Shown piece by piece: positions 1 through 64,000 of a stretch of DNA of 64,000 nucleotides. Numbering within the stretch: position 1 is the stretch's first letter; every line of letters begins with the position of its first letter. The DNA comes from Cytophagales bacterium (lineage in GTDB: Bacteria; Bacteroidota; Bacteroidia; Cytophagales; Cyclobacteriaceae): positions 310,001 to 374,000 of the forward strand of contig JAFLBQ010000004.1 in NCBI GenBank assembly GCA_017303805.1. Direction: 5' to 3'. The notes below the pieces were generated by a model. The model was not told where the DNA came from, made no database searches, and was given only the letters and a program-made list of their open reading frames with translations. The translations under genes and the position numbers were made by a program.

Positions 1-324
1 CCCACTGCTGATTTTTCCAGCGTTAAAATTTTGTCGTATTGCACGGGCAAGTGCGCGAACATCCACACCGGGATGCGAATAAAAACGTTTGTCTTCAAAA
101 AGCACCAAAGCAGTTTTGTAATTCTCGGGTATAACATTTCCTTCCGGAAAACGCCACTGACCATCGGGGGCAATGGTAGCCCCAAGCAGTTTTTGGTTGC
201 GGTCTTCTAATACTGTAGAATAGGAGTTAACGAAAAGCAATGTGGGCAATGAAAAATAGTAACCCACCAGAAGTAAAATCAGTGCCGGGCCTGCATACCA
301 GTATTTGCGAGCGAGCCTCCGCAT
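1..324 (-). CDS. pbpC: Penicillin-binding protein 1C, N-terminal part (runs off the left edge)
   Basis: The first 108 codons of a class A penicillin-binding protein are visible; the rest lies outside the window. A short basic N-terminus is followed by one membrane anchor (about residues 10-28), then a stretch typical of PBP1C glycosyltransferase starts: ATIAPDGQWRFP, the catalytic-loop-like FEDKRFYSHPGVD and RALARAIRQN. The family polymerises and cross-links peptidoglycan in the periplasm. The ATG lies 6 bases after the stop of the preceding gene, so they are probably co-transcribed. PBP1C is often linked to an alpha-2-macroglobulin gene, and one lies upstream here at 4071-9617. Confidence 0.85.
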   Translation of the reverse strand, partial: MRRLARKYWYAGPALILLLVGYYFSLPTLLFVNSYSTVLEDRNQKLLGATIAPDGQWRFPEGNVIPENYKTALVLFEDKRFYSHPGVDVRALARAIRQNFNAGKISSG

Positions 325-330
325 GGCCAC

Positions 331-945
331 TTACTTCGAATTTATGTTCTTTAAAAACCAGCCTTCCTCAGAAGTAGCAGGTATTTCATTTCGTACCATG
401 CGCTCCACTTTTTCGCGGGCCTGTTGCATCGAACGGGTAACGATGGGATGTTCAATGGCTTCGTCTTCCTTCATCCCTAACTTATCTAAAATTCCAATCA
501 GGCGTTCCCCACTGAACATCTTAAAAGCAGGTTCGTCCAGCGAAGAGTAAAATACCAGCGAAGCCGAAGGAACAATCTTCTTTATTTTTTGAAGGTACTC
601 ATTCTCTTTTTTGGGAAGCGGGTAATGCCCGAATAAAAAAATGGCTACCGTTTGATTTGCCAACGCTAAAGGGAATTCATTTGTAGCTGAAGCATACAAC
701 ACTACACCTTCTTGTGGCTGCATGCTGTAATCGCGCAGAGCCATTGCCGGCACGCCTTTACCCGCAAGGAATTTTGTGATCTGTTGCAACTCGTCTTCAA
801 AAAAACAGATTACTACCGGAACCTGCTTCCTGGTAATGGCTACCAAGGCATCGGTAATCATGCCTTGCAATGCGTATTCAGTCGTTCGCCAAACCCGGTC
901 GGTGTAAACCGGTTTTGAAGATTTGAATAAAGAAAATAGACCCAT
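331..945 (-). CDS. SecA-derived orphan protein (second motor domain plus start of the helical domain)
   Basis: A 204-residue protein with no Walker A or DEAD motif. From about residue 125 it reads like the end of SecA's second nucleotide-binding domain and the helical segment after it: SASLVFYSSLDEPAFKMF, GERLIGILDKLGM, EAIEHPIVTRSMQQAREKVE. The N-terminal part (residues 13-75) also resembles SecA NBD2, with a TDRVW start, an ITRKQVPVVICFFE strand and an ELQQITKFLAGKG helix. The SecA arginine-finger segment RGRxGRQGD is replaced by unrelated sequence, so it cannot be a working ATPase alone. It lies between a DUF4143 ATPase and pbpC. The SecA relationship is my reading of motif similarity; the function is unknown. 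Confidence 0.7.
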   Translation of the reverse strand: MGLFSLFKSSKPVYTDRVWRTTEYALQGMITDALVAITRKQVPVVICFFEDELQQITKFLAGKGVPAMALRDYSMQPQEGVVLYASATNEFPLALANQTVAIFLFGHYPLPKKENEYLQKIKKIVPSASLVFYSSLDEPAFKMFSGERLIGILDKLGMKEDEAIEHPIVTRSMQQAREKVERMVRNEIPATSEEGWFLKNINSK

Positions 946-951
946 AAGATT

Positions 952-2148
952 TTAATAAAGAAACCCAAACAACCAGAGTGGAATCTTATTTAAAGACCCT
1001 ATTTCTAAATCATCAGAAACCACATAAGAGAATTTATTCTTTTCAAGTTGACTAAATTTTTTATCCTTCCCGCCCACTTCAAAAAAGTATTTTTCATCTA
1101 CATAAAAATCGGTTTTGGGTGGAAGCGACACATGATGGCCTGCATTTCGTATCTGATTTAAAAAGAATGATTCCCTCAGCGTTCCCGCATTTGCCTTCTC
1201 CGGTGAAAGCACAATATGCAGGTTAGTATTTTCTAAGAATATCTTATCAGGTTTCTGCAAGGTACTAGTGCTCTTACCCGCTGCTGTAAGTGAGTTAACC
1301 AACCTGGCCTTTTCAAGATAATATAGGTATTGAACCAATGTGTTGCGATGAACTCCTATTTTTTCGCTTAGCTTGGTTACATTAGGTTTAAAAGGAACAT
1401 TGGTGGCCAACACGTAAAGTAATTGATAAACTTTTCTGCTATTGGTCTGATCAAACCCTTCAATAAATCGTAGGTCGTTTTCTATTATCAGTTTAACCAC
1501 CTGCTCTAACCTGATAGCATAGGTATTAAGGTTCTCCGCAAAAAAAGGGTAATATCCATTCTTCCAATATTCTGGAAGAAATTTTAAGGGCTTAAACTGA
1601 GAGGTTAGTTCAGCCGCAATTTCATAATGATTCTTAATCAACTCCGGCAACCGGATGACTGGAGTTTTACTTATCTCCAAAAATTGTAAATACTCACGAA
1701 AAGATAAACCCGGAAGCTCATATTGCACTGCTCTTCTACTAAGGTCGGCATGCTGGCGAAGCATGTCCATAATGGAAGAACCCGTAAATACTATGCGCAG
1801 TTCTTTATGAAAATCGTAGATATTTTTAATTTCCTGAGCCCATCCCGGATATTTGTGCACCTCATCAATAAACAGTGCTTTGCCACCCTGCTGCTGAAAT
1901 TCTTTTGCAAAATCAACCAGTCGATTTTCTGTAAAATAAATATCATCTAACGTGATGTAAGCTGCTTCTTGCTTTAAACCATACAAGCTTTTTTGCCTTT
2001 GTAGTAAAAGGGTTGTCTTTCCTGTACCGCGAGCACCCAAAATACCAATCAAACGATCATCCCAGTCTATCCTCTCCATTAGAGATCGAATAAACCTTAG
2101 ATCTTGGTTTTTCACCAAAATGGTTGATTTTTCAAGTATTTTTTCCAA
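952..2148 (-). CDS. AAA ATPase with C-terminal DUF4143 domain
   Basis: A 398-residue ATP-binding protein of the AAA_14/DUF4143 type. Walker A (GARGTGKT) is at residues 38-45 and Walker B (ALFIDE, then VHKYPGW) at 91-96. A sensor-like FTGSS follows at about 136, then a winged-helix-like segment near 255-290 and a C-terminal nuclease-like DUF4143 region with an EVGGKDK motif near the end. These proteins are common and mobile in Bacteroidota and archaea; their cellular role is not settled. The gene looks more AT-rich than its neighbours and separates envelope genes, which suggests a later insertion (inference). Confidence 0.85.
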   Translation of the reverse strand: MEKILEKSTILVKNQDLRFIRSLMERIDWDDRLIGILGARGTGKTTLLLQRQKSLYGLKQEAAYITLDDIYFTENRLVDFAKEFQQQGGKALFIDEVHKYPGWAQEIKNIYDFHKELRIVFTGSSIMDMLRQHADLSRRAVQYELPGLSFREYLQFLEISKTPVIRLPELIKNHYEIAAELTSQFKPLKFLPEYWKNGYYPFFAENLNTYAIRLEQVVKLIIENDLRFIEGFDQTNSRKVYQLLYVLATNVPFKPNVTKLSEKIGVHRNTLVQYLYYLEKARLVNSLTAAGKSTSTLQKPDKIFLENTNLHIVLSPEKANAGTLRESFFLNQIRNAGHHVSLPPKTDFYVDEKYFFEVGGKDKKFSQLEKNKFSYVVSDDLEIGSLNKIPLWLFGFLY

Positions 2149-2202
2149 AATGCTGTTTTAATGCAGCAAATGTACTGAAAAATGCACTTCTAAAACAGCA
2201 AT

Positions 2203-2550
2203 TTATAAGAAGTTCGTCTTGTACTCCGTTTCATCAAAACCTAGCAGAATAACTTTTCCATTATCTTCAATCAACGGACGTTTAATTACACTATTCTTTT
2301 CGAGCATCAACGCAACCGCAGCCTTTTCGGTGGTGACTTTCTTTTGCTCTGCTTCGTGCAACTGCCGCCACGTAGTGCCACGTTTGTTTACCAGGCTTTC
2401 CCAACCTACTTGTTTACTCCAATCAGCAAGTTTGGAAGCGGTTACGCCCGACTTTTTATAATCGTGAAATTCAAAATCTACCTTATTTTCTTTTAGCCAA
2501 TCCAACGCGTTCTTAACAGTGTTGCAGTTTTTGATTCCGTAAACAATCAT
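2203..2550 (-). CDS. ArsC/Spx-family protein, YffB-like
   Basis: A 115-residue thioredoxin-fold protein of the ArsC/Spx/YffB family. The N-terminal strand-loop carries GIKNCNTVKNA with a single cysteine at residue 9, as in YffB, instead of the Spx CxxC. The family segments RGTTWRQL and SVIKRPLIE follow. YffB-like proteins are usually annotated as glutathione-dependent or putative arsenate reductases, but many lack that activity. No arsenic-resistance genes lie nearby, so a redox role is as likely as arsenate reduction. Confidence 0.85.
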   Translation of the reverse strand: MIVYGIKNCNTVKNALDWLKENKVDFEFHDYKKSGVTASKLADWSKQVGWESLVNKRGTTWRQLHEAEQKKVTTEKAAVALMLEKNSVIKRPLIEDNGKVILLGFDETEYKTNFL

Positions 2551-2576
2551 GGTTAAAATCTTTTTGATGAGTAAAA

Positions 2577-3338
2577 CTACTGCTTAATTGAAAAAAGTTG
2601 TTCCGTATAATCGAGTAATTCGGCACCACCCGTTTCTCCGTGGCCGGGAATTACAACCTTTAGCTGTGGAAATTTCGTTTTTAAGTTAACCATGGTGGCC
2701 GACCAGGCTAAGGTGTCGGCATCGCCTAAATATCCTTTGCTGGCCCCAACTTCTTTCAGGAGGCAACCACCAAACAGCGTTTCTTCATCAGGAAAATAAG
2801 CGACTACATTATCGCGCGTGTGACCAGTACCAACAAAAGAAATTATTACTTCTCTTTTACCTACCTTCAATTCTAACTGGTTATCAAAACCATGTTGTGG
2901 AGCAACACCCTCCGCTTTTTCATTTATTAACCGAATGGTGAGGCTATTGGCGTAGGAAGGAATTCCTTGAATATGAAACTCATTCAATCCGCCCACACAA
3001 TCTGCATGAAAATGCGTGGCGATTACTCCTACTACTTTTGAGTTTTGTTTCGTGAAATAGTCAATCAATTCCGCGGAACCTTTGTCATCGGTAGGAGTAT
3101 CAAAAACAAGAGCTTCGTTTCCATTGGTTACTACCATGCCATTGCACTCCACACGACCGAAACTTTCGGTATTGAGAAAAGTGATGTGTTGATAAACCTG
3201 ATCGGATAGTTTTCTTATCAGTAGTGCCTCGGTTTCGTAAACAATGTTATCGGCTTTGTTTGTGTCCATTGTGGAATTATCCTTTGGACTACAACCGAAT
3301 ACCACAACCAACAAACTCACAATCAATACTTGTCTCAT
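2577..3338 (-). CDS. Subclass B1 metallo-beta-lactamase, predicted lipoprotein
   Basis: A 253-residue zinc beta-lactamase resembling CcrA/BlaB. All six zinc ligands of subclass B1 are present: H109, H111 and D113 in THFHADCVGG, H173 in GTGHTRDN, C192 in FGGCLLK, and H233 in IPGHGETGG. The N-terminus is a lipoprotein signal with lipobox VFGC (Cys16), which predicts membrane anchoring as in NDM enzymes. Hydrolysis of beta-lactams including carbapenems is known for the family but not shown here. The start overlaps the end of the nitrilase-family gene by 4 bases, so they are co-transcribed. Peptidoglycan genes surround it. Confidence 0.92.
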   Translation of the reverse strand: MRQVLIVSLLVVVFGCSPKDNSTMDTNKADNIVYETEALLIRKLSDQVYQHITFLNTESFGRVECNGMVVTNGNEALVFDTPTDDKGSAELIDYFTKQNSKVVGVIATHFHADCVGGLNEFHIQGIPSYANSLTIRLINEKAEGVAPQHGFDNQLELKVGKREVIISFVGTGHTRDNVVAYFPDEETLFGGCLLKEVGASKGYLGDADTLAWSATMVNLKTKFPQLKVVIPGHGETGGAELLDYTEQLFSIKQ

Positions 3339-4051
3339 TCTATAATGGTTTCAGAATTAGTATCAAAAATTAAAATCCCCTCGTGCACATCATCCAATTT
3401 TGCCAACAACTCGCCTTGCTTATTCCATACAGCCGAGCCACCGGCACACACACCATTATCCGCTGCACCAACTGCATTTACAAATAATGTGGGTAATCCG
3501 GTTTTTGCAATTTCGGCTAACCGCGTATAAGAGGGTGCTATGCCTTTACTAAACTTAGCCACGCTGGCTACATACACATCGGGCTTCATCTGCAACAACT
3601 TCTCAAAATGTTCAGCTACCGAAAGCTCATAGCACACTGCCAGCCCCACACGACAATTACCTGCCACAACCGGTGGCAGATTTAAGCCTGGTACAAACCA
3701 CGGTTCTTCATCGGCATGCAAATACTGCTTGGCATAAACTTTTAGTTGTTGTTGCGGTTGAAAAATCAACATTCCAATCTGCACGCCCGCTTCACGCTTA
3801 ACAGGCACTCCTGCTGCAATTGTAACCTGATGTGCATCGCTAAGGTTTTGCAATACCAACAACCGATCTTCTGTTAGAGTTACAGCCAACGTACTCGCCA
3901 ATGCGGGCTCATACCCTGTTAGCGACAACTCAGAAAAGATGATTGCCTCCGCACCCCGGGCAACCGCTTTCACCACAACCTGCACATGATGCACCAGGTT
4001 GGCCTCCAAGTTGCCAGGCACAGGCTGGGTTTGGGCAAGGGCTATTTTCAT
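3335..4051 (-). CDS. Carbon-nitrogen hydrolase (nitrilase superfamily)
   Basis: A 238-residue nitrilase-fold amidohydrolase. The catalytic triad is visible as E41 (FSELSLTGY), K108 (VYAKQYL) and C140 (LAVCYE). Enzymes of this superfamily cleave non-peptide C-N bonds in amides, nitriles or carbamoyl compounds; the substrate cannot be read from the sequence. There is no signal peptide, so it is cytoplasmic. It follows the alpha-2-macroglobulin gene by about 20 bases and overlaps the beta-lactamase start by 4 bases. Confidence 0.88.
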   Translation of the reverse strand: MKIALAQTQPVPGNLEANLVHHVQVVVKAVARGAEAIIFSELSLTGYEPALASTLAVTLTEDRLLVLQNLSDAHQVTIAAGVPVKREAGVQIGMLIFQPQQQLKVYAKQYLHADEEPWFVPGLNLPPVVAGNCRVGLAVCYELSVAEHFEKLLQMKPDVYVASVAKFSKGIAPSYTRLAEIAKTGLPTLFVNAVGAADNGVCAGGSAVWNKQGELLAKLDDVHEGILIFDTNSETIIE

Positions 4052-4070
4052 TCAATAGTTACTCACCTCC

Positions 4071-7000
4071 CTATTGTACCACACGCTTCACTACCTCCAC
4101 TACCCTTCCTTTCTTTCGAGCATAGATACCATTATCGTACATTGCCTCGCAACTTACAGCCGGTAAGTAATAAGAGCCAGCATAACTTGCAGTGAGCATT
4201 ACTTTAAAGGTTTTGGTCTGCCTGGCGCTCAAGTCAAAGTAAGTATAAACGCGGTCATCGCGAATATCCTGGTAGGTGGGTACATCGCCAGTAATCTTGG
4301 CAGCATCATCGCCCGTTAACCGTAGGTTATTAATCTCCCAGCCCGAAGGAAAAATCTGGTTGAGTGCAAGATTTTTATACAACCCGCGCAAGCCGGGATT
4401 ATACACAGTTACGGTAGCCACAAACTCGGTTCCTTGTTCCAGCAGAGCCGGATCCAGCACGCTTCCATCAGCTTTTGCATAGGTTACTGTAAGCGTTAAA
4501 TTTTTCTCGCTGTCTTCTTCGGTACCTCGTGCAGGCACGCCTTCCTGAATTACCCGAACAAACAGCGCTCCCTTGCTCGCACTTACTACTTTTAATTGTG
4601 CTGGTTTTGCTTCTGCGGGTAAGCTAACCGAGGCCACCGGCAATTCGGTTCCGGTAGTAACTTCTTTTCCGTTGTAGGTATAAGAAAATTTCAAGTCGCC
4701 TTTTTCGCCACCAGCAAAAGCGCCTACGGCCTTTAAACTCCAGGCCAATGTTTGGGTGTTCATCCAATAATTTGAATTGCTTAGCGCTGCCGATAATTCT
4801 TTTACAATTTCAAACGCACGGGTGCGATCATTCAATAATAAAAGTGTTTCAAGAATAATAGCCTTGTCGCGCAGATCAGAGCCGTAAGAATAGGCCTGTT
4901 CCTGATAAGGCTTAACTTGTACCGGTAAATTCTCAATCAGTTTTTTGGCTGCCTCGGGTTGGCCGGCCTTAACATAAGCCGCAGCCAACATCCATGCGGT
5001 GGTAGTGGGCAGGTTGCCCTGCTCGCGCAAGCGGTTCATCGCGCCCAGCTCGGCATCGCCCGCAAGGGCCAGCGTGTACAACCGGTAGGCTTGTATTAAT
5101 TCGCTGCTACTATATTCCTGTGCCTTGCGCCAGTTTTGGGCTTTGCTCTTCTGGTGTTTCTTCCAACGCCTGATGAGATCGTTGGGTACATAGTAACCCT
5201 TTGCTTCGGCTTCTATCAGAAAATGACCTGCATAGGTTGTACCCCAACTATCAGAGCTTTCTGCACCCGGCCAGTAACCAAATCCGCCATCGGCATTCAC
5301 AAACGTCTTCAACCGCTCTACTCCTGCTGTAACATTGCGTTGAATGGCTGTCTTCTCGGCCTCGGTTAGCGCTTTTACTTTATCGAGATAAAGTTGTGGG
5401 AAAACTGCCGAGGTAGTTTGCTCGATACAGCCGTAAGGATATTGCAACAGGTAACGCATGCGTTGGCCCAGGTTAACCGGTGGCAAGCTGGAGATTTCGA
5501 GTGTTGCCGAGTTGGTGCCGGCTACTCCAAAAGGTGTGATGGTAGCATCCCACGTTTTGCCGGCATTCAGCACTACATCCTGCACTTGTGTGATGGCCGG
5601 ATTCGGATTTCGGATTTCAATCTCAATCTCATCAGTGGCCGAGTACGAACCGGAAGTGGCCACCACGGTTATTTTTGCGATGCCGGTTTCACTCTTTACA
5701 TTTAAATTGAAATCGAACGTGAGGTCATTCTGGTTAGCCATCGACACCGTGCGTGTGGTTTCGGTTACGCTTACGGGCCCGCTCACTTTTACTTCTACTT
5801 TTACATTGGTTATTGCAGCCTCACTTTTAAACAATGTTATCGGCAACTTCACTTGCTCTTCCGGGCCCAGCACACGTGGCAAGGTTGCCAGCACCATTAA
5901 AGGTTTGCGCACCGGAGTAGCTTTTTCGGTAGAGCCATAAGCACCTTCGTAGCCCGCTACCACCATGGTTTTAACCGACCCAATATAGTTGGGCATAATA
6001 AACCGGTGTTCATAGCTGCCGCCACTCAGGGTTATCGGGCCAAAATATTTTACCACGGGTTTAAAGCGGTTGGCTTTGGCATCGTCTTCTTTTGCTGCTA
6101 ATTCACCATCGCCACCTAATGCCAGCAACCGTTCTATTTTACCACCCAGTGCACCCATTACCTGATCGTACAAATCCCACGTTTTTACACCCAAGGCTTC
6201 ACGCGCATAAAATTTACTCCACGCATCGGGGGTTTTAAAGCGTGTTAAATCCAATAACCCTTCATCCACCAGCGCCAGCGTGTACGTCATTTTGCGTTTC
6301 GATTTTTCACTTACTTTAATCACTACTTCTTTTCCTGGCTCCAATACATCGGGCATGGCAATGAGGGGCTCCAGGTGCGTACCGGGGTCTTCCACCTGAA
6401 TAGGAATTACTCCGTACATGCGAATGGGTAAATCATTTGCGGTTTGCGCATGCGGTTGCAGCAGGGTAACATGCACAAACACATTGGGGGTCATTTCCTT
6501 CGTAATGGCCAGCGTAAATTGATTGTCGCCCTTTTGTGTTTCGAGCCAGTAGGTTTGCAATACCTTGCTTCCATTTTCGATGCTGATGAGCGCCCGACCT
6601 TTATCGCCACCCGGAATAACCAGCATGGCTTTTTCGCCTACGTTATAATTGGTTTTGTCGGAAGAGAAAGAGAGCATGGTGGCGCCTTCACCTTCGTTGC
6701 GCGCGCGGCCAGCCCAGCCCGGCCAATCGATGTACACTACTTTGCCGGTAGTATGTCCGCTTTGCGGATCGTAAGCTTTAACAAAGAAGCGGCCCCACTC
6801 GGGATACTTCACTTCAAAATTCCACGAGCCCTTACCATTCGCAGTGCTTACACGCCCGGTAGCAATGGGTTGCGAATAATTGCCCGACATAAAATTTACC
6901 GATCCTTCGGAGTTATCCCACCACCAGCGCCAATTTAATTTGTACAAAGAAAGTTCGATGGATCGCGACAGCGGTTTGCCGTTGGCATCTACCGTAACAA

Positions 7001-9617
7001 TATCTACACGTTGGGTTGTATCGGTGCGCAGCATGCCCCGGGCCTTATCGCCTTTAGGCAATTTTATTCCCACCAGGGTTTGATAGGGATAAAAAGGAAT
7101 ACTGAACCGATCGATGCTAAAGTTGCCGCTCTCTTCGTACACTTTACCTCTGAACACCGCATTGAGTGTGCCCGGTGATTCTCCGTTTACTTCGAGATTG
7201 GAACTAACCTGCGCGTTTCCGGCCTCATCGGTAAAGTCGTCAAAAATAGATTGCGACTCGCTATAGAAATCAATGGAAGGATCATCAAACACATAGTCGG
7301 GGTATTGATCGAACCGGGTTACACCCTTGGTAAGCAGCACATCGAACTGGGCGCGCAAGTTTTTACCTGGTGCACCGTGCAGCCAATTAACTTTCAGATT
7401 ACCGGAGATGTTATTCTTGCCGGCCGTAAGTCTATCTACGCCAAAATCGAGATTGATCTTTAACCGGTTGGGTTTTACCATTTCGATTTTAATGGTTTGG
7501 TTAAACTCGGTGGCCCCTACTTTTACCCGGCCCAGCCAATTGCCGGTAGGGGCATCGGCCGCGGTGGCGGTAGCAAATTTGTAGAATCCATTTTCGGAAG
7601 TGGAGCGCACCAACCGGCTGGTAACCTGCCCTTGCGGGTTTTGCAATTCGAATACCACCGGGTGCGTAGCCGGCAACAACTTGTTCTTATCTTCCAGAAT
7701 AAAGCTGAGGTACAACGAATCGCCCGGGCGCCACACACCGCGTTCGCCATATAAAAATCCTTTCAGGCCTTTTTGAACATACTCGCCACTTACGTTGAAA
7801 TTGCTGAGCGACAACGATTCGCCATCCTGCACTTTGAGAAAGCCGCGTTGCGAGCCATTCTTTGCAACAATGGCGAAAGGTTTTTGCGAAGCGGCAAGCA
7901 CTGCTTTTCCATCGCTGCCGGTTTTAGCAGTGGCAATAATCTGTTGTTGGTAATCATAGAGTAAAACTTCTACACCGGCTACGGGCAGGGTGGTTTTTAA
8001 ATCGTTTACAACCACCAACGTTTGATCATCGCCACCGCGCTTTGCCAGCAGGCCAAGGTCTGATGCAAGTACGTTACGCTTAATTGTGCGATTACCGGTG
8101 TAATACGATGAGTGACAAGGATTATCGCGTTGCGACCAATCGTAGTCTTCGTAGTAGTAATAGTCATCGTACGAATCCCAGTAACTGTCTTCGCCCCCGT
8201 CTTCACCATCCCACTCTTCGATTGTTCCCTGCGTGGTTGTGGTCTCTTCGCCCGCTTCGCACACATATGCGAGGTATGCTTTCTTAAAACTCATGCGCAC
8301 CTGGTATATCGCTCCGGGTTCGGGTTGAATAAGCGTTGTTAAATCCAGTGTGAACCGATTCCACTTGCCCAAATCAGCCACCCCGGAAGTCTCGAGCGAA
8401 ATAGTTTTGCTGAGTATTGGCCGCCCTACGCGTCTTAGTTCCTGGCTGCCATCCAAATTGTTTACCTGTAAAAACTGCAGCACGTTGTCTTCATAAATAC
8501 GAATCACCTTTACATCTACCGATTTAAGGTTAACGGCTTCAAAAGGCATAACCAACCCATCGGTTGAGGGTAAGATGTTTCCTTTGCCTGCAAAGCGCAC
8601 GGCTGGCAACGTCTGTGCAAACGCTACATCGAAGGTGGCCGCTTCCTTCATGCGGTAGTTGAGAATGTTTTTAACTCCGGCTTCGATGGTGATGGTGCGA
8701 TTACCGGTTTGCCGCACCGGTGGAAAAACCTTCACTTCATTGTCTTTTACTTCAAAGTCCAATGTAGCGAGTTGCGAAATCCGAATGAGGCCTTCCAGGT
8801 TTTGGGTTTCGTTGAGTGGATCGGAAAACTGTACTACTACTTGCTGGCTGGAACCTTGCTCCACGCGTACGTTTACAACTTTAAAATCGCCCAGCGCGGG
8901 TATTTCTACCTCGCGTGCTTCCTCATGTTGTACCTGCAAAGGCGAACCTGCAAATGATACTACTACTTTGCTGGCCGCTTCCTTTCGGGCTACCTCCTCT
9001 ACCACAAACGTATGGGTTTTGCCTTCTCCGGTATGAGCCCAGCTAATTTTAAGCGCGGTACCATCCTGGTTGGCCGAAGCCATTTTTTCAACCGCATCGT
9101 TTTCTGCGAAGTCGGCAGTGTAAAGGGTACCTTCTATCTTTTGCCGTTTAAGGTCTGTTTTCAAATACGGCTTCACATTATCAATCGATACTTCGAAGTT
9201 TTGCGGAATTACCTGCAGCGAGTACGAAAATGTTTTTAACTCGGCCGGCACTTCCAGCAGGCGGTGCAAATTGAAATTGATTTTATAAACCTGCCCTGCC
9301 ACTAACCGCGCAGCCGGCTTAAACTCAAGGGTGCGCTTATCCACCCACAGGGTGGTACCCTTTACGGCAGGGGTAACTTCAAAAAGTTTTAGTGTGGTTT
9401 CGGTGCCAACGGCTGTTTCTTCGGCTACATCGTGCGAAAGCACAATGCGAAAAGGAGACCCCGACCCAATTACACCAGCCGTATAAGAACTGATGTATTG
9501 CCCGAAGGCGGGGTTGATGGCTGCCGCGGGGGCGCGATCGGTTTTACGAAAGACAAAGTAGTAGATGCCTGTGGCTGCTACGGCAACTGCCAAAAGGCCA
9601 AGGAGTACTTTCTTCAT
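4071..9617 (-). CDS. Bacterial alpha-2-macroglobulin (YfaS/YfhM family)
   Basis: A giant envelope protein of about 1,850 residues. It starts with an N-terminal membrane segment (MKKVLLGLLAVAVAATGIYY), followed by macroglobulin/bait-region domains and the thioester motif YGCIEQTTS at about residue 1400. The CxEQ core is complete, so a protease-trapping thioester can form. No lipobox is seen, so anchoring appears to be by the uncleaved helix. An acidic, tyrosine-rich stretch (YWDSYDDYYYYEDYDW) lies at about residues 490-505. An in-frame ATG at 9647 would add ten residues; I prefer 9617 because it begins the hydrophobic segment. Bacterial homologues are thought to trap host or rival proteases near sites of wall damage, together with PBP1C. 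Confidence 0.93.
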   Translation of the reverse strand: MKKVLLGLLAVAVAATGIYYFVFRKTDRAPAAAINPAFGQYISSYTAGVIGSGSPFRIVLSHDVAEETAVGTETTLKLFEVTPAVKGTTLWVDKRTLEFKPAARLVAGQVYKINFNLHRLLEVPAELKTFSYSLQVIPQNFEVSIDNVKPYLKTDLKRQKIEGTLYTADFAENDAVEKMASANQDGTALKISWAHTGEGKTHTFVVEEVARKEAASKVVVSFAGSPLQVQHEEAREVEIPALGDFKVVNVRVEQGSSQQVVVQFSDPLNETQNLEGLIRISQLATLDFEVKDNEVKVFPPVRQTGNRTITIEAGVKNILNYRMKEAATFDVAFAQTLPAVRFAGKGNILPSTDGLVMPFEAVNLKSVDVKVIRIYEDNVLQFLQVNNLDGSQELRRVGRPILSKTISLETSGVADLGKWNRFTLDLTTLIQPEPGAIYQVRMSFKKAYLAYVCEAGEETTTTQGTIEEWDGEDGGEDSYWDSYDDYYYYEDYDWSQRDNPCHSSYYTGNRTIKRNVLASDLGLLAKRGGDDQTLVVVNDLKTTLPVAGVEVLLYDYQQQIIATAKTGSDGKAVLAASQKPFAIVAKNGSQRGFLKVQDGESLSLSNFNVSGEYVQKGLKGFLYGERGVWRPGDSLYLSFILEDKNKLLPATHPVVFELQNPQGQVTSRLVRSTSENGFYKFATATAADAPTGNWLGRVKVGATEFNQTIKIEMVKPNRLKINLDFGVDRLTAGKNNISGNLKVNWLHGAPGKNLRAQFDVLLTKGVTRFDQYPDYVFDDPSIDFYSESQSIFDDFTDEAGNAQVSSNLEVNGESPGTLNAVFRGKVYEESGNFSIDRFSIPFYPYQTLVGIKLPKGDKARGMLRTDTTQRVDIVTVDANGKPLSRSIELSLYKLNWRWWWDNSEGSVNFMSGNYSQPIATGRVSTANGKGSWNFEVKYPEWGRFFVKAYDPQSGHTTGKVVYIDWPGWAGRARNEGEGATMLSFSSDKTNYNVGEKAMLVIPGGDKGRALISIENGSKVLQTYWLETQKGDNQFTLAITKEMTPNVFVHVTLLQPHAQTANDLPIRMYGVIPIQVEDPGTHLEPLIAMPDVLEPGKEVVIKVSEKSKRKMTYTLALVDEGLLDLTRFKTPDAWSKFYAREALGVKTWDLYDQVMGALGGKIERLLALGGDGELAAKEDDAKANRFKPVVKYFGPITLSGGSYEHRFIMPNYIGSVKTMVVAGYEGAYGSTEKATPVRKPLMVLATLPRVLGPEEQVKLPITLFKSEAAITNVKVEVKVSGPVSVTETTRTVSMANQNDLTFDFNLNVKSETGIAKITVVATSGSYSATDEIEIEIRNPNPAITQVQDVVLNAGKTWDATITPFGVAGTNSATLEISSLPPVNLGQRMRYLLQYPYGCIEQTTSAVFPQLYLDKVKALTEAEKTAIQRNVTAGVERLKTFVNADGGFGYWPGAESSDSWGTTYAGHFLIEAEAKGYYVPNDLIRRWKKHQKSKAQNWRKAQEYSSSELIQAYRLYTLALAGDAELGAMNRLREQGNLPTTTAWMLAAAYVKAGQPEAAKKLIENLPVQVKPYQEQAYSYGSDLRDKAIILETLLLLNDRTRAFEIVKELSAALSNSNYWMNTQTLAWSLKAVGAFAGGEKGDLKFSYTYNGKEVTTGTELPVASVSLPAEAKPAQLKVVSASKGALFVRVIQEGVPARGTEEDSEKNLTLTVTYAKADGSVLDPALLEQGTEFVATVTVYNPGLRGLYKNLALNQIFPSGWEINNLRLTGDDAAKITGDVPTYQDIRDDRVYTYFDLSARQTKTFKVMLTASYAGSYYLPAVSCEAMYDNGIYARKKGRVVEVVKRVVQ

Positions 9618-9817
9618 GTGTTGCGATTTTTTGGGTACGGGATGCATGGAACGGCCCCATTCATAATGCCTTTTGATGCAGCGTTATTACATGGCCATTT
9701 CATAGGTAGGATTGAAGGTTAAAGCGGAAATTAAATATCGCAAAAGCCGCAGAGATATTGCGATCGTGCAAAGAAATTATTCAAAGAATTAATCGGGCAG
9801 CAACCGGAGGAACACGT
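9618..9817. other. Intergenic region between the VanY-type gene and the alpha-2-macroglobulin gene
   Basis: About 200 bases without a gene. I see no convincing terminator. The best Bacteroidota-type promoter match on the minus strand has two mismatches in the -7 element, so none is called. Confidence 0.5.
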
Positions 9818-10534
9818 TTACTTCTTACACGCAACCCCCTCCACATAATTCTTAATCACCGCCATTTGTTTTGCAATGTCGCTGCCGGCAAAGCCACTTA
9901 TATCTTTATAGGATACCTGCTTCGTGTATTGATTTAAGAATTCGCCCGATAAGGGCAGGTAACTCCAGTGCCACCGCTCTTCTTCGTAGCCGCTGCGGCC
10001 GGTTGTTTTGGACGTATAGGGTTGGCAAAAGCCATATTCGGCAGCATGGGCTTTGAGCCAGGTATAAATTTTAAGACCCTCGCCAGTTTCAAAGTAACTG
10101 TTCTCCAACGCATTCAGATCCATATCGGTGCCCCAATGGTGGCGCGAAGTAGATGGCATAGAGCTATACAATAATATAAGCCGGGCGCGCTCTTTCAGGT
10201 CGGTAACGGTGGTCAGGTCCTTTCCTTCCACAGGCACTTTTCCGTTCCACTTATTTTCCCAAATCCGTTTTTGCGAATCGAAATTACGGGTAGCGGAAAT
10301 AATAGTGAGCGCTATGCCCTCCTGGCGCGCGGCCGCACTCATTTTCAAAAATGCTTCGTAGGTTTCTTTTCGCAAGTAGGCACCGCGCCCGCTTCCGCGT
10401 GTGTGTTCATCGGCCAGCTTTACAAACTGCGAATGAGTAGCCGGATCGAATTTTCCTAACAGGTAGTTTTTATCTACTGGTTGGGATTTAGCCTCAACTA
10501 TAAATGCAAGAATAAAAAAAGTAAGTAACCTCAT
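9818..10534 (-). CDS. D-alanyl-D-alanine carboxypeptidase, VanY/peptidase M15B
   Basis: A 238-residue zinc peptidase with an N-terminal export signal (MRLLTFFILAFIVEAKS). The M15B zinc site is visible: H132 and D139 in SRHHWGTDMD, and E186/H189 in the ERWHW segment. The family trims the terminal D-Ala from peptidoglycan stem peptides in the periplasm. It is upstream of the alpha-2-macroglobulin gene on the same strand, with about 200 bases between them. Substrate preference (D-Ala-D-Ala or another LD/DD bond) is inferred from the family only. Confidence 0.88.
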   Translation of the reverse strand: MRLLTFFILAFIVEAKSQPVDKNYLLGKFDPATHSQFVKLADEHTRGSGRGAYLRKETYEAFLKMSAAARQEGIALTIISATRNFDSQKRIWENKWNGKVPVEGKDLTTVTDLKERARLILLYSSMPSTSRHHWGTDMDLNALENSYFETGEGLKIYTWLKAHAAEYGFCQPYTSKTTGRSGYEEERWHWSYLPLSGEFLNQYTKQVSYKDISGFAGSDIAKQMAVIKNYVEGVACKK

Positions 10535-10591
10535 TTTAGATTTGTAACTGTCTCTACTCCCCTCTCCTTTGCAGAGTGGCTGGGGCCGAGG

Positions 10592-11695
10592 TCACACCCG
10601 CTCGGCTACCTGGTTCATCACTTTGGTTTGCACCTGTATGGACTCGTGGTGAATCAACTTGAGCAAATCGTTAGTAAACTCTTCGTTTAACCCCATGGCT
10701 TTGCACAAGGCAATGCGGGTTTGCACAATTTCTTCCCACCGGTTAACCTGAAGAATGGTAACGTTGTTTTCTTTCTTATACTGCCCGATCTTCTCCGAAA
10801 TTTTCATGCGCTGCGATAAGCGTTGCATAATCTCATCGTCTAACTGGTCAATCTGCTCGCGTAAAATGCTCAAGGTGTCTTTAAAGGTTTTACTTTCCAC
10901 CGAGGCCGTGCGCACTACCAACTCGCTTATAATTTTGCCCAACACAGCCGGAGTAACTTGTTGTTTCGCATCGCTCCACGCAGCATCGGGGTTAATATGA
11001 CTTTCAATCATTAACCCGGCCATATCCAAATCAAGTGCCTTTTGCGAAATGAATGCAATCAGATCGCGATTACCGGCAATGTGGCTGGGGTCGCAAATCA
11101 TGTCCAACTCGGGTACGCGGGTTTTTAACTCGATGGCAAGATCCCACATGGGTGCATTGCGAAAGGGCCCTTTTTCGAAAGAAGAAAACCCGCGGTGAAT
11201 GGCTGCTAACTTGGTTATGCCGGCTTTGTTCAAACGCTCCAGCGCACCCAACCATAACTCCACATCGGGGTTAATCGGGTTCTTTACCAACACCGGAATG
11301 TCCACTCCCTTCAATGCATCGGCTACTTCCTGAACAGAGAACGGATTTACGGTGGTGCGTGCACCTACCCATAAAAAGTTAACGCCCGCTTTTAATGCGG
11401 CCTCCACGTGGGCTGCGTTGGCTACCTCGGTGGTTACCGGAAGCCCGGTTTCTTTACCTGCCTGCACCAGCCATTTTAAACCTACATCGCCAGCGCCTTC
11501 GTATTGGCCAGGCCGCGTGCGTGGTTTCCAAATGCCGGCACGCAAGGCATGCACTTTGCCGGTGGCCGCCACTTGCTTAGCGGTAGCAATTGTTTGCTCT
11601 TCGGTTTCGGCACTGCACGGCCCGCTAATAATTACCGGCCGGCTGGTCTTCATCCACGAGGATATGGGTTCGAGTTGTAGTCCTTTCTTTGTCAT
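10592..11695 (-). CDS. Bifunctional DAHP synthase-chorismate mutase
   Basis: A 367-residue fusion. Residues 1-260 are a type I-beta 3-deoxy-7-phosphoheptulonate synthase (PVIISGPCSAETEEQ, AGIWKPRTRPG, AIHRGFS, DPSHIAGNRD), which condenses PEP with erythrose-4-phosphate. Residues 270-367 are an AroQ-type chorismate mutase helix bundle (LREQIDQLDDEIMQRLSQRM, ISEKIGQYKKENN), which makes prephenate. The protein therefore catalyses the entry step and the branch step toward Phe and Tyr. It is the last gene of the pheA operon, 50 bases after tyrA. Confidence 0.95.
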   Translation of the reverse strand: MTKKGLQLEPISSWMKTSRPVIISGPCSAETEEQTIATAKQVAATGKVHALRAGIWKPRTRPGQYEGAGDVGLKWLVQAGKETGLPVTTEVANAAHVEAALKAGVNFLWVGARTTVNPFSVQEVADALKGVDIPVLVKNPINPDVELWLGALERLNKAGITKLAAIHRGFSSFEKGPFRNAPMWDLAIELKTRVPELDMICDPSHIAGNRDLIAFISQKALDLDMAGLMIESHINPDAAWSDAKQQVTPAVLGKIISELVVRTASVESKTFKDTLSILREQIDQLDDEIMQRLSQRMKISEKIGQYKKENNVTILQVNRWEEIVQTRIALCKAMGLNEEFTNDLLKLIHHESIQVQTKVMNQVAERV

Positions 11696-11745
11696 AATAG
11701 GTTAAAGTTAACAGGTTAAATCGGTTTGCTCAGAATTAAATTAGT

Positions 11746-12615
11746 TTAAGAAGTCTTTTGTTTGTCGGTGTGCTGATCCAATACTCTGCGGATTTCATTT
11801 GCTTTACTCATGATGCGGTGGAGTTCTTTTGTGTCGCGCTTCATTAAATGATAGTGGAACTTTTGCAGGTGCATGATGTATTCCAGCAACGCCTGGCTCA
11901 GGTATTCTACATTTTGCTCAAAGATGGGAGTCCACATATCGGGTGAGCTTTTTGCCAACCGCACAGTAGAAGCAAAACCGCTGCCGGCCAAATCGAAAAT
12001 ATTCTTTTCATCCTTCTCAATATCCAACACGGTTTGCCCTAATAAGAATGAGCTTACGTGCGAGAGGTGCGACACATAAGCCACATGCCGGTCATGTTCA
12101 TCCGCCTCCATGAAAATTGTTTTCATCTCCAGTGCATCGAATACTTTCATAGCGGTATTCAACGCTTCTACCGAAGATTTGCCCGCCTCGCAAATAATGT
12201 TAGTCTTGCCTTTAAACAAGCCATCGAACGCAGCAGTCGGACCGGAGTTTTCGGTACCGGCAATGGGGTGCGAAGCCACAAACTGACTTCGCTTGGGATG
12301 GGTGGCTACCGATTTGCAAATCGAGGTTTTAGTCGATCCGGCATCGATCACCACCGCGTCTTTCTTTACAATATCCAATACTGCGGGCAGAAAAGCATTC
12401 AACGCATTCACCGGTATTGAAAGTATAATCAGATCTGCTGTCGAAAGTGCTTTGTCTTCGGTAAGAATTTTATCTACCAACCCAAGTTCCACCGCCTTCA
12501 ACCCATTGGCCGCGCTCGCATCTACCCCCACCAGCTCGGTGGCCACGCCTGCTCTACGCAACCCAAGGGCAACGGAACCTCCAATCAAGCCTAAGCCTAC
12601 AATAGTTGTTTTCAT
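11746..12615 (-). CDS. tyrA: Prephenate dehydrogenase
   Basis: A 289-residue NAD(P)-dependent enzyme that converts prephenate to 4-hydroxyphenylpyruvate for tyrosine. The N-terminal Rossmann motif is VGLGLIGGSVALGLRR, followed by IDAGSTKT and the substrate-site segment SHPIAGTENSGP, then an all-helical C-terminal domain (HVAYVSHLSH). No ACT domain is present. It overlaps the upstream aminotransferase by 4 bases, consistent with coupled translation. Confidence 0.94.
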   Translation of the reverse strand: MKTTIVGLGLIGGSVALGLRRAGVATELVGVDASAANGLKAVELGLVDKILTEDKALSTADLIILSIPVNALNAFLPAVLDIVKKDAVVIDAGSTKTSICKSVATHPKRSQFVASHPIAGTENSGPTAAFDGLFKGKTNIICEAGKSSVEALNTAMKVFDALEMKTIFMEADEHDRHVAYVSHLSHVSSFLLGQTVLDIEKDEKNIFDLAGSGFASTVRLAKSSPDMWTPIFEQNVEYLSQALLEYIMHLQKFHYHLMKRDTKELHRIMSKANEIRRVLDQHTDKQKTS

Positions 12616-13817
12616 TTTTTTAGACTTGAGACATTAGATTTTTTGTTCATAAACTGCTGAATTCGAATTAGCGCCTCGCTTAGTTTTTCTTCTGTCGCGC
12701 AAAGCGAAATGCGAATGTACCGCGCACCGCCCGCTCCAAAAATAAAACCCGGAGTTATGAACACATGGGTAGCGTACAACACCTCATCAATCCACTTTTC
12801 TACATCGGGCACGTATGCTGGCGCTTTGGCCCACACAAACAATCCCGATTGATTTTCGGAAAAGGAACACCCCAGTGCATTTAAAATTTTGTGCGCGGCT
12901 GTTCTTCGTTTTTTATAAACGCTGTTCAACTCGGTAAACCATGCTGCGCCACTCTTCAGTGCTTCGGCTGCAGCCAGTTGTAGTCCAAGAAACATCCCGC
13001 TATCCATATTACTCTTTACCCGAAGCACGGCATCAACCAATTCCTTATTGCCGGCTACCCACCCAATGCGCCACCCCGCCATGTTGTGCGATTTACTCAG
13101 CGAGTTAAGTTCCAGCGCTACCGCTTCTGCTCCTTCCACAGCAAGAATGCTTTGCGGATTGTCGTTGAGGATTAGGGAATATGGATTATCGTTTACGATT
13201 AAAAAATTATTTTGGCGGGCAAGGTTAACCAGCGCGCTTAACTCTTCGCGCGAAGCAACGCGGCCGGTGGGCATGTGTGGAAAGTTAACCCACATAATTT
13301 TCACTTTCGATAAATCGGATTGCTGCAAGGCGGCCACATCAATACCCCAGTCCAGCGATTCCTGAAGTGGATACGTACGAACTTTTGCACCCACCAACTT
13401 TGCCACCGATGAATAGGTAGGGTAACCCGGATCGGGAATCAGCACTTCTTCGCCCTCGTTTACAAAAGCCATGGCGATGTGCATGATCCCCTCCTTCGAA
13501 CCCATGAGCGGAAGGATTTCTGTTTCGGGGTTCAGGTTAACACCGTAGGTAGTTTTGTAAAACTGCTGTATCGCCTGCCGCACTGCCGGCACGCCTTTAT
13601 AATTCTGGTAACCGTGGCTGGTTGCTTTTTGAGCCGTTGCATGCAGCGCTTCAACCGCAGCGGGGGCCGGAGCCAGGTCGGGACTTCCGATGCCCAGATT
13701 AATTACCGGATGGGCTGGCGAATCCAATCCACGTACTTCAGCTAACTTTTTACTGAAGTAGTATTCTTCCACGTTGGCAATCCGGTTTGCAGTCTTTATC
13801 ATATTACTTGTATTCAA
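12612..13817 (-). CDS. PLP-dependent aminotransferase, class I/II (probably aromatic)
   Basis: A 401-residue fold-type I aminotransferase. The PLP lysine sits in LNSLSKSHNMAGWRIGW (about residue 242). The segments VNFPHMPTGRVAS and NDNPYSLILND hold the expected Asn/Asp/Tyr cofactor contacts. It lies between pheA and tyrA, so it probably transaminates phenylpyruvate and 4-hydroxyphenylpyruvate to Phe and Tyr; that specificity is inferred from the operon. Its start overlaps pheA by 14 bases and its end overlaps tyrA by 4. Confidence 0.9.
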   Translation of the reverse strand: MNTSNMIKTANRIANVEEYYFSKKLAEVRGLDSPAHPVINLGIGSPDLAPAPAAVEALHATAQKATSHGYQNYKGVPAVRQAIQQFYKTTYGVNLNPETEILPLMGSKEGIMHIAMAFVNEGEEVLIPDPGYPTYSSVAKLVGAKVRTYPLQESLDWGIDVAALQQSDLSKVKIMWVNFPHMPTGRVASREELSALVNLARQNNFLIVNDNPYSLILNDNPQSILAVEGAEAVALELNSLSKSHNMAGWRIGWVAGNKELVDAVLRVKSNMDSGMFLGLQLAAAEALKSGAAWFTELNSVYKKRRTAAHKILNALGCSFSENQSGLFVWAKAPAYVPDVEKWIDEVLYATHVFITPGFIFGAGGARYIRISLCATEEKLSEALIRIQQFMNKKSNVSSLKK

Positions 13818-14646
13818 TCTTTGCTTTTTTGTATTCGCCCAGTATGTTCAGATTTTTTACCTGCCGTAGCACCTGGCCGATAGCCGCATCGTAACTCTTG
13901 CGCTTTTTCCATTCCACATCAATGTGAATCGAATACTCGCTGGGTTTTCCGATAATGGGTATCGACTGAATTTTAGACAGGTTAATGCTGTTGTTCTTAA
14001 AAGTCATCAGCGCTTCGGCAAGGCTGCCTACTTCGTTGGCCACTTCAAAGCACAACGAAGCCTTGTTACTATCGGCAGCCGTTTTAATCTTGCGCGTAAG
14101 AATTAAAAAGCGCGTAAAATTTTTTTTGTGGGTTTCTATGCGCTTCTCTAAAATATTCAGTCCGAATTTTTTAGCCGCATACTCGTTGGCAATGGCCGCT
14201 GTGGTTTTAAGTTTTTGGTCTTTAACCTTGCGGGCCGATAGCGCAGTATCTTCACTTTCCAGAATCTGTACTCCGTTCAACTTATATAAATAGTCGCTGC
14301 ACTGGCGTATGGCCATGGGGTGCGATTCGATACTTTTAATATCCTGCAGTGTTACTCCCGGCAAGGCCAGCAGGTGCATGTGTATGGGCAGGTACACTTC
14401 ACCAATAATTGAAAAATGATACTCCTGCAATAAAAAGTAGTTGGGTAAAATGCTTCCCGCGATGGAGTTCTCGATGGCCATAACCGCATAATCCGATTCT
14501 CCTTTCTTTAACGATTCGCACAGGGTATGAAAGCTCAAACACTCTACGGTTTGTATGGACTGCTGGAAGTACGTTATAGCCGCCACTTCGTGAAAGCTGG
14601 TGGCAATGCCTTGAATGGCGATCCGGAGTTTTTTCTTTTTAGTCAT
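13804..14646 (-). CDS. pheA: Prephenate dehydratase with ACT domain
   Basis: A 280-residue monofunctional prephenate dehydratase that makes phenylpyruvate. Residues 1-180 form the catalytic domain (AIENSIAGSI, SHPMAIRQC, and the catalytic TRF of KNFTRFLIL). Residues 195-275 form the ACT regulatory domain (GSLAEALMTFKNNSINLSKI). The usual ESRP phenylalanine-binding motif reads QSIP here, which may be lineage-typical. It is the first structural gene of the aromatic operon and starts 9 bases after a strong leader terminator, so transcription is expected to be controlled by attenuation. Confidence 0.94.
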   Translation of the reverse strand: MTKKKKLRIAIQGIATSFHEVAAITYFQQSIQTVECLSFHTLCESLKKGESDYAVMAIENSIAGSILPNYFLLQEYHFSIIGEVYLPIHMHLLALPGVTLQDIKSIESHPMAIRQCSDYLYKLNGVQILESEDTALSARKVKDQKLKTTAAIANEYAAKKFGLNILEKRIETHKKNFTRFLILTRKIKTAADSNKASLCFEVANEVGSLAEALMTFKNNSINLSKIQSIPIIGKPSEYSIHIDVEWKKRKSYDAAIGQVLRQVKNLNILGEYKKAKIEYK

Positions 14647-14655
14647 AAGTCTTTC

Positions 14656-14692
14656 AAAAAAAGAAAGTCCCTCGGTTGGGAGGGACTTTCTT
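14656..14692 (-). terminator. Leader terminator (attenuator) before pheA
   Basis: A perfect 13-bp stem (AAGAAAGTCCCTC with its complement, 14661-14673 and 14680-14692) with a 6-base loop CCAACC, followed on the minus strand by a run of T. It lies inside the pheA leader, between the leader peptide and the pheA start, where an operon terminator makes no sense unless it is regulated. Confidence 0.9.
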
Positions 14693-14714
14693 GAGTTTCT
14701 TTGGTTTTATTTTC

Positions 14715-14792
14715 TTAACAAACCGATTCTCCTTCAAGCCCCACGCGGGTCTGATAAAAAAAGTAAAAGAAGTAAAATCGGTTGCGGTTCAT
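14715..14792 (-). CDS. Phe/Tyr-rich leader peptide of the aromatic operon
   Basis: A 25-codon ORF beginning MNRNR and ending GLEGESVC before TAA. Codons 6-13 are FYFFYFFY, five Phe and three Tyr in a row. This is the signature of a transcription-attenuation leader sensing charged tRNA-Phe and tRNA-Tyr. It ends 22 bases before the terminator stem that precedes pheA. The element AACCGATT in codons 4-6 (14776-14783) can pair with AATCGGTT in codons 22-24 (14721-14728). The latter can instead pair with AACCGA in the terminator loop and descending arm (14672-14677). Stalling at the Phe/Tyr codons would cover the first element and favour the second pairing. Translation has not been shown. Confidence 0.85.
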   Translation of the reverse strand: MNRNRFYFFYFFYQTRVGLEGESVC

Positions 14793-14852
14793 CTCGTGTT
14801 ATAAATCGGGTTGTAAGAAATAGGAAAAAATCTGCATCTGCAAAGACCGATA

Positions 14853-14880
14853 AAAAAATATTACTAAAAACTCTTGGCAA
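14853..14880 (-). promoter_or_regulatory. Candidate promoter of the pheA leader and operon
   Basis: On the minus strand a TTG (14878-14880) is followed after 17 bases by TATTTTTT (14853-14860), one mismatch from the Bacteroidota TAnnTTTG element. It would start a leader of about 200 bases containing the Phe/Tyr peptide. The match is only moderate. Confidence 0.35.
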
Positions 14881-14958
14881 CTAACCCTTGTTAGCCTTAT
14901 TCGATCCGCGATATAGCCGCTTATGTGTATCTTTACACGCTACCCCTGCTATCTCACT

Positions 14959-15396
14959 ATGAAAAATCTTTCCCTATTCCTTTTACTAATTCTTTTTCTC
15001 ACCGCTTGCGAAAAGGGTCAACAAGCAACTTCTGAAGCGGAAGAAACTGACAACCCCAACCAGGTATTGTACGACCAGGTGATGGATGTGCACGATGAGG
15101 TAATGCCTAAAATGGACGAGATTATGAAGCTGAAGCGGCAATTGAAAGAACAAATTGCCAACACCCCCGATATGGTAGTAGAACGCAAGCAGCAGCTCGA
15201 GAAAATTATCAGCAACCTCGACTCGGCCAGCACGGCCATGATGAACTGGATGCACAAGTTTAACCCCCTACCCGATACAGCCGATCAGGAAAAAGCCCGC
15301 GCGTACCTGGAAGTTGAAATGGAACGCATTCGAAGTGTAAAAAATCTGATGCTGGAAAGCATTGATAAAGCAAAGTCAGAATCTGGCAACCCGTAA
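14959..15396 (+). CDS. Small lipoprotein with a predicted coiled coil
   Basis: About 145 residues from the ATG at 14959, which begins the signal MKNLSLFLLLILFLTAC with lipobox LTAC. An upstream in-frame ATG (14923) would place 12 extra residues before the signal and is unlikely. After an acidic linker, residues 30-145 are highly helical and charged (DEVMPKMDEIMKLKRQLKEQ, ARAYLEVEMERI), suggesting a coiled-coil or helical bundle on the periplasmic face. I do not recognise a named function. The next gene follows after 15 bases. Confidence 0.85.
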   Translation: MKNLSLFLLLILFLTACEKGQQATSEAEETDNPNQVLYDQVMDVHDEVMPKMDEIMKLKRQLKEQIANTPDMVVERKQQLEKIISNLDSASTAMMNWMHKFNPLPDTADQEKARAYLEVEMERIRSVKNLMLESIDKAKSESGNP

Positions 15397-15411
15397 CACC
15401 ATAATTCTACA

Positions 15412-15825
15412 ATGGATAAACAAAGTCTGCTTGCGGAGCTAAACCAGCGCACCTATGTCATGCTCCAAGCTTCGGCAGTAGCCGGTGTGGGTGTGTTTGC
15501 AACTACCCCAATACCGAAAGGCTGCCGCGAGATGTTTAGCCCGCCCGACCCGAACGAGAAATGGATAACCTTATCGGCTCAGGAAGTGGAAGGTCTGCCT
15601 GCCCATGCCCGCTTTATAGTTGAGAACTATTGCCTGTACGATGACAACCTGAACTACTTTGTACCCGCAGCAGGCTTTAAGAAAATGGATTTATCCTTAT
15701 TCATTAATCACAGCGACCAGCCTAATATCCGATCGATAAACGATGGCGCCTATTTTGAAGCGCTGCGGGATATAAATACGGGCGAAGAATTATTTCTTGA
15801 TTACGGAGAGATCGTACCCGAGTAA
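15412..15825 (+). CDS. SET-domain protein (short)
   Basis: A 137-residue stand-alone SET domain. The expected elements appear in order: the cofactor loop GVGVFATTPIPKG (about residues 27-38), FINHSDQPNI with the NHS knot motif (about 96-105), and GEELFLDYGE at the C-terminus (about 125-134). SET proteins transfer methyl groups from SAM to lysine; bacterial targets are mostly unknown. It lies 15 bases after the lipoprotein gene and converges on a second SET gene 40 bases away. Confidence 0.88.
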   Translation: MDKQSLLAELNQRTYVMLQASAVAGVGVFATTPIPKGCREMFSPPDPNEKWITLSAQEVEGLPAHARFIVENYCLYDDNLNYFVPAAGFKKMDLSLFINHSDQPNIRSINDGAYFEALRDINTGEELFLDYGEIVPE

Positions 15826-15865
15826 TTTGATCCCGCATGCTGCCTATGCCACCGATGGTAAGCCG

Positions 15866-16372
15866 CTACTTCTTTTTACTGGTTCGCTTGGTAGCCTTGT
15901 GGTGCGGCAACTCTATCTTCTTGCTGGCCTTCTTCCCAGCCTTTTCTTTATTGCGTTGTTCTAAGCGAATGTTGTAGCGGATGGCTTGCCAATATTCGCC
16001 TCCGTATCCAACCAAAATCTCGGCCCCGGCAGGTATGTCGCGGATTGCTTCAATGTAACACCGCTTCTTTTCCGTTACATAGTCCGCATTGTTCTTCACA
16101 CCTTCTACGCGCACAATGCCACGCGCATCGTTGGCGTAGTGGGCAATTCCCTTCTTGGTTTTCCAGGCATCAATACAATATTTATTGTTGAAGAAGAACA
16201 CATATCCGTTGCGGTCGTCTGCCATTTTCTCCACTTCTTTCCAGGTAACAACCTCGCCTTTGTATTCTACTATGCGGGTACCCTTGGGAATAAACACTTT
16301 TGTAAAAAGTCCTTTGCCAGCTCCCGGCAAGGTGGACTTTTTAATCACCATTTTCTTTTCTAATAATGCCAT
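15866..16372 (-). CDS. SET-domain protein with a basic C-terminal tail
   Basis: A 168-residue SET protein. Visible elements are LPGAGKGLFTKVFIPKGTRI (about residues 15-34), IAHYANDARG in place of the NHS motif, and AGAEILVGYGGEYW in place of the ELxxDY segment. The last 35 residues are lysine/arginine-rich, which suggests nucleic-acid binding. A methyltransferase role is a family inference, and the variant knot motif leaves activity open. It is convergent with the SET gene at 15412-15825. Confidence 0.87.
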   Translation of the reverse strand: MALLEKKMVIKKSTLPGAGKGLFTKVFIPKGTRIVEYKGEVVTWKEVEKMADDRNGYVFFFNNKYCIDAWKTKKGIAHYANDARGIVRVEGVKNNADYVTEKKRCYIEAIRDIPAGAEILVGYGGEYWQAIRYNIRLEQRNKEKAGKKASKKIELPHHKATKRTSKKK

Positions 16373-16417
16373 AAGGGCGCGAAGATAATTGAAAATTGAT
16401 AAGCCGAAAGGCTAACC

Positions 16418-17359
16418 TTAGATAGCGGCAAGGGATTTAACCAACAATCGAATGCTAACCAGTATAACTACCACACCTACCAGAATCATCATGCGCTTAA
16501 CCGGTAACTTCTGGGTAATCTTAGCAGCAATTGGGGCCGCAATAATGCCGCCCAAAATAAGGCCCGCAATAATTTGAATATGAGTTAAGCCAATGGTAGC
16601 AAAAAACGTAAGCGAACTTGCAAACGAAACGAAAAACTCGGCCAGGTTAACTGAGCCAATGGTATAGCGCGGGTGCCGGCCACGGGCAATTAAGGTAGTA
16701 GTTACGATGGGGCCCCAACCTCCGCCCCCTACCGAATCCATAAATCCGCCAAAGGCGGCCAAAGCCGGAACGTTTTTAGTCTTTCTTTTCTTTCGGATTT
16801 GCATGAGTACCGCCTTGCGAATAATGGCAAACCCAAGAATAAGCGTGTACACGGCTACCAACGGCCTGATGATGTAGTTGTAGGCCTCCAACGAAAACAG
16901 AATGTAAGCCCCGGCTACGGCACCCAGCATACCCGGTATTAATAAACTCTTAAACAACTTCTTGTTTACATTCTGAAACCGCAGGTGGGTTAGGCCTGAA
17001 ACCCCGCTGGTAAAAATCTCGGCCGTATGCACACTGGCACTGGAGGCTGCCGGAGAAATTCCGAACGACAAAAGAAAAGTGGTGGCACTTACCCCGTACG
17101 CCATACCCAACGAACCATCAATCATCTGCGCAATAAACCCACCCAGTACAAACAATAGAAAATCCGGGCCTACCACCTGGCGCCAATCGTATTGCGAAAG
17201 TGTGTGTGATCCAAAGAATGCAATTAGAATAAGTACAATGGAGGCTACTACGCCCAGTAAAACCCAAATGTGCCGGGGCTTACTCCGCGGTTCTTGCAAC
17301 TCCGGCTTCTCATCATAGATAAGTTTCTCGTCTTCGCCTTCTATGTTTTCCGGTCGCAT
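16418..17359 (-). CDS. TauE/SafE-family membrane transporter
   Basis: A 313-residue polytopic membrane protein. The TauE/SafE repeat pattern is visible: GGFIAQMIDGSLGMAYGVSA in the first half and FGGFMDSVGGGGWGPIVTTT in the second, with about eight hydrophobic helices and a cytoplasmic N-terminal tail of about 30 charged residues. The family moves sulfite, sulfonates or other small anions across the inner membrane. It overlaps the upstream DUF2490 gene by one base and is the last gene of the TonB-receptor unit. Confidence 0.88.
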   Translation of the reverse strand: MRPENIEGEDEKLIYDEKPELQEPRSKPRHIWVLLGVVASIVLILIAFFGSHTLSQYDWRQVVGPDFLLFVLGGFIAQMIDGSLGMAYGVSATTFLLSFGISPAASSASVHTAEIFTSGVSGLTHLRFQNVNKKLFKSLLIPGMLGAVAGAYILFSLEAYNYIIRPLVAVYTLILGFAIIRKAVLMQIRKKRKTKNVPALAAFGGFMDSVGGGGWGPIVTTTLIARGRHPRYTIGSVNLAEFFVSFASSLTFFATIGLTHIQIIAGLILGGIIAAPIAAKITQKLPVKRMMILVGVVVILVSIRLLVKSLAAI

Positions 17360-18096
17360 TATTCTTTCGGTCTGAAGTCGAGATTATGAAAAATAAAAAA
17401 CCGGATGGCATCGGTATGTACATAGGTGGTGGCAGCCGGTAATTGCTGAAACACGTAGAGGTAACCGATTTGCGCATTCAGGTTAGACGTAAACTGGTAG
17501 CCGGCACCGGCAAACAACCGGTTCTGGTCGAAATAGTTGTTGGCAATCGTCTTGCCGGCATTAATGTGAACCTCGTCATTAAAAAAAAGAAATGGCGTTT
17601 TTGGTTGAACGGTTTTATGAGTTAGTGGAATCGTAATGGCTATGTTGTACCGGAAACGCCAACTGAATGTAAACGCATCGCTTACCTCACCGGCCACCAG
17701 CGTTTTGCGAAAGCGTTCTTCAACACGGAAATACTGGGCCATGGAAAACCGTGGCTTCTTTTCAAACCACTGTACTTGCTGCCAAAGCCGGTGCTCCGGC
17801 AAGTTCGGTAATGGATCGCGGTTATGCGTAGTAATGTAGGCATAGCCAGAAGCAATCCGGGTTTGATCGGTAACATAATACACGGGTGCAATCCTTAAAA
17901 TACTCAGGCTTAGCCGATCAGTAAAATTTTCTGTAAACCGAAAATGTACATCGGCCCACAAGCCCCACTTATCGGATAAACGCGTTTGGTTAAAGTAGCC
18001 CGTCCACACCTGCTGCCTGAATTCTTTAGTCTTGGTTTGAGCAACACCCATGGCACATAAACATAAACAGGTAAGCGTTATCCCTAATCGTAGCAT
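17359..18096 (-). CDS. DUF2490 family outer-membrane beta-barrel protein
   Basis: A 245-residue exported protein with signal peptide (MLRLGITLTCLCLCAMGVAQ) and alternating beta-strand sequence rich in aromatics (LWADVHFRFTENF, FRVEERFRKTLV, RLFAGAGYQF), ending in FHNLDFRPKE. This matches DUF2490, whose members are predicted small outer-membrane barrels of unknown function. It lies 24 bases after the TonB-dependent receptor and abuts the TauE gene, so it is part of their operon. Confidence 0.82.
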   Translation of the reverse strand: MLRLGITLTCLCLCAMGVAQTKTKEFRQQVWTGYFNQTRLSDKWGLWADVHFRFTENFTDRLSLSILRIAPVYYVTDQTRIASGYAYITTHNRDPLPNLPEHRLWQQVQWFEKKPRFSMAQYFRVEERFRKTLVAGEVSDAFTFSWRFRYNIAITIPLTHKTVQPKTPFLFFNDEVHINAGKTIANNYFDQNRLFAGAGYQFTSNLNAQIGYLYVFQQLPAATTYVHTDAIRFFIFHNLDFRPKE

Positions 18097-18120
18097 AGCT
18101 CATTGGTAATTTCCGTAAAC

Positions 18121-20697
18121 TTAATAGGAATACCGAAATGTAATACCATAGGTGCGCGGATCGCCCAACACCCCGGCATAATGGCCGGCATTGCCACCTG
18201 CGGGCAGTAGTTGTTCAAAATAATTTTTGTTGAAAAGATTTCGGGTCCATACCGACAATGAAATTCCGGTAGCAACCCTAAACCCGGCTCTACCATTCAA
18301 CAACGTATATCCGTCCACATTTAAATAAGCAGAAGGCGAAGGGCTCGATGAAAATTCCGACCGGTAGTAGGTATCCAATGCAAGAAAGAATTTGCCGTTT
18401 GCCTTTAAGAAGTTAGCAGTGGTACTCAACTCGCCACCCAGGGAGCCTGCCCATTTGGAAAGGCCGGGAAGTACACCGCCTGAAATATCCTGAAACGCAA
18501 CCTGAACCCCGTCTATTACCTGCCCGGTTAACTCAAGGGGAAGTGGTGCATTCGTGAACTTTACATACGTGCCTTCTGTATAGGCAAGCGCCCCGTAAAA
18601 TGAGACATGCCGGCTAGCCTTAAGCGTTGCATCCACTTCTACTCCCCACACATTTACTTTTTCGGCATTGGCAATGTAGCCGCGGTTAACACCCAACTCG
18701 GGCGATTGCACATTGGTTTGGTAATTCCGGATATCGGTATCGTGAATGGTAACATTTAAGGTAGCCTTACTGGTAGGCGAGGTTTTAACTCCAAACTCCG
18801 CGTGCCTAACATCTTCCGGCTTAATTACTGCAAGGTCTGTAGCCGGCTGGCCGTTAATGGTAGGCAAACCCGCTACGTTTACACCCACGGGTTTAAAGCT
18901 GGTTGAGTAGGCGCCAAATGCATTGAACCGCTTATTCACTTTGTACGCAAGCGTAAGTTGATACGTAAGGTTATTTTCTTTGGCATCCGAAACATAGGCT
19001 TGGCTGCTATATACTCCATTTTTCAGATTTTGGAGCGCCACCTTTTGGGCCTGGGTTCCATTGTAGGTGGCGGTGTCCAACCCGCCATACGTAGTACGAC
19101 CATAAACAACATCTTTCTTATCAAAATTGAAACGAATACCCGGCAACACATGCAGGCGCCTGGCCACCTCCCAATCTACATTGGCAAATACAGCCGCACT
19201 TACAGACTTAATAGAAGCCTTGGTGTTGATTCCGTAGCCTTCAAATAAACCGGGCGTTTCCCAGAGCGAACTGGTTGAGCTTTTCGCAAATCGCCATTGC
19301 GCAGTACCCGATTCTTCGGTGCCATTTATTTTCACCTCTTGGTTAATAAAGAATATTCCGGCCACACCGCTTACGCGCGAAGAGAGGGTGCCCGCATACC
19401 TTACCTCTTGCGACCAGTTTCTATGCGTTGCCGGATTTTGAGATTTTGCCAGAGCTTGCAAGCCTGTAAAATCCCGATCGTTGGATGGATCCCAGTTCCA
19501 ATAGCGCCAGGCCGTAGTTGCTGTTAAGGTACCCGGCCCCAGTTTCGAATCGATGTTGAGTGAAACTCCACCCAGGTCATTCCCCGATTTCCACGGAGTA
19601 TCATGATCAATTTTTCTGTCGAACGCATTTGTGCTGGGTAGCTGATAATTTAAATCTGCAATGATTGCCCCAAACTGCCGGTAAGCAGGGCGCTTGGTTT
19701 CAACTACTCCGGCCACCACTTGTGCATAGCCATCGGGCCGCTGGCGCGAAGCATCGGCTGCCAACGTTATTGAAGTGGTGCCTGAAGGAGCAAATAACAA
19801 TTGGCCACGAATACCCAGGTTGTTAAGATCGTTAATGTATTTGCCGGTTCTAACATTTTCAATTACCCCATCGCGTTGTGTGCCCGAAAAAGACAAGCGG
19901 GCAGCAAGTTTTTTACTCAACGGGCCGGTTACGGAGCTTTTAGCTTGTACGTAGCCGTAATTTCCATAACTCACTTCCAAATCGGCACCGGGTGTAAAAC
20001 TGGCTTTACGCGAAGTAATGTTGAATGCACCGGCTGTTGTATTCTTGCCAAACAGTGTGCCTTGCGGGCCACGCAAAACCTCTACTTGTTCTACATCTAT
20101 AAAATCCAAGGTGGCTGCTGCAGGCCGGGCATAGTACACACCGTCAACATAAAAGCCAACGCCTGGGTCCAGCCCATCGTTGGTTAATCCAAACGGAGAG
20201 CCCAACCCACGAATGTTGATGCCGGTGTTACGCGGATTGGAAGTATATAATTGCAGTGACGGAATAAATTCTTTCAGTCGATTGGCATTGAATGCGCCTG
20301 CGTCTTCAATCAACAGCCCATCCACTACTGAAATGGGAATTGGCACCTCTTGCATCGATTCAGTACGCCTGCGTGCGGTTACTACCACCTCTTCCAGTTC
20401 GCCATCGTTAATCAGTGTTATTTCAACAGGTTTCGATAGCTCGATGATTTGAAAATCCTGCGGCTTAAAGCCTACCGAACTTATGCGGATAACAAACGGA
20501 ACCTGGTGCGTGGCCGGCAGTGTAAAGAGCCCGTTGGCATTGGTAACCGTGTACGTATTGGTACCCCGTAGAATAACGGTCGCGCCTTCCAACGGAAGCC
20601 CATCGCTATCTTTGATTATACCCGTTACACTATTTTGCCCATGGGCTGTGGCTGTGGCCAACACAAGCACTCCCAGAAAGTGAAGACGCAGTCTCAT
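18121..20697 (-). CDS. TonB-dependent receptor with carboxypeptidase-like regulatory domain
   Basis: An 858-residue outer-membrane transporter. After the signal (MRLRLHFLGVLVLATATAHG) comes a carboxypeptidase-regulatory-like domain (GIIKDSDGLPLEGATVILRG, residues 25-105), then the plug (EEVVVTARRRTESMQEVPIP, INIRGLGSP, VEVLRGPQGTLFGKNTTAGA) and a 22-strand barrel ending with the aromatic ITFRYSY. No SusD partner follows, and the plug resembles siderophore or small-ligand receptors more than SusC. Downstream are DUF2490 and a TauE transporter. A 12-bp inverted repeat overlaps its promoter. The ligand is unknown. Confidence 0.92.
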   Translation of the reverse strand: MRLRLHFLGVLVLATATAHGQNSVTGIIKDSDGLPLEGATVILRGTNTYTVTNANGLFTLPATHQVPFVIRISSVGFKPQDFQIIELSKPVEITLINDGELEEVVVTARRRTESMQEVPIPISVVDGLLIEDAGAFNANRLKEFIPSLQLYTSNPRNTGINIRGLGSPFGLTNDGLDPGVGFYVDGVYYARPAAATLDFIDVEQVEVLRGPQGTLFGKNTTAGAFNITSRKASFTPGADLEVSYGNYGYVQAKSSVTGPLSKKLAARLSFSGTQRDGVIENVRTGKYINDLNNLGIRGQLLFAPSGTTSITLAADASRQRPDGYAQVVAGVVETKRPAYRQFGAIIADLNYQLPSTNAFDRKIDHDTPWKSGNDLGGVSLNIDSKLGPGTLTATTAWRYWNWDPSNDRDFTGLQALAKSQNPATHRNWSQEVRYAGTLSSRVSGVAGIFFINQEVKINGTEESGTAQWRFAKSSTSSLWETPGLFEGYGINTKASIKSVSAAVFANVDWEVARRLHVLPGIRFNFDKKDVVYGRTTYGGLDTATYNGTQAQKVALQNLKNGVYSSQAYVSDAKENNLTYQLTLAYKVNKRFNAFGAYSTSFKPVGVNVAGLPTINGQPATDLAVIKPEDVRHAEFGVKTSPTSKATLNVTIHDTDIRNYQTNVQSPELGVNRGYIANAEKVNVWGVEVDATLKASRHVSFYGALAYTEGTYVKFTNAPLPLELTGQVIDGVQVAFQDISGGVLPGLSKWAGSLGGELSTTANFLKANGKFFLALDTYYRSEFSSSPSPSAYLNVDGYTLLNGRAGFRVATGISLSVWTRNLFNKNYFEQLLPAGGNAGHYAGVLGDPRTYGITFRYSY

Positions 20698-20706
20698 TAA
20701 TAAATA

Positions 20707-20737
20707 TTTAAAGTCTATAGATTTAATAGACTTTAAA
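20707..20737. promoter_or_regulatory. 12-bp perfect inverted repeat at the TonB-receptor promoter (candidate operator)
   Basis: TTTAAAGTCTAT (20707-20718), a 7-base spacer and its exact complement ATAGACTTTAAA (20726-20737). It lies 10 bases before the receptor start and overlaps the proposed -7 element and the expected start of transcription. This is the place and shape of a dimeric repressor site, though an mRNA hairpin is possible. Confidence 0.6.
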
Positions 20738-20762
20738 GGTACTCATTTTTTGATACGTGCAA
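20734..20762 (-). promoter_or_regulatory. Promoter of the TonB-receptor operon
   Basis: On the minus strand TTG (20760-20762) is followed after 18 bases by TACCTTTA (20734-20741), one mismatch from the Bacteroidota TAnnTTTG element. It lies between the rpsJ terminator and the receptor gene. Confidence 0.5.
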
Positions 20763-20773
20763 CCCATACGGCA

Positions 20774-20800
20774 TAAAAAAAGCGCCTGGTGGGGCGCTCT
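20774..20800 (-). terminator. Terminator of the rpsL-rpsG-fusA-rpsJ operon
   Basis: On the minus strand the stem AGCGCC/GGCGCT, with some extra pairing and a short loop (20781-20798), is followed by a run of seven T. It lies about 25 bases after the rpsJ stop. Confidence 0.85.
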
Positions 20801-20824
20801 TCTCGTTATTCTATTCAGGTGTAC

Positions 20825-21130
20825 CTACACTTTGATCTCAACATCCACTCCGCTGGGCAACTCCAGCTTCATCAACGCATCTACGGTTTTAGCACTGTTG
20901 CTATAGATATCCACCAACCGCTTGTAGGTGCAAAGTTGAAATTGCTCGCGCGATTTCTTGTTTACGTGCGGAGAGCGTAACACGGTAAATTTTTCTTTTT
21001 CTGTAGGCAACGGAATGGGTCCGCTTACCACAGCGCCAGTAGCTTTCACAGCCCGAACAATTTTTTCAGAAGACTTGTCAACCAGGTTGTGGTCGTAAGA
21101 CTTTAATTTGATTCTGATTTTCTGATTCAT
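20825..21130 (-). CDS. rpsJ: Ribosomal protein S10
   Basis: A 101-residue small-subunit protein that also acts as NusE in antitermination. Family segments are [40 protein letters not shown] and [16 protein letters not shown]. It is the last gene of the rpsL-rpsG-fusA-rpsJ operon, 24 bases after fusA, and is followed by a clear terminator. The order with S10 directly after fusA and tuf elsewhere is usual for Bacteroidota. Confidence 0.97.
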
Positions 21131-21153
21131 GATCTAAACGTCTTTTAGATTTT

Positions 21154-23268
21154 TTATTTAGAGGCTACTGCGCCTTTTACTTCTTCAATTACCTTATCGG
21201 CCAGGTTTTTAGGTACCGGTGCATAGTGCGAGAAGGTAAGTGTTGCCGATGCACGCCCCGAGGTAATGGTGCGTAAATCTGTAACATATCCAAATAGCTC
21301 TGACAACGGAACATCGGCCTTAATAACCTGGGCACCGCCCCGGGTATCCATGCCTTTCATAATACCTCTTCTGCGGTTTAAGTCGCCCGTTACCGAACCG
21401 GTATATTCATCCGGTGAAATTACTTCTACGCCCATAATAGGCTCCAGCAACTGAGGGCCACATTTGGCGGCAGCTTCTTTAAAACCAATACGCGCTGCCA
21501 ATTCAAACGACAGGGAGTCTGAATCCACATCGTGGTATGAACCATGGAACAAACGTACTTTCATCGAATCGATCGGATAGCCAGCCAACGGGCCGTTTAC
21601 CATTGCCTGATCAAAACCTTTTTGCACGGCTGGTATAAATTCGCGTGGAATAACACCACCAACAATATCATTCACAAACTCCAGTCCTGGCTTGTCTTCA
21701 GGGCCAAGTTCGCGCGGGCCAATCTCAAATACGATATCGGCAAACTTACCACGACCACCGGTTTGCTTCTTGTAAACTTCTTTGTGTTCAACAAATTTGG
21801 TAAGCGCTTCTTTGTAGGCAACCTGAGGTGCACCCTGGTTAATCTCTACTTTGAATTCGCGCTTCAGGCGGTCAATGATAATCTCTAAGTGCAATTCGCC
21901 CATACCACGCAATATGGTCTGGCCAGTTTCCTGATCGGTGTTTACCCGAAGCGTAGGATCTTCTTCTACCAGCTTGGCTATAGCCATACCCAACTTATCG
22001 GCATCAACTTGCTTTTTAGGTTCAATGGCATAACCAATAACAGGCTCTGGGAAAATCATAGACTCTAACACCACCGGACGTTTTTCGTCACACAGGGTAT
22101 CGCCAGTCTTAATATCCTTAAAACCAACTACGGCACCAATATCTCCAGCCTGTAGTCTTTCAATCTGATTTTGTTTATTGGCATGCATCTGGAATACGCG
22201 CGAAATCCGTTCTTTTTGTCCGGAGCGAGTATTCTGAATGTAAGAGCCAGATTCCAACACGCCTGAGTAAGCGCGCACAAAACACAACCGGCCTACGAAA
22301 GGGTCAGTAGCAATTTTAAAAGCAAGTCCAACAAATGGTTCCTTCTCATCCGGACGAATCTCTACTTCGGCTTCGGTATCGGGGTTGGTTCCGATAATTA
22401 CATCTTTATCCAACGGTGAAGGCAGCAATTCCATTACATAGTCGAGCATGGTTTGCACACCTTTGTTTTTAAATGAAGAGCCGCATACCATCGGTACAAT
22501 CTTCATGTCAATTACGGCCTTGCGAAGTGCGGTAAGAATCTCTTTCTCTGTAATGGAGTTTGGATCCTCAAAGAATTTTTCAATCAGGGTTTCGTCATAC
22601 TCCGCTACTGCTTCCAGAAGTTTTTCACGGTATTCGTGGGCTTCTTCCTTCATATCATCAGGAATGGGTACTTCCTGGAAAGTCATACCTTTATCGGCTT
22701 CATTCCAGATAATTCCGCGGTTGTTAATCAAATCAACCACGCCCTTAAAGTTGTCTTCTGCTCCAATCGGTAATTGTAACGCAACCGCTTTGCTACCGAG
22801 TTTTTCTTTTACCTGCTTACAAACGCCTAAGAAATCGGCACCGGAACGGTCCATCTTATTTACAAACCCAATACGGGCAACTTTGTAATTATCTGCCAAG
22901 CGCCAGTTCGTTTCAGATTGTGGTTCTACCCCATCAACCGAACTGAACAAGAACACCAAACCATCCAACACACGAAGCGAGCGGTTCACCTCTACGGTGA
23001 AGTCCACGTGGCCCGGGGTGTCGATAATGTTTACGTGATACTCCTGATTGCGGTATTTCCAATGTACGGTGGTGGCAGCCGAGGTAATGGTAATACCACG
23101 CTCCTGCTCCTGCTCCATCCAGTCCATGGTAGCGGCACCTTCATGCACCTCACCAATTTTATGGTTTACCCCTGCGTAATAAAGAATACGCTCAGTGGTT
23201 GTGGTTTTACCGGCATCGATGTGCGCGGCAATACCAATATTACGGGTGTATTTTAGATCTCTTGCCAT
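21154..23268 (-). CDS. fusA: Elongation factor G
   Basis: A 704-residue translational GTPase that drives translocation. G-domain motifs are intact: G1 [16 protein letters not shown]2/G3 [11 protein letters not shown] and [12 protein letters not shown], and G4 NKMDRSGAD. Domains II-V follow to the C-terminus ([18 protein letters not shown] in domain III). Length and order are standard. It belongs to the str operon between rpsG and rpsJ. Confidence 0.98.
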
Positions 23269-23344
23269 CTTTAAATCTATATGCGGGCCTTGTTACTCCG
23301 GTTCGCTTTGCACTAAACCGCCTGCCAGGCTTCCTGCTTCTATT

Positions 23345-23815
23345 TTATAATCTGAAATGTGAAAACGCCTTGTTTGCTTCTGCCATGCGATGGGTATCGT
23401 CTTTTTTCTTAATGGCAGCGCCTTCGCCTTTTGATGCCGCAATAATTTCGGCAGCCAGTTTATCCATCATTGTTTTTTCACCGCGTGCCCGGGCGTAGTC
23501 AATTAACCACTTTATGCTCAGGTTAATTTTGCGCTCCGGTCTGATTTCTACGGGCACCTGAAAGGTTGCGCCCCCTACCCTGCGGCTTTTTACTTCTACT
23601 GCTGGCATTACGTTGTTCATGGCACGCTTCCACACTTCAAGGCCTGGCTCTCCACCAGCCTTTTTCTCTACTTGTGCAATCGCATCGTAAAAAATATTGT
23701 AAGCCACGCTCTTCTTACCGCGCTCCATCATGTAATTCACAAACTTGGTTACCAGTGTGTCTCCAAACTTTGGATCGGGCAGCAGGTATCTCTTTTTAGG
23801 TTTCGCCTTTCTCAT
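23345..23815 (-). CDS. rpsG: Ribosomal protein S7
   Basis: A 156-residue small-subunit protein that nucleates assembly of the 16S 3' domain. Typical segments are [37 protein letters not shown] and [20 protein letters not shown]. It lies 11 bases after rpsL and 76 bases before fusA in the str operon. Confidence 0.98.
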
Positions 23816-23826
23816 AGTCTAATTAC

Positions 23827-24249
23827 TTATTTTTTTCCTTTAGCGGGAGCGCCTTTAGCCGCAGCGGCTGCAGCACCTGCTTTAGGACGTTTTGCACCAT
23901 ATTTTGAACGGCTCTGAAGACGACCGTTTACACCCGATGTATCCAATGCACCACGAACAATGTGGTACCGAACACCTGGTAAATCCTTAACCCGGCCTCC
24001 ACGGATTAGCACGATGGAGTGTTCTTGCAGATTGTGACCCTCGCCTGGAATGTAGGCGTTAACCTCTCTATGGTTGGTTAGGCGTACACGCGCCACTTTA
24101 CGCATGGCTGAATTTGGCTTTTTAGGCGTTGTTGTGTACACGCGGGTACAAACGCCTCTGCGCTGAGGGCATGAATCAAGAGCTGGCGATTTCGACTTAA
24201 AAGTCAGCTTCTTTCTCCCTTTTCTTACAAGTTGCTGAATGGTAGGCAT
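23827..24249 (-). CDS. rpsL: Ribosomal protein S12
   Basis: A 140-residue decoding-centre protein. Conserved segments are [35 protein letters not shown] and [20 protein letters not shown]. The lysine at the first streptomycin-resistance position (TPKKPNSA) is present, as in sensitive forms. A C-terminal Ala/Lys tail ([16 protein letters not shown]) extends beyond the usual end near residue 124. It is the first gene of the str operon and has a near-perfect promoter 40-70 bases upstream. Confidence 0.98.
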
Positions 24250-24287
24250 TTATGTTATGTTTTTTTACCCTTAAAAAATAAGGACTG

Positions 24288-24318
24288 CAAAGGTATTTAA
24301 AGAACAATAGGATGCAAA
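24288..24318 (-). promoter_or_regulatory. Promoter of the rpsL operon
   Basis: On the minus strand TTTG (24315-24318) is followed after exactly 19 bases by TACCTTTG (24288-24295), a perfect Bacteroidota housekeeping promoter. The downstream bases CAGTCC are shared with the promoter before tRNA-Trp/secE. Confidence 0.85.
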
Positions 24319-24371
24319 ACCCACACGAAGAATTTTCCTTTACTTTTAGCCCTAAAACACGGGTTTTGGGG

Positions 24372-24695
24372 TCAGGCTTCGCCAATTGTACCTCCAAAAT
24401 TCATCGGAAACTGAGGCGCATCGTTAGTTTGCTTGATGGGCCCAAACGTTGCCTCATATTTACTAATATTATCCTTTAGGGCAGCCAGCAAGCGTTTGGC
24501 ATGCTCGGGTGTAATAATAATGCGCGATTTTACCCGTGCTTTTGGTACCCCGGGCATTAACCGGATAAAGTCAATTACAAATTCGCTGTTGGAGTGGGCT
24601 ATCATAGCCAGATTAGAATAAATCCCTTCGGCTATCTCTTCCGAAAGCTCAATGTTGATCTGGTTTTGGGGCGGGTTATTGTTTTGCTCTGCCAT
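24372..24695 (-). CDS. DUF3467 protein
   Basis: A 107-residue cytoplasmic protein of DUF3467, common in Bacteroidota. Visible elements are IELSEEIAEGIYSNLAMIAH, EFVIDFIRLMPGVPKARVKS and RIIITPEHAKRLLAALKDN, followed by a short Pro/Gly tail. The function is unknown. It sits between rpoC and rpsL, a conserved position in this phylum. The rpoC terminator lies between it and rpoC, and the rpsL promoter starts after it, so it probably has its own transcript. Confidence 0.88.
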   Translation of the reverse strand: MAEQNNNPPQNQINIELSEEIAEGIYSNLAMIAHSNSEFVIDFIRLMPGVPKARVKSRIIITPEHAKRLLAALKDNISKYEATFGPIKQTNDAPQFPMNFGGTIGEA

Positions 24696-24736
24696 ACCTC
24701 ATATGTTTTGTTGATGATGTCTTTGAATTGATCCCT

Positions 24737-24777
24737 CTAAAAATAAAATGTGCGAAGGGCAAGCCATTCGCACATTT
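24737..24777 (-). terminator. Terminator of the rpoBC operon
   Basis: An 11-bp perfect stem (AAATGTGCGAA and its complement, 24746-24756 and 24767-24777) with a 10-base loop, followed on the minus strand by TATTTTTA. It begins 26 bases after the rpoC stop. Confidence 0.88.
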
Positions 24778-24802
24778 TTAAACTAATTCATTCTTCTATG
24801 CT

Positions 24803-27800
24803 TTAATCTGCCAACTCGCGCTCTTTAAACTTGCGCTCGGGCAAATTAACCAGCCGTTGATATTCCTCTTCTGAATTCACGATCAGATCATTGAGGTGGC
24901 GCTGACCTGTTCCGGCAGGAATCAAGTGGCCAACAATTACGTTCTCTTTCAAGCCCATTAACTGATCGGCCTTACCACGGATGGCAGCTTCGCTCAACAC
25001 CTTGGTGGTTTCCTGGAACGATGCAGCAGACAGCCAGCTCTCTGTTTTAAGAGATGCTTGCGTAATTCCTTGCAGCGTTGGTCTTGAAACTGCCGATAAC
25101 GCATCACGCACTTCCACCAGTTTTTGATCTTTGCGTTTCAGGGCGGAGTTCTCATCGCGCAATTCGCGAGGACTGATAATCTGACCTACTTTGAATTTCT
25201 GAGAATCTCCGGCTTCCGTAACCACTTTCTTATCCAGTACACGGTCGTTCTCTTCGCGGAACTCAAACTTATCTACATACTCGCCAGGCAAGAAGGTAGT
25301 ATCACCCGAATCGATGATCTCCACTTTTTGCATCATCTGGCTAACGATACACTCGATGTGCTTATCATTAATCTTCACACCTTGTAAACGATATACTTCC
25401 TGTATTTCATTCACCAGGTATTCCTGAACAGCAGTTGGGCCTTTTATCGATAAAATATCAGATGGTGTAATTGCCCCATCGGACAAAGGCTGACCGGCCT
25501 TCACAAAATCGTTATCCTGAACCAGGATGTGTTTCGACAACGGCACCAGGTAACGCTTCTGCACTCCATCCTTAGATTCGATGAAGATTTCGCGATTACC
25601 GCGCTTGATACCTCCGTAAGTTACCACCCCATCAATCTCGCTAACCACAGCCGGGTTAGAAGGATTACGAGCTTCGAACAACTCGGTTACACGTGGAAGA
25701 CCACCGGTAATATCGCGGCTCTTACCCATTGTGCGCGGAATCTTCGCCAACACCTGGCCTGCCTTGATTTTCTCGCCCTCATCCACAGCTAAGTGCGCGC
25801 CTACCGGAATGTTGTATCCTTTCGTGTCTGTCTTGCCATTAACTATAATAGCCGGGTTCTTCGTCTTATCGCGTGTATCGGTAATTACTTTTTCGCGGTG
25901 ACCAGTTTGTTCATCCGATTCTTCTTTGTAGGTAATTCCTTCGATAATGGCTTCATATCCGATTTCACCATCAAACTCCGAAAGGATTACCGCATTGTAC
26001 GGATCCCAGTAACATAACTCTTCACCTTTCTCCACCTTCTGGCCATCCTTCACCTTCAGGAAAGCTCCGTAAGGCACGTTGTTCGTTATCAGAATGCGTT
26101 TCTCTTCATCCAGAATTCTGATCTCACCGGTACGGCCCATCACTACTTTTACTTTATTCTCATCCCGATCGGTGGTATCTACTGTGCGAATACCTTCGAA
26201 CTCGATCGTACCGGAGAACTTAGCTTTTATATTGGCTTCGGTTGCAATGTTAGAAGCTGTACCACCCACGTGGAAAGTACGCAGGGTAAGCTGTGTACCT
26301 GGTTCACCAATAGATTGAGCAGCAATAACACCAACGGCCTCACCAGCCTGTACCATTTTACCGGTTGCCAGGTTGCGGCCGTAGCATTTTGCACAGCCAC
26401 CAATTTTGGTTTCGCAGGTTAGGATAGAGCGTATCTCAACTTCTTCTATGCTGCTCTCTTCTATCTTCTTCGCGATCTCGTCCGTAATCTCTTCGTTTGC
26501 TGCACAGATTAATTCTTCACTGATTGGATCGTAGATGTCGTGAACGGTAACGCGGCCTAAAATTCTTTCAGACAAAGGCTCAACAATATCTTCGTTATCT
26601 TTTAACGCTGTAACGTGCAAGCCCCGCAGTGTACCGCAATCTTCTTCTGTAATAACAAGATCTTGCGCCACATCCACTAACCTACGTGTTAAATAACCCG
26701 CATCGGCAGTTTTCAAAGCCGTATCGGCAAGACCTTTACGTGCACCGTGTGTAGAAATAAAGTACTCCAATACATCCAATCCTTCGCGGAAGTTGGAAAG
26801 AATCGGGTTCTCGATAATCGAACCCACTGAACCCGCAAGGTTTTTCTGAGGCTTCGCCATCAGACCACGCATACCACCCAACTGGCGAATCTGCTCTCTT
26901 GAACCACGGGCACCCGAGTGCATCATCATATAGATGGAGTTGAAACCTTGCTGATCTTCTTCCAACTGCTTCATCAGCGTGTTGGTGAGCATGGTATTGG
27001 TACGGGTCCAGATATCGATTACCTGGTTGTAGCGTTCGTTATCGGTAATAAGACCCATCATGTAGTTGTTCCATACCGAATCAACTTCTTTCTGTGCGTC
27101 TTCTACCAGTTTCTTCTTCTCAGCAGGAACTTTCACATCACCAAGACCCATTGACAAACCGCCTTTGTACGCCATCTGGAATCCTAATTCCTTGATGTCA
27201 TCCAAAAACTTGGCGGTTTTGGCCTGGCCTGCCACGCGGAATACATCGGCAATAATGGTTTGCAGTTTCTTCTTGGTTAGCAGTTCATCAACAAATCCAA
27301 CCTCAGAAGGAACAACCTGATTAAAGATTACTCGTCCGGTTACAGTTTCTACCATTTTGGTTTCGAGGTCGCCAGTTTTCTTGTCGCGGGTATTTACGCG
27401 TACTTTAATAAGGGCGTGCTTCGAAAGTTTGCCTTCGTTGTAAGCAATTATAACTTCTTCTGCCGAATAGAATTTCTTGCCTTCGCCTAACTGGCCCTTG
27501 CGACCTTTGGTTAGGTAATACAGACCCAACACCATGTCCTGAGAAGGTACCGTGATAGGCGCTCCGTTGGCAGGGTTCAAGATGTTGTGCGATGACAACA
27601 TCAACAACGATGCTTCCAGAATAGCTTCTTGGCCAAGTGGCACGTGAACAGCCATCTGGTCACCATCAAAGTCAGCGTTGAACGCAGTACACACCAGCGG
27701 GTGCAACTGAATCGCTTTTCCTTCAATCAGTTTAGGCTGGAATGCCTGAATACCTAAGCGGTGAAGCGTTGGGGCACGGTTCAAAAGAACAGGGTGTCCT

Positions 27801-29092
27801 TTCAATACGTTTTCCAAAATATCCCACACAACAGGATCTTTACGATCCACTATTTTCTTAGCAGACTTTACAGTCTTTACAATTCCTCTTTCAATCAGCT
27901 TGCGGATAATGAACGGCTTGAATAGTTCTGCCGCCATATCTTTTGGCAAACCGCACTCATGCAGTTTCAATTCCGGACCAACCACAATTACTGAACGACC
28001 TGAGTAGTCCACACGCTTACCAAGCAAGTTTTGACGGAAACGTCCTTGCTTACCCTTCAGCATGTCACTCAATGATTTTAAGGCACGGTTACCATCTGAA
28101 CGAACCGCATTCACTTTACGTGAGTTGTCGAACAAGGAGTCCACCGCTTCCTGAAGCATCCGCTTCTCGTTACGAAGAATAACTTCAGGTGCTTTAATAT
28201 CAATCAATCGCTTCAGTCGGTTGTTGCGGATAATCACCCGTCTGTAAAGGTCATTCAAATCGGATGTAGCGAAACGACCACCATCCAACGGAACTAATGG
28301 ACGTAACTCCGGGGGAATTACGGGCACCATTTTAATGGTCATCCACTCCGGACGGTTCTCGATCCGGGTGTTCGCATCGCGGAAAGCCTCTACTACTTTC
28401 AAACGCTTTAAGGCTTCAGCCTTCCGTTGCTGTGAAGTATCGGTAGCGGCCTGGTGACGTAGTTCGTAGGAAAGTTCATCTAACTTTACGCGCGACAATA
28501 ACATCTCCAGTGCATCTGCACCCATCTTGGCGATGAACTTCTTCGGATCATTATCGTCCAACAATTGGTTTTCGCGTGGCAGCTTATCTACAATGTCCAG
28601 GTATTCTTCTTCCGTTAAGAAATCCAGGCGGTTTACACCATCTTCTTCCTTCACACCGGGTTGAATTACTACATATCTTTCGTAGTAAATGATTTGATCT
28701 AATTTTTTAGTAGGCAGACCCAACAAGTAACCAATCTTGTTAGGCAACGAACGGAAATACCAGATGTGCGCCACCGGAACCACCAATTCAATGTGGCCCA
28801 TGCGCTCGCGCCTTACCTTCTTCTCCGTTACTTCAACTCCGCAACGATCGCAGATAATACCCTTGTAACGAATACGCTTGTATTTTCCGCAATGGCATTC
28901 CCAATCCTTTACAGGACCGAAGATGCGCTCACAGAACAAACCCCCCATCTCCGGCTTATACGTACGGTAGTTGATGGTTTCGGGCTGCGTTACTTCACCG
29001 TGCGAGCTTTCCAGAATTGATTCCGGAGAAGCAAGGCTGATGGTGATTTTGGAGAAGTCGTTGTTGATCTTTTTATTTTTTCTGAAAGACAT
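24803..29092 (-). CDS. rpoC: RNA polymerase beta' subunit
   Basis: A 1,429-residue catalytic subunit. The N-terminal zinc site ([20 protein letters not shown], residues about 65-85), the catalytic loop [12 protein letters not shown] with the three Mg-binding aspartates, and the second zinc cluster ([13 protein letters not shown]) are intact. Length is normal for Bacteroidota. It follows rpoB after a 101-base spacer that can form a long hairpin, and ends with a strong terminator. Confidence 0.99.
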
Positions 29093-29105
29093 CTTGTTAG
29101 TTTTT

Positions 29106-29190
29106 AGTCTTTAGTAAATAGTCCTTAGTTCTGGTCTCGCGTTCTGGGTAGATAATCCAACTAAGGACTAACTACTCAGGACTCAAGACT
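29106..29190. repeat. Inverted repeat in the rpoB-rpoC spacer
   Basis: TAGTCCTTAGTT (29119-29130) is the exact complement of AACTAAGGACTA (29159-29170), leaving a 28-base loop. Outer arms AGTCTT (29106-29111) and AAGACT (29185-29190) extend the structure. There is no T-run after it, so it looks like a processing or stability element in the rpoBC transcript and not a terminator. Confidence 0.75.
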
Positions 29191-29193
29191 ATT

Positions 29194-32100
29194 TTAATCC
29201 ATGGTAATCTCAAGTGCAAGACCACGTAATTCGTGAACAAGCACGTTGAACGATTCCGGAATATTTGGCTTCCTCATGTTCTCACCTTTCACAATCGATT
29301 CGTAGGCTTTCGCACGACCAATCACATCGTCAGACTTGATAGTAAGGATTTCTTGCAGGATGTGCGATGCACCAAAGGCCTCGATCGCCCAAACCTCCAT
29401 CTCGCCAAAACGCTGGCCACCAAACTGTGCCTTACCACCCAAGGGTTGTTGTGTGATAAGTGAGTACGGTCCGATGGAACGGGCGTGCATTTTATCATCA
29501 ACCAGGTGCCCCAGTTTAAGCATGTACGCCATACCCACGGTTACGGGCTGATCGAACTTCTGACCGGTTAAGCCATCGTACAAATACGTGCGGCCATATT
29601 CCGGCAAGCCAGCTTCGGCTAACTCAGCCGATACCTGATCGATTGAAGCACCATCAAAAATTGGGGTAGCATACTTACGGCCCAGTTTTTTACCAGCCCA
29701 CGCCAATACGGTTTCATAGATCTGCCCCAAGTTCATACGCGAAGGTACACCCAGCGGGTTCAAGCAAATATCAACAGGCGTTCCATCTTCGAGGAATGGC
29801 ATGTCTTCTTCGCGAACAATACGTGCCACTACACCTTTGTTACCGTGGCGGCCGGCCATCTTATCTCCTACTTTCAGTTTGCGCTTTTTAGCCACGTAAA
29901 CTTTAGCTAACTGCACAATACCTGCCGGTAATTCGTCACCTACTTCCAGTGTAAACCGTTCGCGTTTAAACTCGCCTGAAATTACGTTCCGCTTGTTCAG
30001 GTAGTTTTTAACCAGTTCTGCAACCAACTCGTTGGTGTCGTCTTCTGTAGTCCAGTTTTCCAGGCTCACATCGGCAATCAGATTTACCTCTTCCGGCACA
30101 TTGTAGTTGCTTTCATCGCGGTAAATGTTTTTGTCAGGGAACAAATTGTTCTCAAGCACTTTGGCGGAGAACTTAACTCCTTTGCTGATTAACTCATCGC
30201 CAAACTTATGCTTAACACCCTGGCTGGTTTTACCGGTAAGCAAACTGGTAAGCTTCTTGATCATTTCAGCACGAAGCTCAGTAAGCTCTTTGCTGTAGCG
30301 ATTCTTAAGTGCATCTAATTCTTTCTTAGACTTAGAGCGGATGTCTTTATCGCGCTTCGGTCTTGAGAAGAGCTTGGTATCGATTACCACGCCTTTTAAT
30401 GATGGCGGTGCCTTCATCGAAGCGTCTTTCACATCACCAGCCTTATCGCCAAAGATGGCCCGCAACAACTTCTCTTCTGGTGTAGGATCGGTTTCTCCTT
30501 TCGGAGTAATCTTACCAATCAGAATATCGCCCTCTTTTACCTCTGCACCGATGCGGATGATACCGTTTTCGTCCAGGTGCTTCACAGCTTCTTCGCTTAC
30601 GTTCGGAATTTCAGAAGTTAATTCTTCTTCGCCTCGCTTCGTATCGCGAACTTCCAATTCAAATTCTTCTACGTGGATGGATGTGTACACATCATCACGC
30701 ACCACGCGCTCAGAAATTACAATCGCATCTTCGAAGTTATAACCTTGCCAAGGCATGTAAGCCACCAACAGGTTACGCCCTAAAGCCAACTCGCCATTAG
30801 CTGTTGCATATCCCTGGCAAAGGGGTTGCCCTTTAGCCACCTTATCTCCTTTTTTAACAAGCGGGGTAAGGTTAATACAGGTATCCTGATTGGTTCTTCT
30901 GAATTTTATCAGCGTATAGGTTTTCACTTCATCATCGAAGCGAACCATTTTTTGTTCGTCCGAAACTTCGTACCGAACCACAATTTTACGGGCATCTACA
31001 AATTCTACGGTTCCCGCTCCTTCAGCCAAAATAAGTGTTCGGGAGTCTATCGCAATACGACCTTCCAAACCGGTACCTACAATAGGTGCCTCCGGCCGAA
31101 TGAGCGGCACTGCCTGGCGTTGCATGTTAGAACCCATCAATGCGCGGTTGGCGTCATCGTGTTCCAGGAACGGAATCATGGAAGCCGCAATAGATACAAT
31201 CTGGTTAGGAGCAATGTCCATGTAGCGGATGTCTTTTGGTTCCACTACCGGAAAATCTCCTTCAAAGCGAGCCTTGATACGCTCGTCTTCAATTTCACCG
31301 TTGTTCTTAATTTTCACATTCGCCTGCGCGATGTTGTGCGTATCTTCTTCTTCGGCAGTCAGGAAGATTACTTCCTTGCCCTTCACTTTTCCACTCTCAA
31401 CCTTCCGGTACGGGGTTTCGATAAAGCCCATCTTGTTCACTTTGGCATGTACGCAAAGCGATGAGATCAACCCGATGTTCGGACCTTCCGGAGTTTCGAT
31501 GGTACACAAGCGGCCATAGTGCGTATAGTGCACATCGCGTACTTCGAAACCAGCGCGCTCTCTTGAAAGACCACCTGGGCCGAGGGCTGACATTCTGCGT
31601 TTGTGAGTAATTTCTGCCAATGGATTGGTTTGATCCATGAACTGAGATAACTGGTTAGTACCAAAGAACGAATTGATTACCGAAGACAGGGTACGCGCAT
31701 TGATCAGGTCAACCGGCTTGAAGTCTTCGTTATCGCGCACGTTCATTCTTTCTTTGATGGTTCGGGCCATCCGGGCCAAGCCCACACCAAATTGCGAGTA
31801 CAGTTGCTCACCAACTGTCCGCACGCGTCTGTTGCTTAAGTGGTCAATATCATCCACCACTGCTTTCGAGTTGATCAAACCAATCAGGTACTTCACAATC
31901 AGAATAATATCTTCTGTTGTTAATACACGCTGATCAAAACTTAGATCAAGACCTAGTTTTTTATTAATTCTATAGCGTCCTACTTCACCCAGATCGTAGC
32001 GCTTTTCGCTGAAGAACAAGCTTTGGATAATATCGCGGGCTGTTTGTTCATCGGGCGCTTCGGTATTTCTTAATTGACGGTAGATTTGTTCAACCGCTTC

Positions 32101-33066
32101 TTTTTCTGAGTTGGAGTTATCCTTAGCAAGGGTGTTGAAGATAATGTGGTAATCGGCTACGTTTACATCTTCGCGGTGTAAAATAATAGACTTCACCCCC
32201 GACTCGAGAATAACATCTACATCTTCGGCAGACAATACATGGTCGCGCTCCAGCAATACTTCATTCCGGTCAATGGACACCACCTCACCGGTATCTTCAT
32301 CCACAAAGTCCTCTGTCCAGGTTTTTAACACCCGGGCAGCCAGCTTGCGGCCTACTGTCTTCTTAAGTGTGTTCTTATTGGCTTCGATTTCTTCGGATAA
32401 TCCAAAGAGATCAAGAATATCCTTATCAGTACCATAACCAATGGCACGCAGCAGCGTGGTTACGGGGAATTTCTTTTTACGATCAATGTATGCGTACATA
32501 ACCGCATTCACATCGGTAGCAAACTCAATCCACGAACCTTTGAACGGAATGATCCGTGCAGAATAAAGTTTCGTTCCGTTGGTGTGTTTACTCATGGCAA
32601 AGAACACACCGGGCGAACGATGCAATTGCGATACAATTACACGCTCAGCACCATTAATTACGAACGAACCTTTCTCGGTCATGTAGGGAATGTTCCCCAA
32701 AAACACTTCCTGTTCAATGGTTTGAAAATCTTCGTTGTCCTCGTCATTACAAGTCAAACGTAGTTTCGCCTTAAGCGGAACAGAGAAAGTTAATCCCCGA
32801 TCAATGCATTCATCCACGTTATACTTGGGTGGATCAATGGTATAATCAACAAACTCCAACACGAAGTTCTCGCGGGAGTCGGAGATGGGGAAGTTCTCTG
32901 CAAATACTTTAAAGAGTCCTTCGTTTTGTCTTTTTTCGGCAGGTGTTTCGATCTGCAGAAAATCTTTGAAGGATTGAAGTTGGATATCCAGAAAGTCGGG
33001 ATATTCAAGAACCTTCTCTATGGAAGAGAAATCAATCCGGTTATTAAGTGTTGTCTTCTTTGCCAA
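29194..33066 (-). CDS. rpoB: RNA polymerase beta subunit
   Basis: A 1,290-residue subunit. Seen in order: [17 protein letters not shown] in the protrusion, the rifampicin region ([39 protein letters not shown]) with sensitive-type residues, [20 protein letters not shown], and [19 protein letters not shown] near the active site. It ends with a typical RpoB C-terminus that contacts beta'. It follows rplL after about 160 bases containing a hairpin. Confidence 0.99.
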
Positions 33067-33158
33067 GGTACTTCTTCGTTTAAATTTCCTGGACTAGACT
33101 AATCCGTTCTACTACAAATTTGCGGGTACGTGCTTTGTGCACTATAAATAGGGAAAGA

Positions 33159-33186
33159 CCCCAGCTCCACTCGAATGGATCTGGGG
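33159..33186 (-). promoter_or_regulatory. Hairpin in the rplL-rpoB spacer (possible attenuator or processing site)
   Basis: CCCCAG and TCCA pair with TGGA and CTGGGG around a 6-base loop, with one internal mismatch (arms 33159-33169 and 33176-33186). The next bases on the minus strand are TCTTTCCCT, a weak U-tract. In many bacteria a partial terminator here lowers rpoB relative to the L7/L12 genes; that role is inferred. Confidence 0.6.
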
Positions 33187-33227
33187 CCTGAATTCCGTTC
33201 AGACGGTACCCTTCGTCTTCAAGAAGA

Positions 33228-33605
33228 TTACTTCAACTCTACTTCGGCACCTGCCTCAACAAGTTGCTTCTTCAAGTTCTCAGCTTCGTCTTTCGGTAAG
33301 CCTTCTTTGATAGTTTTAGGAGCTCCGTCCACTACATCTTTAGCTTCTTTTAAGCCAAGACCAGTTAATTCTTTAACCAGTTTAACGATCTGGAGTTTAT
33401 TAGCACCTGCCGACTTCAATACTACATCGAAGTTGGTTTTTTCGGCAGCGGCAGCGCCACCACCAGCGGCAGGACCAGCCGCAACTGCAACCGCAGCAGC
33501 AGCAGGCTCAATGCCATAAGTTTCTTTCAGGTACGAAGCCAGTTCGTTTACTTCTTTAACGGTAAGTTCTACCAGTTGATCGCCAAGAGATTTTACGTCA
33601 GCCAT
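33228..33605 (-). CDS. rplL: Ribosomal protein L7/L12
   Basis: A 125-residue stalk protein with an N-terminal dimerisation helix ([20 protein letters not shown]), an Ala/Gly hinge (residues 35-55) and the C-terminal factor-binding domain ([32 protein letters not shown]). It recruits elongation factors to the ribosome. It follows rplJ after 27 bases. Confidence 0.98.
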
Positions 33606-33632
33606 GATTTGTAAGTGTTTAAGATTCTTGAA

Positions 33633-34163
33633 TTAATTTTGTTTTCTTTCTTCCAATGCCTTTACAAGGCCTGCTACGGTTTGTTTGCCGCTTAACAAAG
33701 CAGACAATACATTCTTGGCAGGAGATTGCAGCAAGGAAATGATTTCGCCAATGAGTTCGTTTTTCGATTTCAACTCAGCCAGCGTGTTCAGGTTTTCCTC
33801 TCCAATAAATAGAGTGGATTCGATGGAGGCTCCCTTTAAACCGGGTTTACCATCCAACTTCTTTCTATACTCCTTTATAACTTTTGCCGGTACGTTCCCT
33901 ATCTCTTTCGAGAAGATTACTCCGGAAAAGCCATGCAGGGTTGTGAATAGCTCTTCATAATTACCTTCTTGCTTTTCCAATGCTTTGCGGATAAGCGTGT
34001 TTTTATACACACGGTACTCCACACCGGCATTGAAACACAGTCTGCGAAACGCATTGATCTGCGCTACGGTAAGACCGGAAGCATCGGTAATATAAAAGTG
34101 GTTGTGCTGAGAAAATTTCTCAGTCAACTCATTAATAATTTGCCCTTTTTCTTCCCTGGTCAT
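33633..34163 (-). CDS. rplJ: Ribosomal protein L10
   Basis: A 176-residue stalk base protein. The N-terminal domain (FYITDASGLTVAQINAFRRL, YRVYKNTLIRKALE) binds 23S rRNA, and the C-terminal helices bind L7/L12. It follows rplA after 10 bases in the rplKAJL cluster. Confidence 0.97.
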   Translation of the reverse strand: MTREEKGQIINELTEKFSQHNHFYITDASGLTVAQINAFRRLCFNAGVEYRVYKNTLIRKALEKQEGNYEELFTTLHGFSGVIFSKEIGNVPAKVIKEYRKKLDGKPGLKGASIESTLFIGEENLNTLAELKSKNELIGEIISLLQSPAKNVLSALLSGKQTVAGLVKALEERKQN

Positions 34164-34173
34164 GTGTGTCTAA

Positions 34174-34872
34174 TTAAATACCTACTACCGAATTCTTATC
34201 CACTATAATTCCCGGGCTCATCGTGGAAGACAGGGAGATACTTTGAATGTACGTTCCCTTCGATGAAGCGGGTTTTAACTTAACCACTGTGTTGATAAGT
34301 TCAGCAGCATTATCTTTTATTTTGTCTGCGCTGAAGGAAGCCTTCCCAACACTGGCGTGAATAATTCCTTGTTTGTCAATTTTGAAGTCCACTTTACCCG
34401 CCTTTACCTCCTTCACTGCTTTTCCTACTTCGAGGGTAACCGTGCCCGACTTCGGGTTAGGCATTAAACCACGTGGGCCCAATACCTTACCTAATTTACC
34501 AACCTTAGCCATTACGGTAGGCATGGTAATAATAACATCAATATCTGTCCAGCCGGCTTCAATCTTCTGAATGTAATCATCCAACCCTACATGCTCTGCA
34601 CCGGCATCTTTGGCTTCCTGGGCCTTATCGGGCGAGCACAATACCAGCACGCGTACCGATTTACCCAACCCGTGTGGCAGGGTAACTACCCCGCGTACCA
34701 TTTGGTCAGATTTCTTAGGGTCAACACCCAGGCGAATGTCTACATCTACCGAAGCGTCAAACTTGGTAAAGGAAATTTCCTTTAATACTTTGGCCGCATC
34801 TTCCAAAGAATACTCCTTCTCCGGATTGTATTTTGCCAGAACGGCTTTTCTGTTTTTTGTCAACTTTGCCAT
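34174..34872 (-). CDS. rplA: Ribosomal protein L1
   Basis: A 232-residue L1-stalk protein. Conserved elements include [38 protein letters not shown] and [15 protein letters not shown]. In many bacteria L1 also represses its own operon by binding the mRNA. It follows rplK after 9 bases. Confidence 0.98.
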
Positions 34873-34881
34873 TGTAATTTC

Positions 34882-35325
34882 TTATTTATCCCAAGGGGCG
34901 GTTCCACTTACAGTTACTCCCATGCTGCGGGCCGTGCCGGCAATCATTTTCATTGCTGAATCAACCTTAAAAGCATTAAGGTCAGGCATTTTCAATTCGG
35001 CTATTTTCTTAATCTGATCCCAACTGATAGAACCAACCTTTGCACGGTTAGGCTCCTTAGAACCTTTTTGAATTTTAATAGCCTCCATAATCAATACGGC
35101 TGCAGGCGGTGTTTTAATTACAAAGTCGAACGACTTATCGTTGTAAATTGTAATAAGCACTGGCAATACCTGCCCTTGCTTGTCTTGCGAGCGCGCGTTG
35201 AACTGTTTGCAGAAGTCCATGATGTTCAAACCTTTTGAACCCAGTGCTGGACCAATTGGAGGCGCAGGGTTTGCCTGCCCGCCTTTTACCTGCAATTTCA
35301 AATAACCGGTTACTTCCTTAGCCAT
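34882..35325 (-). CDS. rplK: Ribosomal protein L11
   Basis: A 147-residue protein of the GTPase-associated centre. Visible segments are [35 protein letters not shown] and [10 protein letters not shown]. It follows nusG after 7 bases, in the standard nusG-rplK-rplA order. Confidence 0.98.
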
Positions 35326-35332
35326 TGTATTA

Positions 35333-35893
35333 CTAGTCTACTTTTTCTACTTGCATATAACTTAACTCTACCGGGGTGTTTCGTCCAAAGATTTTCACCA
35401 TCACGTTGAGTTTCTTCTTGTCTTCAAAAATTTCTTCTACCGAACCTGTAAAGCCACTGAATGGTCCATCCATTACTTTTACCGATTCGCCTTTGATAAA
35501 TGGAGTTTCCAGCTTTTCTTCAAACTGATCTACTTCATCTACCTTACCTAAGATGCGGTTCACTTCTGACTGGCGCAGGGCTACCGGGTCTTTAGAGGTG
35601 GCGCTGGAACCGTTGGCTCCCAGAAAACCAATAACACCCGGTATGTTATTAACCGTGTGGTAGGCTTCGCCATTCGAAAGATCGGCCGACACCAGCACGT
35701 AGCCCGGAAAGAAATTTCTTTCGCGAACCCGCTTTTTGCCGTTACGCATCTCATATACTTTCTCGCTCGGTATCAACACTTGCGGAATAAACTCCACCAG
35801 TTTAGAGCGTTCAATTTCAGTTTCCAGGTAAGATTTTACCTTCTTTTCCTGGCCGCTGATAACGCGTAAAACATACCACTTAAGCTCTGCCAT
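35333..35893 (-). CDS. nusG: Transcription termination/antitermination factor NusG
   Basis: A 186-residue factor with an N-terminal NGN domain ([34 protein letters not shown]) and a C-terminal KOW domain ([20 protein letters not shown]). It binds RNA polymerase and couples transcription to Rho or the ribosome. It follows secE after 11 bases. Confidence 0.97.
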
Positions 35894-35904
35894 TGGTTTT
35901 TCGG

Positions 35905-36096
35905 TTAGAATTCGCGGTAAAACCAGGCCAAAGCATTATTGAACCCGAGGTCGATAACTCCAATAACAATGGCAAAAATCAACGATGCCACCAGCACCAA
36001 AATAGCACTGCTTTGCAACTCGTTGAACTTAGGCCACGAAACCTTATTGCGGATTTCGTCAATGGACTCCAGAATATAGTTCTTAACTTTTTCCAT
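35905..36096 (-). CDS. secE: Preprotein translocase subunit SecE
   Basis: A 63-residue single-span membrane protein. It has the SecE amphipathic segment (SIDEIRNKVSWPKFNELQSS) followed by one transmembrane helix (residues about 32-55). This short one-helix form is normal outside the enterics. It lies between tRNA-Trp and nusG. Confidence 0.95.
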   Translation of the reverse strand: MEKVKNYILESIDEIRNKVSWPKFNELQSSAILVLVASLIFAIVIGVIDLGFNNALAWFYREF

Positions 36097-36173
36097 CCAT
36101 TCTTTAGTTTTTCACGGTTTCTAAAGCTTTGAGTAGTAAGACCGTGGCTTAAAACTCAACCCCACTCCATTTG

Positions 36174-36244
36174 CACGGGTGGAGAGATTCGAACTCCCAT
36201 CAACGGTTTTGGAGACCGCTATTCTACCCTTGAACTACACCCGT
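36174..36244 (-). tRNA. tRNA-Trp (CCA)
   Basis: A 71-base cloverleaf with 7-bp acceptor ACGGGTG/CACCCGT, anticodon loop CTCCAAA giving CCA, and T-arm GGGAGTTCGAATCTC. The 3' CCA is not encoded. It is the first gene after the promoter at 36300-36330 and precedes secE. Confidence 0.95.
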
Positions 36245-36299
36245 TTGCAGGAGACCCATCAAATTAGGCCGTTCTAAAACCGCTAATTTAAAAGGACTG

Positions 36300-36330
36300 C
36301 AAAGGTAGAAGAAGGCCAAAAGAAAACAAA
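36300..36330 (-). promoter_or_regulatory. Promoter of the tRNA-Trp-secE-nusG-rplKAJL unit
   Basis: On the minus strand TTTG (36327-36330), 19 bases, then TACCTTTG (36300-36307), followed by CAGTCC. It is a perfect consensus and shares its -7 element and downstream bases with the rpsL promoter. Confidence 0.85.
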
Positions 36331-36459
36331 AGGGCGGCTAAGAAAAATACAGGAAAGTTTGGATGCTGATTATCAGATTGTTACCTGTTATTCTAAGCAT
36401 ATTGCTTTTACCCCCATTCATCAATCAAATTAAACTAAGCAGCTCTGCAGCCAATCGAA
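36331..36459. other. Spacer between the tuf terminator and the tRNA-Trp promoter
   Basis: About 130 bases with no gene, repeat or further promoter that I can support. Confidence 0.5.
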
Positions 36460-36489
36460 GAAAAAAAGAGGCTGCCTCTCGACAGCCTC
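36460..36489 (-). terminator. Terminator of tuf
   Basis: On the minus strand GAGGCTG, an 8-base loop and CAGCCTC (36468-36489) are followed by a run of seven T. It lies about 43 bases after the tuf stop and separates tuf from the tRNA-Trp-secE unit. Confidence 0.9.
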
Positions 36490-36532
36490 CATTAACTCAC
36501 TACGTTCAAAACTCAGTAGTCCAAACGAAGTC

Positions 36533-37720
36533 TTAATCCAAAATCTCAGTTACCTGACCTGAACCCACGGTACGGCCACCTTCGCGGATAGCGAAGCGAA
36601 GACCTTTTTCCATTGCAATCTTATTGATCAGTTCCACTTCGATGGTCACGTTATCGCCAGGCATAACCATTTCGATACCGGCAGGCAATTTAATTTCGCC
36701 TGTTACATCTGTAGTGCGGAAGTAGAATTGCGGACGATACTTGTTGAAGAACGGAGTGTGACGACCACCTTCTTCTTTAGAAAGTACGTACACTTCGGCC
36801 TTAAACTTAGCGTGTGGTGTTACAGAGCCGGGTTTGCAAATAACCATACCGCGGGCGATCTGGTCTTTTTCAATACCGCGCAACAACAAACCAACGTTAT
36901 CGCCAGCTTCACCTCTGTCAAGAATTTTGCGGAACATCTCCACACCTGTAATCGTGGAGCTTAGGTTTTCGGCACCCATACCCAAAATCTGAACCGGGTC
37001 GCCAGTTTTGATTACACCGCGCTCGATACGACCGGTAGCCACTGTACCACGGCCTGTGATAGAGAACACATCTTCTACCGGCATCAGGAAGTCTTTATCA
37101 ACCAAACGCACGGGAAGCGGAATGTACTCATCAACCGCTTTCATCAATTCTTCAATTTTTTCTACCCACTTGGCATCGCCATTCAAGCCACCCAACGCAG
37201 AGCCACGGATTACCGGAGTTGTGTCGCCAGGGAACTTGTAAGAAGAAAGCAATTCACGAATTTCCATTTCAACCAGGTCAAGCAATTCGCCATCGTCAAC
37301 CAAGTCAACTTTATTCATAAACACAACCAGGGCAGGTACACCTACCTGGCGCGCCAGCAGAATGTGCTCGCGGGTTTGAGGCATAGGACCATCGGTAGCA
37401 GCAACTACCAGAATAGCACCGTCCATCTGGGCAGCACCGGTAACCATGTTTTTCACATAGTCAGCGTGACCTGGACAGTCAACGTGTGCATAGTGGCGGT
37501 TGGCAGTTTGGTATTCTACGTGCGAGGTGTTGATGGTAATACCTCTTTCTTTTTCTTCAGGCGCATTGTCGATAGAGGAGAAATCTCTTTCGGCTGCAAG
37601 GCCTTTGGATGCAAGTACTTTAGTAATAGCAGCGGTAAGCGTGGTTTTACCGTGGTCAACGTGACCAATGGTACCAACGTTAACGTGCGGTTTCGAGCGG
37701 TCAAATGTTTCTTTTGCCAT
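36533..37720 (-). CDS. tuf: Elongation factor Tu
   Basis: A 395-residue GTPase that delivers aminoacyl-tRNA. G motifs are intact: [38 protein letters not shown] and NKVDLVDD. Domains II and III end with [11 protein letters not shown]. It is downstream of tRNA-Tyr, tRNA-Gly and tRNA-Thr, the common tRNA-tufB arrangement, and has its own terminator. Confidence 0.99.
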
Positions 37721-38001
37721 GTTTGAAAATCCCAGTTAAAGTTTAAAGTGTATAAATAGTTAATTAAAAGTTACTAAGTCTTTTCTCCAATTTTATATGG
37801 AGTACACCCTAAACATGTTAAGCCTTTCGGATAGGAATTTGCCAGTTGGCAAGTGAATCTTCTACTTCGTTACCGGTGGTCGCTACGCACCCGAAGTACA
37901 AGGTTCAAAAATTCTAAAATCAAAATTTCAAAAGCCAGATTACCCGTTTGGTAATCTTTCCACTTTCTTGAGTTGCTGAGATCATCAACCACTCTTTACA
38001 G
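37721..38001. other. tRNA-Thr to tuf leader with a hairpin
   Basis: About 280 bases without a gene. An 8-bp perfect stem AGATTACC/GGTAATCT with a 5-base loop lies at 37937-37957, probably a processing structure between tRNA-Thr and tuf. I see no convincing separate tuf promoter, so tuf may be read from the tRNA-Tyr promoter. Confidence 0.5.
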
Positions 38002-38073
<72 letters not shown>

Positions 38074-38078
38074 AACAC

Positions 38079-38133
38079 AGGACTTTGGCATTGGGGCTTA
38101 GAAAGTAATCCTTATGCCTAATGCCCAAGTCCT
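38079..38133. repeat. Inverted repeat between tRNA-Gly and tRNA-Thr
   Basis: AGGACTT-t-GGCATT (38079-38092) pairs with AATGCC-c-AAGTCCT (38120-38133), 13 bp with one mismatch. It probably folds in the tRNA precursor and may guide processing. It uses the same AGGACT/AGTCCT core as the rpoB-rpoC spacer repeat. Confidence 0.7.
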
Positions 38134-38141
38134 AAAAATCG

Positions 38142-38214
38142 AGCGGGAGACGAGGCTCGAACCCGCGACCTATAGCTTGGAAGGCTATCGCTCTACCAAC
38201 TGAGCTACTCCCGC
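38142..38214 (-). tRNA. tRNA-Gly (TCC)
   Basis: Acceptor GCGGGAG/CTCCCGC, D-arm TAGCTCAGTTGGTAGAGC, and anticodon arm ATAGC-CTTCCAA-GCTAT giving TCC (reads GGA/GGG). The T-arm is CGGGTTCGAGCCTCG. It is the intact copy at the 3' end of a tandem array of degenerate relatives (38215-38616). Confidence 0.95.
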
Positions 38215-38616
38215 TTTTCTAACTCTTACAAAGAATCTGCTACTTATAGCTTTGGAATCCGCCACCAGGCGGACTACCAACTCAGCTACTAACGCTTTTC
38301 TAACTCTTACAAAGAACCTGCGCCTATAGCTTTGGAATCCGCCACCAGGCGGACTACCAACTCAGCTACTAACGCTTTTAACTCTTACAAAGAATCTGCG
38401 ACCTGTAGCTTTGGAATCCGCCACCAGGCGGACTACCAACTCAGCTACTAACGCTTTTCTAACTCTTACAAAGAATCTGCGACTTATAGCTTTGGAATCC
38501 GCCACCAGGCGGACTACCAACTCAGCTACTAACGCTTTTCTAACTCTTACAAAGAACCTGCGACCTATAGCTTTGGAATCCGCCACCAGGCGGACTACCA
38601 ATTAAACTACTCCCGC
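38215..38616 (-). repeat. Tandem array of five palindrome-interrupted tRNA-Gly pseudocopies
   Basis: Five units of 79-81 bases. On the minus strand each has a tRNA-Gly-like 5' half (acceptor remnant plus TAGCTGAGTTGGTAG), then a perfect palindrome TCCGCCTGGTGGCGGA in place of the 5' anticodon stem. Next come TTCCAAAGCTAT, matching the tRNA-Gly anticodon loop and 3' stem, then GTCGCAG and a truncated T-arm. Each unit ends with the spacer TTTGTAAGAGTTAGAAAA, which is also the sequence directly upstream of the real tRNA-Gly. Palindromes lie at 38258, 38338, 38417, 38498 and 38579. The most upstream copy keeps a full GCGGGAG acceptor start at 38616. None can fold as a normal tRNA. Confidence 0.85.
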
Positions 38617-38620
38617 ATTC

Positions 38621-38638
38621 AATTTCGAATTCGAAATT
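38621..38638. repeat. Perfect 18-base palindrome between tRNA-Tyr and the pseudo-tRNA array
   Basis: AATTTCGAATTCGAAATT is its own reverse complement. It lies between the 3' end of tRNA-Tyr and the first pseudocopy, so it may be a processing hairpin or a protein site. Confidence 0.7.
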
Positions 38639-38643
38639 AGTTG

Positions 38644-38726
38644 TGGGGAGAACAGGATTCGAACCTGTGAAGACATAAGTCAACAGATTTACAGTCTGTC
38701 CTCGTTGGCCGCTTGAGTATCTCCCC
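38644..38726 (-). tRNA. tRNA-Tyr (GTA)
   Basis: An 83-base class II tRNA with acceptor GGGGAGA/TCTCCCC (one imperfect pair), anticodon arm CAGA-CTGTAAA-TCTG giving GTA, a long variable arm, and T-arm ACAGGTTCGAATCCTGT. It is the first gene of the tRNA-tuf transcript. Confidence 0.95.
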
Positions 38727-38807
38727 AAAGCATTTTTATGAACGTGTGGAAGCTTTTTACCTTATCGCTTCCGCTATTTGCTGAGGCATGCTCAAAAAAT
38801 AGGAGTG

Positions 38808-38838
38808 CAAAATTATACGGTTTTTCGGTTTGGCCAAA
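38808..38838 (-). promoter_or_regulatory. Promoter of the tRNA-Tyr-Gly-Thr-tuf unit
   Basis: On the minus strand TTTG (38835-38838), 19 bases, then TAATTTTG (38808-38815), followed by CACTCC. It is a perfect consensus. The -33 element sits in a 12-base palindrome GTTTGGCCAAAC (38828-38839). Confidence 0.82.
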
Positions 38839-38883
38839 CGGGGGCAATCCAAAACTTTGGGTTTTTGCTAAATCCGGGCCCAG

Positions 38884-39189
38884 TTACATTACAATAATGT
38901 CGGTAAGCACATCGGCCCCAAATTCCTTTTGAAAAATTTCTATCAGGCGGGTTTTATGAAATTGGAAGTCGTTTTTTAATGCCGGGCTGTCTAAGTGAAC
39001 AAAAAGCACTTTGTTACGAACATGCAACTTTTTGGTATGGCGGGCTAACACTTTGCCTACCAGGCGCTCCCATGAGGCAATCAGGCTAGCCTCATCAAAC
39101 CGGGATTTGATCCGGTTAGCGTTTAACCAGTTTTGAATAACCTCGCCAATATGGTGCGAGTTGCCGTCTTTTTTTAACCCCGAAGCCAT
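38884..39189 (-). CDS. DUF721 (DciA-like) protein
   Basis: A 101-residue protein of DUF721, the family that includes the bacterial helicase loader DciA. It has the typical helix IGEVIQNWLNANRIKSRFDE, then ASWERLVGKVLARHTKKLHV and the strand-rich VLFVHLDSPALKNDFQFHK. In DciA-containing bacteria it helps load DnaB at replication forks. It overlaps the 3' end of recF by 16 bases, so both are co-transcribed and both concern replication or repair. Confidence 0.85.
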   Translation of the reverse strand: MASGLKKDGNSHHIGEVIQNWLNANRIKSRFDEASLIASWERLVGKVLARHTKKLHVRNKVLFVHLDSPALKNDFQFHKTRLIEIFQKEFGADVLTDIIVM

Positions 39190-40292
39190 GCCTGTGTAAA
39201 GGTACCATTTTCGATGTGAAACACGGTGGCTTTGATTTGGGCTGCATGAAGGATTTGCCGGGTGCGCTCTGGCCGCGCATCGGTTATAAAGAGTTGCCCA
39301 AATGTGCCTGCGGTAATCAGGTTAATGAGCTTTTGAATCCGGAAGTCGTCCAGTTTGTCAAAAATATCGTCCAATAGCAGAATGGGCTTTACCCCTAGCA
39401 CATTATAGAGAATCTGAAATTCAGATAATTTTAGGGCCACCAGCAATGATTTTTGCTGCCCTTGCGATCCTACCCGTCTGATTTCAAAATCGTTAAGTTG
39501 AAACAGGAAATCATCGCGGTGAATGCCTGTGGTAGTTCGCTGCAAGGCAATATCGCGCGGCAGCGAGCCGGCTAACAGATCGCTAAAGCTTTTATCTGTT
39601 AAATCCGACCGATAGCGGATACCCACATCTTCGGCCGGGTTATCGGCCAGGTAAGCATAATGGGCTTTTACGCTTGCCTCAAACTCGGTACTAAATTTTG
39701 CGCGCTGCTCGTGCAGGTAGTTGCCAGCCTGCACCAGTTGTGTGTTGTAGGTTTCCAACAAGTCCTTATCCACTCTTCCGCTTTCAGAAAAATTGCGTAG
39801 CAGACCATTGCGTTGCTTGAGGGAGTGAGTGTAATTGATGAGATGCAGGAGGTATGTGCGATTGGTTTGGCTAAGCATGGCATCTACAAACTTTCGCCTT
39901 AGTTCGGCACCATCCCAAATCAATTCAATATCCTGCGGGGCTATAAGCACGACCGGGTATTTGCCAACGTGCTCCGAAAAGCGCTGGTAGTCGAGGCCAT
40001 CTTCGCGCAATACTTTTTTACCTCCGGCCTGCAGGGCACACTCTACTTCTTTTACTTTTCCGCCAGCCGTAAACCTGCCGCGCAAAAAAAATGCTTGCTG
40101 CTGATGGCGAATGTTCTGTACATCGTACGGATTAAAGGCGCTTTTGGAAAAAGCCAGGTAGTATATGGCATCCAATACATTGGTTTTACCCGAGCCATTG
40201 TTGCCCACCACGCAGGTTACGGCTGCATCAAAAGCGAGTTCTACCTCGGCATGATTCTTAAAATTGAAAATACGAAGGCTAGACAAAAACAC
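39174..40292 (-). CDS. recF: DNA replication and repair protein RecF
   Basis: An SMC-like ATPase of about 372 residues that loads RecA at gaps. Walker A is GNNGSGKTNVL; the signature is GSQGQQKSLLVALKL and Walker B is ILLLDDIFDKLD. I start it at the GTG at 40292 (VFLSSLRIFNFKNH), which matches the family N-terminus. The upstream ATG at 40367 would add 25 non-conserved residues and run into the pdhA promoter. Confidence 0.94.
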   Translation of the reverse strand: MFLSSLRIFNFKNHAEVELAFDAAVTCVVGNNGSGKTNVLDAIYYLAFSKSAFNPYDVQNIRHQQQAFFLRGRFTAGGKVKEVECALQAGGKKVLREDGLDYQRFSEHVGKYPVVLIAPQDIELIWDGAELRRKFVDAMLSQTNRTYLLHLINYTHSLKQRNGLLRNFSESGRVDKDLLETYNTQLVQAGNYLHEQRAKFSTEFEASVKAHYAYLADNPAEDVGIRYRSDLTDKSFSDLLAGSLPRDIALQRTTTGIHRDDFLFQLNDFEIRRVGSQGQQKSLLVALKLSEFQILYNVLGVKPILLLDDIFDKLDDFRIQKLINLITAGTFGQLFITDARPERTRQILHAAQIKATVFHIENGTFTQAWLRG

Positions 40293-40332
40293 GCTTGGTA
40301 GTGATAATTTCCAGATTAAGTACGAACAGTCA

Positions 40333-40364
40333 TTTGGCGATTGGCGCCCGGTGGCGTATTTTCG
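40333..40364 (+). promoter_or_regulatory. Promoter of pdhA
   Basis: TTTG (40333-40336), 20 bases, then TATTTTCG (40357-40364), one mismatch from TAnnTTTG. It lies 34 bases before the pdhA start. Confidence 0.6.
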
Positions 40365-40373
40365 CAACTCATT

Positions 40374-40389
40374 ATTTTGAATTCAAAAT
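40374..40389. repeat. Perfect 16-base palindrome before pdhA
   Basis: ATTTTGAATTCAAAAT lies just downstream of the proposed -7 element and 8 bases before the pdhA start, where a repressor dimer could bind. The binder is unknown. Confidence 0.55.
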
Positions 40390-40397
40390 TAGCAATT

Positions 40398-41426
40398 ATG
40401 GCCACAGCCCCTGCTAAAAGCAGCCCCCGAAAAGAGAAGAAGGCATATTCGAAAGAGACCTACATGTTTTGGTTTGAAAGCATGTACCTGATGCGCAAGT
40501 TTGAAGAAAAAGCCGGCCAGCTTTATGGCATGCAAAAGATCCGCGGTTTCTGCCACCTGTACATTGGGCAAGAAGCCTGTGCGGCCGGGTCAGTTTCGGC
40601 TTTGCGCAAAGGGGATAAATATATTACTGCTTACCGCGACCATGGCCATCCCCTGGCATTGGGCACCAGCCCCAACGCCATCATGGCTGAGATGTACGGT
40701 AAAGAAACCGGTGTCTCGAAAGGGAAAGGTGGATCGATGCACATTTTTGATAAAGAGCACAATTTTGTTGGGGGCCACGGTATTGTGGGGGCGCAAGTGC
40801 CTATGGGTGCCGGGTTGGCTTTCGCTGAAAAATATAACAAAACCGGCAACTTGTGCATTTGCTATATGGGCGATGGAGCCGTTCGGCAGGGCGCTTTTCA
40901 CGAAGCCTTGAACCTGGCCATGTTATGGAAGCTGCCGGCCATTTTTGTAATTGAAAACAACGGCTATGCCATGGGTACTTCGGTGCAGCGTACTTCCAAT
41001 GTGCACGATCTTTATACCTTGGGCGAAGCGTATGACATGCCCTCGGAGCCGGTGGACGCGATGAATGTAGAAGCTGTGCACGAGGCCGTAGAACGGGCAG
41101 CCGAACGGGCGCGGGCGGGTGAAGGCCCTACCCTGCTGGAGTTTCGCACCTACCGGTACAAGGGCCACTCGATGAGCGACCCGCAGAAGTATCGCAGCAA
41201 AGACGAAGTAGAAGAATACAAACAGCGCGACCCGTTGGAACAAGTGCGGGCAACGATACTCAGCAAAAAAATAGCCACCGAACAAGAGTTAGAGGCTATC
41301 GAACAAAAAGTAAACGCGCAAGTAGAAGAAAGTGTAAAGTTTGCCGAAGAATCGAAGTATCCTGATCCTTCGGAAGCATTAACCGATGTTTACTACGAAG
41401 CTGATTATCCCTTTATTTTGGACTAA
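40398..41426 (+). CDS. pdhA: Pyruvate dehydrogenase E1 component, alpha subunit
   Basis: A 342-residue thiamine-diphosphate enzyme subunit for oxidative decarboxylation of pyruvate to acetyl-CoA. The ThDP motif GDGAVRQGAFHEALNLA ends with ENNGYAMGTS; the phosphorylation-loop-like YRYKGHSMSDPQKYR follows. I start at 40398 (MATAPAKS); an upstream in-frame ATG at 40341 would run through the promoter. No beta subunit follows, so E1-beta and E2/E3 must be elsewhere. A weak terminator follows the stop. Confidence 0.94.
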   Translation: MATAPAKSSPRKEKKAYSKETYMFWFESMYLMRKFEEKAGQLYGMQKIRGFCHLYIGQEACAAGSVSALRKGDKYITAYRDHGHPLALGTSPNAIMAEMYGKETGVSKGKGGSMHIFDKEHNFVGGHGIVGAQVPMGAGLAFAEKYNKTGNLCICYMGDGAVRQGAFHEALNLAMLWKLPAIFVIENNGYAMGTSVQRTSNVHDLYTLGEAYDMPSEPVDAMNVEAVHEAVERAAERARAGEGPTLLEFRTYRYKGHSMSDPQKYRSKDEVEEYKQRDPLEQVRATILSKKIATEQELEAIEQKVNAQVEESVKFAEESKYPDPSEALTDVYYEADYPFILD

Positions 41427-41467
41427 CCCCGGCTTTTGTTTAATAAGCCTGAATGTTTAGTTTTGCG

Positions 41468-41503
41468 TCCCGTTCGGTAAACCCGCAACGGGATTTTATT
41501 TTG
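41468..41503 (+). terminator. Terminator of pdhA
   Basis: Stem TCCCGTT/AACGGGA (41468-41474 and 41487-41493) with a 12-base loop, followed by TTTTATTTTG. It is moderately strong. Confidence 0.6.
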
Positions 41504-41513
41504 ATTAACGATC

Positions 41514-42200
41514 ATGGCAAAAAAGGAAGAAAAAGCAGACTTACTGGAAAACGCAGAAGTACTACAGGAAAAATTGGTGGGTGTTGAGGGTTGGTTCGAG
41601 AGCAATCCTAAAACCTCTATTGGGATTGTAGCCTTCATCTTAGTGCTTATTGGCGGCTACTTTGGCTACCGGTACTATAGCAGCAGCCAAGACAATCTTG
41701 CACAAAACGAAATGTTTCAGGCTGTGCGTTACTTCGAGGCCGACAGCCTTAACCTTGCCTTGAATGGTGATGGAAATGCATTAGGCTTTTTGCAAATAAT
41801 TGAAGACTACGGCCGCACCAAAGCCGGCAACCTGGCCAATTACTATACTGGCGCCATTTACCTGAAGCAAGGAAAATTTCCGTTAGCTATTTATCATCTG
41901 AAAGATTTTAGTGCAAACGATCTGCTGGTACAGGCCCGGGCTTATAGCCTGATGGGCGATGCCTACATGGAGCAAGATAACTTTGAAGAAGCAGCGCGCT
42001 ACTACGATAAGGCCGCCAGCCATAATCCTAACAAAGAATTTTCGCCAGCCTACCTGATGAAGGCTGCTTTAGCCTATGAAAAATTAAATAAGCCGGAGAA
42101 AGCCAAGGCCGCGTACCAAACTATCATCGATAAATTTTGGGAATCGAGCGAATACCAGAATGCCCGCAAATACAAAGCACGGCTGGAGAACAACTCGTAA
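41514..42200 (+). CDS. TPR membrane protein (YfgM-like)
   Basis: A 228-residue protein with a charged cytoplasmic N-terminus, one membrane helix (residues about 36-52, [20 protein letters not shown]) and a periplasmic domain of about four TPR-like repeats ([40 protein letters not shown]). This is the layout of YfgM, a periplasmic chaperone partner of the Sec translocon; the function here is inferred. It is followed by a strong terminator before ribH. Confidence 0.85.
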
Positions 42201-42222
42201 CAAAGAATTATATTTAACTTTG

Positions 42223-42254
42223 AAAAGGGATGGTTCGCTATCCCTTTTTTATTT
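42223..42254 (+). terminator. Terminator between the TPR gene and ribH
   Basis: A perfect 9-bp stem AAAAGGGAT/ATCCCTTTT (42223-42231 and 42240-42248) with an 8-base loop and a T-rich tail. Confidence 0.85.
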
Positions 42255-42267
42255 AGCATTTCTTCTT

Positions 42268-42735
42268 ATGGCAGGTCAACTTAAATCGGTTTCTGGAAAA
42301 AGTAAAATCGACTTATCGAAAAAGAAATTTGGCATTGTTGTAGCCGAATGGAACGATGAGATAACCGAAGCGCTCTACGAAGGTGCCTTCCATGCGTTGC
42401 GCACGTTGGGCGTAAAGAAATCTCACGTAGTACGAAAAAACGTACCGGGTACTTTTGAACTTACCTTGGGTGCACTGTGGATGGCTGAGAAAAAAGATAT
42501 TGACGCAGTAATCTGCATAGGCTGCGTAATTCAAGGCGACACTCCGCATTTTGATTACATCTGCCAGGGAGTAACGTACGGCATTACCGAAGTAAACATC
42601 AAAACAAAAAAGCCGGTGATCTTCGGGGTACTCACTACGCTCACTAAAGCCCAGGCATTGGAGCGGGCAGGTGGAAAACTTGGCAATAAGGGCGAAGAGG
42701 CTGCTGTTACCGCAGTAAAGATGCTGGAGTTTTGA
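42268..42735 (+). CDS. ribH: 6,7-dimethyl-8-ribityllumazine synthase
   Basis: A 155-residue riboflavin-pathway enzyme that joins 3,4-dihydroxy-2-butanone-4-phosphate and the ribityl pyrimidine. Motifs [28 protein letters not shown] and [13 protein letters not shown] (with the catalytic His) are present. It starts at 42268 (MAGQLKSV), after the terminator; the longer reading from 42160 would overlap the TPR gene. Confidence 0.95.
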
Positions 42736-42736
42736 A

Positions 42737-45148
42737 ATGAATCTGAAAACTACCTTGCTGCTGTTAACCGTTGGCGCAGGGTTTATTGTTTTTCAGACAG
42801 GCGCACAACCGCAACTTACCGGCCGCATTGTAGCCGCGCAGACAGGCGAACCGCTGCCATTTGTTAACATCTCCATTGCAGGCACCACCCTGGGAACCAC
42901 TACCGACATTAATGGCCGGTACACGTTACCACGTGCTCCTGAAAGCCCGGTGCGCATAAGCTATGTTGGGTATAAAACTCAGGTGCTTACAGCCGAAGGT
43001 TTTATAAAAACCCATCGGCTTATTGCACTGGAGGAGGCACCTACGCTACTCAAAGAACTTTTGATTACGGCCGGAGAAAATCCAGCACATAAAATTATTC
43101 GCAAGGCAATTGCCAACCGCCAGCGCAACGACCCCGAAAACATAGCGTCATTTTCTTACAAGGCCTATCATAAATTTTATGCTACACTTGCCGGCACGCC
43201 AAAACCAGATACCGCACAACAAATAAGCTTTCTAAAAAACAGTCATTTTTTTGTAAGCGAAACGGTATCGGAGCGAAAGTATGTTAAACCCAATCTGAAT
43301 AAAGAAACCATTACGGGCAACCGCATGTCGGGCGTAAAAGATCCGTTCTTTGCTGTGTTGGCTACCGACTTTCAGCCTTTTACATTCTATAAAGAATATA
43401 TCCCGCTCCTCGACAAAACGTATCGGAATCCGATTAGCCCCGGCAGCATTGGTAAATACGAGTACCAACTTGCCGACACGCTGTACCGAGGAGCCGATAC
43501 TACGTACGTGATTACTTTCGAACCCTTGCCCGGCAAAATTTTTGAAAGTCTAAAAGGTCAGCTCTATATCCATACCAATGGGTATGCGCTGGAGTACGTG
43601 TTAGCACAGCCGGCCGATGAGCACATGCTTACCGAGATTCAAATTCAACAGCACTATACCCAGGTAGAGGGCCACTGGTTTCCGCAACAACTTAATACCG
43701 AGTTTACTTTAAAGGAGTACAAAATAAAAAACCGAAGCGTGGTGTACCTACACAGCACCTACCTTACCGATGTGCAGATAAACGCACCTTTGGCTAAGCG
43801 CGATTTTGGGTTGTTGAACCTGAATTTTTTACCGCAGGCTAATACCCGCCCCGAAGTTTTTTGGCAGAAAGAAAGGTTAGATACACTGGAGAGAAAAGAA
43901 CAAAACACGTATAAACTCTACGACTCGCTTAGCAACCGGCTTGGCTTTTTGAATAAAACCATGCGCGTTATGGAAGGTGTTGTAACCGGTAAATTAAAGT
44001 GGGGAAAATTTTATGTGCCTCTTGAAGATGTGCTGCGAATAAATAACTACGAGGGCCTGCGCCCCGGGTTTGGCTTGCAAACCGGAACTGCACTTTCAGA
44101 AGTGCTGCAAGCAAATGGCTATGCAGCTTTTGGCTTGAAAGACAAAGCCGCAAAGTATGGAGCCGGACTACGCATAAATTTTATGCGTGAGAAAGAATTT
44201 TTCTTAGAAGGTGTTTTTAGACAGGATGTAACCGAACCAGGTCAAAGCCAATTTATAAAACCACCACTCATTAGTAATGGCAATCAGAGTTATCGAAACT
44301 ATTTAACCAGCCGTATGGACAGTATAAGGCAAACTGTCTTGCGCCTTCACACACGGCCCTTTCGCTTTACCCAACTTGTTGTGTATGCAAACCAGCAAAC
44401 CAACAACCCCGCCTATGCCTACACATTTGCGGCTTTTGGTGAGCAGCGGCAAACGTTTCGGATTTTCGAAAGCGGATTGCAGTTACGCTTTGCTTTGCGC
44501 GAAAATCATGTGCAGATAAATCAACTTGCAACTGTAGCCAATCAGGCCTATCCCCAATTAAACGTTAGTATTTCAAAAGCCTGGCCCGGCACCAGGCACG
44601 GTCAGTATGAGTTTATTAAAACTGAATTTTCGCTTACGCATCAGTTTACAGTGCGCGGCTTTGGCAGCACCCAAATTAAAGTAGCGGGCGGTTTATTGCA
44701 GGGCGCAGTTCCCTATTCGTATTTATTCAATGCTCCGGGTGCGCAATATGACCGTAGGTTTCTAAATAACCTTTGGGTGTTCAACTACTTTCAAACCATG
44801 GGGTTATATGAGTTTGCTTCCGATAGGTACACCTATCTTTTTGTAACTCACAACGTAGGACGGCTAACAGGCACCGGCAACAAGTACCTCAGGCCAGAAT
44901 TGCTTTTACTTTACAATGTGGGTGTAGGAAGCTTGAACAATAAAGCGCTGCACGAACAAATTACCTTCAATACCCTGAACAAAGGTTTTTGGGAAAGTGG
45001 ACTCGTACTCAACAACCTGTTTCGGTTTAAGTACATGAATATTTTTTACTGGGGCCTGGGGGCTGGCGTGTTTTACCGGGGTGCCTATCAATTTGATGAA
45101 GACCGGAAAAATCTTTTCGCTAAACTTTCAATGACGTTTTCGTTTTAA
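42737..45148 (+). CDS. DUF5686 protein with carboxypeptidase-like regulatory domain
   Basis: An 803-residue outer-membrane protein. After the signal (ending QTGAQ) come a carboxypeptidase-regulatory-like domain (GRIVAAQTGEPLPFVNISIA, residues 28-110), a DUF5686 middle part (AHKIIRKAIANRQRNDPENI) and a C-terminal beta-barrel ending KLSMTFSF. Such proteins are Bacteroidota-specific and are thought to act in outer-membrane assembly or attachment. The start follows ribH by one base, but a functional link to riboflavin is unlikely. Confidence 0.88.
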   Translation: MNLKTTLLLLTVGAGFIVFQTGAQPQLTGRIVAAQTGEPLPFVNISIAGTTLGTTTDINGRYTLPRAPESPVRISYVGYKTQVLTAEGFIKTHRLIALEEAPTLLKELLITAGENPAHKIIRKAIANRQRNDPENIASFSYKAYHKFYATLAGTPKPDTAQQISFLKNSHFFVSETVSERKYVKPNLNKETITGNRMSGVKDPFFAVLATDFQPFTFYKEYIPLLDKTYRNPISPGSIGKYEYQLADTLYRGADTTYVITFEPLPGKIFESLKGQLYIHTNGYALEYVLAQPADEHMLTEIQIQQHYTQVEGHWFPQQLNTEFTLKEYKIKNRSVVYLHSTYLTDVQINAPLAKRDFGLLNLNFLPQANTRPEVFWQKERLDTLERKEQNTYKLYDSLSNRLGFLNKTMRVMEGVVTGKLKWGKFYVPLEDVLRINNYEGLRPGFGLQTGTALSEVLQANGYAAFGLKDKAAKYGAGLRINFMREKEFFLEGVFRQDVTEPGQSQFIKPPLISNGNQSYRNYLTSRMDSIRQTVLRLHTRPFRFTQLVVYANQQTNNPAYAYTFAAFGEQRQTFRIFESGLQLRFALRENHVQINQLATVANQAYPQLNVSISKAWPGTRHGQYEFIKTEFSLTHQFTVRGFGSTQIKVAGGLLQGAVPYSYLFNAPGAQYDRRFLNNLWVFNYFQTMGLYEFASDRYTYLFVTHNVGRLTGTGNKYLRPELLLLYNVGVGSLNNKALHEQITFNTLNKGFWESGLVLNNLFRFKYMNIFYWGLGAGVFYRGAYQFDEDRKNLFAKLSMTFSF

Positions 45149-45207
45149 AGTGCAGGCCCGAAAATCGAAAGATGAAAAAAATTTAGCAGTGCCTATTATA
45201 AAGTTAA

Positions 45208-45254
45208 GGGATCATACTCACCAATAGTTATAACTTCTGGTGATTATGATCCCC
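45208..45254. terminator. Bidirectional hairpin between the DUF5686 gene and icd
   Basis: GGGATCATACTCACCA pairs with TGGTGATTATGATCCC (one mismatch, arms 45208-45223 and 45239-45254), between convergent genes. No long T-run follows on either strand, so a terminator role is likely but not certain. Confidence 0.55.
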
Positions 45255-45264
45255 AAAGGAAGGT

Positions 45265-46596
45265 TTACATGTTCTTAACCACTTCCTGCGCAAACTCAGA
45301 GCACTTAAGGAGTGTAGCTCCCTCCATCAACCGATGAAAATCATACGTTACGCGTTTGGACGAAATTGCTTTTTCTAATCCTTTATTGATCAGATCGGCT
45401 GCTTCCTGCCAACCCATATATTCCAACATCATTACACCCGAAAGAATTACCGAGCCGGGGTTTACTTTATCCTGACCGGCATACTTAGGCGCGGTGCCGT
45501 GGGTAGCTTCGAAAATAGCATGGCCGGTGATGTAGTTAATATTGGCACCCGGTGCAATTCCAATACCGCCCACCTGGGCAGCCAGGGCATCGCTCAGGTA
45601 ATCGCCATTCAAATTCAGGGTAGCGATTACTTCAAAGTCATCGGGGCGGGTAAGCACTTGCTGCAGGGTGATGTCGGCAATCGAATCTTTGATTAACACT
45701 TTTCCGGAAGCAAGCGCGGCCTTCTGTTCGGCATTCGCTGCCTCTTCACCTTTCTCCTTCTTGGTTTTCTCCCATTCGTTCCAGGTATATACTTTATCGC
45801 CAAAGTATTCTTTGGCCACGGCATAGCCCCAATCGCGGAAAGCACCTTCGGTAAATTTCATAATGTTACCCTTATGCACCAGCGTTACCGACTTGCGCTT
45901 AAACTTAATGGCATACGAAATAGCGCTGTGAATCAGGCGCACGCTACCGCTCCAGCTAACGGGCTTTATACCAATACCCACATTTACATCAGTATTTACA
46001 TTTGTGGCGCCTACCGATTTCCAAAATGCTTCGGATTTTTCTTTTGAGTTGAAACGAATCTTGTTGAACTCTTTAGGAAATTCTTTCGCCAGGAAGTCTA
46101 ATACCTTTTGCGACTCGGGTGTGCCGGCCGCAAACTCAATGCCTGCATAAATGTCTTCGGTGTTTTCGCGGAAGATGACCATATCTACCGCACCAGGATT
46201 TTTTACCGGAGAGGGAACTCCGTTATACCAGCGCACCGGGCGCAGGCACACGTACAAATCCAATATCTGCCTTAAGGCAACATTTAATGAACGAATTCCA
46301 CCACCTACCGGAGTTGAAAGCGGGCCTTTAATACCCACCAGGTAATCGCGGAAAGCATCTAAGGTTTCATCGGGCAACCAATTGCCCACCTGGTTAAACG
46401 ACTTTTCTCCGGCCAGCACTTCCTTCCAGTTAATCTTGCGCTTTCCACCATAGGCTTTGGCTACGGCTGCATCGAATACGCTTTGGGAGGCTTTCCAAAT
46501 ATCCGTACCGGTGCCATCGCCTTCTATAAAAGGAATTACCGGGTTATCGGGTACAGTTAGTTTGCCGTTGCTGATGGTTATTTTCTGCTCGCTCAT
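45265..46596 (-). CDS. icd: Isocitrate dehydrogenase (NADP-dependent)
   Basis: A 443-residue TCA-cycle enzyme. The substrate loop RSLNVALRQ carries the phosphorylatable serine and arginines, and [18 protein letters not shown] and [16 protein letters not shown] hold metal ligands. [17 protein letters not shown] near the C-terminus is the NADP-specificity segment (Lys-Tyr). It is convergent with the DUF5686 gene. Confidence 0.95.
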
Positions 46597-46693
46597 TTTA
46601 TTTAATGGTTAAATAATTCTTTTTGATTTTTTGAGTCGCGAAAAATAGGAAAAATCTACGGTTCGCTCCATGAGAAATTGCGTTTGGTTTTCT

Positions 46694-47515
46694 TCAATAC
46701 TTTTCGTCTGTGCTGGGAAATGAATTTGCCTTTACATCGCTCACGTAATTTCCTACGGCATCGGTAATCGTGGCGTACAAATCGGCATACCTGCGCAAAA
46801 AGCGAGGTTTAAACTGATTGGTGATTCCCAGCATATCCTGCATTACCAATACCTGGCCATCCACATCGGGGCCCGCCCCAATACCTATTACCGGAATGTG
46901 CAGGGCGGCAGTTACTTTCTTTGCCAGCTCGGCCGGAATTTTTTCAAGTACCAAGGCAAAACAGCCGCACTCTTGCAGCAGCAAAGCATCTTCCAGCAAC
47001 TTGTTGGCTTCGGCTTCAGCCCGCGCGCGCACCGTATAGGTTCCAAACTTGTAAATGGATTGAGGAGTTAAACCAAGGTGGCCCATTACCGGGACTCCGG
47101 CACTTAAAATGCGTAGCACCGAGTCTTTTACTTCGCTGCCACCTTCTAACTTAACCGCATGGCCGCCCGATTCTTTCATGATGCGGATGGCCGAGCGCAA
47201 CGCCTCGCCAGAACTTCCCTGGTAATGACCAAAGGGAATATCTACAACCACCAACGCACGCTTTACTGCCTTTACTACCGAAGTGGCATGGTAGATCATT
47301 TGATCCAAGGTAATAGGCAAGGTGGTTTCATTACCGGCCATTACATTCGAAGCCGAATCGCCTACCAGAATTACATCGATGCCGGCTCCATCTACAATGC
47401 GTGCCATGCTGTAATCGTAAGCAGTAAGCATGGCAATTTTTTCGCCCCGGTGCTTCATTTCCTGAAGTTGGTGCGTGGTTATCTTTTTTAGTTCTGATTT
47501 TTTATGAACCGACAC
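46694..47515 (-). CDS. panB: 3-methyl-2-oxobutanoate hydroxymethyltransferase
   Basis: A 273-residue (beta/alpha)8 enzyme of pantothenate synthesis that transfers a one-carbon unit to alpha-ketoisovalerate. Typical segments are [31 protein letters not shown] with a metal-binding Asp, and [14 protein letters not shown]. It is last in an Lrp-PyrR-like-panB unit, 14 bases after the previous gene. Confidence 0.95.
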
Positions 47516-47529
47516 AAGTAAGGGGTTGT

Positions 47530-48039
47530 CTATTTCAGATACACCGCGGCATTTTTTCCCAGCACCACTTCTACGTGATCGGTAAGGGTGGTGGTAAGCG
47601 CATACCCGGTATACGTAGGGGTAACCGGAAACTGGGTGTGGCTGCGGTTAACCAATACGGCTACTTCCAGTTTTTTTATTTCAGCTTCCAGAAATGGTTT
47701 CATGGCAAACGCCAGCGTGCGACCGGTGTTTAACACATCGTCTACCAATACAATGCATTTTTTCTTCCATTCCGAGGCGGCACCATCCAGCGTTATTTCA
47801 CTTTGTACCGGAGCCACTTTATCAAGCGATACTTTGATTACTTTAACTTCGATAGGTGCGATAGCCGCTACTTCCTGGGCCAGCAAGCGGGCGAACAGGT
47901 AGCCCTGCCCATCTACACCCGCCAGTATTAAAACTTTTTCTTTAAAGTTGTTTTCATATATCTGATAGGCAATGCGCTTTATTTTCTGATTTACCTTATC
48001 AGAGTCAAGAATCAACGTGCGTGCAGCAACTTCGCTCAT
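47530..48039 (-). CDS. Phosphoribosyltransferase, PyrR-like
   Basis: A 169-residue type I phosphoribosyltransferase. The PRPP loop [17 protein letters not shown] is intact, and length and layout match PyrR ([38 protein letters not shown]). PyrR is an RNA-binding pyrimidine regulator and uracil phosphoribosyltransferase, but no pyr genes are near, so a pure phosphoribosyltransferase role is equally likely. It overlaps the Lrp gene by 4 bases. Confidence 0.82.
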
Positions 48040-48503
48040 GGCAATGGAACAACCTTGCTGTCTTTAAAGGTAGAAAGGATAACGGTTGATTGCATGTTAT
48101 CCACCACTTCGATATTGCTTACCTTTTCCAACATCAGGTTTTGATATGCCGGAATATCGGGGGCAACTATTTTAAGAATGAAGTCGGCCTGCCCGGTAAC
48201 ATGGTGGCACTCTATTACTTCTTCAATTTGCTGAATAGCGCTAATGAATTTTGCAATGTTGTCTTTATTATGGCCCTTTAGCGAAACTGTTACAAACGTG
48301 CACACGCCCAGCCCTACGCTGGCCATATCTACCACGGCATGGTAACTTTTAATTATTCCGGAGTTTTCGAGTTTTTTTACCCGCTCTAAGGTGGGAGCCG
48401 GAGAAAGCCCAATCTCCTGGGCCAGTTGTGCATTGGTTATGTTAGAGTTGGTCTGCAGGATTTCTAAAATCTTGCGATCAGTAGCATCAAGTTTAGCTTT
48501 CAT
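48036..48503 (-). CDS. Lrp/AsnC-family transcriptional regulator
   Basis: A 155-residue regulator with N-terminal helix-turn-helix (ILEILQTNSNITNAQLAQEI, SPAPTLERVKKLENSGII) and C-terminal RAM effector domain (TVSLKGHNKDNIAKF, TGQADFILKIVAPDI). It probably binds an amino acid and may control its own unit; the operon with panB hints at branched-chain or pantothenate metabolism (inference). Confidence 0.92.
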   Translation of the reverse strand: MKAKLDATDRKILEILQTNSNITNAQLAQEIGLSPAPTLERVKKLENSGIIKSYHAVVDMASVGLGVCTFVTVSLKGHNKDNIAKFISAIQQIEEVIECHHVTGQADFILKIVAPDIPAYQNLMLEKVSNIEVVDNMQSTVILSTFKDSKVVPLP

Positions 48504-48613
48504 GGGTCATCAGAAGAAAAGGTAGATTTTGGTTCTGTGAGAAAGTAAAATTAGAAGAAAATTCCGGTATTCTGACAATGAAAGATATAAAATACCAGTA
48601 TTACCTATTGGTT
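48504..48613. other. Spacer between the polysaccharide operon and the Lrp gene
   Basis: About 110 bases. A short inverted pair GGTATT/AATACC is present, but there is no clear terminator for the polysaccharide operon. A TACCTTTT near the Lrp start is a weak -7 candidate with no -33 partner. Confidence 0.4.
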
Positions 48614-49804
48614 TTAAACAACAGTAAGTGCCGCGTAAACCTGCTGGTATTTGTTGATGCCCATCTCCAAATCGAAATAGGTTGCAGCTACCGCTCGTAA
48701 ATCGGTGCGCGGCTTTCCGAGCAGCAATTGTTCAACTGCCAGGTTTATTTCTGTTTCGGAAAAATCGTTTAGTAAAATGCCGGCCTGGTGTTTACTCAAA
48801 ATTTCAGTTGCATCGCCCCAACCTTTGTTGGTTACAACGGCTACATTCATTGCTAATAGTTCGCCCATCTTAGTAGCAGCCGATGCCATTTTTGAAAATG
48901 TGGGTTGAATAAAAAATACGGAAGCCTGTGCCATACTAATGTAGCGCGGCAACTCGGTGCGGTTTACCTCCATCGCTTTAACTCCGGGCTCCAGGGGCAC
49001 CTGGGTTACATCGGGTGTTAAAACCAGAAAGATTGCATTGGTGTGCGCTTTTAACGCCCTGTAGAATTGCAGCATCTGCTCTGTTAAATACCAACTACCC
49101 CACGAGCCGAGGTATAAAAGAACAAACGCATCGGCAGGTATGTTCAGTTGCCTGCGGAGTTCCTGCTGGCCAGGCGCCACCGTGTTCGCATCGAAGTGTT
49201 GTAAATCTACACAGGTGGGGATAACGGTAATGGGCGCAGTGCCGATTCTCCATGCCCGAATTTCGGTGGCGGCTCGGTTGGTAAGAGTAATAACATGATC
49301 GGCCTGCTCTAAAAATAGCCGTTCTTTCTTTTTGAAGTATTGATAGATACGCTCATAAATAAAACTGGATGCCGGCCACAGGTTGGACTCTCTGCGCTCA
49401 TCGGCCCAAAAGCCACGCATATCAAAAAGGTATTTTTTCTTTTTGCGCTTCTTTAAAGCAACTCCAACTAACGAGGTAAGGTAACTTCGGCAGTGCACCA
49501 CCTGATAGGGATCCTTTCGTTCCACCCATAGAGCGCGCTGGTACATGAAATATAAATTTAACAAGGGAGCTACCAGCGGTGGAAATTGAATGAAGGACAA
49601 CGGATGCCAAACAATCTTGTTCTGATCGCATAACGCTTGCACGGCCCGCTTCTGAATTTGAAAACGGTTCTTTTTCTCCCAACTGATTATAGTTATCGGG
49701 TAACCCGCTTTTGCAAGGCCGCATAAATAGGGTAAGATTTGTGATTGCCCTAACACATCGGTTAGGCCATCGGGTGTTAGGTATAGAATGTGTTTACCGC
49801 GCAT
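48614..49804 (-). CDS. Glycosyltransferase family 4
   Basis: About 396 residues, GT-B fold. N-terminal KHILYLTPDGLTDVLGQSQI is typical for group 1 transferases. The C-terminal part has VLLYLGSWGSWYLTE and TKMGELLAMNVAVVTNKGWG, the nucleotide-sugar-binding region with the EX7E-like element degenerate. I start at 49804 (MRGKHIL), overlapping the end of asnB by 11 bases; the ATG at 49831 adds nine residues. It is the last gene of the surface-polysaccharide operon. Sugar and acceptor are unknown. Confidence 0.87.
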   Translation of the reverse strand: MRGKHILYLTPDGLTDVLGQSQILPYLCGLAKAGYPITIISWEKKNRFQIQKRAVQALCDQNKIVWHPLSFIQFPPLVAPLLNLYFMYQRALWVERKDPYQVVHCRSYLTSLVGVALKKRKKKKYLFDMRGFWADERRESNLWPASSFIYERIYQYFKKKERLFLEQADHVITLTNRAATEIRAWRIGTAPITVIPTCVDLQHFDANTVAPGQQELRRQLNIPADAFVLLYLGSWGSWYLTEQMLQFYRALKAHTNAIFLVLTPDVTQVPLEPGVKAMEVNRTELPRYISMAQASVFFIQPTFSKMASAATKMGELLAMNVAVVTNKGWGDATEILSKHQAGILLNDFSETEINLAVEQLLLGKPRTDLRAVAATYFDLEMGINKYQQVYAALTVV

Positions 49805-51617
49805 GTTGCGTAAGCCAAAAATGAAGTGCAATTAAAACCCAAATGCGATGATAAAGTCCAGACTCACCGGTGTTAAATCGCGTTACTAACTTATCTACCT
49901 CCTTTGCATGAACCAATGCATACCGGTTTACAATTTCTGAGTTGAGGTACTCTTCTATCAGATAAGCCAAATCGGTTCGCAGCCAACTTTCCAGTGGAAC
50001 CCCAAAGCCCCATTTGGGCCGGTGAACCAGCTCGTGTGGCAAGTAGCGTTCCAGTAATTTTTTTAGCAAATACTTTTGTACCCGGCCACGCATTTTATAC
50101 TGCATAGGCAATGCAAATGCATAGGCCGCTACCTCATGATCCAATAATGGGCAGCGGCATTCCAATCCATAGTACATGCTGGCCCGATCTACCTTTACTA
50201 ACAAATCGTCAGGCAAGTAATAATTGAAATCAAAGAGAGCCTGGCGCTCGGCTGGAGCTTTTGAGTTAGCTGGATGTAGAAATTGAAATGGGGAATAAGA
50301 TGCAATGCTTAGCTTTTGCATTTCGGTGTTAGTGAAAAAGCCTTGCTCAATGGTAAAAATTTCCTGCGGGCTATTAGCCTGCAACATCTGGCCTGCTTTT
50401 GAAAAAGCCCGCGGCATCTTACTAAGTAAAGGTGCCATCGCCTTTCCTGCCCATTGCCAGGTTGCAATTCGCTCGGCCCACCGGTACGATCCATACCCCA
50501 AAAACAATTCATCGCCCCCATCGCCCGTAAGGGCTACTGTAACCTGCTGGCGGGTTTTTTCCGACACCATTAATGTGGGAATAGCTGAAGTGTCGGCAAA
50601 AGGCTCATCAAAATGCCCGAGATATTTGTGCATATAGCCGACAGCTTCAGGGGCTGTTAAGCTAAACGTATGGTGATCGGTGCCCAACACGCGCGCAACT
50701 CTTTCGGCATACTTACTCTCATTAAACTGGGCATCGGTAAAGGCGATATTAAATGTTTTGAGCTTGCCTTTCAGGTGCTCATTCGCCAGGGCACACACCA
50801 CCGAAGAATCGGTGCCGCCACTTAATAATGCACCAAGGGGCACATCGCTGCGCAATCTCTTCTTAACTGCATTACTGAGCAATTCACTCAGGCGGTTTGT
50901 TACCGCGATCTCATCTTCTTCGACATCGTAATTTACTTGCCCGTTAATACTCCAATAGGAATTGATTTGAATTTTACCAGGCTCTGTAACCACGCCCCAA
51001 CACGCTGCCGGCAATTTGTGAATATTTTGCCAGGCTGTTAGCGGCTCAGGTATATACCCGAGTTGCAAAAAATTAAGCAACGCTTGCGTGTTGATTTTGG
51101 GTTTGCAGGCTGGATAGGCAAGAATTGCTTTGGGCTCGGACGCAAAAACAAAAAGATTTTGGGATTGATAATAGTACAGCGGTTTTTTTCCTACCCGGTC
51201 GCGCGCAAGAAAGAGCGACCTGTTATGATGGTCGTAAATCGCCAGGGCAAACATTCCTTCCAACCTATTCAGCGCCTCCTTGCCCCAGGCTTCGTAGGCA
51301 GCCAGCAGCACTTCGGTATCGGAAGTAGTTTTAAAAACCGTGCCGCGTGCCTGTAGCTCCTTTTTTAGAATTTCATAGTTATATATTTCGCCATTGAATA
51401 CCAGGGTGTAGCGCCCCGTAGGCGAATGCATGGGTTGATTGGCGGCATCGCGCAAATCGATAATAGACAATCTTCTATGGCCTAACGCCACAGTTTGCTC
51501 CGGAGTTAAATACACGGCCTGGGCATCGGGCCCCCGGTGTGCAAGCGTGAGCGTAATTTTTTCCACCGCTGCGCGGTCGATTGGATTTATACTTACTACG
51601 CCCGTAATACCACACAT
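49794..51617 (-). CDS. asnB: Asparagine synthase (glutamine-hydrolysing) in a polysaccharide operon
   Basis: A 607-residue amidotransferase. The N-terminal Ntn glutaminase starts MCGITGVV with Cys2 as nucleophile and has LAHRGPDA and FNGEIYNY. The C-terminal synthetase has the PPi loop LLSGGTDSSVVCALA (Leu replaced by Thr) and ALTGDGGDELFLGYGSYRW. In glycan clusters AsnB-like enzymes usually amidate sugar acids or amino-acid decorations rather than serve asparagine supply, and that is likely here. It follows a GT2 gene by one base. Confidence 0.93.
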   Translation of the reverse strand: MCGITGVVSINPIDRAAVEKITLTLAHRGPDAQAVYLTPEQTVALGHRRLSIIDLRDAANQPMHSPTGRYTLVFNGEIYNYEILKKELQARGTVFKTTSDTEVLLAAYEAWGKEALNRLEGMFALAIYDHHNRSLFLARDRVGKKPLYYYQSQNLFVFASEPKAILAYPACKPKINTQALLNFLQLGYIPEPLTAWQNIHKLPAACWGVVTEPGKIQINSYWSINGQVNYDVEEDEIAVTNRLSELLSNAVKKRLRSDVPLGALLSGGTDSSVVCALANEHLKGKLKTFNIAFTDAQFNESKYAERVARVLGTDHHTFSLTAPEAVGYMHKYLGHFDEPFADTSAIPTLMVSEKTRQQVTVALTGDGGDELFLGYGSYRWAERIATWQWAGKAMAPLLSKMPRAFSKAGQMLQANSPQEIFTIEQGFFTNTEMQKLSIASYSPFQFLHPANSKAPAERQALFDFNYYLPDDLLVKVDRASMYYGLECRCPLLDHEVAAYAFALPMQYKMRGRVQKYLLKKLLERYLPHELVHRPKWGFGVPLESWLRTDLAYLIEEYLNSEIVNRYALVHAKEVDKLVTRFNTGESGLYHRIWVLIALHFWLTQHAR

Positions 51618-51618
51618 G

Positions 51619-52611
51619 CTATTTCTTGCTTAAAAATTTTTCCGGACCTAATAAAAATACCCCGGCAAACCGAACAGTCTCTTTCGCCTTTTGCTGTGTT
51701 GTCCAGAATCGAAAAAATAGTTTTGTAAACAGACCAAACGCAACCCGGAACTTCTTTTCATACAGTGCTTCGAGGTAGCTGATTTCGTTTAGCTTTTGTT
51801 GTTGCCGCGCAAGGGAGACTACACGGCTGGGCATTTGTGTTACCAGTTGATGGGTGCGCAGCAAAGTGGCTTTGCTGCGTTGCAATGTTTTGATGGCGCG
51901 GGGTAATGTGGCCGAACTGCCGCTGCTGTTCTCTCCAAAAATGCGATAGCGAAAGAGGGGTTGATGTACGTACTGAATTTTTGCATCGGGGTTGGTTAAA
52001 ATAAGATAGGCCGCCAAGGGTTGATCCTGATGTGATAGTTCGTGCCCCCAAATCTGTTGCGACCAACTTTCAAATGCCGCTACCGCCAAATAACTACGCC
52101 TGAAAGTGAGTGCACTACCCAGCCACACTCCGCGATACGATAAGATAGACTCTTTCAGCAACTCATCCTGATCTTGCTTGTGCTTTAATGCCTCAATGCG
52201 TTGCAAATTAGACTGGGTTACATCGCGCCCGGCAAGTACTGCTCCATTCGCATCCATGCGTTGGTAGGTGTGCAGCATCATCATTGCATTGGCGTGGTGT
52301 TCAAATTGCCCGCAAATTATTTGCAGTTTATCCGCCTCCCATACGTCATCGCCATCCAGCAAGGCAATTATATCGGCTTCGGTTAATTTAATCGCTTCAA
52401 TTACCGATGGTAGCACACCCTGATTAGTTGAGTTGGTAATAAGTTGAACATGAGGAAGAAATTGTTCAATTACCTGCAAGGAGTTATCCGTAGAACCATC
52501 GTTTACGACAATAATCTGATCTGCCGGGCGGGTTTGATTGAGCACACTGGTAATGGCTTGCGCCACAAAACGCTCCAGGTTATAAACAGTAACAATTACT
52601 CCAACCCTCAT
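51619..52611 (-). CDS. Glycosyltransferase family 2
   Basis: A 330-residue GT-A enzyme: VIVTVYNLERFVAQAITSVL, IIVVNDGSTDNSLQVIEQFL and the DxD-like ALLDGDDVWE. It has a C-terminal helical tail but no clear transmembrane segment. It overlaps the upstream methyltransferase by 4 bases and is followed by asnB after one base. Confidence 0.92.
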   Translation of the reverse strand: MRVGVIVTVYNLERFVAQAITSVLNQTRPADQIIVVNDGSTDNSLQVIEQFLPHVQLITNSTNQGVLPSVIEAIKLTEADIIALLDGDDVWEADKLQIICGQFEHHANAMMMLHTYQRMDANGAVLAGRDVTQSNLQRIEALKHKQDQDELLKESILSYRGVWLGSALTFRRSYLAVAAFESWSQQIWGHELSHQDQPLAAYLILTNPDAKIQYVHQPLFRYRIFGENSSGSSATLPRAIKTLQRSKATLLRTHQLVTQMPSRVVSLARQQQKLNEISYLEALYEKKFRVAFGLFTKLFFRFWTTQQKAKETVRFAGVFLLGPEKFLSKK

Positions 52612-53558
52612 GCCGCATGCTTTTGAAAATATAAATACGTGCCTTTATTAGGGCGCAACCACTTAATATAATGTGCTCTGAATTTGTTTTTTATTCCGGC
52701 CATTACACTTTGTGGATAATTTTGAAACGTAAGAGCCGGCACGGGTTGCAAGCCAGCCAGGCTGGCCATGGTGGCAAGCGATCGATGCGTAAAGGAATTG
52801 ATGTGCTCCAATGGAGCTACTACATTCAAGGAGTTTTCCGTTCCCTTGGGCGCGTTCCAATCGTTAAGCTTTAAAAGTTTTTTCAGCTTGTACGAATCCG
52901 GCACGCTGATTTTAATTAACCCCCCCGGCCGCACCAGCGTTGCCAGGTGCCGTAGCGACACCAAAGGATCTGGAATGTGTTCAAATACTTGTTCGGTGTT
53001 AATGGCATCAAAAAAATCGGGTGCGCATGCGTTAATATCAATCACCTGAATGTTGTGCGCGCGCGCATTGGCTTGGCGGGCGGGCGATAGTTCTGCTCCA
53101 TAAGCCTGGCATCCCAACGCGGCAGCCACCTTGCACCACTCGGCCCACCCCATGCCAAAATCAAGCACGCGCAAGTGATCGGGCCGTTTATTAAACCATG
53201 CAACGAGTTGCTTTACTTCCTCCACCAGATTCAGATAATAAAGCAAAGGGTGTTGCCGGCTCATTTCAAAAGTTACTGCCGGGTTAATCCATTTCTCATA
53301 CAGTACTTCCATTAGGTGGTGGCCGAGAATAAACTTTTGAAATACAAGATTGCAATCAGCACATTGGAGTAACTCAAATTTCCATCCGGTAAGCAGTTCA
53401 TGATCCACTCCACCTTGCGCCCGGTAAAATTCATCCAGGTAATTACGAATTATAGCCGACCCCTCCGGTAATGCATAGATACTGGTAAATGATTTTGCGT
53501 GACATGCCGGGCATGCCGTTCGTTCAACTATCTGTGGGTTTGCCATATACTGCACCAA
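52608..53558 (-). CDS. SAM-dependent methyltransferase with N-terminal zinc motif
   Basis: A 316-residue protein. Two cysteine pairs (CPACH near residue 18 and CADCN near 67) suggest a small zinc site. The SAM motif is LRVLDFGMGWAEWCKV, and motif IV-like INTEQVFEHIPDPLVSLRHL follows. It probably methylates a nucleotide sugar or lipid-linked glycan. The start overlaps the upstream GT4 by 35 bases; a second ATG at 53546 is possible. Confidence 0.88.
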   Translation of the reverse strand: MVQYMANPQIVERTACPACHAKSFTSIYALPEGSAIIRNYLDEFYRAQGGVDHELLTGWKFELLQCADCNLVFQKFILGHHLMEVLYEKWINPAVTFEMSRQHPLLYYLNLVEEVKQLVAWFNKRPDHLRVLDFGMGWAEWCKVAAALGCQAYGAELSPARQANARAHNIQVIDINACAPDFFDAINTEQVFEHIPDPLVSLRHLATLVRPGGLIKISVPDSYKLKKLLKLNDWNAPKGTENSLNVVAPLEHINSFTHRSLATMASLAGLQPVPALTFQNYPQSVMAGIKNKFRAHYIKWLRPNKGTYLYFQKHAA

Positions 53559-54588
53559 TGCGTTTTACAAATATAGGTTTAGAAAACAACTGTGCGCGTT
53601 GCCGCGATACAGCCGATAGTGATTCAAGTTGCTCCGGGTGCCGGATAAGCATTTTAATCTGGTGCACAAGGTCGCTAACATTAACAGGATCGAAACTAAT
53701 TGCCTGCCCTGCCACCGCTTCATTAAATTGTTCTATGTTACTACAGATAACCGGCAGGCCACTATTCATCGCCTCCAACAAGGCTAACGAAAAACCTTCA
53801 CCACCTTTGGAACCAATGATAAAAACATTGTAAGCTGAAAAAACAGCGGTAACATCGGCAACAGGATCATGAAATTGCACATTGTGCAGCTCCATTTCTT
53901 TTGCCTGCACTTTTAATTGCTCCATTCGTTGCCCGTATATGTCCAGCGTTACCGGTTGATTGCGCAACTCGTGCATTGCTTGTAATAGCATGGGGTAATT
54001 TTTATAATCATGATTGTTAGCGGTGGCTACCATGCGCAAGGGTAAATAGGGTTGCAGACTGGCTGGCGCCCCTACCCGACCGTAATTGTGAATTACTTCT
54101 ATCGGCTGTGTTGTTTTCAGTTTCGCTTGCAAATAGGTTTTTATATAGTTCGAAACGGCAATCAACTGATCGGATCGGTGTAGCAAGCGTTTCTCCAACC
54201 ACCGTGTCACGCGCGCCTTTAGCGAAGTTCCCTCCAGGCATTCGCCATGATAGGTTGCAACGCTTTTGAATTTCTTTCGAAGCAGGGTGCGCGTGAGCAA
54301 ATTCGGCACAAACATGTGGCTATGCAAAATTTGGGGTTTGTAGTGTCGCATCAACCAATTAAACTTTATCCACGTAATCGGAAAAGACCACATGCCATAA
54401 AACGGAATGCGTACCAGTGTTGCGCCCAGTGCTTCCAACTCCGGCTTAAGATCCGTTTCATTTGTCCAGTAACAGACCACATGCCGGCAATGCGGCAATG
54501 CCGCCACAATATCTACCACCACCTTTTGGGCGCCTCCCCTGAACAAGGAATCGATTACCTGTATAACTATGGGTTTTGGTGCTGCCAC
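53524..54588 (-). CDS. Glycosyltransferase family 4
   Basis: A 354-residue GT-B enzyme. N-terminal VIQVIDSLFRGGAQKVVVDI is a group 1 signature. The C-terminal GSKGGEGFSLALLEAMNSGL contains the EX7E-type catalytic/binding element (EGFSLALLE). The acceptor is unknown. It abuts the GT61 gene with no space. Confidence 0.92.
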   Translation of the reverse strand: MAAPKPIVIQVIDSLFRGGAQKVVVDIVAALPHCRHVVCYWTNETDLKPELEALGATLVRIPFYGMWSFPITWIKFNWLMRHYKPQILHSHMFVPNLLTRTLLRKKFKSVATYHGECLEGTSLKARVTRWLEKRLLHRSDQLIAVSNYIKTYLQAKLKTTQPIEVIHNYGRVGAPASLQPYLPLRMVATANNHDYKNYPMLLQAMHELRNQPVTLDIYGQRMEQLKVQAKEMELHNVQFHDPVADVTAVFSAYNVFIIGSKGGEGFSLALLEAMNSGLPVICSNIEQFNEAVAGQAISFDPVNVSDLVHQIKMLIRHPEQLESLSAVSRQRAQLFSKPIFVKRIGAVYGKPTDS

Positions 54589-55455
54589 TTAGATCGAATT
54601 TATATGATTCATTACCTGTACGATTGCGACATCGCTAATAGCAATGTTAGTGGCATGCGGATCGGTTTGGCTGTCTATAGCTACCGCACGGTATGGTAAA
54701 GATAGGTTAGCAGCTAATAGTTGGTACAACTGATTGGTGGTGCTTGCCGGCAGCAATTCAATTACAAGTTTCAGGCGGGTACAATACATCAGGTTGCTTA
54801 GCCCGGCACCGTGCATACCCACAACCATTTCGGCAGTTTGAAAAAGAGCTACCTGATCCTGCCATTTCATCTTTTCAAGATAAACAAGCTCAAACCCTTT
54901 GGCTTGTAGCTGTTTAAAAAGCGTGATTTCGTTTAGCAACTGGCGCCTGCCTGCGTACTGGCGGCTAATAAAAATTCGGGTTGCTTGTGCGGGAGGTTTT
55001 ATAGTAAGGAGTATCCGTTGCCGTAAGTCAATTAATACCGGGGGTGAAAAATACGGAATGTTAACATGCGCAATCAGTTGCTTGAACAAATAGGTTCGTG
55101 GTTCCAATACCGTAATCTGAAATCCCAGTAATTGAAGCGACTGCACCACAAATGAGTTATTATTTAAATAGCCGGGCAGAGCAACTTGCTTACAGCCGGT
55201 TTGTGCGTGCAGCAGTTGTAATTTTACCAGCACATCGAATGTCCAATGAAAGTAGGTGTCACTCCAATCGTCAAAAACCCATAGGTGTGGTTGGCGTTCA
55301 ATCGCAATACCCCAATTCCATTTCTTTAGGTTGAGCAACGTAACTTTTAGATAATTGACGGCATCCAGATTTTGCCGAATAATTTTACGCACCGGCCACA
55401 AAGGCCATTGGCAGGCAAAGGCTCCTACAACAATTGCATTTCGAAGAATGTGCAT
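54589..55455 (-). CDS. Glycosyltransferase family 61
   Basis: A 288-residue protein with the GT61/DUF563 layout: DTYFHWTFDVLVKLQLLHAQ, FISRQYAGRRQLLNE and the C-terminal VVGMHGAGLSNLMYC. Homologues include plant xylosyl/arabinosyl transferases and bacterial capsular enzymes. Specificity is not readable. It lies 2 bases after the DUF1919 gene. Confidence 0.87.
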   Translation of the reverse strand: MHILRNAIVVGAFACQWPLWPVRKIIRQNLDAVNYLKVTLLNLKKWNWGIAIERQPHLWVFDDWSDTYFHWTFDVLVKLQLLHAQTGCKQVALPGYLNNNSFVVQSLQLLGFQITVLEPRTYLFKQLIAHVNIPYFSPPVLIDLRQRILLTIKPPAQATRIFISRQYAGRRQLLNEITLFKQLQAKGFELVYLEKMKWQDQVALFQTAEMVVGMHGAGLSNLMYCTRLKLVIELLPASTTNQLYQLLAANLSLPYRAVAIDSQTDPHATNIAISDVAIVQVMNHINSI

Positions 55456-55457
55456 AC

Positions 55458-56090
55458 TTACAACCCTGCGGCAAAGGTAGTGTTAATCCACCTTATAGGA
55501 TGAACCACCCGGTATGAAAAACCCATTAACACATCGGCTGGTAAAACTGTGGCGGCTTGAAATGGAAAGATCCGAAATGCTTCGTGGCTGTTGTAGCGAT
55601 AGCGGGTAAAGGCAAGCTTAGGAAAAGGTAATTTCAAAAATGCAAGCACATGGTACGCATTGCACCCATCACGCTCGCTAAGCACAAAAAAAAGTTTATC
55701 GTAGTTAATGCGTTTGGTTCTCCGCGCCCACACCGCTGCAACGGGTTGTTGAAACGTGTAATGGATAAAATGAATTTCCACATCGCCCAAATGCCCAACG
55801 GGGTACGTTGCCGGATGCGTAAAATACCGGCTTTGATCGGAGATACGCAGTTCTTTCTGCATGTAGGTTTTGAAATCGGTAGCCAGTTTCAGATAGCAAT
55901 CGGCAAACATAAACATGTTTACAAATGGCGTTTGGTAGGGTAGTTTTAAATCCTGGTAAAGAATGCCGCCCCAGCAATTGTTACTTACTACGGTAAAATC
56001 TTTTACCTGCAACAGCGGCAAATTATGCCGGAGGTAGGATGCTTTGAGCTTGCGCTGCAACCAATCTGCCGCTTTCAGTAAAATATTCAT
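55458..56090 (-). CDS. DUF1919 polysaccharide protein
   Basis: A 210-residue protein matching DUF1919: VVSNNCWGGILYQDLKLPYQ near the N-terminus, YPVGHLGDVEIHFIHY in the middle, and FVLSERDGCNAYHVLAFLKL. The family occurs in exopolysaccharide and capsule clusters with no proven activity, possibly a transferase. It overlaps the GT2 gene by 4 bases. Confidence 0.82.
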   Translation of the reverse strand: MNILLKAADWLQRKLKASYLRHNLPLLQVKDFTVVSNNCWGGILYQDLKLPYQTPFVNMFMFADCYLKLATDFKTYMQKELRISDQSRYFTHPATYPVGHLGDVEIHFIHYTFQQPVAAVWARRTKRINYDKLFFVLSERDGCNAYHVLAFLKLPFPKLAFTRYRYNSHEAFRIFPFQAATVLPADVLMGFSYRVVHPIRWINTTFAAGL

Positions 56091-56929
56091 ACTATGTTGG
56101 GTGCAGTTAGGGCACCTTTTAATTTAAGCCAATACCACCTGCGGTTTTGTTTCTTCAATCGCAAAAGATTGTACAGCACAGCAGCCAACCAGGTGCCCAA
56201 CAGCATGGTTGCTCGTATTGATCCAACAAATTTCTTGGTAAATAAATAGTCGCAGGCGCCCTGGCTGGCAATTCGCTTTTCAAATTCTTTATCCCAAACC
56301 CGTTCGTGCATTTGATGATGAACAAATAAGCGCGGCACTTTGCAAATAGTATTTCCACTTTGTAATACCCGCAGGGTAAGTTCCTGCTCCTCGCCTGCTT
56401 TCAGCAAGGTGTCGCTTCCCAAGCCCAGCTTCTCATTAAAACCTCCCACCCTGGCAAACGTAGTGCGCTCTACAAACAAACAAATGCACGATGCAAGCGC
56501 AAACGCTTCTTCCTGGCTCATGGCGCCTTCGGTAAATTGAAACCGGGTTTTAGTTGGTTGCTGAAGCGGATCGCTCCAATTTATAAAAAGTCCTGCGCGG
56601 TCTGCTTTCAATTCTTTATGCAGGTTAGCTATAAAATCGGGTGGATACCAGCAGTCATCGTCCGGGAAGCCCAGCCACGTGTAGCGGGCTATTGTGGCCC
56701 CCAGGTTGCGGGCTTTGGAGTTGTTGGCTTCGGTTTGCTTTGTGTGCTGCAGGTTAAGATGCTCGGCAAACTCCGCCACCAGGGGTTCAATTAAATTTTC
56801 ATTTTGATCTACCAGAATCAGTTCAAAATTTTTATTGGATTGCTGGCATAAACTCTCCATCAACCGCCTTAGTTCCGTGGTGCGGTTACGGGTAGCACAA
56901 ATCAACGAAATGCCAGGCTCAGCGTTCAT
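56087..56929 (-). CDS. Glycosyltransferase family 2
   Basis: A 280-residue GT-A enzyme: ISLICATRNRTTELRRLMES, FELILVDQNENLI, and LGFPDDDCWYPPDF with the DDD metal motif. A hydrophobic segment near the C-terminus (IRATMLLGTWLAAVLYNLLR) may anchor it to the membrane. It is followed directly by DUF1919. Confidence 0.9.
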   Translation of the reverse strand: MNAEPGISLICATRNRTTELRRLMESLCQQSNKNFELILVDQNENLIEPLVAEFAEHLNLQHTKQTEANNSKARNLGATIARYTWLGFPDDDCWYPPDFIANLHKELKADRAGLFINWSDPLQQPTKTRFQFTEGAMSQEEAFALASCICLFVERTTFARVGGFNEKLGLGSDTLLKAGEEQELTLRVLQSGNTICKVPRLFVHHQMHERVWDKEFEKRIASQGACDYLFTKKFVGSIRATMLLGTWLAAVLYNLLRLKKQNRRWYWLKLKGALTAPNIV

Positions 56930-56935
56930 AGCACG

Positions 56936-57679
56936 TTAACGAATGGCAATAAAGTTACTCACGGTATCAATGGCCTTTATGGTAAAGCCATGGCTGCTCA
57001 ACAACGTTTTTATTTCCTGCTGCTGTGTAAACGATTCGTAAATAACCACCCGTAGTGCGGTGTCTTTTAGAATAGAGGCGCAGCCCTTCAAAATTTCCAA
57101 CTCCGTGCCTTCGGTATCTAATTTAATTACCTGAGGTTGGGGAACCTGATGCAGTACTAAATCATCGCCTGCTATTGTGGCTACGGCCACTTCGGTAGTT
57201 TGAGTATGTTGCAACGGCTGCAGGCTGGTGCGGCCGGCATTGCGCGGAGTGGTATAAAGTTTTGCAATAGACACACGCGTACCCAACGCGAGGTTGAATT
57301 TATGAATTGGCAGATCCGGATTAAGTTGCTGATTTATGCAAAGACGTTCAAAGTTGCGACTAAACGGTTCGAACGCGTAAACGTGCGCGGTTGGTTTAAG
57401 TTTTTTAATTGCAAGGGAGTGCAAGCCCACGTTGGCACCCACATCCCACACTACGTCATCGGGTTGCAGGTGCATCAAAATACCGTTCAATACAGGCTCA
57501 TCAAAATAGCCGTCCATCAACACAGAACCTTCTACGGCCTCGTATGGATTTAACTGCATGGTTACGCCATATTTGTTTGTCGCAATAATTCCGCTGGGGA
57601 AAAGCTTAGCGGTTGCAAATCCAAACCCGGGCAAACGCCTGCGCATGCCGGCCAGCAAAATGCTTTTCAATGGATTCAT
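56936..57679 (-). CDS. FkbM-family methyltransferase
   Basis: A 247-residue SAM enzyme. The motif VVWDVGANVGLHSLAIKKLK is the FkbM cofactor site, followed by VYAFEPFSRNFERL and VIKLDTEGTELEILKG. In polysaccharide clusters the family O-methylates sugars. It overlaps the ABC ATPase gene by 4 bases. Confidence 0.9.
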   Translation of the reverse strand: MNPLKSILLAGMRRRLPGFGFATAKLFPSGIIATNKYGVTMQLNPYEAVEGSVLMDGYFDEPVLNGILMHLQPDDVVWDVGANVGLHSLAIKKLKPTAHVYAFEPFSRNFERLCINQQLNPDLPIHKFNLALGTRVSIAKLYTTPRNAGRTSLQPLQHTQTTEVAVATIAGDDLVLHQVPQPQVIKLDTEGTELEILKGCASILKDTALRVVIYESFTQQQEIKTLLSSHGFTIKAIDTVSNFIAIR

Positions 57680-58866
57680 TCTGCAATAATATCAAAGGAT
57701 GCATCAAACTCCACATAGCCGCGGTCGCGGGCCGGGTAAGGCATGATTTCCTGCGGTCGCGGAGCAATTTCGAAATACCCGAGATGGTATTTATTACCCT
57801 GAAAAAGATTAGAAGCGATGTATAAGCCCATGTGGTAGGTGCCTTCAATTAGGGGCAATGATGTTACGCGGCCCTTTACCTGGTAGTTTGCATGCGTGGA
57901 TGAGATTTTAAATAACCGGGTACTGCGTAAATCCACAATGCCCACCCGCTCATTCAAATTATTATAGAACAATAAGGCCAATCCGGAAAGCACGTTAACC
58001 TGATCTTGCTGAATACTGAAACTGAATTGCAGTTGCGGAACTCCGCCCTCTGAAATCAATTCGAAACGTGCCTGGCTTAATTGCATGCCATTGGCAATGG
58101 CCACATTGCTGGTTTGGCCGGCAGCCATGGTAAGATCATTATAAGCCGAGATAATTTCGTTTGTTTGACCTTGCTTTAGAATTTGCCCTTTATCTAATAG
58201 CAGCGAATGGGTGCAAAGCTGAGCTACCGCACTCAGGTTGTGGCTTACAAACAAAATTGTTTTGCCGCTCTTACTTACATCTTCCATCTTACCAAGGCAT
58301 TTTTTCTGAAATTCAGAATCGCCCACGGCCAGCACCTCATCAATAACTAAAATTTCGGGTTCTAAGAATGCCGCCACCGAAAACGCAAGCCGCAATTGCA
58401 TACCGCTGGAGTAATGCTTTAAGGGCGTATCCAAAAACTTTTCTACTCCACTAAAGGCAACAATCTCATCGAACTGGGCTACAATTTCCTTGCGCTTCAT
58501 TCCCAACAGCGAGCCGTTGAAGAAAATGTTTTCGCTTCCGGTAAGCTCCGGATGAAACCCCGTGCCTACCTCGAGCAAACTGGCAATGCGGCCACGCATT
58601 ACGATTTTACCAGTTGTAGGCCGCGTAATGCGCGACAACACCTTTAATAATGTTGATTTACCGGCTCCATTTCGTCCAATAATACCAATAGACTGGCCGG
58701 GTTGTGCCTGAAACGAAACTTCGCGCAACGCCCAAAAGTCTTCCACCTCGTTTTTAGAAGCACGCCCCAGGTTAACCAATCGTTCGCGTAAGCTCAAGTA
58801 GCCCCCGGCCAGGTGTGCTATCTGAAATTTTTTGCCGATGTTATCTACTTCCAGTATGGGTTTCAT
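57676..58866 (-). CDS. Polysaccharide ABC transporter ATP-binding protein with C-terminal Wzt domain
   Basis: A 396-residue Wzt-like ATPase. Walker A GRNGAGKSTLLKVL, signature HYSSGMQLRLAFSV and Walker B ILVIDEVLAVGD are intact. Residues 250-396 form a beta-rich extra domain that in Wzt binds the chain end and makes export selective. Its partner permease is the preceding gene, 4 bases away. Confidence 0.92.
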   Translation of the reverse strand: MKPILEVDNIGKKFQIAHLAGGYLSLRERLVNLGRASKNEVEDFWALREVSFQAQPGQSIGIIGRNGAGKSTLLKVLSRITRPTTGKIVMRGRIASLLEVGTGFHPELTGSENIFFNGSLLGMKRKEIVAQFDEIVAFSGVEKFLDTPLKHYSSGMQLRLAFSVAAFLEPEILVIDEVLAVGDSEFQKKCLGKMEDVSKSGKTILFVSHNLSAVAQLCTHSLLLDKGQILKQGQTNEIISAYNDLTMAAGQTSNVAIANGMQLSQARFELISEGGVPQLQFSFSIQQDQVNVLSGLALLFYNNLNERVGIVDLRSTRLFKISSTHANYQVKGRVTSLPLIEGTYHMGLYIASNLFQGNKYHLGYFEIAPRPQEIMPYPARDRGYVEFDASFDIIAE

Positions 58867-58870
58867 TGTA

Positions 58871-59698
58871 TCAAGCTAAATCGGCAAAAAAATCTTCGGT
58901 AAACTTAAAATACAATACCCCGCCTATCAACAAAATAAAACCCGATGCCAGGCTGATGACAAGTAAATCGGCTACGGGTGCCACACCCGTAATTGGAAAC
59001 CGGAACAGTTCAATAGCTGCATACATAGGCGAGCATGCCACTACATATTTGAGCAGCGGGTGCGGCAACATGGAAACCGGATACAATACCGGAGTTAAGA
59101 AGAATAGTACCTGCACCAAAAAAGGTATCACGTACCGGAAGTCGCGGTACTTTACATTAAGCGCGGCCAGCCAGGCACCTAAACCCAAGGTGCCGAACGA
59201 GGCAACCACCAGCGCAATTGGCCAATACCAGGCGGCCGTCCATTGAATGGGCTGTTGGTAATAGATAAACAAGGCTATCAATAAAATGAACGCCATTACA
59301 AAATCAAACAAGGCTACTAAAATGGATGACACCGGAATGATGAGCCGTGGAAAATAAATTTTCTTAATGATCAGGGCATTGTTAACCATGCTGTTGGCGG
59401 CATTGGTTAACCCCACCGAAAAAATATTCCAGATTAGCAAGCCCGAAAAAACATACACAGGGTACGGCACTTCTTGCGAAGGAATCTTTAATGTTTTTCC
59501 GAAGAAGAAAGTGAAGATGGCCATCATTAAAAGCGGTTGCAGAATGGCCCACAAAAAACCAAGCACAGTTTGCTTGTACTTGATTTTGATATCGCGCCAG
59601 GTAAAAAAATAAAATAACTCGCGGTAGCGCCAGGTTTCTTTTAAATCCAGCCACCGGTTTCGGGTGGAGTCTATTATCTGTTCTGCGGGTAGTTGCAT
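58871..59698 (-). CDS. Polysaccharide ABC transporter permease (Wzm-like)
   Basis: A 275-residue membrane protein with the ABC-2 layout of six helices: IKIKYKQTVLGFLWAILQPL near the N-terminus, then NALIIKKIYFPRLIIPVSSI and the C-terminal SGFILLIGGVLYFKFTE. It exports finished glycan to the periplasm with the Wzt-like ATPase. It is the first gene of the 11-gene operon running to 48614. Confidence 0.92.
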   Translation of the reverse strand: MQLPAEQIIDSTRNRWLDLKETWRYRELFYFFTWRDIKIKYKQTVLGFLWAILQPLLMMAIFTFFFGKTLKIPSQEVPYPVYVFSGLLIWNIFSVGLTNAANSMVNNALIIKKIYFPRLIIPVSSILVALFDFVMAFILLIALFIYYQQPIQWTAAWYWPIALVVASFGTLGLGAWLAALNVKYRDFRYVIPFLVQVLFFLTPVLYPVSMLPHPLLKYVVACSPMYAAIELFRFPITGVAPVADLLVISLASGFILLIGGVLYFKFTEDFFADLA

Positions 59699-59715
59699 GG
59701 TGCGAAAGCGCGTGC

Positions 59716-59739
59716 GAGGATTATCTCTTTTAAATCCTC
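59716..59739. promoter_or_regulatory. Inverted repeat between the divergent polysaccharide genes
   Basis: GAGGATT, a 10-base spacer and AATCCTC, centred in the 57-base gap between the permease gene and the divergent glycosyltransferase. It is a possible shared operator; with arms of only 7 bp it could be chance. Confidence 0.35.
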
Positions 59740-59755
59740 ATTTTTGAGCAAAAGT

Positions 59756-60835
59756 ATGATGAAAATTCTTTTTCTCGTTCCTTACCCTTTAAAAGAATCC
59801 CCTTCGCAACGATTTCGTTTTGAACAATACTTTGAAACGCTGCGGGCCCGTGGGTTTACCTGGCAGGTTCAAAGTTTTTTCAGTTCAGCAACATGGACCT
59901 TGTTTTATGCCTCCGGGCATTCGTTTTCGAAAGGGTGGGCATTACTTTCCGGTATATCGAGGCGCTGCGCGGTGCTCTTTTCAGTTCCTGCCTATCAGAT
60001 TGTTTTTATTCATCGCGAAGCTGCGCCAATCGGGCCACCCATTTTTGAATGGATTATTGCCAAAATTTTTCGCAAAAAAATTGTTTACGATTTTGACGAT
60101 GCCATTTGGCTTACCGATCGAAAAAATGAATCGGGTTGGTTTAGGATCATAAAATGGCGTAGCAAAGTAGCTTCTATTTGCCGCTGGAGTTATAAAGTAA
60201 GTGCCGGCAACCAATACCTGTGCGATTTTGCCCGGCTTTACAACTCACATGTAGTGTTAAACCCAACTACGATCGACACTGAATTTTTACATAACCCCGC
60301 ACTTTTTAAAACGCTGCCCAAGCCCGGCAGGGTAGTGATTGGCTGGACGGGCTCGCACTCCACGTTAAAATATCTAACCGACATTGAACCTGTGTTTTTA
60401 GCATTGGAAAAAGAATATCCGCAACTGGAAATGTTGGTTATTGCCGATAAACCACCGCACCTGGCTTTGCATTCGCTACGTTTTGTGCCCTGGAGCCCGG
60501 AAACAGAAATAAAAGATTTGTTGACTGCAGACATTGGCATTATGCCCTTACCCCATGATGAATGGGCAAAAGGTAAATGCGGCTTTAAAGCACTTCAATA
60601 CATGGCTTTGCAGATACCGTGCATTGCTTCGCCCGTAGGCGTTAACACCAAAATAATAACATCTGGTAAAAATGGGTTGCTGGCAGCAAGCCCGGCCGAG
60701 TGGCTGGCCGGATTGAAAATGTTAATAGAGCAACCCGAATTGCGCCAGCAACTTGGTGCTGCAGGGCGTAACACGGTAATAGCCGGTTACTCTGTAATAG
60801 CCAACGAATCTACTTTTGTTTCGCTCTTTGTTTGA
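59756..60835 (+). CDS. Glycosyltransferase family 4-like
   Basis: About 359 residues from 59756 (MMKILFLVPYPLKESPSQRF); the longer reading would overlap the permease gene. The GT-B elements YDFDDAIW, VVIGWTGSHSTLKYLTDIEP and the C-terminal KCGFKALQYMALQIPCIASP are visible. It is divergent from the polysaccharide operon, and its 3' end overlaps the convergent membrane-protein gene by 49 bases. Specificity is unknown. Confidence 0.88.
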   Translation: MMKILFLVPYPLKESPSQRFRFEQYFETLRARGFTWQVQSFFSSATWTLFYASGHSFSKGWALLSGISRRCAVLFSVPAYQIVFIHREAAPIGPPIFEWIIAKIFRKKIVYDFDDAIWLTDRKNESGWFRIIKWRSKVASICRWSYKVSAGNQYLCDFARLYNSHVVLNPTTIDTEFLHNPALFKTLPKPGRVVIGWTGSHSTLKYLTDIEPVFLALEKEYPQLEMLVIADKPPHLALHSLRFVPWSPETEIKDLLTADIGIMPLPHDEWAKGKCGFKALQYMALQIPCIASPVGVNTKIITSGKNGLLAASPAEWLAGLKMLIEQPELRQQLGAAGRNTVIAGYSVIANESTFVSLFV

Positions 60836-62153
60836 TTTAACAAAAAGATGAGCCCCACCAGGTAAAACGGTAGCAACGGAATTTTGTAACGGGTAAGCGT
60901 ACCAAAGTTATACGTGGAAACTCCTACCGAAAATGCAAACGCAATGCTAAACATAAAGCAGAAAATAACTTGCGGGTTCGTAAACACCTTACTCACTTGA
61001 AACCTGATTTTAAAAAAAACATAAAGCGTTAATACCAGCAACGCCAGGCTTTCGAGCGCAGCTAACACCATAAGCGGATTGCGCACTTCCCATAAGTAAG
61101 GCCTGAATAGCGATACGTTTACTGCTTGCGGAAATTTGGAGAGCAGGTTGGTGAACGTGCCATCCAACTCGCCCAACGAGTAGCCACTGCCGGCATCGCG
61201 GCCGGAATAAAACCCGATATCGTAGGCGGTAATTTTTGCGGTAAGTGCAATTTTATCCAGCGAGTAGCGCGGGTCATCTTCGCCAATCAACACCACGGCA
61301 TAAAACCCGGTAACGCCCAGCAACGCCAACATACCCGGCACTAACATAAGTTTAATTACTACCGATTTAATGCGGGCCAGGTTGGAAGCAGCCACCCACA
61401 ACAAGGCTGCCGGCAAGTAGCAAAGCAGAATGTATTTTTTTACAACAAACAATACCCAAATACCCAGCAGCCCAATCAAAATATTACCCAACCGGATTTT
61501 CTTAACGATAAACTGATTGTAAATGGCGTAGGTTAAAAACCCAAGGGCGGCCAGCGTTATGGTATCTTTTAAAAGGCCCGAACCCCAAAACACTACCGAA
61601 GGCAAAAAGAGAATGGCTCCGGCCAACCAACCATGTAAGTGTTTTGCCTGCCGGTAAAAGTAGTAAACAAACACCACGAGCCTGCAAAGGCTATTACCGA
61701 AAAAAGTACTGCAGTTGCGGAATACGAAGAGAACGTGATCAGATCGAAAACAGCAGCCAACCGGATAACGAAATAGGAAGATGAGTCGGTGTAAAACAAC
61801 ATGCGCGAAACATATTGATACGATCCTGGAAAATAATCGCCTTGCGAAGTGAGTAATTTAAACCCCACTTGCGGGGAATCCATAAATGCCTGCCAGATAT
61901 AGCGACTTCCGTGCGTATGAAAATTATACGTGTCGCCCCCGCTATAGTAAAACTGGTAAAGGAAACCCAGGGCTATGGCTCCGAAAATGCGCACGGTTAA
62001 TGCCGGCAAAAAATACTTGCGCAACGTGTTATCTGGTATGCGGCTGCGCAGCAGGTAAGCAACTACATAAATCAAAATAATAACAAGCGGTGTAACAAGT
62101 AGGTCGCGCAGTTCCACAATGGCGGCTTGATGATAATCCCGCAAGGTACACAA
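60787..62153 (-). pseudogene. Polytopic membrane protein interrupted by a frameshift
   Basis: Two adjacent reading frames make one protein. The first (61593-62153) starts MCTLRDYHQAAIVELRD and holds about five helices up to AFAGSWCLFTTF. The second (read from about 61677 to 60787) continues YRQAKHLHGWLAGAILFLPS, SGLLKDTITL and further helices. The frames join if one T is added to the TTTT run near 61657-61660 (minus-strand ACTACTTTTACC). The whole is about 455 residues with ten or more helices and a periplasmic DTYNFHTHG loop, like glycan polymerases or GT-C transferases. It is either a pseudogene, a sequencing slip, or (less likely) a programmed -1 shift. Confidence 0.75.
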
Positions 62154-62157
62154 AAAC

Positions 62158-63381
62158 TCAGTCGCCCTTCTCCAGGTTTTTCAATCGCTTCTTTGCGTCT
62201 TTGTAGGCTTCGTTCTTTCGGCCCGATCGTTTCTGTACTTCTTTAAAATAACGCCTCGCTTCCGCCTTGTTGCCTTGCTTTTCATTTATCTCGCCCAGCG
62301 CAATTAAAGAAAACAAATAATAGCCCGATTCGGTAGCGCCTATCTCTTCGGCATACTTTACGGCCAACTCATAGTACTTTTTGGCTTCGTCCTGCTTGCG
62401 CTGAAACTCGTACATCTGGCCCAGGAAAAAGGCTGCGTACCTACCGCTGGTAGCCTCGTACCCAAACCGGCCACTATCAATGCGCGCCAGAATTTGTTTG
62501 GCTTGCGGCTCCAGCAGTGTATGTTGGCCGCGTGCATATAACATGCGGGCAAAGTACCGGTGGAAGTACGGATTATCGGGATAGGTTGTATAGAGATATT
62601 CTGAAATCTGGTAGGCGCGCACCTGGTCGTTTTCGTAGCTATTGCTGATGCGCATTAGCCAAACCATTGCTTCGGTGCGGGTGTAAAAGGCATTGTATGA
62701 AACTTCGCGCAATTGCTTTAACCCAAGTTGCTTGTCGCCCTTGCGAAAAAACCAGAGCAAGGGTTTAAGTGCCGGATAGTTTTCGGGTACCCACACCGAA
62801 AAGTAATTGTACAATGCATCGCCAAATAACAACTCGGGGCTCAGGTGTTCTTTTTCGCGGCACACCTCCATGTAGTTAAGGGCCGCTTTTCCTTCTACCG
62901 CTGCCTTGCGCCAGTTCTTGCGCTCTTCATCTGAGTATAACCGCCCTTTAAACCCATGGGCTGCTGCCAGAAAAAAAGCAGCCTCCACTTTGTAGGCCGG
63001 GTGCTTCTTGTACAAAATCTCGGCAATGTTAATGGTGCTATCCATGTAGGCCATAAACTTATCATCGTACGTGGTGGCTTTGGTGTTGGGCATTATTTTC
63101 CACCACTCGCTTAAGCCCAATAAAAAATAAGGCAGCGGGTGCCATTTGTACTTTTGTTTAAACCATCTAAACTGCTGCTCGGCTTTTTCAAACTTAAAGT
63201 TGTAGAGGTCGTTCAGCGCTTCGCTTATTTCAATCTGCATGGTAATGTTGCTGATTAAAATAATGGTGGTATCGGGGCGGGCAGCCGGCTGGCCCGTTGC
63301 CAAAAAACTAAATAGCACACACGCAGCAACCACGGGCAGGGTTCTACGTGTAGGTAAAAGGAATGGCAACGGCATTTTCAA
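62158..63381 (-). CDS. Exported TPR protein
   Basis: A 407-residue protein with an N-terminal signal (VVAACVLFSFLATGQ) followed by tetratricopeptide-like helices through to the end (LNDLYNFKFEKAEQQFRWFK, YAAFFLGQMYEFQRKQDEAK, LIALGEINEKQGNKAEARRY). The tail is basic. It probably acts as a periplasmic scaffold. It ends 4 bases before the frameshifted membrane protein, suggesting one transcript. No named function is recognised. Confidence 0.83.
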   Translation of the reverse strand: MKMPLPFLLPTRRTLPVVAACVLFSFLATGQPAARPDTTIILISNITMQIEISEALNDLYNFKFEKAEQQFRWFKQKYKWHPLPYFLLGLSEWWKIMPNTKATTYDDKFMAYMDSTINIAEILYKKHPAYKVEAAFFLAAAHGFKGRLYSDEERKNWRKAAVEGKAALNYMEVCREKEHLSPELLFGDALYNYFSVWVPENYPALKPLLWFFRKGDKQLGLKQLREVSYNAFYTRTEAMVWLMRISNSYENDQVRAYQISEYLYTTYPDNPYFHRYFARMLYARGQHTLLEPQAKQILARIDSGRFGYEATSGRYAAFFLGQMYEFQRKQDEAKKYYELAVKYAEEIGATESGYYLFSLIALGEINEKQGNKAEARRYFKEVQKRSGRKNEAYKDAKKRLKNLEKGD

Positions 63382-63524
63382 ATTTCAACCTTTCAAATAA
63401 ACAAAATCTTATTTTCCGATGTAATTATTATTTTTCTTGTGGCAGCTGGAAAAGTCCGGGTTCTATCATTTGTGGTTGAACTCCTACTTACGCACGCGAT
63501 GTAGTAACCTTGCAAAAAAAATTT
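63382..63524. other. Divergent spacer before the last gene
   Basis: About 140 AT-rich bases between two divergent genes. They must hold promoters for both, but I find no match with correct spacing. Confidence 0.4.
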
Positions 63525-64000
63525 ATGACCGAAACGGAACCTGCATTCTCTCTTTTTACATCCGATAAAAAACTGACCTTTATCACCCTTTGCCTGCTAA
63601 CCGTACTCTTGCTGTACATCAAAAAAGATTTTATTGAAAACGAAACGGCCGCCTTTGAGTTTCTGCAAGACCGGCCCGAGGGCATGATCCTGAGGGCCCT
63701 TAGCGCCTTGCAATTCTTTTCTATACCGCTGGTGTATTTGTGGAAGTTTACGGTAATCGGATTTATAATCTGGGTGGGTTGCTTTACGTTTGGCTTTAGA
63801 ATAACGTTTAGCCAATGCTGGAGTGTGGTAATGGCTGCCGAGTTTATTTTTCTGTTGGCCGAGTTAGTTAAAATTGGTTGGTTTATGGTAGTAGAAACCG
63901 ATCCCTCATGGGCGCAGGTAAAAGCCTTTTACCCACTTTCACTCATGCAACTGGCCGACTACCAAACCATCGATAAACGGTATGCCTACCCCTTGCGCTC
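63525..64000 (+). CDS. Membrane protein of unknown function (runs off the right edge)
   Basis: The first 158 codons are open to the window end. It starts MTETEPAFSLFTSDKKLTFI and has about three hydrophobic helices (LTFITLCLLTVLLLY, FTVIGFIIWVGCFTFGF, SVVMAAEFIFLLAELVKIGW) with a charged periplasmic or cytoplasmic loop between the first two. I do not recognise the family. Confidence 0.75.
   Translation, partial: MTETEPAFSLFTSDKKLTFITLCLLTVLLLYIKKDFIENETAAFEFLQDRPEGMILRALSALQFFSIPLVYLWKFTVIGFIIWVGCFTFGFRITFSQCWSVVMAAEFIFLLAELVKIGWFMVVETDPSWAQVKAFYPLSLMQLADYQTIDKRYAYPLR

Follow-up and report, generated by a model that had tools for sequence, protein, structure and literature searches.

Organisation of the pheA locus

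Examination of the window (the whole stretch of 64,000 nucleotides analysed) revealed four genes on the minus strand, preceded by a short open reading frame dense in Phe and Tyr codons. Pfam matches were obtained for all four genes of the operon named in the original prediction, and the genes and their leader are arranged as follows.

14754..14777, minus strand: sensor codons TTT TAC TTC TTT TAC TTT TTT TAT (FYFFYFFY), codons 6-13 of the leader ORF
14715..14792, minus strand: leader ORF, MNRNRFYFFYFFYQTRVGLEGESVC and stop
13804..14646, minus strand: pheA, prephenate dehydratase (Pfam PF00800, E 6.2e-56)
12612..13817, minus strand: class I/II aminotransferase (Pfam PF00155); the listed start is TTG and the true start may be internal
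11746..12615, minus strand: tyrA, prephenate dehydrogenase (Pfam PF02153 and PF20463)
10592..11695, minus strand: DAHP synthase fused to chorismate mutase (Pfam PF00793 and PF01817)

Direct reading of the minus strand from 14792 to 14715 gives 25 codons plus a stop, and both this ORF and the FYFFYFFY run at codons 6-13 lie where the original prediction had placed them. The T-run of the terminator ends at 14656 and pheA starts at 14646, which bears out the nine bases claimed between them. The leader stop codon is 68 nt from pheA in the window, a distance that is highly variable in the relatives. The nearest gene-sized ORF upstream (14923-15396, plus strand) is divergent to the pheA leader, and a terminator is thus unneeded for ending an upstream transcript. 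Beyond it lie two neighbouring small ORFs, at 15412-15825 (plus strand) and 15866-16372 (minus strand), whose proteins carry GAGKGLF and NHSDQPN; judged by eye, both may be SET-domain-like.

Conservation of the leader in near relatives

The near set consists of the best 80 of 169 PheA relatives confirmed in a scan of the genome collection, with 63-93% identity, from Cyclobacteriaceae, Flammeovirgaceae, Cytophagales and others. A leader was defined as a short ORF with at least six F/Y in 10 residues, no more than 400 nt upstream of pheA. Such an ORF is present in 80/80 of these best-matching relatives, against 37/3378 control windows from the same loci and 1/400 shuffled upstream regions. A first scan located a terminator in 79/80 upstream regions, the exception (L063) being a region cut short, and a second scan placed one 3' of the leader in 81/81, the window included. 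The combination of Phe/Tyr-rich ORF and terminator that the original prediction proposed to look for in related pheA leaders is therefore present. Cultured species with this leader include Chryseolinea serpens (L031) and Ohtaekwangia koreensis (L040). These counts, with the Pfam assignments, uphold its general reading of a Phe/Tyr leader-peptide attenuator before an aromatic operon in a Bacteroidota-type genome.

Gene order is conserved as well. The aminotransferase gene follows pheA in 80/80 relatives, and the full four-gene order was found in 72/80 loci within the stretch available (less than 4200 nt downstream in 13 loci), the last gene being absent in five and the last two in three.

Some individual loci depart from the common arrangement. 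In L008 the Phe/Tyr run upstream of pheA is one base shorter, with a frameshift and loss of the usual stop, and the leader ORF (46 codons) reads through the terminator up to the pheA start; this is either a natural variant or an assembly error. In L012, L036, L051, L058, L071 and L075 the gap between terminator and pheA extends to about 60-180 nt with the leader unit unchanged, and in some of these the extra sequence resembles, by eye, C/G-rich inverted repeats.

RNA segments and the antiterminator

The leader transcript can be divided into the following segments. Conservation was measured in an alignment of 81 leaders (79 distinct), hereafter A1.

14776..14783, minus strand: segment A, AACCGATT, immediately before and overlapping the first sensor codon; pairs with segment B
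14747..14750, minus strand: segment 1, ACCC, directly 3' of the sensor codons; can form a short hairpin with segment 2
14736..14742, minus strand: segment 2, GGGGCUU, predicted antiterminator arm; 2:3 helix paired in 92.5% of A1 cells
14729..14731, minus strand: GAG, forming in the predicted fold a second small antiterminator helix with CTC at 14695-14693
14721..14728, minus strand: segment B, AATCGGTT, partner of segment A
14682..14688, minus strand: segment 3, AAGUCCC, 5' arm of the terminator and probable target of segment 2 (covariation, duplex test)
14661..14692, minus strand: intrinsic terminator hairpin (3:4), 13 pairs (6 G-C), loop of 6, T-run to 14656

The original prediction had described a GC-rich terminator of 13 bp. 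The 13 pairs are there; "GC-rich" was generous, given that 6/13 are G-C. In A1 the terminator is paired in 99.6% of cells, and 6/10 of its pairs are changed on both sides.

Segment 2 nearly repeats the 3' arm of the terminator, GGGACUU, and is complementary to the 5' arm. It corresponds to a conserved A1 element, CGGGACUU, carried by the leader ORF. In the window it begins 11 nt past the last Tyr codon; measured by script from the last F/Y/W codon, the distance is 11 nt in 55/81 leaders and 9-14 nt in 75/81. The GAG:CUC helix is paired in 86.0% of A1 cells, with both-side changes at all three pairs. Taken together, the two antiterminator helices are paired in 90.8% of cells; shifting the partner by 1-3 columns lowers this to 57.1% or less.

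Covariation was assessed against 500 shuffles of A1. Both-side changes affect 20 antiterminator cells, where shuffles give 6.1 (0/500 as high). This measure, the percentage paired and the covariation score exceed every shuffle, and they do so for A:B with 1:2 as well. For the antiterminator, the other two of five measures are not clearly above shuffles, namely the number of pairs with both-side changes, which is no better (5 vs 4.2; 196/500 as high), and the number of pair types (16 vs 13.5; 44/500 as high). Compensatory variants can be seen in individual leaders, such as GGGGCU with AGCCCC in L014, L021, L023 and L025, and GGGGGAUU with AAUCCCCC in L068. Judged by these sequences, the predicted antiterminator GGGGCUU:AAGUCCC is conserved, would exclude the terminator and covaries with it.

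The segment 1 helix is paired in 82.0% of A1 cells, its outermost pair failing in 47/79, and by eye it is not retained in several leaders of the wider class. A search of the window's own genome with the four-segment pattern gave one occurrence, at pheA, and hence no second gene under a pheA-type element.

The original prediction had drawn a switch from three elements, AACCGATT (14783-14776), AATCGGTT (14728-14721) and AACCGA (14677-14672), all of which occupy the positions claimed. In that scheme AATCGGTT pairs either with AACCGATT or with AACCGA in the terminator. The first helix, called 1:2 there and A:B here, held up: although clades differ in register, 73.6% of A1 cells are paired. Own A:B duplexes average -11.0 kcal/mol against -8.5 for swapped partners (means that include loci with segment A misplaced: L002, L051, L055, L058-L060, L067 and L069), and a foreign partner is better in 26% on average. 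For A:B plus 1:2, pairs changed on both sides fall below shuffles (6 vs 6.9; 489/500 as high). Another clade keeps A:B with other sequence, L026 pairing AACAACACA with UGUGUUGUU. The second arm lies past the stop codon in some leaders, with an AATCG core there (L014, L017 and L066, for example).

The second helix of that scheme was not supported, and GGGGCUU:AAGUCCC had no place in it. In the window AATCGGTT:AACCGA offers six uninterrupted Watson-Crick pairs, whereas the longest strict Watson-Crick stretch of GGGGCUU:AAGUCCC is three, because of a G-U pair. Taken alone, however, AATCGGTT:AACCGA is the weaker helix (-6.4 vs -9.0 kcal/mol), and its probability is 0.0 in every folding state tried, including folds with AACCGA complete. 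Six Watson-Crick pairs between AATCGGTT and the terminator loop region are found in 1/81 leaders, the window itself, and no more than three in 56/81. The exact switch as first drawn is thus very improbable.

Codon-level selection in the leader

In the densest eight codons of each of the 81 leaders (648 codons) we counted 327 TTY, 0 TTR, 266 TAY and 22 TGG; selection by ORF and density leaves no room for stops and enriches F/Y/W, yet TTR would have been admitted. Both F and Y occur in 81/81 near leaders, with one W in 23/81, and in a wider set described below F and Y occur in 32/32 leaders, with one W in 13 (two of the 32 being apparent duplicates of the 81). The mixture of Phe and Tyr codons noted in the original prediction is consequently general. 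From these counts the Phe/Tyr run appears to be selected as codons, and the pheA leader appears to be a mixed aromatic sensor, for Phe and Tyr and in some leaders Trp.

The same counts bear on a reading in which the ORF is incidental, the U-rich stretch works as an RNA element or binds a protein, and the terminator is controlled by an RNA-binding protein or a small molecule. The stretch is indeed U-rich, and both 2:3 and A:B are features of the RNA. Against this, third positions are T or C (TTR 0 vs TTY 327), F, Y and W codons exchange in frame, the codons correspond to the products of the operon, and the region contains no Rfam family at gathering score. This reading is even less likely than the switch as first drawn.

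The end of the peptide could suggest a nascent-peptide arrest of the TnaC kind, with the peptide itself stalling the ribosome, since the C-terminus GLERESVC looks conserved in the window's clade. Segment 2, however, is read in three frames among the leaders (63, 11 and 7 of 81), for example as GGA CTT (Gly-Leu), CGG GAC TTG (Arg-Asp-Leu) or GGG ACT (Gly-Thr), and the C-terminus differs with this frame or with an earlier stop (GL, RDLR, GTD and others). Because segment 2 is kept in different frames, the conserved tail is best read as RNA structure; moreover, F and Y interchange inside the run. We consider arrest by the peptide less likely again. That there is only an ordinary terminator, or a leader boosting translation by reinitiation with no amino acid sensing, is barely credible: leader ORFs near a gene may raise translation according to passages of PMC4833913, but those passages place the Bacteroidetes peak at 11-14 bp against 68 nt here and a variable distance in relatives, the upstream neighbour is divergent, and the F/Y-rich leader is present in 80/80.

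Proposed mechanism and folding

We put at roughly 0.9 the probability that the pheA operon is under ribosome-mediated attenuation of transcription, with a mixed sensor for aromatic amino acids. The sequences themselves show the leader ORF and its conservation at codon level, the terminator, the complementary and covarying arms of 2:3, A:B, the near-fixed spacing and the gene order; we infer the start of transcription, leader translation, ribosome stalling, polymerase read-through and a response to Phe and Tyr.

RNA polymerase would transcribe the short leader ORF dense in Phe and Tyr codons, and when charged tRNA-Phe or tRNA-Tyr is scarce the ribosome would stall on the run. An early stall would cover segment A and a late stall segment 1, leaving segment 2 free either way. 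Free segment 2 could then pair with segment 3 before segment 4 is made, which would forestall the terminator and let the four aromatic genes be transcribed. With Phe and Tyr plentiful, the ribosome would proceed over segment 2 to the stop codon and the 13-bp terminator would form; alternatively, the ribosome would leave and A:B and 1:2 would sequester segment 2, with formation of the same terminator.

For the whole leader the predicted fold, more stable than shuffles (-40.8 kcal/mol, z -3.4), combines the terminator with A:B and a small 1:2 hairpin. Without the terminator the fold energy of the leader is no better than that of shuffles (z -0.8), and the stretch from the last sensor codon to the terminator 5' arm folds as 2:3 with an energy likewise no better than shuffles (z -1.0). 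Ribosomes were modelled by masking, with assumed footprint sizes. With segment 4 incomplete (3' ends 14678-14672), the probability of 2:3 in the window is 0.98-0.99 with the stalled ribosome masked and 0.09-0.13 without a ribosome, when A:B stands at about 0.8. Among the 81 leaders, the run-averaged probability of 2:3 exceeds 0.5 in 74 with a stalled ribosome, and 2:3 is favoured in 58 without a ribosome before segment 4 is made; the folds behind both counts stopped before AACCGA was complete, and refolding the window with AACCGA gave the same answer.

With the ribosome at the stop codon, the probability of 2:3 exceeds 0.5 in 34, 27, 5 and 0 of 81 leaders at 5' edges of 18, 21, 24 and 27 nt, the 5' edge being the assumed number of nucleotides before the A site, and the result depends on the value chosen. 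In the window the probability is 0.96 at 18 and 0.0 at 21. The complete terminator wins at equilibrium in 80/81 leaders without a ribosome, and in the window it reduces the probability of 2:3 to 0.0 even with a stalled ribosome. Because the complete terminator is favoured at equilibrium even then, read-through must be kinetic. In these models either state would hinge on timing as transcription proceeds. The fed state would rest on the shadow of the ribosome, or on the ribosome leaving and A:B then pairing; modelled folding alone does not yield termination in that state.

Distribution in the class and leaders at hisG and trpE

A wider search covered 158 genomes of the phylum and gave a PheA match in 138. 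Upstream regions of 60 were collected, 33/34 from the genus, family, order or class of the window (its own genome excluded) and 27/103 from others; the class is Bacteroidia. The leader was here defined by at least seven F/Y/W in 10 residues, the control windows given above (37/3378) belonging to the F/Y definition. By this wider definition a leader is present in 29/33 loci within the class and 3/27 outside it. L082 and L083 are apparent duplicates of genomes L065 and L059; without them the count within the class is 27/31, and they remain in the wider leader, Phe_leader and promoter-box counts. In L095, L110, L113 and L114 no F/Y/W-rich leader was found in the 700 nt upstream of pheA, and two of the leaderless class loci (4/33) belong to the window's own family by the label of the tool.

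In the wider set too, segment 2 co-varies with the terminator: CAGGAUUGU with ACAAUCCUG (L102), CGAGGCUUU with AAAGCCUCG (L090), CGAGACCU with AGGUCUCG (L100) and UGAGAACU with AGUUCUCA (L101). In 29 wider leaders (the 32 minus L082, L083 and L111, the last with no terminator found), the duplex of a leader's own segments 2 and 3 averages -15.2 kcal/mol against -9.82 (sd 0.55) for permuted partners, 0/10000 being as low. For 63 distinct arms from both sets the values are -13.8 and -11.1 kcal/mol (0/5000 as low), with the run end misplaced in L093, L096, L098, L099, L102, L105 and L109; the test on 29 leaders used a wider rule. A perfect TAnnTTTG promoter box occurs near the leader start in 25/113 leaders (L082 and L083 included), against 25/1130 shuffles, and no perfect box was found for the window leader.

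The window's own genome carries two further leader candidates. The first is followed by the terminator GAAGGCCCGCTGTTCACAGTGGGCCTTC and the second by AAAAAGGCTTGCC...GGTAAGCCTTTTTT.

G000 contig C11, about 81.5 kb, plus strand: Trp-rich leader candidate MIKVVHTAWWWHKSESDW and stop (L144), upstream of trpE
G000 contig C11, about 160.5 kb, minus strand: His-rich leader candidate MNNRQNIHGHHHHANRKSGSALF and stop (L143), upstream of hisG

At the level of the class, HisG was found in 29/60 genomes and a TrpE-type domain in 34/60. All 30 hisG loci listed were scanned, and 21 of the 30 trpE-type loci listed, weak domain matches being omitted. At least four His in eight residues occur at 18/30 hisG loci, against 3/166 control windows, and at least three Trp in eight residues at 10/21 trpE-type loci, against 1/116; the counts include the window's own genome, and some loci end at contig ends. 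The remaining 12/30 hisG and 11/21 trpE-type loci are below threshold or unable to show a leader, including eight short or fragmentary loci not separated from the rest. Because so many of these loci fall short or cannot show a leader, the term class-wide is best supported for pheA. The ilvD loci showed no clear leader.

On balance we lean towards an old, shared system of leader-peptide attenuation across a class of Bacteroidota, with Phe/Tyr (and Trp) leaders at pheA, His leaders at hisG and Trp leaders at trpE, in bacteria whose translation starts without Shine-Dalgarno sequences, the pheA leader serving as an OR-gate whose inputs are two or three aromatic amino acids. Such a gate would suit an operon in which the first common step is encoded together with both branches, and a single leader may then sense several amino acids of a branched pathway. 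The persistence of such leaders would mean that ribosomes trail RNA polymerase closely enough for control that depends on coupling; a conserved, covarying case in Bacteroidota, with sisters at his and trp genes in one genome, offers a direct handle on whether such coupling operates in the phylum. The class-wide reach, the mixed sensor codons and the His and Trp sister leaders give the system more than routine interest, and its segments are defined with enough precision to build an RNA family entry and to design reporter tests.

Comparison with known systems

Leader-peptide attenuators of trp, his and other operons are known from Proteobacteria and Actinobacteria, the classical kind best from Proteobacteria. 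The window leader shares with them codons for the product, competing helices and an intrinsic terminator; it comes from another phylum, and its segment 2 is located within the last part of the ORF or immediately downstream. In a further difference from these attenuators, no Shine-Dalgarno sequence is expected at the window leader; for flavobacteria, a passage of PMC9723704 reports the absence of such sequences. According to a passage of PMC2965389 from 2010, its authors knew of no such attenuator demonstrated in any phylum but Proteobacteria and Actinobacteria until their own Firmicutes case, ermC aside.

For Bacteroidota themselves, we found leader-peptide attenuation only hinted at in the literature. 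The section of PMC9723704 on Flavobacterium psychrophilum reports strong clues for it upstream of amino acid operons. As a separate finding it describes conserved and structured 5' elements at pheA and hisG that lack Rfam hits. These are in the same phylum and at the same genes as here; that section names neither a peptide nor an antiterminator, nor a distribution past Flavobacteriaceae. Passages of PMC7366714 mention ORFs reminiscent of leader peptides in Bacteroides thetaiotaomicron, and in PMC8305728, on his genes of this superphylum, the attenuation passage concerns enterobacteria. At shikimate genes, PMC6429828 shows candidate uORFs that contain F and Y; these, and uORFC-13-1 upstream of aroF in Acholeplasma (PMC8632094), resemble the window leader in placing Phe, or Phe and Tyr, codons in an aromatic-pathway leader ORF; the passages concerned draw no link to pheA or Bacteroidota. 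We found no published account of this pheA switch in the literature covered; subscription journals and supplements were outside its scope, and earlier descriptions may exist.

At gathering score, Rfam matches in the whole window are tRNAs only, with no T-box, riboswitch or leader family. The closest model is Phe_leader (RF01859), which likewise combines a Phe-rich leader ORF with a terminator. The alignment of the window spans the model from position 1 to 125 of 125 and scores 34.8 bits, below the gathering score of 55; the best of 20 other loci (L082, 39.3 bits) is also below it, and at least seven model pairs are marked broken in the alignment to the window. This likeness is read as one of layout and U-rich codons. 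The enterobacterial pheA leader, as in E. coli, is Phe-only and serves pheA alone, whereas the window leader mixes Phe and Tyr codons and precedes a four-gene operon for both Phe and Tyr.
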